From Siphonodentalium dalli (Eukaryota; Mollusca; Scaphopoda; Gadilida; Siphonodentaliidae): a DNA stretch of 64,000 bases. The stretch lies in assembly GCA_032622095.1 (NCBI GenBank), contig CP136061.1:136795587-136859586 (forward strand). Reading direction: 5' to 3'. Below are positions 1 to 64,000 of the stretch, in pieces. Every line of letters begins with the position of its first letter. Position 1 is the stretch's first letter. Made by a program: the position numbers and the translations under genes. Below the pieces are notes generated by a model, which was given only the letters and a program-made list of their open reading frames with translations, had not been told where the DNA came from and ran no database searches.

Positions 1-151
1 TCTGAATTTCAATATTGCATGTGATAAAGAAACTGAATACTTGACATCCTAGCTTGGTTGGAAATGCAGTTTGCTGTTGGATCATTAGCTGACCAAGTTT
101 GTTTTCTGATCAGATTACTAATTTTGCCGCTTCATTTTTCCCTTGTTACAG

Positions 152-310
152 AGCATCAACCCTTTGATTGCTAAGAAGATGACAGAAGACCGTGGCAGAG
201 ACTACATGAATGCCAGGAGAGTAGCTAAAGAATATGAGACATGTACACGTGGGTTAGACAAGAACTCGCCGTCGGTGCCTCCTCGCAATACTCCAGAAGA
301 AGTCAAGCAG
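152..310 (+). CDS. CSTF3: CSTF3 exon a (53 codons, first in window)
   Basis: The exon follows the acceptor ccttgttacag and ends before the donor gtgagt; both junctions are phase 0. It encodes window residues 1-53, including [22 protein letters not shown] and [14 protein letters not shown], a strongly conserved HAT-N segment. The reading frame runs open into the flanking intron on both sides, so the splice sites set the limits. Confidence 0.95.
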
Positions 311-3300
311 GTGAGTACCAGTCCTCAAAATATGGTGCTGGACATTTGCAGAATGAGGACCCAGAGGGTGGATTTAGTGACGCTACCCCACATACCGGGG
401 ACCTCATTCTACTTGGCCTCTTCTGCGATGGGAGACCTAGACTCGGATTTAAGTTCCCAGATGGTGATGTGCACCCATTGGGCACCTTGATTATGCTTTG
501 TGTTTTCTGCTAATTTGGGGATATAGAGAAACTAAACTAAAAAAGAAAAAGAAGTTTCTAATGAAACTAAATAACTTGTTAATTTGAAAATTACGATACT
601 TACCAGAGGAGATGAGACCTAAGCAGAATGATGTCCACAGAGTATGATTTTAGTGATGCTAGTCCATTATGCGGGGTAGCATCACTATTCACAATCTGCG
701 GACCTCATTCTGTAAAAAAAATAAGGCTGCCAGTGGCCATCTTGGATAAAACATGGCCACCTGAAGCTATCTTGGATTTCACTAAATCCTTTGGCACAGC
801 CTACAGGCCACATACCTTATCCAATCATCACCAAACTTCATATGGATCTGCGGGGGGACCACTAGATGACTTTATATATACATGTATATAGTCTTGTTGA
901 CATCTAGTATTACTTAGACATTTAAACTTTCCGCATTCCTAATCGGTCTATTGACCGTAACACATGAAATTATCCCCAATTCAAGTTGAGCTACAGTGTC
1001 ATTGACACTTTCATTCTATCTCTCATTCTTTATGCAAGTATTGAAGAAATAAAAAGTCACACATATGGGGCCCACATTTGCATGCTACACAGTAGAGAAG
1101 CATATATTAAATCAACAAATATATTCTTAACCCTTTCAGTGCCAAGTCCGATTTTTGTATCAACCCATATTTCCTTGATCATTTAGAGCTCTTTCCATCA
1201 ATGTATCACATTATTATAATCAATAAATTTGAAAAATGATCAAGGAAATATAGGTTGATACAAAAATCTGACTTGGCACTGAGGGTTAAACCTTGTTTTA
1301 TTTTGTGTGATTTAAGCTTGTGATAAATTTTGACCTTTTGACCTATTTCAGAAGACCTACTCAATCATAATTACATAGGTCATTTTGTCCTAAACCATTT
1401 GGAAAATTATTATCAGGTTTGGTGTATGCCCTAAAAGTGGAATTATTGTTGTGAACACAAAATCAATTGTGTTATCAACGTACAGCTATTATGTAGTAGA
1501 CGAACACTCTATCGAATCATATATTGAGTGCTGTCTGTGAACAGATTTTTATTCTCATAATAATCTTTTATAATCTACAACATGTGCTAAACAGTTTTTT
1601 TTCTCACAAAAATTATGGTGTTTATTACTGACAGAAGAACAAATAAGTTTGTTTTATTTAATAGGTTGAGCTTTGGAAGAAGTACATCTTATGGGAGAAG
1701 AGTAACCCTCTACGGACAGAAGATCAAGCACTGATTACCAAAAGAGGCAAGTGCTATATGTTCTAACTTCACCAATAGCTTGATAAAGTAATAAATAAAT
1801 GACGATGACGTGTCCCTGGGATACCAGTACCCGGTACCAGAGAAAGCCAAAACAAAACCAGCGATTTTGGATGAGAAGTCGCTGACGACCGAGTCTGAGT
1901 TTAGTGTGTCTGATAATTGCAGAATGAGGTCCCCAGAGGGTGAATTTAGTGACGCTATCCCCCATAGCGGGCTATCATCACAAAATTCACCCTCTGGGGA
2001 CCTCATTCTGCTTAGGCCTCAAGTGCTATTGGATTGAAGTTCCCCAGTTGAAATTGGGGATGTTCACCCATTAGTCACCTGAATTATGCATTTTATCTTC
2101 TGCAAATTAGGGGATATAGAAACTTCCCAGAAAGGAAAAAGTTACTAAAAGCAATGTTAATTTGAGACTATAGATACTTCCCAGAAGATGAGGCCTATGC
2201 AGAATGAGGTCCCCAAAGGGTGAATTGGTGATGCTAGCCTGATGTGTGGGGTAGCGTAACTAAATTTGCCCTCTGGGGACCTCATTCTGCCAATGTCAGA
2301 CACATAAAATCAGACTTGACCTCAAATTATTATAAAAAAATGAAACACAATTTTCAGCTTTAATTTGTTTGGAAATCGTTTGTTTAGATATGCCAGAATA
2401 CAGGAATATCCCTCCTTCAAAAATATCTAATTTGGAGGTTTAAATAAGCCAAATCATTAAATTTTTGGACTGATTGTGGTGGCTCTAATCCAATGTTCAA
2501 TCTTTGGCCTTATATTTGCAGTGATGTTTGCATATGAACAGTGCTTGCTATGCTTTGGCCATCATCCCGATATATGGTTTGAAGCTGCATCGTATCTCGA
2601 AGAATCAAGCAGAATTCTAACTGAGAAAGGAGTAAGTACCAAATATTAACTTCAAAAACATGAGAAAATATGGTGCCACTTATATTTGATTTCAAACTGA
2701 TTAACATAGATTTCCCATTGAAACTTGCATATGCCACAGGCAAAATGTGCAGTGTTCTTAATTATGCATTCATGGTTCAAGACCTCCAGTTACCACAACA
2801 GCATACAAAATTTAACACGTTTTATTTTTCTCACTTTTTACATTGTTCCTCTGAAAAAATGGCAAAAACCAAATGTGACATATAATCTAGACTTTCATAT
2901 ACAAAGAATGGCATTTTGTTATGTAAACAAATGACAGATAATTATATGTGTCTTTTAAAACAGATTGAAACTTAATGAAATAAATGGATATAATTATAAA
3001 ATTGAATACCGTATCAAATAAGTTTGTGTCTCACAGGTGGAAGTCTAATTTCAAATGTATTGTTTTTTACACTAGAATCTTACTACAAAGTAAAATGGGT
3101 TACACAAGACTCTGAATAAAAACAGTCTTTGTGTGTTGAAAAATATTTAAAGATAATTAATTTTAATGGCAGAAGCTTCTGTTGGCCGATGTCTTCAAAT
3201 TATTATTTTGTTGCTTGGAGTCTATATGAAATAGGTAGGGAAGTGAGATCTCCATCTTTAAGGCTTGTGAAAGCATTACCATTCTGTATGTGACTGTCTA

Positions 3301-6300
3301 AATATTTTTTCAGGACCAGAATGTTGGTAAGATGTTTGCCGATGAGGCAGCTGCCATGTATGAAAGAGCCACCACCACAGTACTCAAATCCAACATGTTG
3401 CTTTACTTCGCTTATTCTGATTTTGAGGAGGTTTGTTTGAATTTAGTGCAGTAATTACATTGCCAGTTTAAATGTAAAACTGCACGAGAGCTACAATAGT
3501 TTCTCTTAAATTAACCCAGGATAGCCATATCTACAGGCATAATAGAAATCAATGTATGGAACTCTAAATTGATGAGCATCTATAATATGAATGCAAAAAT
3601 TCTACATATGAAAAGTTATAGACATGTTAATTGAATTAATCTTCATTTTAATCATCAAACTTATGTAGTACCATGACAGTTTTGGAGGGACGACTGCTCT
3701 AGATATTCTTCCCATGGTCTACATGTGTAATTTTTATGCAACCACAGATTTAAATGTTTGAACCTGCACAAACGAACAATCTCAAATTTACCAAAATATA
3801 TAAGAAACAAAACAGTTTTCTGTGCTTTATCGACAAATTTGTATGGAAATCTTCCATGTTGGTATGTTTTGAGATACCTCTTACCAAATTGTGTATATAT
3901 AATTTTGAGATTTGAATGTGCCATGTCCGTTTAATGATCTGTGATTCTCTACGTTTGGAATTGCTTTTCTTTCCAGAGCCGAATGAAATTTGAGAAAGTT
4001 CACAACATCTACAAGAAACTGATAGCATTACAAGAACTTGATCAGACACTGGTGAGTTCCATTATTAACCCTTTCTATTCTAAATGGATTCTCCCACTCA
4101 GTTATAAAAGTATACATTGGAATTATGTATCATTTATTTGAAGGGGTGATCAGGAAAAATGAGCAGAAAAGATAATACAAGGGCAGAAGGATTCATATTC
4201 TTGGGTGGGAAATGTTCAGATAATATTTTCAACAAACAACCTATTGTCATTTGTTGAACCTATTATCTGGACATTTCCTGAGGGATAACTACACATCAAT
4301 GAGTATTTATTATAGAAAATGTTAATAATGTCTGTGTATAAATCTGAGCAGAGTTTACTCTGCTGTTCATGTCATTCCTAGTTGCATTTTTGGAAGGTAA
4401 AACTGAGAAAAGGTCTGAAAATAATGTGTATAACGATTGAAATGAGAGATTTAGAAAATTCACTGATTATTTTGTAGTATAAATTCGACTGATCAAAATG
4501 AATTTGTTATTCCCTTGATCAATAATGCGGAGATGAAGGATGCATCTTCAAGAATAATATTCAATTGTTTGTGATGATTAACTCATTGAAAAAGTTGTGG
4601 ATTTGTAGTGTACGTATTACATATGCGAGAACTTGGGAGCGATACACTCAGATTTACTAAGAAATGACTGGCATATTCTCTCTTGTAATAGTTGACAACT
4701 CTTCTCACACTCATTGCCATTTAAACCAACTCATGATGCCATCTTTTGTCTCATTATTAGCTCAACTTGACCTTCCGTACATCCATCTAAAATTTCCTTT
4801 ACCACACACTACAGGTCACAATTCTCATTCGATCGCAACCAAACTTAATATGGATCTTTGGGGTGACCTCTAGATGGGAGCCATCAATTATTTTTTTTAA
4901 TTCGTTAAAAAACATTGCCGCCAGCTGCCATCTTGGATTTAAAATTTTCATCCATCGCCATTGGCATACTATGCAGGCCGCATTTATTGGAGAATTGTTT
5001 TGAAAATTTGCAGGCATGTTTAGGATCATCTCCAGATGGGAGCAATCAAATTTGAACGAATTTTGATGAAAAACATGGCAGCCCTCTTGGATTTTACTCT
5101 TTGCATGACTAAATTCTTTGGCACAACCTACAGATCACATCCCTGATCTGGATTATCACCAAACTTCATATTGGTCTTTTGGTTGACCTCCAGATGGGAG
5201 CCATTGATTTTTTCCGAAATTCGTTAAAAAAAAACATGTGCACCAGAAGCCATCTAGAATTAAAAATTTGAATCCATCGGCACACCCTGCAGTCCGCAGT
5301 CATCTTTTGAGAGATCACTAGATGGGAACCATCCCCATTTCTCCGAATTTAACTGAAAAACATGGCTGCCTGCTGCCATATTGGATTTAACTCTATGCAT
5401 GACTAAATCCTTCGCCATACCCTACAGGCCACGTTCCTCAACCGGTTGTCACTAAATACTTCATATGGATCTTCATTTGGTGACCACCAGAATGGAGCCA
5501 TCAAATATTTCCAAATTTCATTAAAAAACAGTCATTTTGGATTTCACATTTGAATCCATCGGCACACCCTGCAACCAACATTTATTGGAGAACTGTTTCA
5601 AAATGTACAGGCATGTTCAGAATCACTTCTAGATGGGAGCTATCAAATTGAACGGTATTCAATTAAAAACATAACTGACATCATTGCATCACTAAATAAT
5701 TTAATAAACATTAAAACTTTCCGCATTTCTTATTGTTTCATTGACTGTAATGTATGACATTATCCCCTCTCCAAGTTGAGCTACATTGTCATTTACACTT
5801 TCTTTCATTTCAGCCTTACATCCAGTACATGAAATTTGCTCGGAGAGCCGAGGGGATAAAATCAGCCCGACAGGTCTTCAAACTGGCTAGGGATGATGTG
5901 AGGGTTAAGCACCATGTGTTTGTGTCTGCGGCGATGATGGAGTATTATTGCACAAAGGTAACTGCATCTATTGTCTTACATCAAGTGTTCATTCACTCAA
6001 AATGTATTTGGTAATAATCAACTATGACAGAATTAATGTCTAAAGTTGAAATAGCATATTATCTTGTAACCCGCGATAATAAACTCCTGTCATCTTTGAG
6101 ACATGCATTGCAGAAGGATACTGCATCATGCTGGGCTGAATTTCACCAACCGCGGGATATATTTATATGCTGATATAACCCATTGTTTGAGTCGGGCAAC
6201 AGTGTCACAATATCTGACAATGTGTTAGACTGCTATAACACATTATATTAACAACAATGTCACTCCTTTCATGGCTCACTGGTCTGATTATCACTGTTTC

Positions 6301-9300
6301 GCAAACATCAAAGAAGCTATTTATCATTCCACGGATTCAATGCGTACATTGAAGTCTCACGATTCCACCAGCTACCAATTCCCAATAATAAATAGTTTCA
6401 CAAAGAACCAATTCCTCACTAATGAATAAAATGACAATTTTAAACTGAATGTGGTGCTTAATGTGTAGTTTTAAGCTCTATTGTCGAAGGGATATAATTC
6501 TAAAAATTTAAGAGATCTGAAAACTCACATGAGCCCTCAACCCATATGCGGATGCTTAACCCTTTCAGTGCCAAGTCCGATTTTTGTATCAACCCACATT
6601 TCCTTGATCATTTTTCAAATTTATTGATTATAATAATGTGATACATTGATGGAAAGAGCTCCTTTGAGCTCTTTCCATCAATGTATCACATTATTATAAT
6701 CAATAAATTTGAAAAATGATCAAGGAAATATGGGTTGATACAAAAATCGTCTTGGCACTGAAAGGGTTAATAACCCTCAATCACTGGTTCATGTTACATG
6801 TCAGTAATAGGTGCATGCTATATACATGTAGGTAGGTGAGGAGCACTATGCATTCCCCTATCAATGGATCAAAGAAGCCGACAGGTGATTATAAACATGC
6901 AGCTCATCCGCCTGACATCTCGCACATGGCAACAATAACACATGCATGAGTAGGCGTGATTATTTGAACAGTATTTATTACCAATTATAACTGTTCACTT
7001 ATTTCAAAACTGTGTCATCGAATCGGTGCTTTGAACACTGCTTACAGTCTATTATGCCTGACCAAATCAGGAGTTGAAAGTTGTTGGGTTCGCCATCGTC
7101 AAACTCAGATGTTACAGACCAGTGGTCATTATATATTATACTAGCCGATGAGCCCGACGTTGTCCGGGCTATTCAAAAATCAAATTTCAAGTCGATAGCT
7201 CCACCCATTTCCGAGATCTGGTCTGCGCATGCGCGAAGCTGGCGTCGCACGGGCTCGGCGACCCGATAAAATTTGTATCCGGGGCAAGATACATTCACAT
7301 ACCAAATTTCAAGTCGATGGCTCCACATGTTTCCGAGATATATATATTGCCCAATGTCATTTGCGGATACCTCGGCCGGTGATGAGTTAACGCGACATCG
7401 GCCGGTTAAGAGTTAAACGTGATCACGTCCCGATCTCTCGACGGCGTAATATATTTACGGAATGTTTTTCGATCACTGAAGCATGGTCCTGCGTTCTTCC
7501 CGATAATTAAGGTAGAAACTTTAAACGGACACAGGCGTGTGATACATCGTTGGAAAGAGGAAGCGCCACAGATTCTAACCGTGCAAATTATATGACTGGC
7601 AATTTATTATTCGCGCTATATCGAATCGATTTGTGAGCACCGAACTGAAATATATTAGTGCAAAACGGCGTAAAAACAGATTTGACCTCGGCACGCGAAA
7701 AGTTGATCTCGGATCTGAAATCTGATGAGCTCATATTGACCGCCTGGTCAAACTACACACACGTACCAAGTTTCGTCCCGATCGGTCGAGAATCTTCCGA
7801 GATCTGGTCTGCGCATGCGCGAAGCTGGCGTCGCACGGGCTCGGCGACCCGATAAAATTTGTATCCGGGGCAAGATACATTCACATAGCAACTTTCAAGT
7901 CGATAGCTCCACCCGTTTCCGAGATCTCGTCTGCGCATGCGCGAAGCGGGCGCCGCACAGGCTCGCCAATACGACAACGTCGACCGCCTGGTCAAACTAC
8001 ACACACGTACCAAGTTTCGTCCCGATCGGTCGAGAATCGTAGATTTGTATAAATGACAGACAGACAAACATACAAACAGAGGTCTTCAAAATATATATGA
8101 GACTAGAAGGTGACCCTACTTCGTCCGGCCTTTGACCTTGAATTGTCTATTTTGAAGGCCAAGGTCAAGTGGGGTCACGATTTGAACCGAACAAAAGTAC
8201 CCGACAAAAGTACCCGTCAAAATACATCCGGTTTTACCCGATTTGACCTTGTAGAAGGTGACCCGACTTCGTCCGGGCTTTGACCTTGAATTGACCATTT
8301 TGAAGGTCAAGGTCAGGTGGGGTCAAACACCAACACCCCAAAAATGGTGGAAATCGGCCCAGCGGATACCGGGAAATCGGCCCAGCGGATACCGAGATAC
8401 CCTATGCATCAAATTTCGTCCGTAAAAATCCGCCAGTTTAACCCGATTTGATTTCCACTCAAGTAATACGCCTCATATACACACGCTCATTAATTATCAA
8501 GTTTCAACGTAAAGATAAATTACCATCGGTGCCCGAGATATCGCCAAGACGTCTGAAACAGTCAAATGCATCGGCCGGTTAAGTGTTAACGTGATCTAAC
8601 GTTATGACCTCTAACGACGTCATAGAAGTTACGCATTGTTTTTATCCTGATGGAAGATAGTACCACTTCTTCTTGATAATCGAGGCAGATAACTAAAACG
8701 GATACATACGCATTATATATCGTTGGAAAGAGGAAACACGAAAGATTCTCACAGTGTCATTATTATGACTGGCATTTTATTATTCGCGCTGTTCGAATCG
8801 ATTTGTAAGCACCGAACTCAAATGAAAGTCCCGTAACACAGCGTAAAAACAGATTTGACCGCGGCACGTGAAAAGTTGACCTCGGATCTGAAAATTGATA
8901 GGCCCATGCCACCCCCCGGCCGAAAATACACCCACATACCAAGTTTCATCGAAATCGGCTCGGTCGTTTTCGAGTCCATCGCGATCACACACACACACAG
9001 ATCTTCCAAAATATATAATAGACTAGCCGATGAGCCCGACGTTGTCCGGGCTATTCAAAAACCAAAATTCAAGTCGATAGCTATTCAAAAACCAAATTTC
9101 AAGTCGATAGCTCTACCCGTTTCCGAGATCTGGTCTGCGCATGCGCGAAGCTGGTGTCGCACGGGCTCGGCGACGGGCTCGGCGACCCGATAAAATTTGT
9201 ATCCAGGGCAAGATACATTCACATACCAAATTTCAAGTCGATAGCTCCACCCGTTTCCGAGATCTCGTCTGCGCATGCGCGAAGCTGGCGTCGCACGGGC

Positions 9301-12300
9301 TCGGCGACCGGATAAAATTCGTATCCGGGGCAAGATACATTCACATATCAAATTTCAAGTCGATAGCTCCACCCGTTTCCGAAATCTCGTCTGCGCATGC
9401 GCTGCACGGGCGTCGCACGGGGTCGCCAATACGACAACGACCGTGTCCGTGGGATTTTACCCCTAGATAGGAAGTTTGGTCTCGATCGGTGGAGAATCGT
9501 AGATTTGTATAAATGACAGACAGACAAACAGATAGATTGTATCAAAATATATAAGAGAGATATGTAAATTAGATAGATTGTATCAAAATATATAGGAGAG
9601 ATATGTAAATTATCTACACACCATTACTGGTGTTTGTCAAAGATTAGTGGGGTATATCAATACTCATTCACAATCATATCATTGAGGTCCGGAGGATGTG
9701 GGTTATCTCTTGAATACAGATTGTATCAAAATATATAGGAGAGATTATCAATGTGCAAAACATATTTACTCAACCTTGCATGGCCCACAAATCTTAAATA
9801 AAAAGTAGGTATGTATTGTGCAAATATGGAACTTTATTCATGAAATATTGGATTTATTATACAATGTACTTACCAATTGTTATATACCCAAATAATATTG
9901 CGATAATATAATTTATTCAACTTTATAAACTTAGAAATGTTTCGCAATTTGCATAATTTTCCCCGAGATTGTAATCTTTGTGTTTTTTTGTTTTTTTCAA
10001 AAAATAAATATGTTTTTTATGGTTACACTTAATGTAGCCCAATTGCTCTGCGGGGGTATCCTTATTTCCATTGGGACAGTCCAACCTCTGGTTTTATTTT
10101 AATGTCACATTTGATGTGCCTTCAGTTAAGTATGTAAAGAGGATGTTGGATGTGTCACATCACTAGGTTTTCCACATATTTGAGGGTGTCAATTATTTTC
10201 TCTTTCAGGATAAAAACATAGCATTGAGAATATTCGAGCTTGGTTTGAAGAAATATGGAGAAATGCCAAGCTATGCCAAATGTTACATTCAGTTCATGTC
10301 ACATTTGAATGGTAAATTTAAAATATATGTTCATGAAAAACAATTATATATTTTATATCAAATAAACAATGTGAGATATATATCCATGCACACATCCTTC
10401 TATGTTTCTGATTGGTATTCTTACTGTTGCTACCAATAATGCATTGTAAATTTTGATGTAATGTCTCTTGACTCAAAACATGGGGGGTTTTCTTACTAAT
10501 CGCTACCAGTCACCAAACTTGCAATTGCTGCGCAATATTAGATTTGGTATTCGATTCTATCATATTCAAATATTCTCAGGACCCTATGAATACTCTACTT
10601 CGAATGTTTTGTTTTCTAAAAAGCGAGGATTCCAACATAAAATTAACTGTTCGAACTGGATTAAAGAATATTCACATTCAATTGAACATCAAGGGATTGA
10701 CACAAACTTTGTTTAGTTACTCTGCCTGTCAAAACCCATCAATCAATCTTCCAGCGAGTCCTTATAATCATATACTAGTACATTTAAAATTTTAATAGAA
10801 CATTAATAATATGCACAAAAACTACCAAAACAAATGTAAGTAACATATTGTTCAAATTGCAACACAGTCTCCCAATAACAACACACAGCGAGCGGGTGCA
10901 CATGATGGGCTTGAAGTGACATAGGTGGTTCATATCTTTTTATGCAGTGGAGGCTGCAGTTATTTCATGATATATCTTGGAAACATTTTAAGCCATATGG
11001 TGATTTTACTGATTCTTACGGGTGCTAATTGTTTGAATGTGGAGGGTGTGTGATTATATAACTATGGTTTCAACATGAAATATTTGGAGAACTATCAATA
11101 ATGAATATAAGAACAACATTTATCTATTTATCATGTTCTTCTTAGCGGTGATGTTTTTACAGACTTTTATATTTTTTTACACATTTACCCACTGTGCCGT
11201 GGGTCACTTTAAAAAGTTGTGATATGTAGATAAATTAAAATATTTGTATGTTAACACTTTCATGACTGAAGCTTCCAGAAATTTTGCGAAAACCCTGTGC
11301 CAACACATTCTCTTATATATGCGAGTTCCCATAAGGAGCCTTGCATATATATGAGAATGCCTTGGCCTAACAATATTACCTTGACTTTGTAAGCCAGTGC
11401 ATTGTCTTATATATATGAGGTATGGGAGACTCGCATATAAGAGAATGTACTGGCACAGGGTTTTTAATCTGCATCAGCGCAGCTCCCGTCACAAAAGGGT
11501 TAAATATATTAATTCTAAAGCATTCAGTTATGATTGGTTACCATGAAATCTCTTAAGTAATTTTGTTTTTCTTTTGTAGAGGACAACAATACAAGAGTGC
11601 TGTATGAGAGGATACTCTCCAGTAACAATATACCTAATGATAAGTCAAGGTATGTCATATAATAGCAGATGTGGTGTTTGCCCCATCCATAAAATCGCTA
11701 AATAGTATACTGGGGAATATTTGTGTGAGTAACCCTTTTGGGCAGAGTCAGGACCACATTACATGACCGTAACATATTTATGTGCGATCCGGCCATTAGT
11801 TCACGAGACACTGGTTTGCCTATGTGAATATGATGTCATAAAGTCAACACGCGATGTTGGATAGGGACGGGATGCAGACCATGTTACCTGGAGTGCCAAA
11901 ATACATATCCATGCCAAATTTCATCGCAATCGGTGCAGAAATGTGGACTTCTGTAAGGAACATACACACAGAGAGTCAAGAGAGAGAGACACACAAATTC
12001 TCATTTATATATTAAATAGATTGGGACTAGGGACCTGCGAATATTCGAGCTTCGATTCGATGTCGATATCGGGAACCCGATTCGAGATCGACACCGAATC
12101 GGTCCGCTAATTCGGATATTTTCGAATCGGTGTTACTTTGGTGGTGTCTCGTTATTTGCATCTAGACAACACATGCCAAATGACCTGAAATTACAAAAAT
12201 TGAAGCAGACGGTTGCTAAATTAGCCAACATAGGTAATTTTGAATGTATGCCGTTCAGAATAGCGTTGCATTATGTAAATTATGTGTTTCGATCGCAACC

Positions 12301-15300
12301 CGTGATGGTGATCAATCGCCTCATATTTGTGATATGTATCAACACTATATAAATTGTCTACACTGTGCATGATCGCTAGATTCGGAACTCAACTGATTAC
12401 CTTATGTTTAGAACTTCAGATATCCAATTCAGATTATATGAATAACATTCAATGTCAGCCGCCATTATGCATGTCAAAACAGATTGGAATGAACAGAAAC
12501 CTTAGAACAATCGGTCTATTACGTTCTTAAATGGACGTCATTATGTGCAACAAGTTGTCTGCGACACTGCCAGCAGAATTCCCAGAAATTTTCTATTTTC
12601 AGTTTCTGTTTCCCGGGAAATAGAGCGCGCTGCACAAGTTTCCATCCGTTGAATCTTGATAACTTTTAACACTTGTAATCTATGTCTGTTTTCTGGGACC
12701 CCCTCCGTGAAGACAATTACTGTGAATATGTGATGTACATAGGTGTTTGATATATTGTGGGGTGAAAAGTTTAACATATAACTATTATTGGTATCGGACT
12801 GAAACAATTATATAGCTGAACGGTGTACCCATGCCCAAGTGTGTCAAATCTTTATTATCTTTATTAAATAATGTAGACAAGTGACTTCCATTCCATGGGG
12901 TTTGTGATACAATGATTTAACTGACTGTAAGTGTTTTATTGTCACTTTCGCCATGACACAGCTAGATAGAAATTCAATACAATATGCCCCAAACCCACCA
13001 TGAGACTGAGAGTGACTTGCCTATGTCGTGATTTTCCTAGAGAAAACAAAAGTTCCAATGGGTGTTTAAGGAGATTAACATTGTTATATAGTATCTATTG
13101 AATTTTGCAGTTTTTTGTCATGAGACACCAAAATAAACACTGGTAAACAATGTCAATCACTAGCTGATTCGATTCGAGATTCGATTCGATGTCGATATCA
13201 GGAAGGACATCGATGCAAGTCGCAGAGCCCTAATTGGGACAGTCTATTATTCATTTAAAGGGGTGTTAAGGTAATAAAGGTTTTCGCAAATTTTTTGGAA
13301 GCTCCAGTCATGAAAGTGTTAAGATCCTGCTGGAAAATAATGATTTTATGATTTATAGATTTACCCTCCATAAATCATAAAATCTTGATTTGCCAGCAGG
13401 TAACCCTCTTCTGTGAGTCGATCGATAAAATGCTGAAGGAACTTTCTATTTTCGAAAATGAAGCTAGAAAGTTTTAAGTCTATTTTGCATTGCAGTTATT
13501 CAAAATCAACAACTGTATTTTTATCTGTGTTGCAGTGACATCTGGAGCAATTTTCTCACATTTGAATCTGAAGTCGGAGACTTGGCCAGTATTCTGAAAG
13601 TGGAAAAGAGAAGAACGCAAGCTTTGGAAAAGGTAAAAATAATCTCTTATTCACCACGCACAGTTTTTTGTCCTCTGAAAATATTAGAGGACTATTGTAA
13701 TCAGCTGCCTCTGTCCATGTGGAGCTCCGTGGTCCGGTGGTTAGCACGTCGGACTTGTGTCGCTGTCAACACATCGGCATGCGTTCGCGCCTCCAGCTGG
13801 CCAAAGTGAGTTTCACACAACAGTGGCTTGTCCGAAAATCAATTAGCGGGCAATTGTGAGATCGCACGCTGTTCGAATTTCGCGCCAAGTTGTGACCCCT
13901 GAGCAAGGTCACTCGTACTGTGTCTGTTTCGCTCCACCCAAGCGTTAAACCGGGTACCCGATTATGAGCAGTGAAAGATCTTGTCAGTATGCTAGTCACA
14001 TTGTGACTGTACCTCACCCTGTCCCCGGGGAGCAGTAGATGGATTACTGAATGTTCAGGCTCATCGGGGTAATAATTGTCCAGCGCCTAGGGCCCACCAT
14101 CACGGGGATAGGCGCGTTACAAGAATAATTATTATTATTATGCATATGGTTTCTTGTCCATCTGTTAACTCCAGATCAAATTATCCTATCAAAATGAAAC
14201 TTGTTACAAGTAATAACCATCACATTATTGAGGTCAATTTTGACTTTGGCCACGGTACGATGATTTTGGTACGTGGTTCTCATTTGAGATCCCAAAAAGC
14301 CACCTTGATGTGGGGGATATGTGATCTGCGACCTTTTATTGTATTAAGGATAGGTCAAAGGGGTTTTGTGTTTTTAAATTTTCGTTCATAAGATTCAGAT
14401 GTCAATCCTCACCTTTGAAGTTCAACAGAATGTTTTGGTTATTAATAGTCGCACAGTGCAGAAAATCACATAACTTTGCTCCCTTTTGTGAGAAGGAAAT
14501 ACAATGATATGTATGTGACTTCTAAACTTCTGACTTTCTCTTCAAAGTCTCCAGTTATTTTGTTCCCATTCATTAAATTGTTCAAATAACAGGTTTAACA
14601 AATGAGAGCATGATTCCTGTACCCAGATATTTTAATGACCTAAGGCCATATAAATAAAATATTGGTGTTCACAGGCAATTAGATCTCAATTTTGAGATGA
14701 GGGAGGCAGGCTATTTATAAAATAAATTCTCAAAACATACTCCAGAAACAACAACAAATATATGTTCTTTGTTCAAATCCGATATTTCTAATGGAAAATA
14801 TTGAACAAAATTGGCCTTTCAAAAGAAAATTTCAGTGACGAGGGATGTGCCTGAGAAATTTTATTTATTTGTCCTAACTCTTTTTTTTTTATTATCTATT
14901 TAAATGAATTATTTAGATCGAGTGCAGGTCGTTGAGAGAATGTTGAGATTTTCCTTATTACAATTCAAGATTCTTTTTTTCCCTGCATAGGTTCAAGACT
15001 TAACGGGTAAAGACACAGCACTACTAATTGACAGATATAAGTACATGGACCTGTACCCGTGTACAGAATCAGAACTGAGATCACTAGGTTACTGGGTACG
15101 TATTATCTGATTAGTTAACCCCTTTGTTGCCATGTTGTCTCTGGATCAAAATGTCCGAGGACAATCAAAAATAAATACGATATTAATCATATCAGGCCAA
15201 CTATAGGTCACATGGAGGAGGTCATTGATAGATCATTATCCAGCTGGATGAAATTACATTCCCTGTAAGTACTTAAGTACGCACCCTTTTCTAATGCTAT

Positions 15301-18300
15301 CGGCGGAATGTTAATGCTTTTGTGATGGGAGCTGCACTTGTGCAGCATTAAAGATCCTGTGCCAGTGCTTTCTCTTATATAGGTAAGTCTCCCATAGGGA
15401 GCCTTGAATATATAAGAGAGTGCACTGGCTTATATTGTTAGGCCAATGCATTCTCTTATATATGCGAGGCTCCCTATGGGAGACTCGCATATATAAGAGA
15501 ATGTATTGGCACAGGGTTTTTGCAAAATTCCAGGAAGCTCCACTCATTGAAGGGTTATTATTTAAGCAAATTACCAGTAAGAGTAAAGAAGCTTTTATGA
15601 GCCAGAACGTTGTACTTATAGGGTTAAAAATTCTAAATATTTATTTTATTTCTTTTAATTTTATTTTGTCATAGCGTCAGGCATTGAAATAAAAACGCTT
15701 AACGCAGTCCTTTTTATTCAATGTGGCAGGGCCTGAGAACCAAAACCGTTTTTTTGGCCTAAGTCATTTCATCTCGCATACACATAATGATAACATTTGC
15801 CATTTGGGAAATTAAAAGTGCTTTGTTACATAAAACGATATGAATATTGGGACAATGAGATGATAGTAGTGTGGTCGTGGTACGCGAAAAAAGGGGTCAA
15901 CCCAGAAGAAATTGGTATACAAGCGATCTCGGTGTCATTCAACGCGGGAGAATCTCTGCTACAACATATCCAAAATCCGCTAAAATCCGCTTTGGGCAAA
16001 ATCCAGGATCCAAGATGGCGTCCAACATGGCCGCCTTTAGTCAAAAGAGATTCTGACTGAGATTAATTCGACATAATGAGCACAAATGTTGCCATATTAA
16101 TACAAATGTATACATTTTTGCGAAGGTAAAGTATTATGCCACATATCTATAGAAAAAATTGAACCCCTCGCCCCAGATGGCTGCCAAAATGGTGGCCTAA
16201 ACTCGAAAATTTGAAATTTTTGCCTAATATCTTAAAGATCAATTCCTGTTGTTTGATAATGGTTCAGACTGGCGACATTGATTAGTCATATTCATGTTAA
16301 TTCATCATCGGAGCAATGAAAGATACCATAAATGGGGTCCCAATCTCATATACACCCTCAAAAATTTGATTTTACAGAACGCGGTATAAAATTCCACAAA
16401 AATCGCCATTGGGATTCCAGTCGTATATCAACAAGAAATGGACAGAACTGTACAATGTAAGTTGGGCATACCATTATCTATAATTACTCCAATTCAATGA
16501 AACCCAAATTGGCGCTTTGTCTTAAAATGGCTGCCAAAATGGCGGTCAAAATATGGAAAATGGCATATATTTAGAATGGTCGTCAGAGGGTTAGACCCAG
16601 AAGAAATTGGTAAAGAAACGGTTTTGTTGTCATTCGACGCGGGAGAATCTCGTGTATAACATATCCAAAATCCGCTAAAATCCGCTTTGGGGAAAATACA
16701 CAATTCAAGATGGCGTCCAACATGGTCGCCAATAATAATGAAAATGGCAAATATGTAGTTATTCACGAAAACCCATTCGACAAAACGCCAATTCGGCACC
16801 AATACACATCATTGATTGAAATCAATGTTTTTTGTGGGTATGAGTAGCCAATCACGATTCAAAATGCTAAGATGGCTACCAAAATGGCCACCGAAAATTG
16901 TCGAAATTTAAGTTCTGCTCAGAGGAAAGCCGAAACAACACTTCGGTTGTGAGCTAACGATGACAGACCTATTAAACATGTTGCCAATAATCTACTACCA
17001 CAATCAGTTCAGCCCGAAATGTTCCAACTAAGCAGTATCTACTGCAGGATCCAACACGATGTCCACTTATTACGAGGGACTATCTGGGAATTAATTAAAA
17101 AGAAATTAAATTGCTATGAATCTGGATTATTTGAAAACACAGTGTCAACATTTCTACTTATAACGACTATTAGGAACATCAAATATATGGGCATCGGTGG
17201 TAGTCCGGAAGCATCAGGCTATAATAGGTTTTCCAGTGCTGGCGAAAGTGAAAAGGACAGGAGGGAAAAGCGAATAATCTGGGGTTTATTTAATTGGTGG
17301 GCAAGTTGGTTATCGGAGCTGGGGAGTTTCAAAGTAAAATTATTTTCTTCAATATCAAGAGGAAAAATTTAAATTCGCACGTACATTGTATACCCTTCAC
17401 ACTTTATGTGACAATTCCATGTCATGCGATTGTGGGTATATACATGTGGATAGAAACATTCTAGTACATATATAGACGCACCTATATCTTCTACACATTT
17501 AGTGAATTTCATCAATGATATGTAGACACAATGTGCGTCACGGCTGGATCTGACCCGTAGGCGTAAAGGTATCAACCATTTAGCTTGATTAACTGGCATT
17601 TCAAGGTTGTCATTGGATAGAAATGCCACATGAACATGGTGATTAACAACATGTTTGTCTAAGAAATGTGAACAATGAACATGTTATTTTCCGGATGTTA
17701 GACAATCAAACTGCCACATAAGGCGTTCATCCATGCTCATCAGAGCACGAAATATGTGCAAATTAATGACACGAAAACTATTTCATGCGGACGACGTACT
17801 CTAGACCTACATCCAACGTCATTTCCTATTAACTTTTATTGTTTGGACGGACGGTTTCGAGGTTTGAAAATCCCGCTTGTCCAAGAAAACCTCCACATAC
17901 TTACGGAGTCGATGTGTAAACAATGTATGGGGATAGTTTCTTCATACATATATGTATTTGGCACACGTATTTTCTAGAACATAAGAGATCACCATTAACC
18001 GGAGAGTTGATATCTGGGAAGAGATCGGAGTAAAACTACTTTTCTTACATGTCGAATGGGGAATCCATGGGCTACATTTAGTTCCAGCTTGAAACTTGAA
18101 AATGATGGCCGAGCCCGAATAGTTAATATTTCGTCGCATCAGTGCTATAATGTAACCCACATTTTCAACTTTCCGAGAAAATGAAGGTTGAAGTTTTTAG
18201 ACAACATTTCTCCTAATGTTGACAAAGCATGACGTATTGTTGTATTTATCCCAATGAAAACTGACATTAGCTGTTCATTGAACCGCATATTGTTTTCTGT

Positions 18301-21300
18301 TTATTCCCTCGTTTTCTTTTAAAAAGCAATAGCTTGTTTGGAGATATGACATGCCAGCGACGATTCGTTTCCGTGCTATAATGAAGTTGTGCTAATAAAT
18401 GCAGATTAAGCTAAATATGGTGGCAATCGCATGTGTCTATGAACTAAAAAGTGCATATTCTACACTATGAAAATTCACCCATGTGCAACATCATACAGAA
18501 ATGTGTGGAACAATCACAAAATTTAAATCACCAAATGATCACGTGACTAACATGGAGATACTGCCATATAGCACACATTTTAGAATTCACAAACACAAAA
18601 CAGAAGTCACGTGGACAACCTGAAGCGTCCGATTGGCTGCTGTTGGACATACGACCTCATAGCACGAATAATTGTAAAGATCGCTGGAGATACGACATTT
18701 GCTTCACTGGTTTGTGCGAATATTTGTCATCCAATGCAAGGACAGTTTGGCCCATCGGATTGGATTTTTTCTCACGATTCGAATGGTATCAAATACTCAT
18801 TTCCCGCCAAAATGGATATACGACATTATAGCACTGATCAGTCGAGATTTTGTCAACCCGCGGGAAGCCACCAAAAGATTGAAAATAAATAGTTTTGATG
18901 TATATGAGCCACATACATGTATATGAGCCAACTATCAACTGCATCCACCACTCACAACTTCCATTATGTGATAAGCTGGGCAGAGTCTACCATTTTCGTT
19001 TTGGAACCATATTAGATAAAATTTATTGTTTCTTTTTGTCTATTTGGTCTATTTGATCAATTATTTTGGAGACAAGATCTGTTCATCCCTAAATATCAAA
19101 TGTGACCAGAACCCCAAAGTCGATTTTGGTTAAATTTCATACCACATTCGTTATAACTTATTAGTGAAGGACCAGAGTAAACTATGATCTAATCTATTAG
19201 AAATGTCATTGCTGTAATGATCAGTTGACACGATCATTGAAAGAATATACCCATTGTTTCCCAGTTCAGAGAGCAACAAGTGATAAACAGAAGTGATAGA
19301 AAATAGTATTTTTCACATCGGGTGGCCATTTTGGCAGCCATTTTTGGTACTGATATTTAAGTTTTTACATAGAGCTAGCATAATGGCATCATAAAGAGCT
19401 ATACATTCGTATTTATTTAGTCAATTTTATTCATCAACCACTACTTATAATGGATTGAATGACACTGTGATCAATATCCGCCATTTTCCATATTTTGACC
19501 GCCATTTTGGCAGCCATTTTGAGACAAAACGCCAATTTGGGTTTCATTGAATTGGAGTATTTATAGATATTGGTATGCCCAACTTACATTGTACAGTTCT
19601 GTCCATTTCTTGTTGATATATGACTAATCACAATGGAGAGTTTTGTGGAATTTTATACCGCGTTCTGTAAAATCGAATTTTTGAGGGTGTAGATGAGTCT
19701 GGGACCCCATTTATGGTATCTTTCATTGCTCCAATGATGAATTAACATGAATATGACTAATCAATGTCGCCAGTCTGAACCATTATCAAACAACAGGAAT
19801 TGATCTTTAAGATATTAGGCAAAAACTTCAAATGTTCTAGTTTAGGCCGCCATTTTGGCGGCCATCTGGGACGATGGGTTCCATTTTTGCCATAAACAGG
19901 TGGCACAACATTTTACCTTTGCAAAAATGTATACATTTGTATACATATGACAACATTTGTTCTCACTGTTATCGAATTAATTTCAGTCAGAGTATCTTTT
20001 GACTAACGGCAGCCATGTTGGACGCCATGTTGGATCCTGAATTTTGCCCAAAGCGGATTTTAGCGGATTTTGGATATGTTATACACGAGATTCTCCCGCG
20101 TCGAATGACACCAAAACCGCTTCTATACCAATTTCTTCCGGGTCGAACCCTCTGACGACCACACTATAGGTGGGTGTTATTCAATGATAGTTGTTGTTCG
20201 ATGGATATAGAGAAATATTTCTTTAAAATGGGCATGTTTTAAACTAACATTTTACATTTACAGAGTCTTGTCAAACAAAATCTTGTCAAAGCTCCTATCA
20301 GTGACGTTGTAGCTAAAGTCGTCTTGGAGAATGAAGCTAGTTCATTGATTCCACAATATCCAAAACCAGATGTCCTGCAGATGTTACCTTACAAACCTAA
20401 GGTGTTTCCTCGTAAGTATTCAACCTACAGTCTATTATTTATGCATGTGACAACTAACAAAAACTATTTAAACTTGAAACCAATTGATCTTCGTAAAAAC
20501 TCTAATGAAAGTTTAATAAAGCGCTAGACCTTTACTGCAGGTTATCTGAGTGTTGAAGGTTTTCTCTGGAGTTTTTTCTCGATTTTCTTGCCTTCCTCGC
20601 CAACTTCAACACTCAGATATGGCCTCGAGTGTTTTCACTCTCCGATGTCACCAGTGACACAGCCTAAGCACAGTGTATTTTCACTCTACGTACACCCCCA
20701 ACCACTGGGGATGAACAAGAAGGACTTTTAGTCGATTTATTTATTATTCCTTTCCTTTTTACTATTCTTGTTCATACCACGGCCACCCCTGCTCAGTGAC
20801 CAGACGTCATAAACGTCCGCTACTATATCAACACGTATCGCCGTATCAGAGAACGGCATTCGCAGATCTCTCTATATACACACCATGTTCTTCCACTGTT
20901 CGGAATGCACCAACCGGTATCCACACACCGATCCAGTTTGAGTGGCAATGTCTGAGAAATACATAGACATACGAAGGTCAAGCACCCTACGTTTACTGTC
21001 TCACTATCTTTGCACGCTAGTACGACATTAACCCATTGAATCACATCTACGATTATAACTCACGACGTTGGTAACCGATCAACAAAATCAACAACTGGAG
21101 GGAACCACTCTCTATATAGTAAGCGCACGCAGGGAATCCACAACTCCCGATGAGCGGATTTATTGAAAATTACGGAACAGCCCGTAATTTAGCAATAGCA
21201 ACGAATCAACTAACTGCATGGTGTGTATATCCCAAATAAAATTTATCACATAGATCTGTTGTGATTTACTATTAAATACATCTATTTTCACAACACAGTA

Positions 21301-24300
21301 GCATTTGTCACTTCTCCCTCCACGGTCCAATAAACCATCTTCCACAAAATTCGCCAGAGGATCCAAGCAGAACGCCTTTATCACCCAAACATCGTAAGGT
21401 ATAGTATCCTTTTTGATTGGTCTTCTCCCACCCACATCGCCCAACTAAGCACGTCGCCAACCTCGACCTTCCAGTATGTTTCCGTACCATTCAATTTCAT
21501 ACCATTAAACCTCCAACAACAGACACTCGTTGTTACCCGCACGTCAAAACTTACCAACGCCAACTAATGGCTCATTTTACGGAACTAAACCATTGTTACC
21601 CGCATACCTAAACGGCTACACATCCAGCCAAACACACCCCCCCATACCCAACCGTCCACTCGGCAAATACCCGCACTACCGATGTTACCCGCACTCCTAC
21701 TTCCGTGACTTCGTGCTTTCCCACCACAAACGCCAGATACCCACACTTGTTACCCGCAATTTTGGGAATGCATCACTACCATCACCACGTCGATTACCCG
21801 CACCAATTACCCGCATTTACAATGCCCCACACCACACAGGATAAACGCCAATACGAACCCCTTACCCGCATTTGTTACCCGCATTTCCCATCATCCTTTT
21901 CACAACCCCTTGACCCTTCAATACTGACCAATCAAATCGGAGACTCATAACAAACAGTATATAAGGCGAGCAAAATCCTCAATAAATCTCACGCCAAACT
22001 CGGTCCTGATGAAGTTAAACAATAACGAAAGCGCTAGACCTTTACTGCAGGTTATCTGAGTGTTGAAGGTTTTCTCTGGAGTTTTTTCTCGATTTTCTTG
22101 TCTAATGAATGTTTGAAAACCAATATTTCCAAATAAAAATGGCTATGAAGCTTGGATCCATGACCACTCTATATATATATTTTTATGTTTTGTTTGACTT
22201 TCAGCTCCCGGTGCTCACATCGTCCCCGGCGGTGTGTTTCCTCCTCCGCCAGCAGCGGCTGAGTTGATCAGTGTGTTACCACCTCCATCATGTTTCCAGG
22301 TGGGTATCTTAAAGGAGTAGTTACAGTAATGCCCTAAATAATCGACTCCTTAACCACATCAGAATTATGGGTCATTTGTCAGGATTTAGTCGGAAATATG
22401 GCTTGTTGCCATTCATCGGAAAGCTCTCAGTGAGAGCGTTATGATGAATGGCAACAAGCCATATTTCAGACTAAATCCTGAAAAATTACCCATAATTCTG
22501 TTGTGGTTAAGGAGCCGATTATTTAGGGCATTACTGTATTCAGTGAAACTAAATGAATCAAACTTACCACACTGTTTTTGGTACAAATGAGAAAATTACA
22601 TCCTGAGATTGGTTTGGCAGTATTTAGGGCATTACTGTACATGCCCTTTATAATTTATATTTCAGTGCTCACTTTGTGATGGCTTCATTACCCCATATAT
22701 GATAATTTTTGAGTACCCTCATCTTCACCCTCATTGTGGTATTTCAGAACCCACATTGTAATCTTTCAGTAGTCTCCTGATATTTCAGTAACAGCATTGT
22801 ATTTCTAGTTGAACATTTGACTATTAGTGCATTTGTGGAAGTAACTGTTTTATATATACGTGTACCATCACTATGGACTATTTCTACCCTAATTTACCAA
22901 TAAATCAGTGAAAAGATTACTTTTTGTCATATCAATTGCTGTGAAACCTTTAAGCAAAAACGAATGGAGGATAAAAAGGGTCTTTTTGTCTGTGAAGAGT
23001 ATGACCTGAATAAGTCTTACCAAGGCAATGAAAGTACATGTTCCATCTCAAAAGTATTTCATAATGTTATTGACATAATTTGACTCCCTTAACTAGGCAA
23101 ATTATGTAACAAAAATAACAACTTATAGTCATGATTTGAGGCTCCTGTCCACCACGTCCTTTAGCTCTTCTACCTCATAGAATGAAAAATCCCTCTGCTT
23201 GAGAGTTAAAAATTATGCTAACATTAGAACAAACTATATTGAAATGATATTAGCCTTATTCCCAATAAACCAGGAATACGATACTCGCCTCCTTTATTGA
23301 TATTCCAGACATATCTCTTCAAAAACTCAACATTGCTTTTAAAATCAGATTTATCACTGTTTGGACTCATAATATCTATGAAGTATGCATGAACAAATAA
23401 TATAAAGCGTCCCATATTTAATATGAATATGAGTGTAATATGTTCCTTTGATAATTTTGCCATTTCACAGTATCTACAGAATGGGAATATATTTTGAATT
23501 TTTTGATTATTTGAATTTCAGGGACCATTTGTCATCATGGATAAATTCATTGATCACCTGGTTAATTGCAAAATCCCAGATGGTAAGTCTGAATTTGAGC
23601 TATAAAATGTAAAATATATCAATGATTCAATTGTAATGAATATGAACAACTTATTTAGACGTTTGTTGACCCAAAAGGGATCAGATTGCTTTATAATATT
23701 ATACTTAGCCCACAACAATTTCCATTTGTTGATTAAATAACAATTCCCAACCAGGTATTGCAATAATAATTTCATGGAGGCCATATTAGAAATTATGTCA
23801 TGTCAGTTCCATACTACTTTTCAAGAATGGGTACAAATGTGCTAAATGTCACATGTCTGTCACATGGTTCATGCATGTCCATCTCATGTTCCACTGTGGT
23901 TGTTTTGTGAAATATCTCTTTGAAGATCCTCTATATAATATATTGACGCTGATTTAAAAAGACTAAAACTAGACTTGGTATCTACAATAATAATTTCTAT
24001 TTCCTCTGATTTATTAAATGGGGTATATTGTATTTCGAGCTATAGTCATCACTCCTCGTCCGTCCGCCATCCATCCATCCGTCCGTTCATCCATCTTTCA
24101 ACAATTTTTAAACATCTTCTCCAGAACCATAAGACCGAATGGGTTCATATTGGATGTTTCCTAGGTGACTCACATTCAGATTTGTTCAAATCAGATCACT
24201 GGGTCAAATAGTTGTGAAGCCAGGCCATAACTCTTTCCCTCCATAGTAATTCTGAAAACAACTTCTTCTCAAGTACCATTTGGCCGAATGGGTTCATAGT

Positions 24301-27068
24301 TGGTATGAAGGGTCCTTGGGTGACTGGGGTTCAGATTTGTTCAAATGAGGTCACTGGGTCAAATGTGGGCTAAAAAACTAAATTATTTAGATTGAACTAC
24401 TTGCTTAATTTGACCAAAAAGAAAACGATGAAAATCTTTTTATGTTCTTCAGAATCTTTAAGTATGGCTATACACAAGGACAAGAGGGGCACTAAAGGAT
24501 AAGCTTGTTCATTGACAATAAACAAATGGGTTCATATTTGGTGTGGATGTTTCCTAGGTGACTCTCATTCAGATTTGTTCAAATGAGGTCACTGGGTCAA
24601 ATAGTTGCGAAACCAGGGCCATAACTCTATTCCTCCATAGTAATTCTTAGAACGACTTCTTTTCCAGAACTATAAGGCCGAATGGGTTCATATTGTGGGG
24701 ATGTTCCTTAGGGGACTCACATTCAGATTTGTTCAAATTAGGTCACTGGGTCAAACAGTTGCGAAGCCAGGGCAATAACTCTTTCCCTCCATAGTGATTC
24801 TTTTAAACATCTTCTCAAATACCATCAGGCCAAATGGGTTCATATTTGGTATGAAGGATCCTTGGGTGACTGGGGTTCAGATTTGTTCAAATGAGGTCAC
24901 TGGGTAAAATGTGGGCAGGGCCAGGGACATATTTACTCAAATTCTGAACAGAATCATTAGTAAGAACCATTTACTTTGGCTCTAACTGTATGCAGGGTAT
25001 GCCTACACGTGTCAAGTGAAATCTGACATTTGTATAAACATTCCCTGGAGATCTGCTAGAGGTCATTAATTCCCTATTACAACAACAAGTTATCTCATGT
25101 ATTGTTCACATCTTTCAACAGGACATTTAACACATTTATCAGGGTCACCAGGTCAAGTAGGTGCAAGGCCAGTACATTACTCTTTTTCTCCATAGTAATT
25201 CATGATATGTCTTCTATGCAATAATCAAATGGCCTATTTGCTTATATTTGGTATGAAATTACCTTGGGGGTGACAGATTTGTGAAATTGTGATCACAAAG
25301 TTGAATAAGGGCAGAGCCACAGACATAACTATTTCACCACATAGTAATTCTTAAAATATGTTTGCAAGAGCCAATAACTAGTTGGCTTATTTAGCATGGA
25401 ATGTTCTTGTTTGACTGCATTTCAGATTTTTTATACGCACACTTTCGAAGAAAATGGGGGCTATACTGGATTGACTGCGTCTGTCCGTCACGCTTTCTCC
25501 CTCCGTGTGTCATATTTGGTGTGGATGTTCCCTAGGTGACTCTCATTCAGATTTGTTCAAATGAGGTCACTGGGTCAAATATTTGCGAAACCAGGGCCAT
25601 AACTCTATTCGTCCATAGTAATTCTTGTCCAGAACCATTGGGCCGATTTAGCTAATATTTGGTATGGAGGGTCCTTGGGTGACTGGTGTTCAGATTTGTT
25701 CAAATGAGGTCACCCGGTCAATTAGTTGAGAAACCAGGGCCATAACTCGTAGTAATTCTTAGAATGACTTCTTCTAAAAAAATATTGGGCCGATTTAGCT
25801 TATATTTGGTACGGAGGGACCTTGGGTGACTGGGGTTCAGATTTGTTCAAATGGGGTCACTGGGTCAAATAGTGGCAGAGCTAGGGACATAACTCTAAAA
25901 AAACATTTACATTTTTGCATTTTTACCTTTGATTTTTTTTTTTTAGACACATCACAGCTACCCCACCAACCCTCCCCCACTCCACCTCCTGTCCCTGCCA
26001 CACCACACTGTACCATACCATATTATCTCTGCCTAGTTCACCCCATTAAAATCCTTGTTTTGATCACAGCTGTAGGAGTATCACAAAGCTGTTTGTGCAG
26101 TCCTTAAAACCTAATTATCTAAATGTCAACACCTCTCCTCAAGACATACTGGTAGCTGATGGTTTCATGAATAGAATACACTGGCTTTCAAGGTCATGGG
26201 AATTTTGTTAAGCTAATGTAGTCAGGCATTCAAATAAATCATGTATGTCATATTCTCGCAGGGATGTCCCCACAGTGTTGGGGGGGGGGGGGTGATTGAC
26301 AGATTTGTTCAATGAAATGTAATTTTGAAGCTCACCTGAGACGAAGCTATAGTCATCACTTCTCATCTGTCACCTAAAACTTGGGAGTCTGGAGCCCGGG
26401 AGGGGGGGGGGGGGTGGGTGATCAGTAGTTTACAGTTGGTAATTTAAAGGTAGATATTCACTGATATACATACATGAAGCCTCTCTAGCCACATATCCTG
26501 TTTAGATCTAATTCTTTTAAAGTGATTATGAAAAGTTCTGACTGTTGTGGTCTCCAGAGTCCCAGTCTTATCAGTCTTTGCAGTCTGGTGAGAGACCCCA
26601 CAGTCTTTGACTGTCTTGTATACTGAATATATACTGAACAATTTGCTGTTGCACTCGATTATGTGATTTCTGGTTACGATTTGAAATATTTGGTGAGCAG
26701 TGTTAACAGCAATGTGCTATATGCAAACATTTATTTCACCCACCTGACAGCAGACGATGCTGGTGAATCGAAAACTAATGTTAGTGTTTCTCAACCAATC
26801 AGAATAGGTATTTTATTGACAAATATTCAACTTGAATTATTATAATAATAAAATATTGTAATTTTTTTTTGTTCCAGGGCCGGCGGTACAGAATGGTGAG
26901 ATGTTCCCTATTAAAGTAGATCCTGGTACGCAATATTCAATTGAAATTGCTGCTGGTATTCGAAAGCGCAAAATCGAAGGTGACAGCGATGATGAATCTA
27001 GTGAAGCAGCGCCTCCAATCAATGATATCTATAGGAGTCGACAACAGAAGAAAGCTGTCAAAGCGTGA
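152..27068 (+). CDS. CSTF3: Cleavage stimulation factor subunit 3 (CstF-77), partial, 14 exons
   Basis: Joining 152-310, 1665-1746, 2522-2631, 3314-3430, 3977-4051, 5814-5957, 10209-10311, 11580-11649, 13536-13632, 14991-15095, 20264-20411, 22205-22299, 23522-23582 and 26878-27068 gives 1557 nt: 518 codons and a TGA, with no internal stop. The order and wording match animal CstF-77: [23 protein letters not shown], half-a-TPR (HAT) helices to about residue 350, then a proline-rich tail ([10 protein letters not shown]) and an acidic/basic end ([22 protein letters not shown]). In the nucleus CstF-77 is the dimeric scaffold of CstF, which binds GU-rich RNA downstream of poly(A) signals; its tail holds CstF-64 and it also contacts CstF-50 and CPSF. 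Animal CstF-77 is about 700 residues, so roughly the first 200 lie upstream. Total span exceeds 27 kb because the introns are full of mobile elements. Identification is secure from family knowledge; expression is not visible. Confidence 0.97.
348..712 (+). mobile_element. Double-hairpin hAT-type MITE, copy A (degenerate)
   Basis: The element starts with GCAGAATGAGG and ends with CCTCATTCTG. It shares the internal ggggatatagagaaactaaa and aaaaagaaaaag tracts with the copy at 28617. Both terminal hairpins are still visible but mutated. It sits in CSTF3 intron 1. Confidence 0.7.
713..1025 (+). repeat. 'gccatcttggat' repeat fragment with its terminal segment
   Basis: The stretch contains ccatcttggat, catggccacc and aaatcctttggcaca modules of the array family seen at 4690-5805 and 30480-36100. 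The end (aaactttccgcattcc ... cagtgtcattgacactttc) is shared with 5700-5805 and 35980-36100. Confidence 0.75.
1127..1289. mobile_element. TTAA-bounded palindromic MITE (deletion derivative)
   Basis: The element begins TTAACCCTTTCAGTGCCAAG and ends CTTGGCACTGAGGGTTAA. The left arm is shortened: it lacks the ~60 bases that the copy at 6556 retains, so the hairpin is asymmetric. Confidence 0.75.
1665..1746 (+). CDS. CSTF3: CSTF3 exon b, followed by a GC donor
   Basis: The exon encodes residues 54-80 ([18 protein letters not shown]...TKR), a classic HAT repeat with W..Y..WE spacing, and ends with one extra base (phase 1). The acceptor is tttaatag. The donor reads AG|GCAAGT, so the intron starts with GC. 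A GT lies four bases further on, but using it shifts the frame into a stop within a few codons of the next exon. The GC donor is the only junction that preserves the protein. Confidence 0.95.
1890..2318 (+). mobile_element. Double-hairpin hAT-type MITE, copy B
   Basis: Two imperfect hairpins (1919-2011 and 2199-2290) bracket ~190 bp of internal sequence. The left hairpin has 29-bp perfect arms (GCAGAATGAGGTCCCCAGAG... and its complement). Outer inverted repeats (TCTGAGTTTAGTGTGTCTGA on the left, a diverged complement at 2291-2318) suggest transposon ends. It lies across the end of CSTF3 exon b's intron, entirely non-coding. Confidence 0.7.
2522..2631 (+). CDS. CSTF3: CSTF3 exon c
   Basis: The exon completes a split valine codon and encodes residues 81-117 ([28 protein letters not shown]...EKG), one full HAT repeat. 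The acceptor is atatttgcag and the donor gtaagt; it ends in phase 0. Confidence 0.95.
3314..3430 (+). CDS. CSTF3: CSTF3 exon d
   Basis: 39 codons, residues 118-156 ([19 protein letters not shown]...[12 protein letters not shown]), phase 0 at both ends. The acceptor is attttttcag and the donor gtttgt. HAT-N/HAT-C boundary region. Confidence 0.95.
3977..4051 (+). CDS. CSTF3: CSTF3 exon e
   Basis: 25 codons, residues 157-181 ([25 protein letters not shown]), phase 0 at both ends. The acceptor is ctttccag and the donor gtgagt. It continues the HAT helix begun by the DFEE of the previous exon. Confidence 0.95.
4220..4320. repeat. Dispersed repeat, 'ttatctggacatttcc' family
   Basis: Diverged, partly inverted copies occur at ~30000-30150, 44190-44350 and 45020-45200. 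All share ...ttatctgaacattttccaccaatga-like wording next to a 'tactcattga' block. No coding capacity is seen. Confidence 0.45.
4690..5805 (+). repeat. Array of 'gccatcttggat' repeat units in CSTF3 intron 5
   Basis: Four to five diverged units recur, each with 'tacaggccacatcc', 'caccaaacttcatatggatc', 'agatgggagccatca', 'aaaaacatggc' and 'gccatcttggat'. Units alternate between a 'ggcacaccctgcag' and a 'tgcatgactaaatcc' version. The array runs up to the acceptor of the exon at 5814. Confidence 0.8.
5814..5957 (+). CDS. CSTF3: CSTF3 exon f, acceptor abuts a repeat terminus
   Basis: 48 codons, residues 182-229 ([22 protein letters not shown]...[16 protein letters not shown]), phase 0 at both ends, donor gtaact. 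This is one of the most conserved CstF-77 segments ([13 protein letters not shown]). The ~110 bases before the exon closely match the end of a repeat present at ~915-1020 and ~35980-36100, so the polypyrimidine tract is partly repeat-derived. Confidence 0.95.
6556..6770. mobile_element. TTAA-bounded near-perfect palindromic MITE
   Basis: Two arms of ~105 bp are almost exact reverse complements. They meet at gagctcctttgagctc (~6655-6670) and end in TTAACCCTTTCAGTG and CACTGAAAGGGTTAA. The TTAA at both ends matches piggyBac-type target duplication. It lies in CSTF3 intron 6. Confidence 0.8.
7135..9560 (+). repeat. Head-to-tail retroposon cluster in CSTF3 intron 6
   Basis: Blocks start with gactag followed by 'ccgatgagcccgacgttgtc' or 'aaggtgaccc(t/g)acttcgtc' at ~7139, 8102 and 9012. 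They end with a 'gacagacagacaaac' or (ca)n run and 'caaaatatata' at ~8098, 9010 and 9556. Internal modules ('caagtcgatagctccacccg', 'tctgcgcatgcgcgaagc') repeat within and between blocks. The stretch is GC-rich compared with its surroundings. The tail style suggests RTE-like LINE or SINE 3' ends; no reverse transcriptase is readable. Confidence 0.6.
10209..10311 (+). CDS. CSTF3: CSTF3 exon g
   Basis: 34 codons plus one base, residues 230-263 ([34 protein letters not shown]). The acceptor is ttctctttcag and the donor gtaaat, phase 1. It lies after a 4.25-kb intron filled with retroposon copies. Confidence 0.95.
11251..11503. mobile_element. TTAA-bounded MITE of the 'ctgtgcca...tggcacag' family, copy 1
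   Basis: TTAA ends enclose an inner inverted repeat (ccctgtgccaacacattctc ... gagaatgtactggcacaggg) and a second palindrome around 'ctcccataaggagc'. It is the same family as 15311-15558 and 27707-27974. It sits in intron 7, just upstream of exon h. Confidence 0.75.
11580..11649 (+). CDS. CSTF3: CSTF3 exon h
   Basis: The exon completes E264 and runs to residue 286 ([23 protein letters not shown]), ending in phase 2. The acceptor is tcttttgtag and the donor gtatgt. The HLN/EDNNTR junction falls inside a conserved HAT motif. Confidence 0.94.
12028..13232. mobile_element. hAT-type element, 1.2 kb, 8-bp target duplication
   Basis: The ends are TAGGGACCTGCGA and TAGGGCTCTGCGA (complement), followed by a shared gattcgatgtcgatatc subterminal block. 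ATTGGGAC is duplicated exactly at 12020-12027 and 13233-13240. No transposase is readable inside, so it is non-autonomous. It was inserted into an older retroposon tail (to 12019) in CSTF3 intron 8. Confidence 0.8.
13278..13321 (-). mobile_element. Solo end of the 11251-type TTAA MITE
   Basis: The sequence ttttcgcaaa...gaagctccagtcatgaaagtgttaa is the complement of the left end of the element at 11251. The rest of the element is absent. Confidence 0.6.
13327..13402. repeat. Hairpin, 'cctgctgg ... ccagcagg'
   Basis: Arms cctgctgg and atgattttatgatttat pair with their complements around a 'agatttaccctcc' loop. It directly follows the solo MITE end. Function is not known. Confidence 0.6.
13536..13632 (+). 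CDS. CSTF3: CSTF3 exon i
   Basis: Residues 287-319 ([20 protein letters not shown], then [13 protein letters not shown]). The acceptor is gtgttgcag and the donor gtaaaa; it starts in phase 2 and ends in phase 0. DIW..FL.FES is the last clear HAT motif. Confidence 0.95.
13722..14141 (+). mobile_element. tRNA-headed SINE
   Basis: The head has a good Pol III A box (ggtccggtggttagcacg) at ~13731 and a weak B box (gcgttcgcgcctcc) ~55 bases later. The body ends 'ggataggcgcgttacaagaa' and an (att)n tail at 14118-14139. The body-end motif (gcgcctaggg...) resembles SINE families of marine invertebrates. It is in CSTF3 intron 9. Confidence 0.7.
14991..15095 (+). CDS. CSTF3: CSTF3 exon j
   Basis: 35 codons, residues 320-354 ([20 protein letters not shown], then [15 protein letters not shown]), phase 0. 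The acceptor is ttccctgcatag and the donor gtacgt. The [11 protein letters not shown] segment closes the HAT-C domain. Confidence 0.95.
15311..15558. mobile_element. TTAA-bounded MITE of the 'ctgtgcca' family, copy 2
   Basis: The left TTAA is at 15311; the right boundary reads agggTTAT, a one-base decay of TTAA. Internal palindromes (gaggctccctatgggagac) and the cctgtgccagtg/tattggcacagg pair match copies 1 and 3. Confidence 0.7.
15867..20166. mobile_element. 4.3-kb long-arm fold-back element in CSTF3 intron 10
   Basis: Arms 15867-16563 and ~19485-20166 are reverse complements with clear but imperfect identity. They share tccaaaatccgctaaaatcc, 'gaacgcggtataaaattcca' and 'caagaaatggacagaactgt'. 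The outer ends are TAGTGTGGTCGT and its complement. A second partial copy of the arm start lies at 16571-16740. The ~2.5-kb loop (16900-19300) has no recognisable protein. Arms carry repeated ATGGC(G/T)GCCAAAATGG motifs. Parts of the arms match the 52.6-59.7 kb element. Confidence 0.75.
20264..20411 (+). CDS. CSTF3: CSTF3 exon k
   Basis: 49 codons plus one base, residues 355-403 ([20 protein letters not shown], then [20 protein letters not shown], then LPYKPKVFP). The acceptor is acatttacag and the donor gtaagt. YPKPD..QM.P...P is the conserved start of the post-HAT linker. The first 25 codons are poorly conserved, as is usual for the family. Confidence 0.93.
21533..21884. repeat. Cluster of TTACCCGCA boxes
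   Basis: At least eight copies of TTACCCGCA (first ~21533, then ~21596, 21685, 21750, 21794, 21807, 21862, 21875), plus an ATACCCGCA near 21668, are irregularly spaced within the intron 11 retroelement. The sequence between copies is not repeated. Confidence 0.7.
21928..21966 (+). promoter_or_regulatory. Putative retroelement Pol II promoter (CCAAT + TATA)
   Basis: CCAAT lies at 21928 and TATATAAGG at 21958. A start ~30 bases downstream (near 21990) would place the hammerhead motif at the very 5' end of the RNA. Confidence 0.45.
22002..22040 (+). ncRNA. Candidate type I hammerhead ribozyme
   Basis: In order: stem I 5' strand GGTC (22002-22005), core CTGATGA (22006-22012), one extra A, stem II GTTA/TAAC with an AACAA loop, core GAAA (22027-22030), then GCG and CTA (an NUH site, cleavage predicted after 22036), then GACC closing stem I. 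The stem III segment AGCGCT is self-complementary and could form only in a dimer. Hammerheads of Penelope-like elements are known to have such minimal palindromic stem III. The extra A and a 4-bp stem II are weaknesses. Confidence 0.55.
22205..22299 (+). CDS. CSTF3: CSTF3 exon l (proline-rich tail)
   Basis: Residues 404-435 ([20 protein letters not shown], then [11 protein letters not shown]). The acceptor is ttgactttcag and the donor gtgggt. In family members this tail segment binds the CstF-64 hinge. Confidence 0.95.
22322..22538. mobile_element. TA-flanked fold-back MITE (mariner-like ends)
   Basis: TA-CAGTAATGCCCTAAATAAT and its complement bound two ~100-bp arms that meet at aaagctctcagtgagagc. 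CAGT ends beside TA fit Tc1/mariner elements. A half copy lies at 33698-33809 and another end fragment at ~22617-22640. It is in CSTF3 intron 12. Confidence 0.75.
23522..23582 (+). CDS. CSTF3: CSTF3 exon m
   Basis: 20 codons plus one base, residues 436-455 ([20 protein letters not shown]). The acceptor is gaatttcag and the donor gtaagt. It continues the CstF-64-binding tail. Confidence 0.95.
24050..25900 (+). repeat. ~150-bp tandem/dispersed array in CSTF3 intron 13
   Basis: About eight units contain 'cagatttgttcaaatgaggt', 'cactgggtcaaat' and 'ccgaatgggttcatatttgg', spaced mostly 137-155 bp apart. The array opens with a (ccat/gtcc)n run. A second 'gacgaagctatagtcatcac' start lies at 26340. 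Confidence 0.75.
26278..26416. repeat. Two poly-G runs
   Basis: Runs of about 14 G each lie at 26279 and 26403, inside the last CSTF3 intron. They are possible G-quadruplex formers and also common assembly trouble spots. Confidence 0.6.
26878..27068 (+). CDS. CSTF3: CSTF3 last coding exon
   Basis: The exon completes G456 and runs to residue 518 and TGA. It includes a basic stretch RKRK, likely a nuclear localisation signal, an acidic run ([10 protein letters not shown]) and the conserved end [14 protein letters not shown]. The acceptor is tttttttgttccag. The final KAVKA extends a few residues past the usual end of the family. Confidence 0.96.
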
Positions 27069-27640
27069 TACATGTTATTATAGTCATCTTCATCTCCATT
27101 CATTAAAATCATCTCCATTCATATGAGAATTATACAAGGTTTCATACTCGGATACTTTATTATATTATACCCCCACTGTTCATAGAAAAATGGGGAGATG
27201 TACTGGAATTACATTATCCGTCTGTCTGTCCATCTGTCCGATCATAAATCTCAGCAATGGGTTATCGGATCTGATCGCAATTTGTTATGGTGGTTCACCA
27301 TCATGACTTCATTCAAAAGAGAGGCAAATGACGTTTGCGTTTTCCGTTCTAGAGTTTGTCTGGAAATAGGTGCTTTTTATGTCTGTCCGGTCAGATATCG
27401 CAGCCATTGGTTATCGGATCTGAACGAAATTTGGTATAGAGGTTCACCTGCTTTCAAAAGAGTGCCCGCTGACGTTGTTTGCATTTTCCATTCTATAGTC
27501 ATCCTTCTTTGTTTATGTCAAATTTGATTTCCGTCCTGCATGCACATATTTCAGTTTGGCACTGTGGGGCATGACACAACCCGAAGTGCAACTTCTTCTT
27601 CACAAACTGTACTGCTTTCAAATAAAGGTTCCATAAACGC
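27069..27640 (+). other. CSTF3 3' flank / probable 3' UTR with candidate poly(A) signals
   Basis: No open gene follows the stop. ATTAAA lies at 27102 and AATAAA at 27621-27626. The stretch 27190-27500 holds two diverged ~150-bp copies of one repeat (each with gttatcggatctga and a cattttcc/gttttccg end). The true cleavage site cannot be fixed from sequence alone. Confidence 0.45.
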
Positions 27641-27706
27641 TTATTTATCTCCTGCTATCATACCAATTTGGGTTGAATTAATATTGTTTAAAGGGACTCA
27701 TGGCCT

Positions 27707-27974
27707 CCAACCCTTTCATGGCGGGAGCAGCACTTTGGTGCAGCATTACAGATCCTGTGCCAGTGCATTCTCTTATATATTTGAGTCTCCCATAGAGAGA
27801 ACCACCGATATATAAGAGAATGCACTGACTTACAAGGTCATAGTACATATTGTTAGGCCAATTTATTCTCTTATATATGCGAGGCTCTCTGTAGGAGACT
27901 CGCAAATATAAGAGAATGCATTGGCACTGAGTTTTTCACAAAATTTCAGGAAGGTCCAGCCATGGAAGGGTTAA
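27707..27974. mobile_element. TTAA-bounded MITE of the 'ctgtgcca' family, copy 3
   Basis: CCAA-CCCTTTCATGGCGGG on the left and AAGGG-TTAA on the right enclose the family's palindromes. The left TTAA is decayed. It lies 640 bases after the CSTF3 stop and may be in or just beyond its 3' UTR. Confidence 0.7.
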
Positions 27975-28616
27975 AGTGTATTCATGCGAAGTAAATGTCT
28001 GCAAAACAACTATCATCAACAGTACATGAATAAATAGATTGACATTGTTCTTATTGTCATTACTAATAACTCTCAAATAGTGAGGTATTGCATGTCAAAA
28101 CCATTGTTATGTAAATAGTAGAATTACCTATAAAAGTCCAATTAGCCCAATATGATAACAAAGTTTAATCAATACTTGAGAATGACAGTAAGCATTGGAA
28201 AAAGGTCAATGCATTGAAAAATATTCTGAAAATTACATTCAGACTAAAATATTTGAACTTACTTCACGATTAGGGATGTCAAATGACAAATCACTGTAAC
28301 AGTTTTGTTCACATAACAATGGATTCAACACATTAAATTTCGTTATTAGAGAGCTATCAATAATGAATTTAAGAAAATAAGTTTTATTTATTTCTACATG
28401 TTAATAGTGGTGATGATTTTACAGTCTTTTATATTTTTGGCAAATTTATCCACTGCGAGTGCCTTGTGTTCCTTTAAAACTACTATGGGCCATTATATTT
28501 TTGTTTAATAAGTAGAGTTTTTTTTTTTTTTAGATACATCAAGTTGTCTTTGACCTCATTCACCTCTTACGAGATTTTAAATATTCTGAGTCCTTGAAAT
28601 TCAAATCGCTCATCAC

Positions 28617-29084
28617 CAGGCCTGAGAATACAGTGCCAGACATTTGCAGAATGAGGTCCCCAGAGGGTGAATTTAGTGACACTACCCCACACAGCATACT
28701 ACAATCACTAAATTCATCCTCTGGGGACCTCATTTTGCTTAGGCCTCATCTACAATGCAAGTGCTAGACTCAGATGTAAGCTCCCAGATGGTGAATATTG
28801 TGATGTGCACCCATTGTGTACCTCGATTGTGAAATGTGTCATCTGCCAATTTGGGGATATAGAGAAACTAAACTAAAAAAGAAAAAGATACTTTCTACAG
28901 ACATTAAAAACTTGTTATTTGATAATAAAGATACTTTCTAGAGAAGATGAGGCATAAGCAGAATGAGGTTCCCAAAGGCTGAATTTAGTGATATGATGCT
29001 AGTCCACTGTGTACGGTAGAGTCACTAAATTCACCCACTAGGGACCTCGTTCTGCATATGACCGGTACCGTATTCTCAGGCCTA
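28617..29084 (+). mobile_element. Double-hairpin hAT-type MITE, copy C, with 8-bp target duplication
   Basis: Terminal inverted repeats AGGCCTGAGAATAC are exact, with YAGG outer bases. The flanking 8-bp direct repeat CTCATCAC sits at 28609-28616 and 29085-29092. Two internal hairpins lie at 28645-28738 and 28960-29056, each built on GCAGAATGAGG. There is no coding capacity. An 8-bp duplication and YA-type ends are hallmarks of hAT elements. Confidence 0.8.
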
Positions 29085-29099
29085 CTCATCACTTTTCAT

Positions 29100-30280
29100 T
29101 TTCCCATTTTATAGCGTCATGATCATTTTAATGTTGCAATAGACAAAGATAACTGGTAATTGAGCTGGAACCTGGCTTTAGTTCAGCATTTTATCTTTCT
29201 ATCCGCAAGACCTGGTGCTAACTATTTTCCTGTAGAGCCAGTGGTGGAGCATGTCTATAAAATAAATGAAATGAAAAGATTTTCTTTATTTGTGACACCT
29301 TGATATTTCGGCTGCATTAGTTACTGGCTTAGATAAAGGGCCAACCAAGACCTGGTTGAGGGAAGTTATTCTAGAGGTTATTCTTCAGCGATCACACGAG
29401 TGCCCTAAACTATTGGCTGTTAACATGTGTGTGATTCTATGTTTATTACATGCCTAATTACGCCAAAGTTATCCAAAGATGTTGTCATGGTACATTCCTA
29501 TTCGATCATGTGTAAAAATGATATCATTTTCAAAAATTCCGGTTTTCGATGTCAATTCCAACATTTAAACATTGTGTGCGGAATGGCTGAAAAATTATGA
29601 CACGGGCTGAGACAGAGGATTTGTGTGTTTTTTTAATAACAGCCGTAATAAATGTGATGTATCTCGACTAATGCCATGGACTGACAAATCGGTTGAAAGC
29701 CTGGTCTCAAATAGAGTGTTTCCAGAAGTTTATTGCCAGGATGTTGAATTCTGCATTTAAGATCGTTTTATTTTGGAATGAAACATTTTACATTTTTAGA
29801 TCTGATCTGAATGCATATTGCATTTCAGATTATTTCTATTGGAATGAAATATTTCATATTTCTAGATCATCTCATTTGTTGAATTTTGAGGGCAGGGTGA
29901 GATTTCCCCTCTATTATAGTCATGTTTATGAAATGAATATATGTTTTATGAATCAAACTTGTCTTTTCATTATATTTCATTGTATAGTTTCTTTACTAAA
30001 TACTCATTGACGAGTATTTTCCTTAGGAAATGTTTAGATAACAAGTTCACCAAACGGTTACCATAGGTTATTTCCCACCAATGAAAAGGAATCGTTCTGC
30101 ATTTGTATTATCATTTTTCCTGTCTGTCGTCAGCTTATATTTACTGAACATCCCTCCAAAAGAATATTAGATCTTTCCAATGTACTTTTATATCTGGCTG
30201 GGAGAATCCATATAGTAAAGAATGAGTTAAATATCAACACTATATGGTCACTTGTGCTTTCAAAAGTATCTAATCACTTA
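29100..30280. other. No gene recognised
   Basis: AT-rich DNA. Only a diverged 'tactcattgacgagtatttt ... tttcccaccaatgaaaagg' repeat copy at ~29995-30150 stands out. Confidence 0.5.
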
Positions 30281-30725
30281 CATCATATAACCATTTACAA
30301 ATAACGTGTATACCAACAGCTTAACTCTTTCATCATGGCTGCCCGCTTTAGCAGGCACAACTTTATTTACATTCACCACAACAGCGGGCAGAACCTATTT
30401 TTCGGGAATATTGCCAGAGATATACAAATGATATTAATATACCCTCTTTTTAGCTCACACTATACTTGTAAAGTTTGAGCTATTGCCTTTTGCCATGGCT
30501 TGGTAACCATCTGTGTGGAGACATTCGTCAATAATTTCCATTAGCACAGGTTACAGGTCGTACCTTTGGTCAGATCATTATGAAATTTGTCATGGCTGTT
30601 GACATTGACATGTAGATGGGAACGAGTCATTTTGGGACCATTCGACAAAAAAACATGGCGGCCAGTGGCCATCTTGGATTTCAAAATTCAATCCACCAGC
30701 ACAGGCTACAGGCCGTACTGTTTGT
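30281..30725 (+). repeat. Repeat block with inverted copy at 49195-49625
   Basis: The order of modules (accaacagcttaactctttc, gcccgctttagcaggcac, gagatatacaaatgatatta, 'tttgagctattgcc', 'gtgtggagac') is reproduced on the other strand at 49195-49625. It leads into the 'gccatcttggat' array. Confidence 0.75.
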
Positions 30726-32960
30726 CTGATCATCATGAAATTTGTCATGGATGTTAATATTGGCATGTTGATGGGAACTAGTCATTTTGGGGTCAATAGG
30801 CCAAAAACATGGCCACCAGCAGCCATCTTGGAATTTACTCTTTGCATGACTAAATCCTTTGGCATGGGCTATAGTGTTGAAACGATTAGCGATTTTAAGG
30901 AATCGACTAGTCGCCAGAGGTAATCGACTACTAGTCGGACCCCTTCTAAGAGTTCCCGTTTCTATGCCCATATGACATATAAAATGGGCCATGTGGCATC
31001 GCAGTTTTGAGTATCCATCTCTTTGTTTCAGAACGTTCAAACGGAAAGCACGTGAACTATATAATCTCCTGTTTTGCCCGTGAGTCTCCCAATTTGATTT
31101 CTTAAACCCGGCTCTCCTGCAACCTCCATATAATCTCACGGTTTGGGGAATGCAGGTAATAAAAACATTTTATTTAAACAAAATTGTTGCTGGTAACCCA
31201 GCTGGGTAACCAGGAAATAAATAGACAAGTCTTGTTCATAACTCTCGCTAATGAGATGTCGGGTGTGTTCTATTGTCTCTCTGAATAGGCGCCTCATGTC
31301 GTGGGGGGGGTATGGGTATTAGAATCTATTCAGTTACTGAGTTGACTTTACCAGCTTGACTTGTCGCGAATTATGTTTCGTATATCATTGAAGCCATTTT
31401 GTTGCATCATTACTCTAGTATTACACGTGCCACAGTGAGAAGTTATCACTGGTCAATTGCATCACATCGAACTAGACAGTGTTCAGTCGGCAGCGACACT
31501 TCATGTCTCTGATGATCAACATAAAAGAAACCGCGCCTACACGTGCATACATTGGGTTGAATTCAGGTCATGGAGTTCACCGCCCATGCATGACTGATTG
31601 CAGTGGCATCGTTAAAGGGGCAATGCATTAAGAAGTTAATATGTGTTAAGTGTTACAGATTACGTGATAATATGGCCGTGCAATGGCACTGTTGTCATGA
31701 TAGCACATAAGTAGTTCTTTTTCCCGACTAATCGACTAGCAGATTTCGGGATCAACTAATTTAATAATTGCATCGACTTTGACTAGTCGATTAATCGTTT
31801 CAACACTAATGGGCTACAGGTCGGATCATCATGAAATTTGTCATGGATGATAACATTGACATATAGATGGGGGAATGAGTTATTTTTGAGTCATTCGGCC
31901 ATAAAACATAGCCACCGGCAATCATCTTGGATTTTACTCTTTGCATGACTAAATCCTTTGGCATGGGCTACAAGTTGTACTTTTGTTCAGATCATTATAA
32001 AGTTTGTCATGGCTGTTGACATTCACATGTAGATCAGACGAGCATTTTGGGGTCATTCAGCAAAACAAAACATGGCCAACTTTGATGTCCAAAATTCAAT
32101 CCATTAGCTAAGACTGGAGTGTTCGTCTGATCATCATGAAATTTGTCATCGATGTTAACATTGACATGGAGATGGGAACGAGTCATTTTGGGGTCATTCG
32201 GCAAATAAACATGGCCACCAGCAGCCATCTTGGATTTCAAAATTAATTCCATTAGCACGGGCTACAGGCTGTACTGTTTGTCTGATCGTCATGAAATTTA
32301 TATTGACATGTAGATGGGAACGAGTCTATTTGGGGGTCAATTTACCATAAAACATGGCCGCTGGCAGCTATCTTGGATTTTACTCTTTTCATGACTAAAT
32401 CCTTTGACATGGGCTACAGGTCAGACCTTTGGTTGGATCATCATGAAATTTGTCATGGATTTTAACAGTGACATGTAGATGGGGAATGAGTCATTTGGCA
32501 AAAAAACATGGCGGCCAGTGGCCATCTTGGATTTCAAAATTCAATCCATTAGCACGGGCTACAGGCTGGAGTGTTTGTCTAATCATGAAATTGTCATGGT
32601 TGTTAATATTGACATGTAGATGGGAACGAGTCTATTTGGGTTCATTCGACCATAAAACATGGCAGACATCTTGGATTTTTTCTTCGCATGACTAAATCAT
32701 TTGGCATGAGCTGGAAGTCATGCCTTTGGTCGGATCATTATGAAATTTGCCATCTTTGCATGACTACCGTAAATCCTTGGGCACAATCTATAGACCACAT
32801 CCCTCATCCGATCGTCACCAAACTTATATGGATCATCGGGGTGACCTCTAGATGGGAGCCATCAAAGTTTTCAGAATTTCGTTGAAAAACATGGCCGCCA
32901 GCTGCCATCTTGGATTTTACTCTTTGACCCACTAAATCCTTCGGCACACCCAACAGGCCA
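30540..32960 (+). repeat. Long 'gccatcttggat' array, interrupted by a hAT element
   Basis: About ten units contain 'gggctacaggtcg', 'tgatcatcatgaaatttgtc', 'gacatgtagatgggaacgag', 'aaaacatggcc' and 'gccatcttggat'. They alternate between a 'caaaattcaatcca' and a 'tttactctttgcatgac' version. The insert at 30872-31808 splits one unit cleanly. Confidence 0.8.
30872..31808. mobile_element. hAT-type element, 937 bp, exact 8-bp target duplication
   Basis: The ends are TAGTGTTGAAACGATTA and its complement, followed by a 'cgactagtcg' subterminal motif. ATGGGCTA is duplicated at 30864-30871 and 31809-31816. Removing the element restores 'ggcatgggctacagg' of the host array. No transposase is readable, although minus-strand frames stay open for ~450 bases. 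Confidence 0.88.
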
Positions 32961-32969
32961 CATCCCTCA

Positions 32970-33470
32970 TGCGATCATCACCAAACTTCATACATGACAT
33001 TGACATTCATAAATATAAACATGACATCGACATTCACAAACATTTTGGGAACCCAATCAGAACATTGGCAGTTGTTTTAGTTGGAAAGACAGAAAAGTTT
33101 ATTGTAATTCATCAGCATCAGTAATTTGACACTAACGATCATAAAAACATGCAGTTTGCCAAATCCAACATCACTCTAATGGTAGTATGGAAGCAATACA
33201 TCAGGCCACATAATTTTATTTAGGCAAGCTGTTTAACCAAGGTTCTTGGATATCTATGTCTGTATATTCAGTGATGAAAGAGTTAACATGTTATCAAGGC
33301 CCTCACTTTACATAATCCGATAAACTATAGTTGAAAGTCCATAATTGTCAAGAGAAATCAATGACCACAAACACACTTACATGTAGGTATGACAATTTAT
33401 GTCTTACTTAGGAGATAACTTCTCTTTCGATTTAGTTTATGCAGTTATAACCAAAATGTTTTAATACAAA
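32970..33470. other. No gene recognised
   Basis: AT-rich intergenic sequence with no clear repeat or reading frame beyond chance. Confidence 0.5.
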
Positions 33471-33474
33471 TTCT

Positions 33475-33690
33475 ATATTGAATTATAGTATTTAGTCTTC
33501 ACACTTTTCGGTTATAACTCATAGCCTTAATCTAAAAAAGAGTTATTTCTCATAATTTAATTCCAGTATTGTTAACAAACTAGAGCCCTGCGAATCGATT
33601 AGATGCGATTTGGAACTGTTTGTCTTAATTCAGTTGTCCCGATTCAAATTTGATCGCATCTGTTCTCTCAGGTGCATTGACTGCATTCCC
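33475..33690 (+). repeat. Duplicated segment, copy 1
   Basis: It closely matches 34255-34500 (shared cttttcggttataactcata, 'gagttatttct', 'taattccagtattgttaa', 'gaatcgatt'). This copy then runs into a half fold-back MITE at 33698. Confidence 0.7.
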
Positions 33691-33697
33691 ATGGTTT

Positions 33698-33809
33698 CTA
33701 CAGTAATGCCCAAAGTAATTGACCACTTAACCACAGCAGAATTATGGGTAATTTTTCAGGATTTAGTTGGAAATATGGCTTGTTGCCATTCATCGGAAAG
33801 CTCTCGGCA
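33698..33809 (+). mobile_element. Half copy of the 22322-type fold-back MITE
   Basis: One arm only, tacagtaatgcccaaagtaa to ggaaagctctc. The complementary arm is missing. Confidence 0.65.
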
Positions 33810-34380
33810 TTAATTCATTATAATCTCAGTAAGAATGATGTAAACCCAACATGACTTCGGGATTCCAGGAGTTGAATGTCACAAGGGAATTTCGGCCAAA
33901 CTCATTCGGCAAACGTCAAAACTCTCCATCCCATATATACTGACATTTGTCAAAGAGTTCAGCATGATACAATTCAAATGGCAGATTTCAGTACAATCGT
34001 TGAAGTTTGATGACTACGAAAGTTTGAAAGCGCAGTATAAAGAATTACTCCCCATCCAACACTTATCGCATTCAATGATTCACATCCATCAGTATTTATG
34101 TGGAAAATGAGTTGCATGCATATTGCGCAGAAGACGCATTAATATGGTTAGGTAATATACAATCCATTGGCGATCAGTTATTAATAGGTTTTCGGTTCAG
34201 TACAGCTACCAATTTAAGTGTTTCCCCGAACTCTTCCACCTCTTCACTGTTGATATACTCGATATAACGAATCCATATTGTATTATAGTATTTTGTCTTC
34301 ACTCTTTTCGGTTATAACTCATAACCTTAATCTAAACAAGAGTTATTTCTTGTAATTTAATTCCAGTATTGTTAAATAAC

Positions 34381-34582
34381 TAGGGCCCTATGAATCGATT
34401 CGATGCGATTTGGAATTGTTTGCCTGATTCGATTCAATTCGAAATCGGCTGTCCTGATTCAAAGCAATTCTGTTCTCTCAGGTACATTCCCATGGTTTCT
34501 ATAGACTACAACATGTTTATTCGATTTCGAATCTCTTAACCGATTCGATTTGATATGAAAATCCCCCTTTCACAGGGCCCTA
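34381..34582. mobile_element. Small hAT-type MITE, 202 bp
   Basis: The ends are TAGGGCCCTATGAA and TAGGGCCCTGTGAA (complement), with 'gattcga' subterminal repeats. The flanking 8-mers TAAATAAC and TCAAAAAC match at six of eight positions, an aged target duplication. Confidence 0.6.
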
Positions 34583-34739
34583 TCAAAAACGTTTACTGGT
34601 AGTTTCCACAATATATTTCCACAACATTAGATAACTTCTTTCCAAGCAACAATTATCTTTTGGTACTAACACCTGTCAATTACACAACCAGTTGCAGAGA
34701 AAGGTGAAGTTATTGCCATGAGATAATGTCTGTCGTCCA

Positions 34740-36105
34740 TCCGTTAGTCTGTCCATCAACAATTTCCTTTGGCTCACCCTACAGGCCACATCCCTCATCC
34801 AATCATCGCCAAACTTCATATGGATCTTCGGGTTGACCTCTAAATGGGAGCCATCAACTTTTTCTGTAATTCGTCTAAAACAATAAATTTAAATTTGTTA
34901 ATAAAAATAAGCCCGCCAGGAGCCATCTTGGATTTCAAATTTGAATCCATAGGAACACCCTGCAGCCCACATTTATTGGAGAATTGTTTTGAAAATTTAC
35001 AGGCATGTTTAGGATGGGAGCTGTCGAATTAAAAAATATTTGATGAATCACATGGCCGTGGCAGCCATCTTGGATTATAATCTTTGCATGACTATATTAT
35101 AATTCCTTTAGCATATACTACAGACCACATCACTGATCAAATTGTCACCTAACTTCATATGGATCTTTTTGGTGACCACCAGATGGGAGCCATCAAATAT
35201 ATTGGAAAACATGACCTCCAGCGGCCATCTTGGGGTTTTACTCTTTGTATGACCAAATCTTTTGGTTCACCCTAAATCCTAAATCACCAAACTTCACATG
35301 GATCTTCGAGATGACCATAAGATGGGGAGTCATCTAATTTTTCCAAATTTTGTTAACCCTTTGGCGAGTAGAACGACATATATGTTGCCATATGGTTCGC
35401 AAGTGGAACGACATATATGTTGTTTCAGGAAGTGTCATTTTTATGTAGACATAACTTCAATTAATCATCTGATTTATAAATGAATTGTATAGGAGATATT
35501 TTGATTAATATAATGTCCCAATGTATTTATAAGTGCAATAGATTATGATAGCGCACAGAACAGAAAATACACATCAATTAAAATTAATTATTTGACCCTT
35601 TGACCCAAATTTGTTAATAATTATTCCTATGTCGCACTCATATTTCGTCATCTCTACGAATCCACTGTAAGCTACCTATTTGTAGAACGCAACACATGGT
35701 ACCAAGAGAGTATTGGTAGGGACTGACTCACTCATGATGTCGTGTATATGATGTTATGAATACTCTCTAAAGGGTTCAAAAACATGGCCACTGGCAGCCA
35801 TCTTGGATTTTACTCTTTGCGTGACTAAATCATTTAGTACACCTACAGACCACATCCCTCATCCGATTGTCACCAAACTACGGAGTGACAATGCACTAGA
35901 TGGGAGCTATTTTTAATTTCATTGGAAAAAATGACGGCCAGTGGCCATCTTGGATTTCACTTTATGTATATCTTTTCATGTTGACATCTAGTATTATTTG
36001 ACATTTCAACTTTCTGCATTCCTAATCATTCCATTGACTAACACATGAAATTATCCCCTCTCCAAGTTGAGATACAGTGTCTCTGACACTTTCATTTTGT
36101 ATACA
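34740..36105 (+). repeat. 'gccatcttggat' array with terminal segment
   Basis: It has the same modules as 4690-5805, including 'caccaaacttcatatggatc' and 'agatgggagccatca'. It ends with the 'aactttctgcattcc ... ctccaagttgagatacagtg' terminus near 36000-36100. It is interrupted by the TTAA element at 35357. Confidence 0.78.
35357..35774. mobile_element. TTAA/CCCTTT element inserted in the array
   Basis: Between TTAA (35353-35356) and TTCA (35775-35778) lies a 418-bp insert with CCCTTT...AAAGGG ends. Deleting it rejoins 'aaattttgttaaaaacatgg', the array's usual wording. Inside, two copies of ggaacgacatatatgttg-like sequence lie near its left end. Confidence 0.75.
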
Positions 36106-36109
36106 CATA

Positions 36110-37210
36110 CCATGCATGGTACACACAGTGCTGACGTCCAGATCAACCATTTGTCCATCTGTCTGTCTCTCCATCTGTCTGTAGACACATTTTATGTGTC
36201 GAGACAACCCGAGTACTTCAGAAAGGTATAAAGTGCACAACTCGATTTGAATGTAGTGGCATTATTTTAGGTCAATGTTATTACACTTGGAATCTGAGAG
36301 TAATGACATCCAGCTGCTATTCTGGCCATTAGCTAGAGGAAAAGATACAGTTCTGCATTTAATTGTTTATCATATATGTCAAATTGTGACTGATGGATGT
36401 CATTATGCTGTAGTTTCTCCAATTCTGTTGAAATTTCATTAAAGGGTGTCTGACACACCCCTAACCTGTATAAGTGTCTGATATATTTCTACTGATGGGT
36501 CATTTCACAATCAAGTTGAGCATTTCAGTTTTCTCACTCTAATGAAATTTGTCGCCATACCTGTAGACTTATACGATAGCTACTGTTGTCTTACCGATTT
36601 TATACATTTAGCTGAACATTTTAAATGGTCATGTTAAATATAATAAATAGAACATGGATATCTTCTGTTCTGTCAAACACCACTGAAAATCCAGTAAAAT
36701 TGCTTTCTCAAAATTTGCAGATAGAGAAATTATGCACTGTGAATTTGAAATATTATGTTGCTTTCCAGACTAAAAATCACCAACTGATTCAAATGCAAAA
36801 TTCGGTGTTAAAAATAACCAAATAATAATCGAGTAACACTTGTAGAGACAATAAGTGTCCAAAATTAGCTTTTTGTGATGTCCACTCCGAAACGGGGTAC
36901 AGTTGTGTATGATATATACTGTTCATGTGGACAAAAATGGTCTTAATATAGCAAAGAGTAACCATTCTTGTTGATAAATATGAGACATTAATTCAGATCT
37001 TTCCCAGTGGGGGGAATTCACAATTTCACTCAATGTTTACTCACCATCAATGATCATGGAGCTCCATAGCCACTTAAATTCTAAGAAAATGTAAAATGTC
37101 CACTCCGAAACAGGTGCATATAATTGGGTTAAAAATAGACGATTGCAATAATATTGAAGGAAATCAAGTATAATTTTACTGTATGTGCTCCAGTTGACAT
37201 GTAGAATATA
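36110..37210. other. No gene recognised
   Basis: AT-rich. The motif gtccactccgaaac occurs at ~36880 and ~37098, bracketing ~220 bp beside the hAT transposase relic. It could mark that element's end but no inverted partner was found. Confidence 0.4.
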
Positions 37211-37217
37211 AAATCTA

Positions 37218-38440
37218 TCAAAGAAACCTGGAAATATTTTGTGGAATTTTGCTCTTGACTGATTTCTTCAACAAGGCTTTGCTGAAATCAAATTTACTAG
37301 CTTCAGGGCCATCTTCACTTATCCTCATCAGGTCATTCAATGAACTATTGTTCAGTGATGTCCTGTGCTTTGACTTGATGCGATTGTCGGTTGAAAAACC
37401 CCTCTCACGTGTCACACTGGATACAGGCAATGTTACAGCAATTCTCATTAATGACAACAAATCTGGCACAATATCAAAATGTTTGCTATCAATAATTTGA
37501 ACAAGTTCACTGAAATGTGTCTCAGTAGGGTAACTTCCAACAATCAAACGTTTATATTTCAAATACTGCAGTTTACAATCAACTTTATCAAGAGAGAAAT
37601 GATCACATATCTTCAACAAATCCTCAATTCCAAATTTGACAAAATCATCTGAAGTACAAGCATTTAATATGGGCACAGGCATGAGTACATTCATTTTCTC
37701 CACAACAGACATATCGACAAAACGTTCTTTTAAGTTGGAGACACCAGACCGATCATAAGTGTTCATCGTTGATTTCATTAAGTCCTTCTGCTGGTTGTAA
37801 TGTGTCAATCCAATGACCAAAGAATTATCATCAGTGTCACTCTTGGTTTTGTCACTTGTTGAGTTAAAGCCATCGAACCCGTCAACATTTAACTTTGTTC
37901 TCACTGACAACAGAATGGGTGGACTCTTTGTTTGCACGTGTGTAGGTCGTATTGTCATCTGAGTCCTGTTTACACACAAAGAAATATAATTTGTCCATAT
38001 GAACCATCCATGACCAGTAAATCCGATAAAGCGGCACATGCACTGTCCACGGACGGCATGATGCGACTGATGTCTAACACTTCCGTTTGAAACACCTTGG
38101 TACGTTTCGTCAATAACGGCAATATGTCCATTAGCATATGGGTAATTCCAATGAATTTGAATTGTCGAACTTCCTTCAGAATTCCTTTGGCAACTGGTGA
38201 TGGGTCATCTTCCAACACGGTGACCAACGCAGGATATGTCCTGTATAAAATTTCAACTGCTCTGCCCAAACTGAGCCACCGAACAGCATGCAGTTGCGTG
38301 AATTTTAGTGTTGACACACTGTTGGTTATACATCTGCCACTCATTAAAAAATATATCCTCTGAGTTGTCTGTTCCTGGAAATAGAGTGCCATTGTCATAA
38401 TTATGGTGGCTGTCTCATTATGCTGAGCTGAATCAATTTA
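37218..38440 (-). pseudogene. hAT-family transposase remnant (C-terminal half)
   Basis: Two minus-strand frames read as one protein in a known order. The frame from 38398 to ~37990 contains AVRWLSLGRAVEILYRTYPA, 'KGILKEVRQFKF' and 'HMLMDILPLLTK...DISRIMPSVDSA'. The frame from ~38000 to 37218 contains 'LLSLMRIAVTLPVSSVTRER', GFST and NDLMRISEDGPE, the hAT dimerisation domain in ZNF862/KIAA1586-like style. The frame changes near 37970-38010, and a TAA lies upstream at ~38440. No BED zinc finger or N-terminal catalytic part is seen. It cannot encode an active transposase as it stands, and could be an old host-gene-like relic instead. Confidence 0.8.
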
Positions 38441-38599
38441 TGGTAATGTTATTATGGTGTGCACATTTTCTAAACCAATCCTTATTATCGCTAACTGATT
38501 GAAATACTTAGATCATTCGATTTACTTGTTACTTTTAATTCCCAACTATATATTGGAATTTGAGTTATGAAATTTCTAACAATTGAAAATTATGGTCCT

Positions 38600-38945
38600 C
38601 ATGTGGGAACACCCCACCCACCACCACCACCACCACCCACCACCAACAACACACACCACACCCTGTCGGTACCTTCGTACATTGTCGGGGGCTCGAACCA
38701 GCTTTCGTCTGAGACCGAGACCGCGGTTATTGTATCCGCGACCTAACCTAACTTTAAAAGGAAGCCCTTTCACACAAGAGTTGAGCTGCGTATGAGTGTG
38801 TTTATGGGTTATAATGCTCACATATAGATCGGCTCTACTGTTATTAGAGAAACACATGCAATTCACTTCCTCTGAAATTGTATACTTGACCACATGGTTA
38901 CTGGTACTGGTGTATTATACACCAGATTTATTGAGGCAGTGGAAC
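38600..38945. repeat. tRNA-like / SINE-related repeat, copy 1
   Basis: It shares an ordered set of motifs with 63310-63665: a reversed B box (ggggctcgaacc; minus strand ggttcgagcccc), 'taaaaggaag', 'cctttcac', 'gagttg', 'cacttcctc' and 'ggtactggtgta'. A CAC-rich run lies at 38613-38665. The tRNA-like fold lacks a paired acceptor stem, so it is not called a tRNA. Confidence 0.5.
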
Positions 38946-38949
38946 AGTA

Positions 38950-41090
38950 TATAGGTGTCCATTGCTGATATCTATGAAATTGGCGTATTTGATAAATAAA
39001 TAAAATAGTAAATTTGCTGTTATACATGAGAATACCCACGGATTTTATACAATAAAACCTCTATTTGTAGTAGTGCGTGTGCGTTTTTTCTGCGTTTGAA
39101 AATGAGATCAAACATATAAAGCCATTCATGTATGGGAAGATATATATATGATGATCATATTAACTTTCAAATGATACAATTTTATTATTTTTTACTTTTT
39201 ATCTGGAAACCGAAAGACTATATTAAAAGAGCGTTTATACCTCCATTATTAAAGAATGCTGGTATTTCTTAAATATGCTTCTCTCTTCGAGTTATTTTGG
39301 ACTCGTTTGTGTCTGTTCGTGGCGCCAGAGTGATGTTGATTGCAAGTAATAATCATTTTTTTATTTGCTTGGTTAGCTGTGGTTAGCGGAAAATTGGTTT
39401 CGGGAACTTTGATTAATTTGCTGTCAAATCGAACCCATTGGTATGATGTAGCATCGTATTATTTATTATATGCTTGCCTATAAAATGGCGAGAAATTACG
39501 GATGCGTAGATCGTCGTATGTATCTCTTAGAAGCCATAGTGAAATATGACTTCGTTATTTCACTGTAGCTTTTGCTATTTCACTGTAGCTTTTTATATTT
39601 GTATCAACCATTTGTTTCTTTTCGAGTATTATTCAATTTATTGTACTATTAAAAGTTAAAGATACGGGCGGCGTGATGGGTATGCTGTTAAAATATTCAC
39701 CTCCGTCAAAAACCGCCATAAACAGAAAGAATAGTAAAATATAGACAGACCTTGTTCTTATACCAATCAGAAATATGGCATAAACAGTATGTTACTGTCA
39801 AATGTTTTTCCTTGGTTATGTAAACAAAGGCATAAAACGTTACAGAACCTGGCTTTTGTTTAGATCCGGATATGGTAAACATAAAGAGCGTTATTTGTTA
39901 CTGTTTTCATGATATGGAAATAATAAAGAGCATTTATATCATTTGTGTGTGATTAACCAATATAATTGCGCTGCGTTATGTAGACAGAAGCAAAACTTCT
40001 GTAACACGAACAGGCCCTTGTTTACGTACACCATCGTACGTCTTGTCGACAATATACTATTACGCACTGATTATGTTTGGCATATGAGCAAAACTATATA
40101 TATTTTAATATTCCTTCTGTTGATGGCGATTGAACAAATATGAATATTTCTGCAACGAACGCCGCCCGTGCCTTTAAGATGCCGCATAATTTAGCAACTT
40201 TGAGCATGAATAAGGCGCATATAATAAAAAGAATACCTACAGTTTTGTGTGAGTACCTGAAGCATCTCATTCGTGTCTGGAAAGAAATATAAAATGTTCA
40301 CTCGCGGCTTGCAGCCGCTCGTGAAAATTCGATATTTCTTTCCAGACACTCGTGGGATATTTTGGTATATATGCAAACTAAAACTGTATAGGTATTCTCT
40401 ATATATCACATCTCAAACTTGAGGCTCACATTAAGTGAGTTGGGCAGGGGTACATATTCCTTATTTCCAATAATTTGTTCTCAACATCTCCATAGTATAG
40501 TGTACTACATCATGTCATTAATCTCTACTCTAGATGAAATTCGACCCACTCAAACATGCACTGTGTAGAAACTATTACATCGGAAGTCATTCTTTCGCCG
40601 GTTTTGTGATGATTCAGGAATGATTTGTTACGGTTCCTTATTATATGATTAAAACTAATTATTGTCTGGACAAAATCACGCACAATTATAGATATCTTGA
40701 ATGCATCATTATTATTTTTTACTGAAAAAAAATGAAAATAATAAAAAGAAAACAAGGTACATCTTATCACATTATTACGACAGCGTGGAACCGCCATCAA
40801 TTTTATTTATTATAAATGCTGGTAGTCGTTTCGGTGACATATCGTTTTCCATAGCCAGACCGACTCCCTGGATTTCTCTACCGTTGAGCAACGGCACCAG
40901 TCCTGTGTATGATGAATTCGAAGGTCTTTTGAAAACTCATTGAATGAACCAGCTTTCAATGGGGGCAACATAATTATCGCATGTTTGAATTGTAAATTTA
41001 GGAATTAGATAATTTATTTTAATGTTGTCAATCGCCTTGAAATCTCGGTGATAATTATGTGCGCTATACATACAATGTGTGATATGATAT
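38950..41090. other. No gene recognised; one long hairpin
   Basis: AT-rich intergenic DNA. The only structure found is the palindrome at 40229-40402. Confidence 0.5.
40229..40402. repeat. Nested palindrome
   Basis: Outer arms agaatacctacagtttt pair with a diverged complement. Inner arms gtgtctggaaagaaatat are exact. An innermost ttcac...gtgaa stem flanks gcggcttgcagccgc. Confidence 0.7.
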
Positions 41091-41104
41091 GATACTACCA
41101 ACTT

Positions 41105-41392
41105 ATAATATTTTGATTAATCAACTTAGCTATCTTTATTGATCAACTTAGCCATCTTGATTAATCAATGTGTCTATCTTGATTAATTAACTTACCATCT
41201 TGATTAATCGACTTAGCTATCTTGATTAATAAACTTAGCTATCTTGATTAATAAACTTAACTATCTTGATTAATAAACTTAGCTATCTTGATTAATTAAC
41301 TTAGCTATCTTGATTAATCAACTTACTCTCTTGATTAATCAACTTAGCTATATTGATTAATCCATTTAGCTAACTTGATTAATCAATCAAAC
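41105..41392 (+). repeat. 22-bp minisatellite, ~13 units
   Basis: The unit is approximately cttagctatcttgattaatc plus two variable bases. Units vary mainly at ...taat(c/a/t)aa. AT-rich. Confidence 0.85.
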
Positions 41393-42090
41393 TTGCCATT
41401 CATGGTATTCAACTGAAGTTAGGAAATTGGCTCATTGAATGTTGGCAATATAATTATCCTTTAGTACTGTTGATAGATAATCAACTACCACCCCTCCCTT
41501 CATACACACGTGTGCTGACATCAGGGGCGTTGCTAGAGGGTACCCGTTTGGCGGTGTCGAACTTGGAATTTCCAAAAGTCTGGAAATCCTGCGTTGGAAT
41601 TTTCCAACTGTTTGAAATGTCCAACATAACATCCCCTATATATAGTTGAACATTTCCAACTGTTTATACCATATCAGCCCAAAATATTGACCGAAAGTAG
41701 GAAAATATTCGAATATTTGGTTTGAAAACAACAAATTTCACACTAAATACTGTTTGGAATATCATGAAACTATCAGAACAAATTCAACCTTCTTTGGGTC
41801 TTAAATTTCCAACGAACGTGTATCAGGTCAGGCATGAAATTTCTAACTGTTTGGTATATTAGCATTCAAAGTTGGTTGTCGAGATACATCTAGAGTGTGT
41901 CCCCCTCCTGTACGCTGAATGCATTGCCATTTTCAGGTGGCACACACGATTCATGTCCGTCTGTTAATTGTTACCCGATATTCATATGGTCGATTTAACC
42001 TTATTCAGGATTCACCAAAAAGGCTGATATTTTTATGTAATTCAGTGAATTTCAGTCTTTAGTGTAAAATTATATGTATTCCATATTTTC

Positions 42091-43400
42091 TTAAGAAGGC
42101 GCCCCACTCATGAATTCTTAAAATATCTCAATTTCAGACTATCAATTTGAAGGGAAAAATCATTATCTCTTATAACCAATGTATGCTATAGTACTATAAC
42201 AACAACTCTTTACCCTCACAATGTGAGGGACGTGTTCAAATTATGAAAGAAAGTGGTTTAAAAAACAACCATTTTTTCATGTATGTCGATACGTTTGACA
42301 GGAAATATTTTCAAAAAAAAAAAAAAAAAAAAAAAAGCGTTATCTAGAGACTATATGAACCCAACTAGGGTATGCGTCCAGTCTACCATCTGAAATCATG
42401 ACTTTTTGCGAAAAATAAATAAAACATTTTTCATTGCATATTTTAGTTTTTTGGCAGCCATTTGCAGGACTATTTGTTTTAGGAAAAATCACCATAAAAC
42501 TACACACTGTCTGAATGATGAATCAGCAATGAGTATTAATGTCTGTCAGATTATTTAAAACCTGGTTGAATAATAGTTATGTTATTTATGTTGTTTTTGT
42601 CCTTTTTGTCGATACAAAATAGTCCTGCAAATGGCTGCCAAAACAACCGCACATGAAAGGAAAAATACCATTACAATAGTATTCCCATAGCACATGAATA
42701 CGCCCCATTTTAATTTCCAAATTGTTCCGAATCGCACACGGGTTTTGTTGCAGCTCGTTGTAGAAGATTGTCTCAAACATTGATGCTGCTGCAAATTGAT
42801 CCACTTCGCCGTTGTGAAAACAAATTGTTCACGGAAAAATAAAATAGAATTATTGTATGTTTAAGTTATTTCAAACGAAGATCATTCATAGAAAAAGAGT
42901 TTTCACAATAAAGACCACTCGATCTCAATACTTTTAGAATATAGTACCTTGAGAATAGAAAAAAAAACCTTGGGAATAGCGAACCTTGGGAATATTAACG
43001 TGAACCTTCGGAATAGAGAACATTCGGAATAGCGAACATTCGGAATAGAGACACGACCCCGAGTCGAATTTAACGAGAACTGGATTTCAGATGGTAGTCT
43101 GAGCGCACATACCCTAGTTGGGTCCATAGCCAAGATAATGCAGTGTGTGTGTGTGGGGGGGGGTGGATTTTTTTTTTTTAATATTTCCTGTCAAACAATA
43201 TCGACCTACTGAATTGTTGTTCTTATTTTTTAAAACCACTTTTTTCATAATTCGAACATATCTCTCATATCGTGAGAGTAAACACGTGTTGTTATAACAC
43301 TATAGCATACATTTGTTATAATGGATAATTATTTTTCTCTTCAAGTTGTTTGTTCGAAATTGAGATTTTTTGAAAAATCACGATTGGGGCGCCTCCTTAA
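42091..43400. mobile_element. 1.3-kb TTAA-bounded fold-back element with ~310-bp inverted arms
   Basis: TTAAGAAGGCGCCCCA at 42091 and TGGGGCGCCTCCTTAA ending 43400 are the ends. Arms contain 'gtatgctatag', 'tttgacaggaaatatt', an A or T run, and 'cccaactagggtatg'. A second inverted pair (tttggcagccatttgcagga, ~42453 and ~42620) is nested inside. No protein is recognised. A diverged partial copy appears at ~62880-63230. Confidence 0.78.
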
Positions 43401-43664
43401 CTGGTATACCTATGATTCACCCTCTCTAACTGGTATACCTATGATTCACCCTCTCTAACTGGTATACCTATGATTCACCCTCTCTAACTGGTATACCTAT
43501 GATTCACCCTCTCTAACTGGTATACCTATGATTCACCCTCTATAACTGGTATACCTATGATTCACCCTCTCTAACTGGTATACCTATGATTCACCCTCTC
43601 TAACTGGTATACCTATGATTCACCCTCTCTAACTGGTATACCTATGATTCACCCTCTCTAACTG
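43399..43664 (+). repeat. 29-bp minisatellite, 9 near-identical units
   Basis: The unit is aactggtatacctatgattc plus accctctct. Only one unit shows a change (ctataactgg). It begins exactly at the right TTAA of the preceding fold-back element. Confidence 0.9.
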
Positions 43665-43669
43665 GTTTT

Positions 43670-44180
43670 ATTCAAGATTCGGGCGGGAGGTGTGACACCC
43701 AAACCCACTGTTCAAAATACAGACATGAGTGCATGTGTGTGGCATATTCACGTTCACGCCACAAGTCCATGCAGTACGTTCAAACTGCAAGCATGCGGTT
43801 TCCAGGTCGCGCTATCGTCCTGGTGTCGGAAATTACGAACTTGATCATCAAGCGCTAATACAGTTTGTCTGCCTAGTATACTCGCGGGGCTAGAAACAAA
43901 ACCGTTATCAAGCCCATAATATTGTTTGTCACGTTTTGACCACTAAATGAAGAAATTTTGTCTGATTGGTTTCTATAGTCTCAATTAATTTCCTGTCGTT
44001 TTATATTCCCTGTGTGTTTCGTGTCCGTGATGCTTGTAAGGGTCGTGGTGTGACAAAAATGTATAATGTCCCCCGTAAGCTCGACAAAATGGCTTTCTTA
44101 ACAAGTTCGTAATTGAGTTCCTATAAAAACAATGATTGTCGAGTAAGCCCGATTTGATGGACTGCACCCAGTGCACTGTG
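43670..44180. other. No gene recognised
   Basis: Mixed-composition intergenic sequence. No repeat or coding signal could be supported. Confidence 0.5.
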
Positions 44181-44455
44181 CATTAACCCTCTATTTACTA
44201 AATACTTGTTGACGAATAGTTATCTTTGAAAATGTTCAGCCAATCAGTTCAACACACGACCATGTGCATGGTTGAACTTATTATCTGAACATTTTCCACC
44301 AATGGATAGGAAACGTTCTACACTTGTATTATCTGTTCGTGTGCTTATATTGTGTGAACGTCCCTCCAGATGGACAATGTAGACCCTATTATTTTTTATC
44401 TAAATTCTATGACTGTGAATAAGCGTGGCATATTCAATTCGTATAAACATTGTCG

Positions 44456-44872
44456 TTAAAGGTACTCAATCCGATTCGATGGTCCACATATCATCAGATT
44501 CCAACAACAACAACAAATTGTTTTGAAATGCCGCTTCAGTTATCAGAACCGATCAATTGCCCAAAAATAATGTTAAGCACAGTCAACTATAGTATAAAAT
44601 TACTCAAAACGTGTCAAATATCTTACACACAACGCCTCTTGATCTTGAAGTTATCCATCTTCATCCGCAATTTGGTCCGAGGACATCAGCTCGAGGAATA
44701 TTTGCCAGGCCGCCAAAAATTACATTCTCGGGAAATAACAAAATTCAAAAATCGATATATAATCACTCTGAGCTTTGATGAGTGGGCTACTCGACTCAAA
44801 TCAAACTGTTTTTACCTCCGAAGCCAAAGAAATAGTCATTTGGGAGCTTTAATTCAGACTATGCATCTTTAA
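44456..44872. mobile_element. TTAA-bounded MITE, 'TTAAAGGTAC' family, copy 1
   Basis: It starts TTAAAGGTACTCAATCCGAT and ends GCATCTTTAA. It shares 'cgattcgatggtcc', an (aac)n run, 'cttcagttatcaga' and 'gttatccatcttcatccgc' with 61245-61704. The open frame across it is a by-product. Confidence 0.75.
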
Positions 44873-45199
44873 CTTATTTATCGACATATTCTGATCACCG
44901 GAAGCGGACCGGGAAGTGACAAAAGCTGGCATACTTCCAAGCTTCAAACCACCATGTGGCTTTATATAATTAATTGCTATATATTAGTTTGAGATATGAA
45001 ACCGCCGGAGCCCTTTAATTATCTCTTGACTAGATACCCATTGATGACTAGTTCCCCTATAGGAAATGATCACGTAATAAGTTCAATAAACGAGTATATA
45101 TAGGTCGTTTGTATTTATTATCTGAACATTTTCCACCAATGAGTAAGAATCCTTCGGCACTTGTCTTATGTGTTCAACTGCCTGGTGTCTGCTTATACG

Positions 45200-46195
45200 C
45201 CTTGAACACCCATACACATGAATAGCAACCCATTCCATTTTATAACTGATGGGTGAATTGATTGGTAAAGAAATTGTTAAAACATCGTTTCTATACTCGA
45301 TTTGATGGACTGCACTCGCTGCACCCGTGTCTTGTGTGGGGCTAATTGGCAGATTAAACCACAATTTATATACGGGATGCCACACCTTGTTTCAGAATCT
45401 AGAGAAGTAAAGTCTGGAATTCATTGTTCGATATCTCTCGTCTTATATGTCTATCGATTATTGTGTGTTTCAATATGGTATCTTTAAATGCACTATATAA
45501 CGGAATTATATATCGCATATCTATACACTGAGAAAAAAACCATGATCAATTTGATCAATTTTAACCAATAACCTTGGACAGTTGGACAGTAGCTGTACCA
45601 ATATTGCAACACAAGTTTATTGGTGGATTGGAACCATCTGTATGCGTGTAGTGTGCGCTGACCACTTATAAGGCTTAACATTACTCCTATATAAATGATA
45701 AATTTCGGTGTGTACCGAGGAAAACCAAAAATATAATGTCCAACTCCTGAGGCCCATAATTCATCACACCCATTATTATTTATTTCTTTATCCTGACCCC
45801 TCCCCCGATTTTTACGAAAACTGGAAAAATATAAATTGGCTGGGGCTATTCCAACAATATTCACGCGAAAACAGCGTTTAAAACTTTCAAACCGCCAAGC
45901 TTTTCTTTTAAACCCTCCCTTAAAAACCGCCAACCTTGGCGCCATGCTTGTATTTTAATCACTCTCGGCAATGTGTCATCTTTGTGGCAAACAAGAGGGG
46001 GGCGATGAATACCATTACATACTTGTCTATAGTTCTTTAGATCAGCACGTCGCACCCATATAAGACAATATTTTCACACCCACCCAACAAGAGCTAAACC
46101 AGTTACATTATTCAACACAACAAACAAGACAAAACTTGTCAATTAAATTAGCGAAATTATGCAATCATTCTTACAACTGCTTCTGTAAGTACGTA
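45200..46195. other. No gene recognised
   Basis: A minus-strand frame stays open at 45493-45945 but has no recognisable domain and looks like chance. Confidence 0.45.
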
Positions 46196-46415
46196 TAGCA
46201 CATCGATATATACCGAGATATAGCGCGGTCACACAGTTACCCTCCCACACCAATGCTCTCACGTGTTACCAAATACATTATTGATTAATTACATTATATT
46301 ATATTATATTATATTGGTGTTTGCATCTATATTATATATAGTATGCTCTTGAAACTCACAGTTCCAAGATATAGAAGGAGGAAATAAACATACTGATTGA
46401 TTGATTGATTGATTG
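46196..46415 (+). repeat. Retroposon-like repeat with (attg)n tail, copy 1
   Basis: It matches 49624-49846 over its whole length, from tagcacatcgatatataccg to the (gatt)n tail. A simple-repeat 3' tail is typical of LINE or SINE ends. Confidence 0.7.
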
Positions 46416-46861
46416 AAGAGTTACCATGCACATGTGCCTTATACATGTATGGTCAATGTTCGAGAAAAGTGAATTAAGCTTGGTGGGTAATGTTTCAGCA
46501 GAAGTTCGAGAATCAGCAGAAGGTAGTTGATCTTTCTGCACCTCACCATGTGAGGAATCTTTAATTCTACACTCAAAACGAGCCAGCATGATAGCAAAAC
46601 AGTGGAGACCTGCAACCGTTGCCAAATCAACCACTCCCGATGCAGCACTTCATGGATTGACGACTGATAGTTGTTCGCACCATTCTTCCCTGAAGATGTT
46701 GCACAGAAATTATATTGACTGATGCCATCACATTTGACAAAATTGACAGTGACACTGAAGATGAGATTGCACAATCCATGGGCAGTACTATTGCAATATA
46801 TGATATGAATTGTATCAACTAGTCTCAATGACCTTTCGAGTGCAGTGGCATATAGCATCAA
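46356..46861 (-). other. Weakly protein-like minus-strand stretch
   Basis: Parts of two or three frames read like protein (for example DLATVAGLHCFAIMLARFE and KLNSLFSNIDHT), but no frame is open throughout and no family is recognised. It could be a decayed exon or retrocopy. Confidence 0.2.
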
Positions 46862-46864
46862 ATT

Positions 46865-47745
46865 GAAAGCATGAAGAAAACTATCTTGGGGTAGGGCTAA
46901 GTTTACTTTAGTTCTGAATTCTGGTCTGGAACATGATTATAGTATTTCATGTCTGGTATTGGGGATGAATTTATGCTTATTGTGTTGCATGTTGTGCAGC
47001 TGTATCCATAAAACTGACAAAGTCATGGGAATTTTTCAGAAATTTTTCACTTAAAAATAATCAAAATTTTAGCTAATTTACCAAAAACAAAATCAAATAA
47101 TTAAACAAAATAGACTCTCCCATAACATAAACCTCTTCAGATACATGCTAATTACATGAGATATGATAAGACTCTGAATTGGTTAACAAAACGGTACGAA
47201 AACGGGCTATTCTGACTTAACAGGTATTTTCAGATAGAAAATCAGTTTAGGGGGGGGGGTGTATGTTTTTGGAATAGCTCTGCTTGTTGGATATCAGTGC
47301 TTGTAATGTTGAGACTAGTAAATCAGGTATATAATGCTAAAAAATATTGATGCACCACTGAGAGCTCTATACCAAAAAATGAAAATTTTATAGGAAATCT
47401 TCTGGAAAACTTTTTTGAAAAAGCACTGCAATTTATGCATTTTTTGGCATTTTCGTGAATTTTTCACAAAAATTGTTGGAGAATATAATTTTTTGCACAT
47501 CATTAATGTTAAGTAACCCAGATAGAATAAATATATGATATTCAAGTATATTTTATTCGACGTTTGTCTTATTTTATTGGTTTTCCTGATTATACTGAAA
47601 TTTGCTAGTCAAAAAAATATATTTTCCACCTGCTCCGCCCTGGATACCTCAGTGTTTTGGAACCCCCATGGGGCAAGGATAATTGGAGATAGCGTCAAAA
47701 TTTCTACCCTTTCGTGTGGCACTACTCTCATCTGGAGGCCGGTCT
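46865..47745. other. No gene recognised
   Basis: AT-rich, with a nine-base G run near 47250. Nothing else is supported. Confidence 0.5.
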
Positions 47746-48005
47746 AAAAGGAGTTAGTCATGCAAAGAGTAAAATCCAAGATGGCTGCCGGCGGCCATGT
47801 TTTATAGCCGAATGACTCCAAAAATGACTCATACCCCATCTACGTGTCAATGTTATCATCCATGACAAATTTCATGATGATCCTACCTGTAGCCCGTGCC
47901 AAAGGTTTTAGTCATGCAAAGAGTAAAATCCAAGATGGCTGCTGGCGACCATGTTTTTTGGCTGATTGACCCCAAGATGACTCGTTCCCATCTATATGTC
48001 AATAT
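47745..48005 (-). repeat. 'gccatcttggat' array fragment, minus orientation
   Basis: Two units (agagtaaaatccaagatggc, 'gcggccatgttt', 'gactcataccccatctacgt', 'catgacaaatttcatgatga') read as the complement of the 30.5-33 kb array. Confidence 0.8.
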
Positions 48006-48300
48006 TGAAGTTTACTGTTCACTCTATCAAATTTGGAGAGCATATATAGAAATGACAAATGTACATATATAAGTATGCATGACAATATGTGAACACAAAA
48101 CAACTTGTGTGCACAGAACATTATTTAATTAGGCATTATAAGACACGTATAATTATATAGTAAGTTTTGTGTCATATCGGCGTGCGATGGCACTTGCATT
48201 GCAGTGACGATGCCATGTCACACACACATGGTTATGTTATGATATTTAATAATTTCAGTGTCCAATATCGTAAATGTTTTGCAAATTTATCTATATCACT

Positions 48301-48790
48301 TGCGTCCGGTCTAGATATATGTACCACACTCGTTATAGTATAACTGTTACAGATATACGAAATCGATAAATATCTCCTGCGTGTGGTCTATATACAACTC
48401 ACAGTGTTATATATTTGTTACATGAAATTAGACATGTGTCGCCTTATTGTGCGATCATGGACAATGTATCAAATTATTATACACATGTAATATCACATGG
48501 AGATGGCCCACCCATTACATTGACAATTGACGATTGTAAATATATATCACATGTGTGTGGTCTAGATATATGTACCACAATCAATATAGTATAACTGTTG
48601 CAAGATATACGGAATATATTAATATCTCCTGCGTGTGGTCTATATACTATACAACTCGCAGTGTTATGAATTTAGACTTGTGTTATTGTGCGATCATCGA
48701 CAAATGCATCAATTATTATACACAGGTAATGTAATAAACACATGAATTGTCACATGGAAATGACCCACCCAATAAACTGTTAAAACAATA
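48301..48790 (+). repeat. ~251-bp tandem duplication
   Basis: Units at 48301 and 48552 share ggtctagatatatgtaccac, 'atctcctgcgtgtggtctat', 'attgtgcgatcat' and 'tcacatgga(g/a)atg'. No coding signal. Confidence 0.75.
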
Positions 48791-49194
48791 TAAAAGTGGC
48801 ATGTTATTGAATTTGGTGGCTACGGTCATTTTCTTTGTCGTGTAAATTTACACTACATGTTTTTGCCACTTGTTTTAACATGTTTGTCATTCCTGATTTC
48901 CTCTCAATGAATCGCTTGCACATAGAAGGAATGTGGCCGTAGAATGTATTATTTGGTTCTGTTGGTTCGTAGAAAAGTTGGATGTCACATGTTGAAGTCT
49001 AGATCCGAAGAACAGAGCACATAAATTCACCGGTGATAATTCAAACATGAATAGATATGTTTGAATACCGAAGCAGTTGAGAATGAAATCCCAGTATTGG
49101 TTCCCAGCAAACATTAATAAACAAGATTGGCAGGAAAACATTATGTGCACCAGTTGGTTTTCATGATGATCAGTCAAACAGTACGGCCTGTAGC

Positions 49195-49625
49195 CCGTGA
49201 TAATGGATTGAATTTTGAAATCCAAAATGGCCACTGGCGGCCATGTTTTTTTGCCGAATGACCCCCAAAATGACTAGTTCCCATCTACATGTCAATGTCA
49301 ACAGCCATGACAAATTTCATAGTGATTTAACCAAAGGTACGACCTGTAGCCTGTGTTAATGGAAATTATTGATGGACGTCTCCACACAGACGGATACCAA
49401 GCCGTTGCAATAGCTCAAACTTTACAAGTAGAGTGTGAGTTGAAAAGGGGGTATATTAATAAAATCATTTGTATATCCCTGGCAATATTGTATTATTCCC
49501 GTAAAAATAGGTTCTGCCCGCTGTTGTGGCGTACGTAAATTACGTCGTGCCTGCTAAAGTGGACAGCCGTGATGAAAGAGTTAAGCTGTTGGTATACATG
49601 TTAATTGTAAATGAGTATATGATGT
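49195..49625 (-). repeat. Inverted copy of the 30281-30725 block
   Basis: It is the reverse complement of the block at 30281, including 'gagctattgc', 'gcctgctaaagtgg' and 'gatgaaagagttaagc'. It is followed directly by the (attg)n-tailed repeat. Confidence 0.75.
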
Positions 49626-49815
49626 AGCACATCGATATATACCGAGATATAGCGCGGTCACACAGTTACCCTCCCACACCAATGACCTCACATTTTACCA
49701 AATACATTCTTGATTAATTACATTATATTATATTAAATTAGTGTTTACATCTATATTATATATAGTATGTTCTTGAAACCTCCAGTTCCAAGATATAGAA
49801 GGAGGGAAATAAACA

Positions 49816-49846
<31 letters not shown>
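49624..49846 (+). repeat. Retroposon-like repeat with (attg)n tail, copy 2
   Basis: Near-identical to 46196-46415. The tail has seven gatt units. Confidence 0.7.
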
Positions 49847-49847
<1 letters not shown>

Positions 49848-49849
49848 CT

Positions 49850-51180
49850 CGATTTCCTGGTAGCCCCGTTTCCAGGAATTGGAATATATACATACATGGT
49901 GTATTCTGCTCATAGAAAGGTAGTTAATGTATTTATCGACCTATTTCGATAAAACGAAAAATTCAAAAGCGAATATTATCAGGTGTATTTTGGAGCACAA
50001 AACGCCATGTGGCTTCTTTCAACTTAATTATAATTGTGACAATCACTAATATATTTTAAAGCGACATATAATGTTTAATCCTATTAATTCTGACAATCCC
50101 CCGTCGAGATACTTGAGCAACGTCCCTCTTCCGAATATACCTTGTTCATTCACTAACCAGTTCAAATCCCAATGGCGACGGACTAGACAGGTCATCAGAA
50201 ATGCATGATAGAACTGGAATCAGGATGTATTATGGTAACCATAGTTATTTTCACTAAGTGAGAAAATCGCATACGTCTTCCATAATTCGATAATCATCAA
50301 ACTGCGAACCGTCTGGCCAGGTGGAATGGTGATTACGAAATTGTGGATGGCGAAGCCCTCGTCGCTTCGTTTCATCGCGACGCATTCATTATTTTAGCAA
50401 TGGCCTGCATCAGACTTCACGTCACAATATCGTTTTGTGTGATATTTCGACATGGAACTCATCGATCACCTATTATTTATATCCGAGCCAACCGTGATAT
50501 AACTTGCGAAACCAAGATGGAAATTAAAGGGATATATGAGTGTGTCATATACCCCTTTTTCTGGTACGCGCAGGATTCGAGTGATTTTCAATGGTATGCG
50601 GGAATCATGCATATACCCTATGTTAACTGGTATTCGAGGTTCATGTCGCGTACAGAAATGGTATTTATTAAAATGTCCTACACTTATTACATCCAATAAA
50701 CCCATTCTATAAATTGTGATATGCAACAACAGGAAATAGTGTCAGGTGACATTTGACTTCCGGTGTGTCGTCTGTTTACATTTAACCATCTATTATTAAA
50801 CCCGATACCACTAAGCGTATTATCAATAGAACTTATCCACTTAAGGTGGGCATTACTGTTCGGGTTACTAACTTACTATTGTATAGTTCAAGCAAAGGGT
50901 GGTATATCTGTTTAGCAAATTGGGTTCCCTCTTCGGTAATATAAGTCAGGACCAATACGGAATCGCCCTAGATTTATTTCCACAGATAATGTGTGTCTTC
51001 CTAACTCACCATACACTATATAGTTTGGGGTACTACTGTTCATATTTAGCAAGAATTTGCCCACAAAAAAAATCAAGTGTTTTGTTTCAATGGACTTGTG
51101 AGATTCGAAGCACCATATTTCACTGCCACACTTTAATTGTTGTAACATGCACCATTGTGTCAAAGAGCATTAACATGATA
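49850..51180. other. No gene recognised
   Basis: Open frames on both strands at 50343-50729 overlap each other and show no known domain. Confidence 0.45.
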
Positions 51181-51187
51181 TATATAT

Positions 51188-51588
51188 TGGGTGTTATGTG
51201 GTCAAATTTCCTGGCGCTAGAGTAAACCTGGCAGCCGAATTCAAATCACTCTGTATAGTTTGTCCGATAAAGCATTCGGAAGACCAAGAAACAATGAATT
51301 GAAGTCAACAATGTTGGATGTCACAAAGGCGTCCCAAGCTCTTGACGCGTGCTCTCGGAAGCACCCGCTCTCCACCAATAATATGGACCGCTGCTGAATT
51401 TTAGGTAATGTCTTGGCGTTACCGAGATGGAGAATCTCAGTATTTTCGTCGTTCATCTTAAGATAGTGACTTGACATCAACTGCACGTCTTGATTCGCGG
51501 AAATTTCCATGGTATCAATAGCAGATTCAGTGTCTTTTGGATTCGCTTGATCCTCACTGAGTACGCAGGATTTACTTGATGTGGACAT
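51188..51588 (-). pseudogene. Non-LTR retrotransposon reverse-transcriptase fragment
   Basis: The minus-strand frame reads NPKDTESAIDTMEI, 'YLKMNDENTEILHLGNAK', then AFVTSNIVDFNSLFLGLPNA and LSDKLYRV. These match the post-catalytic RT region (LKMND.KTE, AFVTSRLDYCNSLL.GLP) of CR1/L2/Rex-like LINEs. About 50 residues normally between the two blocks are missing, and a frame change near 51240 leads to 'ARKFDHITPNI', a later RT motif. The YADD catalytic part is absent. Dead. Confidence 0.75.
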
Positions 51589-51772
51589 GCACTTGATGCG
51601 ATGGGGCCTATTAGTAACGGTGTCTCTGTCAGTTTATTTGAAGCCACTCTTTATTCTAAACATTATTATACGATATTTTTTCAAATTCAAAGTTACATAT
51701 GTGGCTCGTGTGCCCCATCGTCTCAAGTCAACATTTATGTATATGCATGTCGCTATGACATAGATACTGTCT

Positions 51773-52222
51773 CTCTGGTATCTCAGAAATAATGTAACAC
51801 TTGTAACACATTGTAACATGTCGCTACACTGAACACGGTAGAAAAAAATAGGCTGCGGTTTTCTGCTGGCACTTTAAATCATTTGTAACATTTGTAACAC
51901 TTGTAACACCCATCTACGAGCGGTCTCTTTGGTATCTCAGAAATAATGTAACACATTGTAACATGTCGCTACACTGAACACGGTAGAAAAAAATAGGCTG
52001 CGGTTTTCTACTGGGACTTTAAATCATTTGTAACATTTGTAACACTTGTAACACCCGTCTACGAGTGGCCTCTTTGGTATCTCAGAACTAATGTAACACT
52101 TGTAACACATTGTAACATGTCGCTACACTGAGACGGTAGGAATAAAATATGCTGCGGTTTTCTACTGGGACTTTAAATCATTTGTAACACTTGTAACACT
52201 TGTAACACTTGTAACACTGTTA
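51773..52222 (+). repeat. Three ~145-154-bp tandem units with ttgtaacac runs
   Basis: Units start at 51777, 51931 and 52076 with ggtatctcagaa(a/c)taatg. Each holds 'catgtcgctacactga' and 'ggctgcggttttct' or its variant, and ends in several ttgtaacac copies. Confidence 0.85.
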
Positions 52223-52336
52223 CAAAATGCCTAGTGGAGGAAAAATGTACCGGATTCATGCAATATATGCTATGACAGTATTCCTGTGTAAATGACGCGA
52301 GTGTATCAAATAAATCGATAGTCTTATATAGTAATG

Positions 52337-52368
52337 GGCACATCCACCCTGTTTTGGGTGGATGTGCC
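52337..52368. repeat. Perfect 13-bp hairpin
   Basis: Arms ggcacatccaccc and gggtggatgtgcc flank a 6-base loop. No T-run or gene lies next to it. Confidence 0.8.
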
Positions 52369-52593
52369 TTCAATGAATGCATTAGCGATATATAATATTT
52401 CATATTACATATACTATAATATAATAATTATGTACCTGTTAAATGTGCTTTTGTCATATATTTGTATTTGAATTTTGTATATCTCATATATCATGATTGT
52501 TGATTTATTGAGATTAAAGAATTGTGTATCGAATGATAAATAAATGTGGGTATCATGCAGGAATATACTCATCAGCATAACAATGAAACTGGA

Positions 52594-55500
52594 TAGGGGA
52601 GACTGGGGAGAACTGGGACAATTTATAAATTTAACCAATTATTTTGGTAATTGTAGATAACTGCTGAAAGGCTGTATGGTATTAACAAACACACTGGATA
52701 CACGAACACATTGGATGATATCGTCTGTCTGATTAGCATTTTACAAGGGAGATAACTCTCAATTAAATTAAATGTTTTTTGGGGGGTGAATTGGGCCAGT
52801 GTGGGGAGATGTGGGTCATTTGGTGGGTCAAAGTGGGACGACCAATTGGTGCTTAAATAAACAATATTCTCAATATAAATTTATAAATTTGGATGCTAAA
52901 TATCATCATAACAGAGAAATTGAATATCAAAGATATTTGAGATGTTCGCCTCAGGACAGATTAAACCTGCAGGCAAACATACTTAGTAATTTCACATGAG
53001 TCCCATGATTTGCATTCTCAATAACATAATTTATTGTAAGAAATATATGTACGGTATATGCATGTATAGCTAGTATACATGTAAATATGTTTGCATGAAT
53101 TGCATATGATGGCAATGACTTCATTCATTAGACTAATACATTTGACTATATACATGTGCATGTAATCCTGCATATGGCATGCTTGGACAATTTTGACAGC
53201 CTACCAATTTTGAATGGATTCTAGCAAGGGACGTGGCTAGAGCATCTCCTTTTGGGGAGGGGTCCACTTTAGAATTTCACACTCCATAACCAGACCCACA
53301 AATTTCCATATTTGAGAAATCCTATCTGCACCATTCTAGTTGGGGAGCCCGCATATGTTCTATTTACACTTTTACGTACAAAAAGTTTGACCCCCTAAAG
53401 TTGGTACCGATAATCGAACATTCTGAAAAAACCGATTTCTTAAGTTGTGCATTCCTGGGGTTTAGGGGCCGCTGAACCCCAAAAAGTGCAAAAAATCACT
53501 TCTATTTACACTTCCGCGTACATCGATGAATTTTGGTTTGATGATACTCATAAATGTACTGATTAAGAAAACACAACTTAAGAAAGGGATTTTCCTGGGG
53601 TTTTCAGATAAGAAAGGTGGTCCCATGCTGAACCCCAAAACGTGATTTTTCACTTTTTTTTACACTTTCGCGTACATCCATAATTTTTGGTCTCAAAGTA
53701 CTTTGATATATACTAATTATAAAAACACAACTTAAGAAGCAACTTTTCCTGGGGTTTTAAGATAAGAAGGGGGTCATCGGGTCACCCCTCAAAACGTAAA
53801 AAATAACTTTTATTTACATGATTGCATTCATCCAACGTGTGTGTATGTGCACTATTACAACCAATACATCCCTAAATCGATACGATCAACTATATATATT
53901 CATGTCGTTTTCTGATAAGAACGAGACTTGTACCCCCCCCCCCCCCCCCACAACCCGATCCATTTTCTAGAACTATAAATGAGCCAGTTTTATGAAAATT
54001 ATAGCGGGAAAATATAGTAAAATGTATACAAATGTATATATTTTCGGGAAGCTAAGACTTAATGACGCTTTTTTGGGCCAAAATTGAAACTCACCATCAT
54101 AGATGGCCGCCAAAATGGCCGCCGGAAGTTGAAAATATTACATTTTTTCACAAATATCTTCTAGATCAATTCATGTTGTTTGGAACTGGTTGAGTAATGC
54201 AACTTTATTTTGTGTTTTGTATATTAACTGATCATTGGAGCAATTAAATATGCAATTATTGGGGTCCTAACCCCTTCCGATCCCTCAAAAATTCGATTGT
54301 ACAGAATGCGGTATAAAATTTCACAAAAAATCACAATTGGGATTCTAGTCATATTTCAACAAGAAATGAACAGAACTTTACAATGTAAGTGAGGCATATC
54401 ATTACCTATGAATATTCCAAATCACTGGAACCAAAATTCTTACTTTGGCTCAAAATGGCTGCCAATATGGCCGCCAAAATATGGAAAATGGTAAATATTA
54501 CACCAACGTGTCCTGCAATCGCGTACAAGTTGTGTTGATGTATACAATTGGCCATTATGCATTCTATACATTGAATACTAACATGTATGGTTAATTGTTA
54601 CTATTTTCACCACTGACATCGTCAAAAATATTGGACTTTTCTCTCACAAACTTGACATAAATATTGGCAAAAATTCAGTTTTCAGGTTTGGACCATTTTT
54701 TCAGGTAAAATATAACTATCTTTGAATTGAAAGGTGTTCATTGTTTTGGTCTAACTTAAATGTGTCACACTACGGTGTTTATGACCAAATTCCTTAAGAT
54801 GGCTTCCAAAATGGCAACCAAATTTGTAAAATGCTAAATTTTTACATATATCCCGAACATTCTCTGCATTATCCGAAAAGGTAGCAAATTGTGACTCACT
54901 TGGTTATTATACGTGTTAGTTAATTAACTGACAACTACATGTTCTATTCCCAGTTGTGCCAGTTCCGTATGGGGCATGACAAATTCATTTTAAAATATGT
55001 AATTTTGCCGAGAACCTCTTTTGTGATTTTGGCCATATTTATTGAAAGGAAATGGGCAGAACTTTGAGACAGAACTGAGCTGGACCATAATCTTTGGCTA
55101 TTCTGGTCCATTATGATAAAAAAAAATGTCAACAGGATACAGTGTGGATGCAAAGATCGTAGCCAGGGAGTTACTCTGTGATCATATGTGAGGTGAATAG
55201 GTATACAGGGAGTTATTGCATGTCATGACTGGTGTGAGTGGGTATACAATGAGTGACTATATGGTTATGAGTGGGTTGTCCGTGGTCAGATGCATCTAGG
55301 TATACAGGGAGAGGTCATGGTCAGGTGTGGGATGAATCGGTATGCATGTAGTGACTGCATGGTGTATTCTTGTGTATATCCAGTACGGTGCACCCGGTGT
55401 GCCTGTATGGCCATTGGTGTGGTGTATGGATATAGCTACATGGTCATCTATGTGTTGATTATGTATATATGGAGGGACTGTAAGGTCATGGTGGGATGCA

Positions 55501-58500
55501 CATGTGTTGTCTGTATGATCATGGATGGGGTGTGTGGATAAATAGGTAGTGATTTTATGGTTACGGGTAATGTGTATATTTATACATGGAATGACTGTAC
55601 GGTCATGATTGAATATGAATACCTGGAGTAAGCGGGTGGACATTATCGAGCGTGTGGGTACATAGGGAGTGTCCTTGTGGTAACGGGTGGGATGTATATT
55701 TATATATATCGTGGATGTATTATCATTGGTGGGTGTATAGGGCTTAGCTGTATTATCATGGAAGGCGTGTATGATTATACAGTGAATTGCTGAATTGTCA
55801 TGTGTGAGGTGTATATGCAAGTGTGGATTGTTTGAGTGGTCGTATTGCTGACATGTCTGTCTGTATTAGTATATCTTGAGTGGCTATTCGGCTATGGTGT
55901 GATAAATAGGGATACAGGGATTGACATGGCCAATGTTGAGGTGAATATGTATACAAGGATTGACCATGATCGTGTATGAATGTTTTGAATAGGTACACAC
56001 GGGGTGACTATATGGCCATAGGTCAGATGAAGGAGTATACCAGGTAACATGGGTGAGGGTATGTGTATGAGGCGAGTGGCTATATGGCCATTGGTGATGT
56101 GCATATGTATACCGGAGTGACTTTATGGTCATTGTTGTGGTGTTGATGTATATATTGATTGACTATTTGACCATGCGTTTAGAGAATATGTATACAGGGG
56201 ATGACCTTATGGCCAATGGTGAGATGAATGGATATACAAGGAGTGACTATATGGTTATGGGTCATGTTTAGGAGTATACCCGGTGTGTCTGCATTGTGAC
56301 GCGTGGCAGTATGGTCATCCGTGGTCATGGGTCAGGTTTACATGTATACAGTGGGTCACTATATTGTTATGTCTGTGGTGTTTATGTATATATGTAATGG
56401 CTGTGTGATAATGGATGGCTATCGCTTTCCACGATATGACATGACCTCTCTATTGATTAACATATCCTTGAGTTATTGTGGTAAGCGATAGCCACCCAAG
56501 GTACACATGTACAACCCACGCATTACCCCAGTCACTCCATATGCACATAAACACCACACAAATGACAACATAGTGACCCACTTTATGTACGTACATGTAC
56601 TAGTACACCTGATCATACAGCCATACTTGGTTATACCCGTACATACCACAAATGACGATACAGCCACGAGTCACCATGCATGAACACCAGGTATAACCTA
56701 CACCCGACACATGACCATATAGTCACTCTATGTATACATATTCACTACATTCACGATCATACAGTCACTCATTGTATACATATTCACCCCACCATGGACC
56801 ATACAGCCACTACATGTATACCTATTCGCCATACCCATGACCATAGAGTCAATCCAGGTATACATATGAACATCGATGGTGAGCCCTTCCAGATATACCA
56901 ATATCCGCACATACGACCACTCATAGGTTCCATACTTGCCATACTCATACACGCCATCCATGATAATAAATCTACTCCCCATACACCACCAATGATAACA
57001 CATCCACAACATATATAAATATACGTCTCACCGTTACCAACAGGGCACTCCCTATATACCCATACATCATTCATGACCATACAATAACTCCCTGTATTAT
57101 CTATTACCTATTATCCTCATCTATGACCATAGAGTAACTCCCTGGCTGCCATCTTGGCTTCCACCCTGTATCCAGTTGATAAATTTTTACCATAATGGGC
57201 CAGAATACCCACATATCATGGTTCATCTCAGTTCCGTCTCAAAGTTCTGCCCATTTCCATTCAATAATATGGCCAGAATCACAAAAGAGGTTCTCCGCAA
57301 AATTCCATACTACAACTTTAAAATGAATTTGTCATGCAACTTATTACAATAACCAAGTGAGTCACAATTTGCCACCTTTTTCGGATAACGCAGAGAATAA
57401 TGTTCGGGATAATGTTAACTTTTAACTTTTTACAAATTTGGTTGCCATTTTGGAAGCCATCTTGAGCAATTTAGTCTATAAACACCGTAGTGTGACACAT
57501 TTAAGATAGACCAAAACAATAAACACCTTTCAATCCAATAGTTACATTTTACTTGAACAAATGGTCGAACCTTGAAAAGTGAATTTTTGCCGATATTTAT
57601 GTCAAGTTTGTGAGAGAAAAATCCCATATTTCTGGTGATGTCAGTGGTGACAATAGAAAAAATGATCCATGGTGCATCAGACATGTTAGTAAGCAATGTA
57701 TAGAAAACAGATTAGCCAATTGTGTACATCAACCACAACTTGTAAGCGATTGCAGGACACCCTGGGGCAATATTTACAATTTTCCACATTTTGGCGGCCA
57801 TTTTCGCAGCCATTTTGAGCCAAGGTAAGATTTATGGTTCCAGAGATTTGGAAAATTCATAGGTAATGATATGCCTCACTTACATTACAATGTTCTTTTC
57901 ATTTCTTGTTGAAATATGACTAGAATCCCAATTGTGATTTTTTGTAAAATTTTGTACTGCGTTCTGTAAAATCGAATTTTTGAGGGATCGGAAGGGGTTA
58001 GGACCCCAATAATTGCATATTTAATTGCTCCAATGAGTTAATATACAAAACACAAAATAAAGTTACATTACTCAACCAGTTCCAAACAGCATGAATTGAT
58101 CTAGAAGATATTTGTGAAAAAATGTCATATTTTCAACTTCCGGCGGCCATTTTGGCGGCCATCTTGGATGGTGAGTTTCAATTTTGGCCCAAAAAAGTGT
58201 CATTATGTCTTAGCTTCACGAAAATATATACATTTGTATACCTTTTACTATATTTTCCCGCTATAATTTTCATAAAACTGGCGCATTTATAGTTCTAGAA
58301 AATGGATCGGGTTGTGTGGGGGGGGGGGTCTCGTTCTTATCAGAAAACGACATGAATATATATTTCTTAAGTTGATCGTATCGATTTAGGGATGTATTGG
58401 TTGTAATAGTGCAACGTTCCAGGTGTGTGCGCACACACACACGTTGGACGAATGCAATCATGTAAATAAAAGTGATTTTTTTACGTTTTGAGGGGCGACC

Positions 58501-59696
58501 CGATGACCCCCTTCTTATCTTAAAACCCCAGGAAAAGTTGCTTCTTAAGTTGTGTTTTTATAATTAGTATATATCAAAGTACTTTGAGACCAAAAATTAT
58601 GGATGTACGCGAAAGTGTAAAAAAAAGTGAAAAATCACGTTTTGGGGTTCAGCATGGGACCCCCTTTCTTATCTGAAAACCCCAGGAAAATCCCTTTCTT
58701 AAGTTGTGTTTTCTTAATCAGTACATTTATGAGTATCATCAAACCAAAATTCATCGATGTACGCGGAAGTGTAAATAAAAGTGATATTTTGCACTTTTTG
58801 GGGTTCAGCGGCCCCTAAACCCCAGGAATGCGGAACTTAAGAAATCGGTTTTTCAGAATGTTCCATTATTGGTACCAACTTTAGTGGGTCAAACCTTTTG
58901 TACGCAAAAGTGTAAATAGAACATATGCGGGCTCCCTAACTATTCATGGGTTGGAATTTTTCAACTGGTACCTCAATGTTTCCAACTGTTTGCAAATATT
59001 CGACCTGACTCCACCCACCTACGTAAGGTTGGAACATTTCCACTGATGACCATTTGAGTCAAATATATTAGCTGCAAGTACAGGCAATTCAAATTTTTTT
59101 TTTACAAAATAACACATTTCACACTATAAATACTGGTTGCAAATGACGCTACACAAATAAATCAACTTCTCTTTGGTTTGATATTTCCAGCTCAATATGT
59201 TGTGTCAGGCATGGAATCTCCAACTATTGAAAACATTGACCTAAGTTGGGAATGCGACACCCCAACCCCCATGTCGTCCCCGATTCACATGTTGACAAAC
59301 TGACAATATGTCCCAGTTCTCCCCACAACCTCAAAATACATATCAATCTTAATTCCAAGAATAAGCAGTAGCAATTGGAATAAAGTAATTATTTTATCAT
59401 TAACTAATATTGTTTTGCGGAGTAACTGATATGGTGAAGTTATATGTATATGCTTTCAACCTACATGCCACTAAAATTAAAGCGTCTGTCTAATTAGATG
59501 ATTTTGACTTCTTATTTTGCATACAATTAAATTTGCCTCGAATAAACACTTTGAGCAACTTGAAATATCAATTTTGTTTGAGTATTTCATCAAGCATCAT
59601 GGTGCATGAAAATTCAGTTCGAATTGTCACTGCAATTTCAAGCCACGGCCACTGTCCCAGTTCACCCCTGTCCCATTTCTCCCCAGTCTCCCCCTA
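52594..59696. mobile_element. 7.1-kb palindromic element
   Basis: The outer ends TAGGGGAGACTGGGGAGAA and the complement of 59672-59696 match over ~27 bp. Inner arms 53338-55150 and 57165-58942 are reverse complements, including C/G runs at 53937 and 58318 and mirrored open frames. The centre is a minisatellite that switches orientation near 56440. The arms share modules with the element at 15867-20166 (ttctgtaaaatcgaattttt, 'caagaaatg', 'ggccgccaaaatggcc'). No transposase is recognised. 52620-53337 and 58943-59670 are not mirrored, apart from subterminal gggga-gaactggg copies. Confidence 0.75.
55160..57145. repeat. Inverted minisatellite core (gtatacagggagtgactatatgg type)
   Basis: From 55160 to ~56430 a diverged ~50-60-bp unit (ggtatacagggagtgac, 'tatggtcatgggtg') runs on the + strand. 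From ~56480 to 57145 the complement runs. The turn-over point is marked by ggctatcgcttt/aagcgatagcc at 56410-56495. Confidence 0.8.
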
Positions 59697-59706
59697 CCAT
59701 GTTGCT

Positions 59707-60339
59707 TCAACAACCAATTAATCGATGACGTATAAGTTGTGAACAACAAAAATCAAAGTGCCGACCCCTGATAAACACCGCAGCTAACCCCCTGATAAAC
59801 ACCGCAGCTAACACCAAAAGACGATCATTTCTTGCCATCGCATGCACACAATGGACTGTCTGCGACATGTGACGTAAGATGTGAACGGTGTCGGTAGTTC
59901 CAAAGCTCTTCAGAATTTCAACTTCTTCTTCGTCTTCTTGAATTCCCAGCGGTAATTTTTCGCTGCACCTCCGTGATGGAGTGATACTAATTTCGAATTT
60001 CCGATTGACATGATTGAGTGTATAAAAATTATTAATAGAAAAATTTAACTCAGTCTGCTGTGATCCTTCCTCAAAGATAACGATCTTTGTTGATGAAGGT
60101 CCATGATATAAATTCTGCTCCAATATTCGATCTTCTCCAAAATACAACAGTGAATAGTCCAATTGAAGAATATCTAAGATATTGTCACAGGAGCAGTCCA
60201 GGATGAATTGAGCAAGGATGGCAGGGTGATCTGTGATTGCCTTATAAACAGAAAGTGGGATGATGGTCTTCAGTTGTTTCAGTGCTGCATCTCTAGACTT
60301 CTGAATTGTCGGCACGGTAATTGCTGGTGTCGAATGCCG
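59707..60339 (-). CDS. Unrecognised open frame, possible exon
   Basis: On the minus strand about 200 codons stay open, with protein-like composition: 'DAALKQLKTIIPLSVYKAIT', 'AQFILDCSCDNILDILQLDY', IQEDEEEVEILKSFG. A good 3' splice-site pattern (a pyrimidine-rich run then atttatcag) precedes codon R at 60339, in frame. The end is odd: a 24-bp tandem duplication (ctgataaacaccgcagctaa, twice) repeats LAAVFIRG before the stop at 59707. The family is not recognised. It may be a last exon of a gene lying to the right, a decayed gene, or chance. Confidence 0.35.
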   Translation of the reverse strand, partial: RHSTPAITVPTIQKSRDAALKQLKTIIPLSVYKAITDHPAILAQFILDCSCDNILDILQLDYSLLYFGEDRILEQNLYHGPSSTKIVIFEEGSQQTELNFSINNFYTLNHVNRKFEISITPSRRCSEKLPLGIQEDEEEVEILKSFGTTDTVHILRHMSQTVHCVHAMARNDRLLVLAAVFIRGLAAVFIRGRHFDFCCSQLIRHRLIGC

Positions 60340-60599
60340 CTGATAAATCCAACACAAAAGAAATAAGTTTTGTCATCTCATTCTCCTCTCTTGCGTGCGT
60401 CACATGGGGGCGTAAAGTACATTGTTACCCTTAAGGTAACATTTCGAAAGTTGTTGACCGGCAATGACCGCTCAGCGTTTACTACGAAGTACTCAACGTG
60501 CAGAGATTCCGGAATCACACAGCTCTCTAATAGTTTTCTAAAACACTCATTTTATAAACCCACTGCTTCGTAACACCCGCGAACTATGGTGTGTGCTAA

Positions 60600-61240
60600 T
60601 TTGCACAATTGTTTTTAATTTGCAATTAAAACACGTTATGTATAAATGATGTTATCGCGGACATAAATCCTATGTAATGTTCCTATTGGACTGTTTTATA
60701 TCGATAATGAATACCGTGGAACAAATAGATAAACATTAGCATGCAGTTGGTATTTACTGCATATAATTGCACACACGGTGTAGATACGTTACAAATATGT
60801 TTCTGTACTAAGTCTCTGAAGTTCAAATAGCCACTCTTTATTATATATTAATTGACAATTTTCTTTCGGCTATACATTCCCCCGACTTCACAAGAATATC
60901 CTTATGTTGTAACAGTCTGTAACATAAAACTGTTGTCAATTTCTTTTGCACTACTAAAACTTTTTAGTTTCAAATTTTAGCGTTCTCGAAATTAACACGT
61001 CTACCTGCGTCTATACGCTCATATAAAACGAAACCGACCATTTCGCCGCATGGCTAATATCCTATCCGTAATCGTAATAGTTATTTTTGCGAAAGGTATC
61101 TAATGATTTTTATGCATTCTCGCGATGCATGTGTGATACGATTCATTGTGATTGCAGGTATTTTTCATTTTTCTGTTGCACGGTAAGCAGAAAATTAACA
61201 TAGGAAATCGTGACAAATTTGCTCTCAAATCAAATAGAGC
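60600..61240. other. No gene recognised
   Basis: AT-rich sequence with no supported feature; if the frame at 59707-60339 is an exon, this could be its upstream intron. Confidence 0.4.
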
Positions 61241-61244
61241 AAGT

Positions 61245-61704
61245 TTAAAGGTACTTAATCCGATTCGATGGTCCCCATATCATCGGATTCCAACAACAAC
61301 AACAACAACAACAACAAATTGTTGTTAAATGCTGCTTCAGTTATCAGAATCGATTAATTGCCCAAAAATAATGCTGACCACAGTCAACTATAGTATAACA
61401 TCCCCCAAAACCTGTTATTTATCAACATTCTGTTCAACGAAATTTTGCCGGTTTGTCAAATATCTGACACAAAATAAGGCCAATTGATTTTAGAGTTATC
61501 CATCTTCATCCGCAATATGGTCCGAGACCGTCTTCTCGTAGACTTTTACTGGGCCACTGAAAAAATCATTGGTGGTGAAAAATAATAGATATCTGATCAC
61601 TCTGAGTTTGATGGGTGGGTTCCTCGACTCGAATCAATATTTGTTACCCCCGAAGCCAAAGAAATAGTAATTTGCGAGCGTTATTTCGGTTTATGCATCT
61701 TTAA
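61245..61704. mobile_element. TTAA-bounded MITE, 'TTAAAGGTAC' family, copy 2
   Basis: TTAAAGGTACTTAATCCGAT on the left and GCATCTTTAA on the right. The (aac)n run is longer (seven units) than in copy 1. Internal modules are in the same order. Confidence 0.75.
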
Positions 61705-61709
61705 AGAGT

Positions 61710-62870
61710 ATCGATGACGGAACCTTTTGTATTCTCAATGAGAACTTCCGTTGAATGAAAATCAAAAGAAGACATATCGAGATGAGCCAAAGACCATGGC
61801 CAGACGCCTTGTCATAACATCACACGATCATTGACCTCAAGAAAATCGATTTATTCGGCGTCTCGGGTCGAATAGAGTGAGTGAGACTGTGCGGCCTTAT
61901 AGGTCAAACTCGTCCGATGTTATGTTAGACTGTATACTGCCGGTCATTTAAATCACAGTGAGTAATGTTAGCTCCTCGGGGGAGGCATACTAATGACGTT
62001 AGAACAAATAAGCGTTAGTATAAATACTTGTTACAGTCATGTACATTGCACATAAATTTTCCACGAATGAGAGAAAGGCTGCGTGGTGGACATGCTAACC
62101 GCGAACGAATACTAACTGGTCCAAACGAATGGTGGATCGCACTCGTTGCTGCTAAATAGCCATACTGTTGGTGGGTCATATTGCTTTGCTATGATGTTGG
62201 TGGGTTATATTGCTTTGCTATAATGATGTTGGTGGGGCAAAACAATGCTGTTAAGAGATATTACCGTTATTTTCTCCGATTGTCATCGATTGTCATTCGC
62301 TCGGACAAAACAATTGCAGGAAGCTATGCCGGGGTGGGTGGGTGGTCCGAGAGGCAAAAAAAACAAACGCATTTTTTCCACCTCATGCAATTTTTTTGTA
62401 CTAAAGGCCCATATTTGACATTTGTAACAGTTTATAATATATAAACTGCATAAACACCATATTTATGTGGGCCTTAGTGGATGTGACATTAAGCCATTGA
62501 ATGTTACAGATGGGACGGTGAGGTGAAAATTTTCCTTCCTAACACCCTTCGGAAAGAAGCTTCGAGAAATGTAAGACTGAAATAAATAAACTTGTCCTGA
62601 TGTAACTAAGACATTTAAGACTAGACAATTATGTTCATGAGCAACTGTCTCAAACATTAATGCGACTATCAATGGCTAGACAATAACTGTCATCAGTGGA
62701 TCAAGCCAATCAGTGAACATTATTTGCATGTCTATCAACTCAGATGATCTGTTACTCCCACAACACCTACAATATGAAAATTCTGGCATAGTGACTGCTT
62801 GTCATTTAGTATAATAAAGGTTGCTCCAGTAGACTAACAAAAGTGGTATGGAATATAATTAGGAAATAGT
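61710..62870. other. No gene recognised
   Basis: A short duplicated phrase (gttggtgggt(c/t)atattgct) lies at 62168-62230. Otherwise there is no supported feature. Confidence 0.45.
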
Positions 62871-62879
62871 TATATAGAA

Positions 62880-63230
62880 TAACACATATCTCTCATAATG
62901 TGAGGGTAAACACGTGTTGTTGTACATCCTTAACATATATTGGTTACACACCGCGCTAAGGTTTATCGTTCCAATAACTATGCGCGCACTTCTGAGCATG
63001 AAAACTTTATCGCGTCCATTAAGTCGTGGTTCTATAAAGCATGTCGAGACGCACGCCGAAATAACCACAAAGCGATATATACGTGAATATACATTGCGAT
63101 GAGTTGCTCCCTCTGAAATAGAAACAACTCCACACATACCGAAGTATGTATTTAGTCACATTTACAGAGGGCGTAATAAAGGATAATGATTTGTCCCTTC
63201 AAATTGATTGTTTGAAAATTTTCAGTGAGC
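62880..63230. repeat. Diverged partial copy of the 42091-43400 arm
   Basis: It shares tatctctcat(a/c)(a/t)(t/c)gtgag, 'gtaaacacgtgttgtt', 'ggataat(g/t)att' and 'cttcaa(a/g)ttg(a/t)ttgtt' in the same order. Confidence 0.55.
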
Positions 63231-63309
63231 GTGAACAGATTCTCAGTTCTTATCGAAATGGCCATGTGTCAATCGGAATGGTACATTGAGATGTCCCTTA
63301 ACTCAGATC

Positions 63310-63665
63310 AAGCTTGTAAATCGGTACCGATTTTCGCCCATGTTGGGGTTCGAACACGTGCCAACCTCGTCTAACCCAGACTGCGATGATCGTATGCACG
63401 ACATAACCACTTCGGCTGCGCGGACATCATTAAAAGGAAGACCTTTCACCGAGAGTTGGGATGCGCATCAGTCTGGACATGGGTTCGAATAATGACTCCG
63501 AACGGATCTGCCTTTCTTCGAATAATGACTCCGATCGGATCTGCCATTCTATAATTGGAACAGCACAATGCACTTCCTCCAACATTGTACCTGTGCCCAT
63601 ATATGGTTAGTGGTACTGGCGTATATATTTCAGAGTTACTGAGGCGCGGACTCAGTGTGAGTGTT
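63310..63665. repeat. tRNA-like / SINE-related repeat, copy 2
   Basis: On the minus strand 63425-63335 carry an A-box-like agccgaagtggtta and a B-box-like gtgttcgaacccc, separated as in long-variable-arm tRNAs. The flank (taaaaggaagacctttcacc ... 'cacttcctcc', 'ggtactggcgta') matches 38740-38920. A 31-bp direct repeat (aataatgactccga(a/t)cgga) lies at 63488 and 63519. Confidence 0.5.
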
Positions 63666-64000
63666 CATTGCTTCATATGCATTTACCTTAGTAAAGAAAG
63701 GTTAAAGATGGTCTATCTCTTCGTATAACAAGTTTAATATGGTTCCATGGGTATAAAATAATAAATATGAATCAAAGACCCCTGTCTGGAAACGCTTCTA
63801 TCGATTAATATTGATTTCATTTCGATTTTTCTGGTATAATATACATGCAATCAATCAGTTCTTTCGGAGGGACCATACGGGATAAATCTATCTAAAATTA
63901 TAGTAACGGGAAAATGTCCAACTTGATTATCGCATTATATATATAATACATCCATAGTAGCTGAGCGTACCAGATTTTCACCACGAGTGGAATTGTGGTT

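What the first reader, a model, noticed from the sequence alone, without database searches (positions are those of the whole stretch)
20515..22114. Intron 11 element with identical 73-bp terminal repeats, TATA promoter and hammerhead-like ribozyme
Seen: two identical 73-bp direct repeats, an adjacent 14-bp target-like duplication (one mismatch), CCAAT/TATA boxes, and a hammerhead core (CTGATGA, a 4-bp stem II, GAAA, CTA cleavage triplet, stem I GGTC/GACC) straddling the start of the right repeat. Known: Penelope-like elements and retrozymes carry hammerheads in terminal repeats, often with a tiny palindromic stem III (here AGCGCT) that works as a dimer. Inference: this is a short non-autonomous member with no RT, possibly a new family. 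The left repeat lacks the CTGATGA half, so only the right end could make the ribozyme. Exact identity of the repeats suggests recent insertion.
Basis: partly seen in the sequence, partly recalled or inferred. Interest (0 to 1): 0.82.

Follow-up and report, generated by a model that had tools for sequence, protein, structure and literature searches.

The report
Non-autonomous Penelope-like retroelement with hammerhead ribozyme
This stretch is one of several hundred copies of a small gene-less jumping element in an animal genome; its insertions carry the marks of Penelope-type copying, and a few keep what look like the 5' ends of its RNA, one at the predicted self-cutting site of its hammerhead ribozyme and one at the predicted transcription start.

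Summary
An element (20515-22100) with 73-bp identical direct repeats and a 14-bp target duplication lies in a CSTF3 intron. The hammerhead motif is real, with one extra unpaired A before stem II; Rfam does not detect it. At least 40 loci were scored genome-wide, and the related hammerhead pattern occurs 336 times against 2 for its reversed control. Two 1.7-1.8-kb sibling elements share its ends but not its interior. It has no RT ORF.

Unexpected: (1) copies end at two fixed sites, +67 and about +220 from the ribozyme cut, each in the loop of a hairpin; nearly every two-ended (inverted) insertion has one end at each, never two alike. This is the Penelope 'tail' arrangement with a 153-bp tail. 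(2) In two insertions both cDNA arms stop exactly at the ribozyme cut (+1); in three others an arm stops 44-47 nt upstream, 31-33 bp below the TATA box. These look like footprints of cleaved and primary RNA 5' ends.

Best reading: a non-autonomous element mobilised in trans by a Penelope-type protein. Penelope ORFs are abundant here; two of five families sampled carry hammerheads of the same architecture. The partner was not identified; cleavage is untested. New variant of a known kind.

The parts
20501..20514 (.). left target-site duplication TCTAATGAAAGTTT
   Evidence: 26 of 39 copies have duplications, most often 14 bp, none expected when flanks are shuffled
20515..22100 (+). whole inserted element (3 unexplained bases AAT, 9 nt upstream of the cut site, one full 1510-bp unit, then 64-67 bp of the next unit)
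20518..20590 (+). left copy of the 73-bp direct repeat; begins with the 3' half of the hammerhead (AAAGCGCTA)
20527..22036 (+). unit of 1510 bp, from predicted ribozyme cut to predicted ribozyme cut; +1 = 20527
20543..20619 (+). hairpin 1: 16-bp perfect arms 20543-20558 / 20604-20619; loop holds initiation site A (+64 to +68, about 20593)
   Evidence: z -3.4
20708..20778 (+). hairpin 2: arms 20708-20721 / 20765-20778; loop holds initiation site B (+218 to +222, 20744-20748)
   Evidence: +1..+274 folds at z -5.6
21534..21883 (+). array of nine TACCCGCA motifs upstream of the promoter, also in both sibling families
   Evidence: (9 found, 0.88 expected)
21928..21932 (+). CCAAT box in block GACCAATCAAAT, identical in both sibling families
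21958..21965 (+). TATA box TATATAAG
21991..21991 (+). inferred transcription start (A in TCA), 46 nt before the cut; cDNA arms of three insertions end at -44 to -47
22002..22040 (+). minimal type I hammerhead: GGTC-CTGATGA-(A)-GTTA-AACAA-TAAC-GAAA-GCGCTA^GACC, palindromic stem III AGCGCT, predicted cut after 22036
22028..22100 (+). right copy of the 73-bp direct repeat, ending at site A
22101..22114 (.). right target-site duplication TCTAATGAATGTTT

Best explanation
A non-autonomous retroelement that uses Penelope-type machinery in trans. Shown from sequence: a 1510-bp unit without a large ORF; a promoter (CCAAT, TATA) whose predicted start lies 46 nt before a minimal hammerhead; two hairpins after the ribozyme; insertions that end in either hairpin loop (site A +67 or site B about +220), with 11-16-bp target duplications (most often 14 bp). 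Inferred: RNA read from tandem or partial tandem copies starts at 21991, so its first ~50 nt are the hammerhead. Part of the RNA is cut there (dimeric ribozyme through AGCGCT, perhaps protein-assisted as in Anolis Poseidon). A Penelope-type protein cuts AT-rich DNA on both strands about 14 bp apart and primes cDNA inside the two hairpin loops, one per DNA strand. cDNA arms grow toward the RNA 5' end and are joined in the middle, giving inverted two-ended inserts; if only one arm is made, a 5'-truncated direct copy results. The window copy is of the second kind: primed at A, copied through one whole unit and 9 nt past the next cut site, so its template was not cut there.
For: At least 40 loci of the family scored, from several hundred candidates. 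Two 3' ends only, +64-69 and +218-222. Two-ended inserts: 11 of 11 with one end at A and one at B in the set selected without regard to B; about 0.42 of such pairs expected if ends were chosen independently (A 16, B 7 among single-ended copies), so about 7e-5. Further A/B pairs, none A/A or B/B. The sibling family also ends at +67/68 and +238, the latter in the loop of its own hairpin 2. Target duplications in 26 of 39 copies, shuffled control 0, 78% A+T. Hammerheads: 336 matches against 2 for the reversed pattern; 28 of 34 distinct sequences form a stem II of 4 bp or more, 6% of shuffles do, with different pairings GTTA/TAAC, GATA/TATC, GATAC/GTATC, GATAT/ATATC, GGTA/TACC, GCAG/CTGC. Penelope-type GIY-YIG ORFs in tandem arrays are abundant; two of five sampled families carry hammerheads with the same extra A and other palindromic stem III sequences, AACGTT and ACGCGT. 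Both arms end at +1 with untemplated filler in L090 and L091; arms end at -44 to -47 in L097, L098, L099. Published analogues: two internal RT start sites in a stem-loop and 'tail' (PMC11167929); tail at one of the inverted pLTRs (PMC3846280).
Against: No autonomous Penelope with similar DNA was found: the unit has no significant match to five sampled Penelope families, and only a fraction of such elements could be inspected. Target duplications (14 bp) and tail (153 bp) are longer than the 8-10 bp and 30-40 bp reported for Penelope elements in the papers read. Rfam does not recognise the ribozyme. The +1 footprint rests on two insertions (four arms). Most long copies read through the ribozyme, so much of the template RNA is uncut. 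No RNA data.
Confidence: 0.8

Rival explanations
1. A metazoan non-LTR retrozyme: the ribozymes cut unit-length RNA, a host ligase closes it to a circle, and a reverse transcriptase copies the circle into tandem DNA.
For: Type I hammerhead, unit-length spacing of ribozymes, partial tandem copies longer than one unit plus leader (L003, L009, L011); a 436-bp hammerhead tandem of another family in the same genome (L088).
Against: Unit 1510 bp against 170-400 nt; TATA promoter with apparent start footprints, whereas metazoan retrozymes are described as promoterless (PMC7761336); hammerhead of the minimal Penelope type; few multi-unit arrays seen; linear ends at -46 and +1 are recorded in insertions.
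Confidence: 0.12
2. A LINE-mobilised element: end structures arise by ordinary twin priming of a LINE reverse transcriptase.
For: Inverted 5' pieces, 5' truncation and 11-16-bp target duplications also occur in LINE insertions (general knowledge; structures).
Against: No poly(A) or simple-repeat 3' end; two fixed 3' ends, both internal to hairpins; inverted inserts have A at one end and B at the other, whereas LINE twin priming uses variable internal positions; unit-spanning direct repeats and minimal hammerhead are Penelope traits.
Confidence: 0.06
3. The exact +1 stops are strong stops of reverse transcriptase at hammerhead structure, not cut RNA ends; the ribozyme is inactive.
For: Extra unpaired A next to stem II, weak monomer stem III, no Rfam match; in Anolis Poseidon no RNA reads began at the cut site (PMC11167929); only two insertions.
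Against: A stop at structure would be expected before stem I (near +5) and be scattered; four arms stop exactly at the scissile bond with untemplated joints; stem II complementarity and palindromic stem III are kept across families.
Confidence: 0.3
4. LTR retrotransposon relic (TRIM, solo LTR pair) with a chance hammerhead.
For: Terminal direct repeats and promoter near the right repeat.
Against: Target duplication 14 bp, no tRNA primer site or polypurine tract recognised by eye, inverted two-ended copies, variable left ends, hammerhead in hundreds of copies.
Confidence: 0.01

Closest known systems
Penelope-like elements, Penelope/Poseidon clade (PAc of Anolis, PMC11167929; Adineta vaga Penelope families, PMC3846280)
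   Same: Direct pseudo-LTRs from partial tandems, inverted piece at the 5' end, target duplications in AT-rich DNA, two internal reverse-transcription start sites giving a 'tail' at one end, minimal hammerhead upstream of the start sites, TATA box in the repeat.
   Different: No RT/GIY-YIG ORF; tail 153 bp (170 in a sibling) instead of 30-40; target duplication about 14 bp instead of 8-10; the two start sites sit in two separate hairpins; no DNA similarity to the Penelope families sampled here.
Metazoan non-LTR retrozymes (PMC7229834, PMC7761336)
   Same: Non-autonomous, type I hammerhead, weak palindromic stem III that suggests a dimer, unit defined by ribozyme-to-ribozyme distance.
   Different: This unit is four to nine times longer, has a TATA promoter and a minimal ribozyme, and occurs mostly as single or partial-tandem copies; circular RNA unknown.
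Small hammerhead variants associated with Penelope-like elements that cleave as dimers (Lunse et al. 2017, cited in PMC7761336; the paper itself was not held)
   Same: Short or absent stem III, association with Penelope elements, dimeric action proposed.
   Different: Whether those variants contain the extra A before stem II could not be checked.
Pen3a-mobilised host gene between pLTRs in Adineta vaga (PMC3846280)
   Same: Pseudo-LTR sequences alone suffice for mobilisation of unrelated cargo in trans.
   Different: A single event; here a dispersed family with siblings.

Membership tests
Penelope-like element (autonomous) | single ORF with telomerase-like RT and GIY-YIG endonuclease | tested here: not met
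   longest ORF 112 aa, no Pfam match for the two window ORFs tested
Penelope-like element, non-autonomous derivative | pseudo-LTR direct repeats from partial tandem structure | tested here: met
Penelope-like element, non-autonomous derivative | inverted pLTR piece at 5' end in many copies, with target duplication | tested here: met
   not in the window copy itself, which has direct repeats only
Penelope-like element, non-autonomous derivative | optional tail at one of the two ends (two RT start sites) | tested here: met
   sites A and B; length 153 bp differs from 30-40
Penelope-like element, non-autonomous derivative | minimal type I hammerhead in the pLTR | tested here: met
   by sequence and stem complementarity only
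Penelope-like element, non-autonomous derivative | shared ends with an autonomous Penelope of the same genome | tested here: inconclusive
   no similarity to five sampled families; most families not sampled
Metazoan non-LTR retrozyme | unit of about 170-400 nt, in tandem | tested here: not met
   unit 1510 bp, mostly single or partial-tandem copies
Metazoan non-LTR retrozyme | circular RNA intermediate | not testable with these tools
   no RNA data
Rfam Hammerhead_1 (RF00163) | score at or above gathering threshold | tested here: not met
   no match even at E 10
LTR retrotransposon / TRIM | primer binding site, polypurine tract, 4-6-bp target duplication | tested here: not met
   target duplication mode 14 bp; PBS and PPT looked for only by eye

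The most novel reading that the evidence does not exclude
Two RNA templates per insertion, held together by the dimeric hammerhead: the palindromic stem III pairs two RNAs, each RNA is primed by one DNA strand, one in hairpin 1 and the other in hairpin 2, and ribozyme cleavage sets the 5' end at which both cDNA arms stop and are joined. This would explain why two-ended copies pair site A with site B although both arms copy the same stretch (+1 to +67), and would give the Penelope hammerhead a role in reverse transcription.
Probability: 0.25. Interest if true: 0.85.

Novelty: new variant of a known kind. Interest (0 to 1): 0.62.

Why it matters
The role of hammerheads in Penelope-like elements is called unknown in the reviews read, and in the one purified system cleavage was dispensable and no cleaved RNA ends were seen in RNA-seq (PMC11167929). 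Here genomic insertions appear to have recorded the cut site exactly, so in vivo cleavage becomes testable by 5'-end mapping. The strict A/B pairing of ends, with each site in its own hairpin, suggests that two start sites serve the two DNA strands. The family also offers the kind of non-autonomous link between Penelope elements and retrozymes that has been proposed mainly from co-occurrence (PMC7229834).

Tried and rejected
Rfam search at gathering and relaxed thresholds, whole and short stretches: no hammerhead call; RF00163 genome search also empty, with no control ringing. Search for the autonomous partner: GIY-YIG hits compared by coordinate with the listed hammerhead places, which cover contigs C1-C3 only, gave one neighbour, C1:266327281; its DNA (L089) has no Penelope ORF and resembles L088. 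Five Penelope spacer regions have no significant similarity to the unit. Insertion ends of the genome's own Penelope families could not be read: searches with L081 and L083 pieces returned intact tandem copies or remote relatives. Lunse 2017 and Cervera 2014 are not held.
Full report
Observation. Two direct repeats, 20518-20593 and 22028-22103, agree at 99%, with the first 73 bases identical. A 14-bp target duplication with one mismatch flanks the insert. CCAAT and TATA boxes precede a hammerhead-like motif at 22002-22040. The strict motif is found once in the window against 0.01 expected. The exon that follows encodes CSTF3 (E=5e-6 to chain 6uro_E), so the element sits in an intron, in the sense orientation.

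A family. The window lies in a 2.2-Gb genome in nine contigs. The 1600-bp query matched 80 stretches in the 40 candidates scored, out of 497. The promoter-ribozyme-repeat piece and the first 304 bases of the unit gave 42 and 51 matches, 40 candidates scored in each case. I set +1 at the base after the predicted cut; the unit from cut to cut is 1510 bp (20527-22036). It has no ORF over 112 aa, and the two window ORFs tested have no Pfam match. Two sibling elements with the same hammerhead type have 1804-bp and 1738-bp units. In a three-way alignment the conserved parts are the first ~330 bases, the CCAAT/TATA block and the hammerhead, while the interior is diverged. All three carry an array of TACCCGC motifs upstream of the promoter.

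Ribozyme. The pattern CTGANGA-N6-22-GAAAGCGCTA occurs 336 times in the genome, against 2 for the same pattern reversed. Among 34 distinct sequences (32 from the listed matches, 2 from the Penelope loci), 28 form a stem II of at least 4 bp; shuffled middles do so in 6%. Different base pairs are used in different families, and stem II regularly starts after one unpaired base, usually A. Penelope families L081 and L083 of the same genome have CTGAAGA-A-GGTA...TACC-GAAACGTT and GGTA...TACT-GAAACGCGTC before their ORFs, with GCTTC/GAGGC as stem I. Their stem III sequences AACGTT and ACGCGT, and AGCGCT here, are all self-complementary, as a dimeric ribozyme would need. In this family 34 of 53 ribozyme copies have exactly the commonest sequence. 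Activity was not tested, and Rfam models do not match.

Insertion structure. Copies end 3' at +64 to +69 (site A) or +218 to +222 (site B). Site A lies in the loop of a hairpin with 16-bp perfect arms, site B in the loop of a second hairpin. The first 100 bases fold with z -3.4 and the first 274 with z -5.6. In the siblings the arm sequences of hairpin 1 differ but still pair (L087: GTGATTGAG, perfect 9-bp arms; L086: longer arms with mismatches), and hairpin 2 is kept. The 1804-bp sibling ends at +67/68 and +238, the latter inside its own hairpin 2 loop. Target duplications score in 26 of 39 copies, most often 14 bp, 78% A+T; shuffled flanks give none.

Two-ended copies. Many copies are inverted in the middle, with both flanks joined to 3' ends of element sequence. 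In the set selected by the ribozyme-plus-repeat piece and the first search, all 11 unique two-ended copies with A- or B-type junctions on both sides have one end at A and the other at B. Single-ended copies there use A about 16 times and B 7 times, so independent choice predicts about 42% discordant pairs and a chance near 7e-5 for 11 of 11. The search with the first 304 bases, which would have shown B/B pairs, added only A/B pairs, apart from L097 whose second end is at about +45. Copies that have an inverted piece but no A or B junction on that side (L014, L015, L048) are not counted.

Footprints of RNA 5' ends. In L090 and L091 both arms run to +1 exactly, and the joints AATCT and ATC do not match the template on either side. 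An exhaustive pattern scan for head-to-head joints with 0-30 bases between the +7 positions found four places: these two and two closer joints. With 76-106 bases it found two joints whose arms end near -44 and at -46/-39, plus one unrelated place. With 31-61 bases there was one joint at other positions. L097 has an arm ending at -46 or -47. Position -46 is A21991 in TCA, 31-33 bp below the TATA box. For six relevant joints, a uniform model over the 53 positions -46 to +7 gives about 5e-3 if the two arms of a joint are fully dependent and about 2e-6 if they are independent; this is a rough calculation of my own, not a tool result. I read these as ends of cleaved and primary RNA; this is inference from few events. 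The window copy reads 9 nt past the cut, and most long copies contain an intact internal ribozyme, so uncut RNA is also used as template.

Mechanism and family. Penelope elements show internal start of reverse transcription at two sites in a stem-loop, which explains their tail, and cut and extend both DNA strands (PMC11167929). In Adineta the tail is found at one of the inverted pLTRs, and pLTRs suffice to move cargo in trans (PMC3846280). The element here matches these traits without coding for the enzyme. It also resembles metazoan retrozymes, for which Penelope elements have been proposed as helpers (PMC7229834, PMC7761336), but it is longer and has a promoter. I therefore file it as working like a Penelope element, a non-autonomous variant, with the partner unidentified. 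A mention of short nonautonomous Penelope elements in butterflies (PMC6685494) shows that the general idea is not new; I found no description of this design in the library searched.

Limits. The searches score only the best candidates, so copy numbers are lower bounds. No expression data, no second genome, and no biochemical assay were available.

Noticed in passing
window 22322-22538: Two 108-nt arms, 93% complementary with 1 nt between, in the same gene just after the exon: a long foldback; its outer 19 bp TATTTAGGGCATTACTGTA recurs at 22621-22639.
   Followed up: no
window 37218-38437, minus strand: ORF with hAT family C-terminal dimerisation domain (Pfam PF05699, E 1e-7), probably a hAT transposase relic.
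   Followed up: partly
window 55296-57018: Long ORFs on both strands built of repeated HPTHDHT-like peptides, probably translated repeats.
   Followed up: no
L088 (G000:C3:163051840-163052420): A different hammerhead family with T/T at the base of stem II, in a 436-bp tandem, retrozyme-sized, without GACC after the cut; also C3:244408620 and C3:228556345.
   Followed up: partly
L081 and G000:C1:20276046 to C9:115501721: Penelope elements in tandem arrays of 4613-bp period on all nine contigs, 100% identical over 601 bp at dozens of places, so very recently spread.
   Followed up: partly
G000:C5:237820022-238398319: Sixteen near-identical end fragments of the 1804-bp sibling, most ending at site B, spaced roughly 9-15 kb in both orientations: an amplified segment.
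   Followed up: no
L082 (C7:152670000-152671200) and L084/L085: Other Penelope families (4893-bp and about 4780-bp periods) show no hammerhead of this type in the parts read; L082 has a weak, below-cutoff GDSL lipase match in its ORF.
   Followed up: partly
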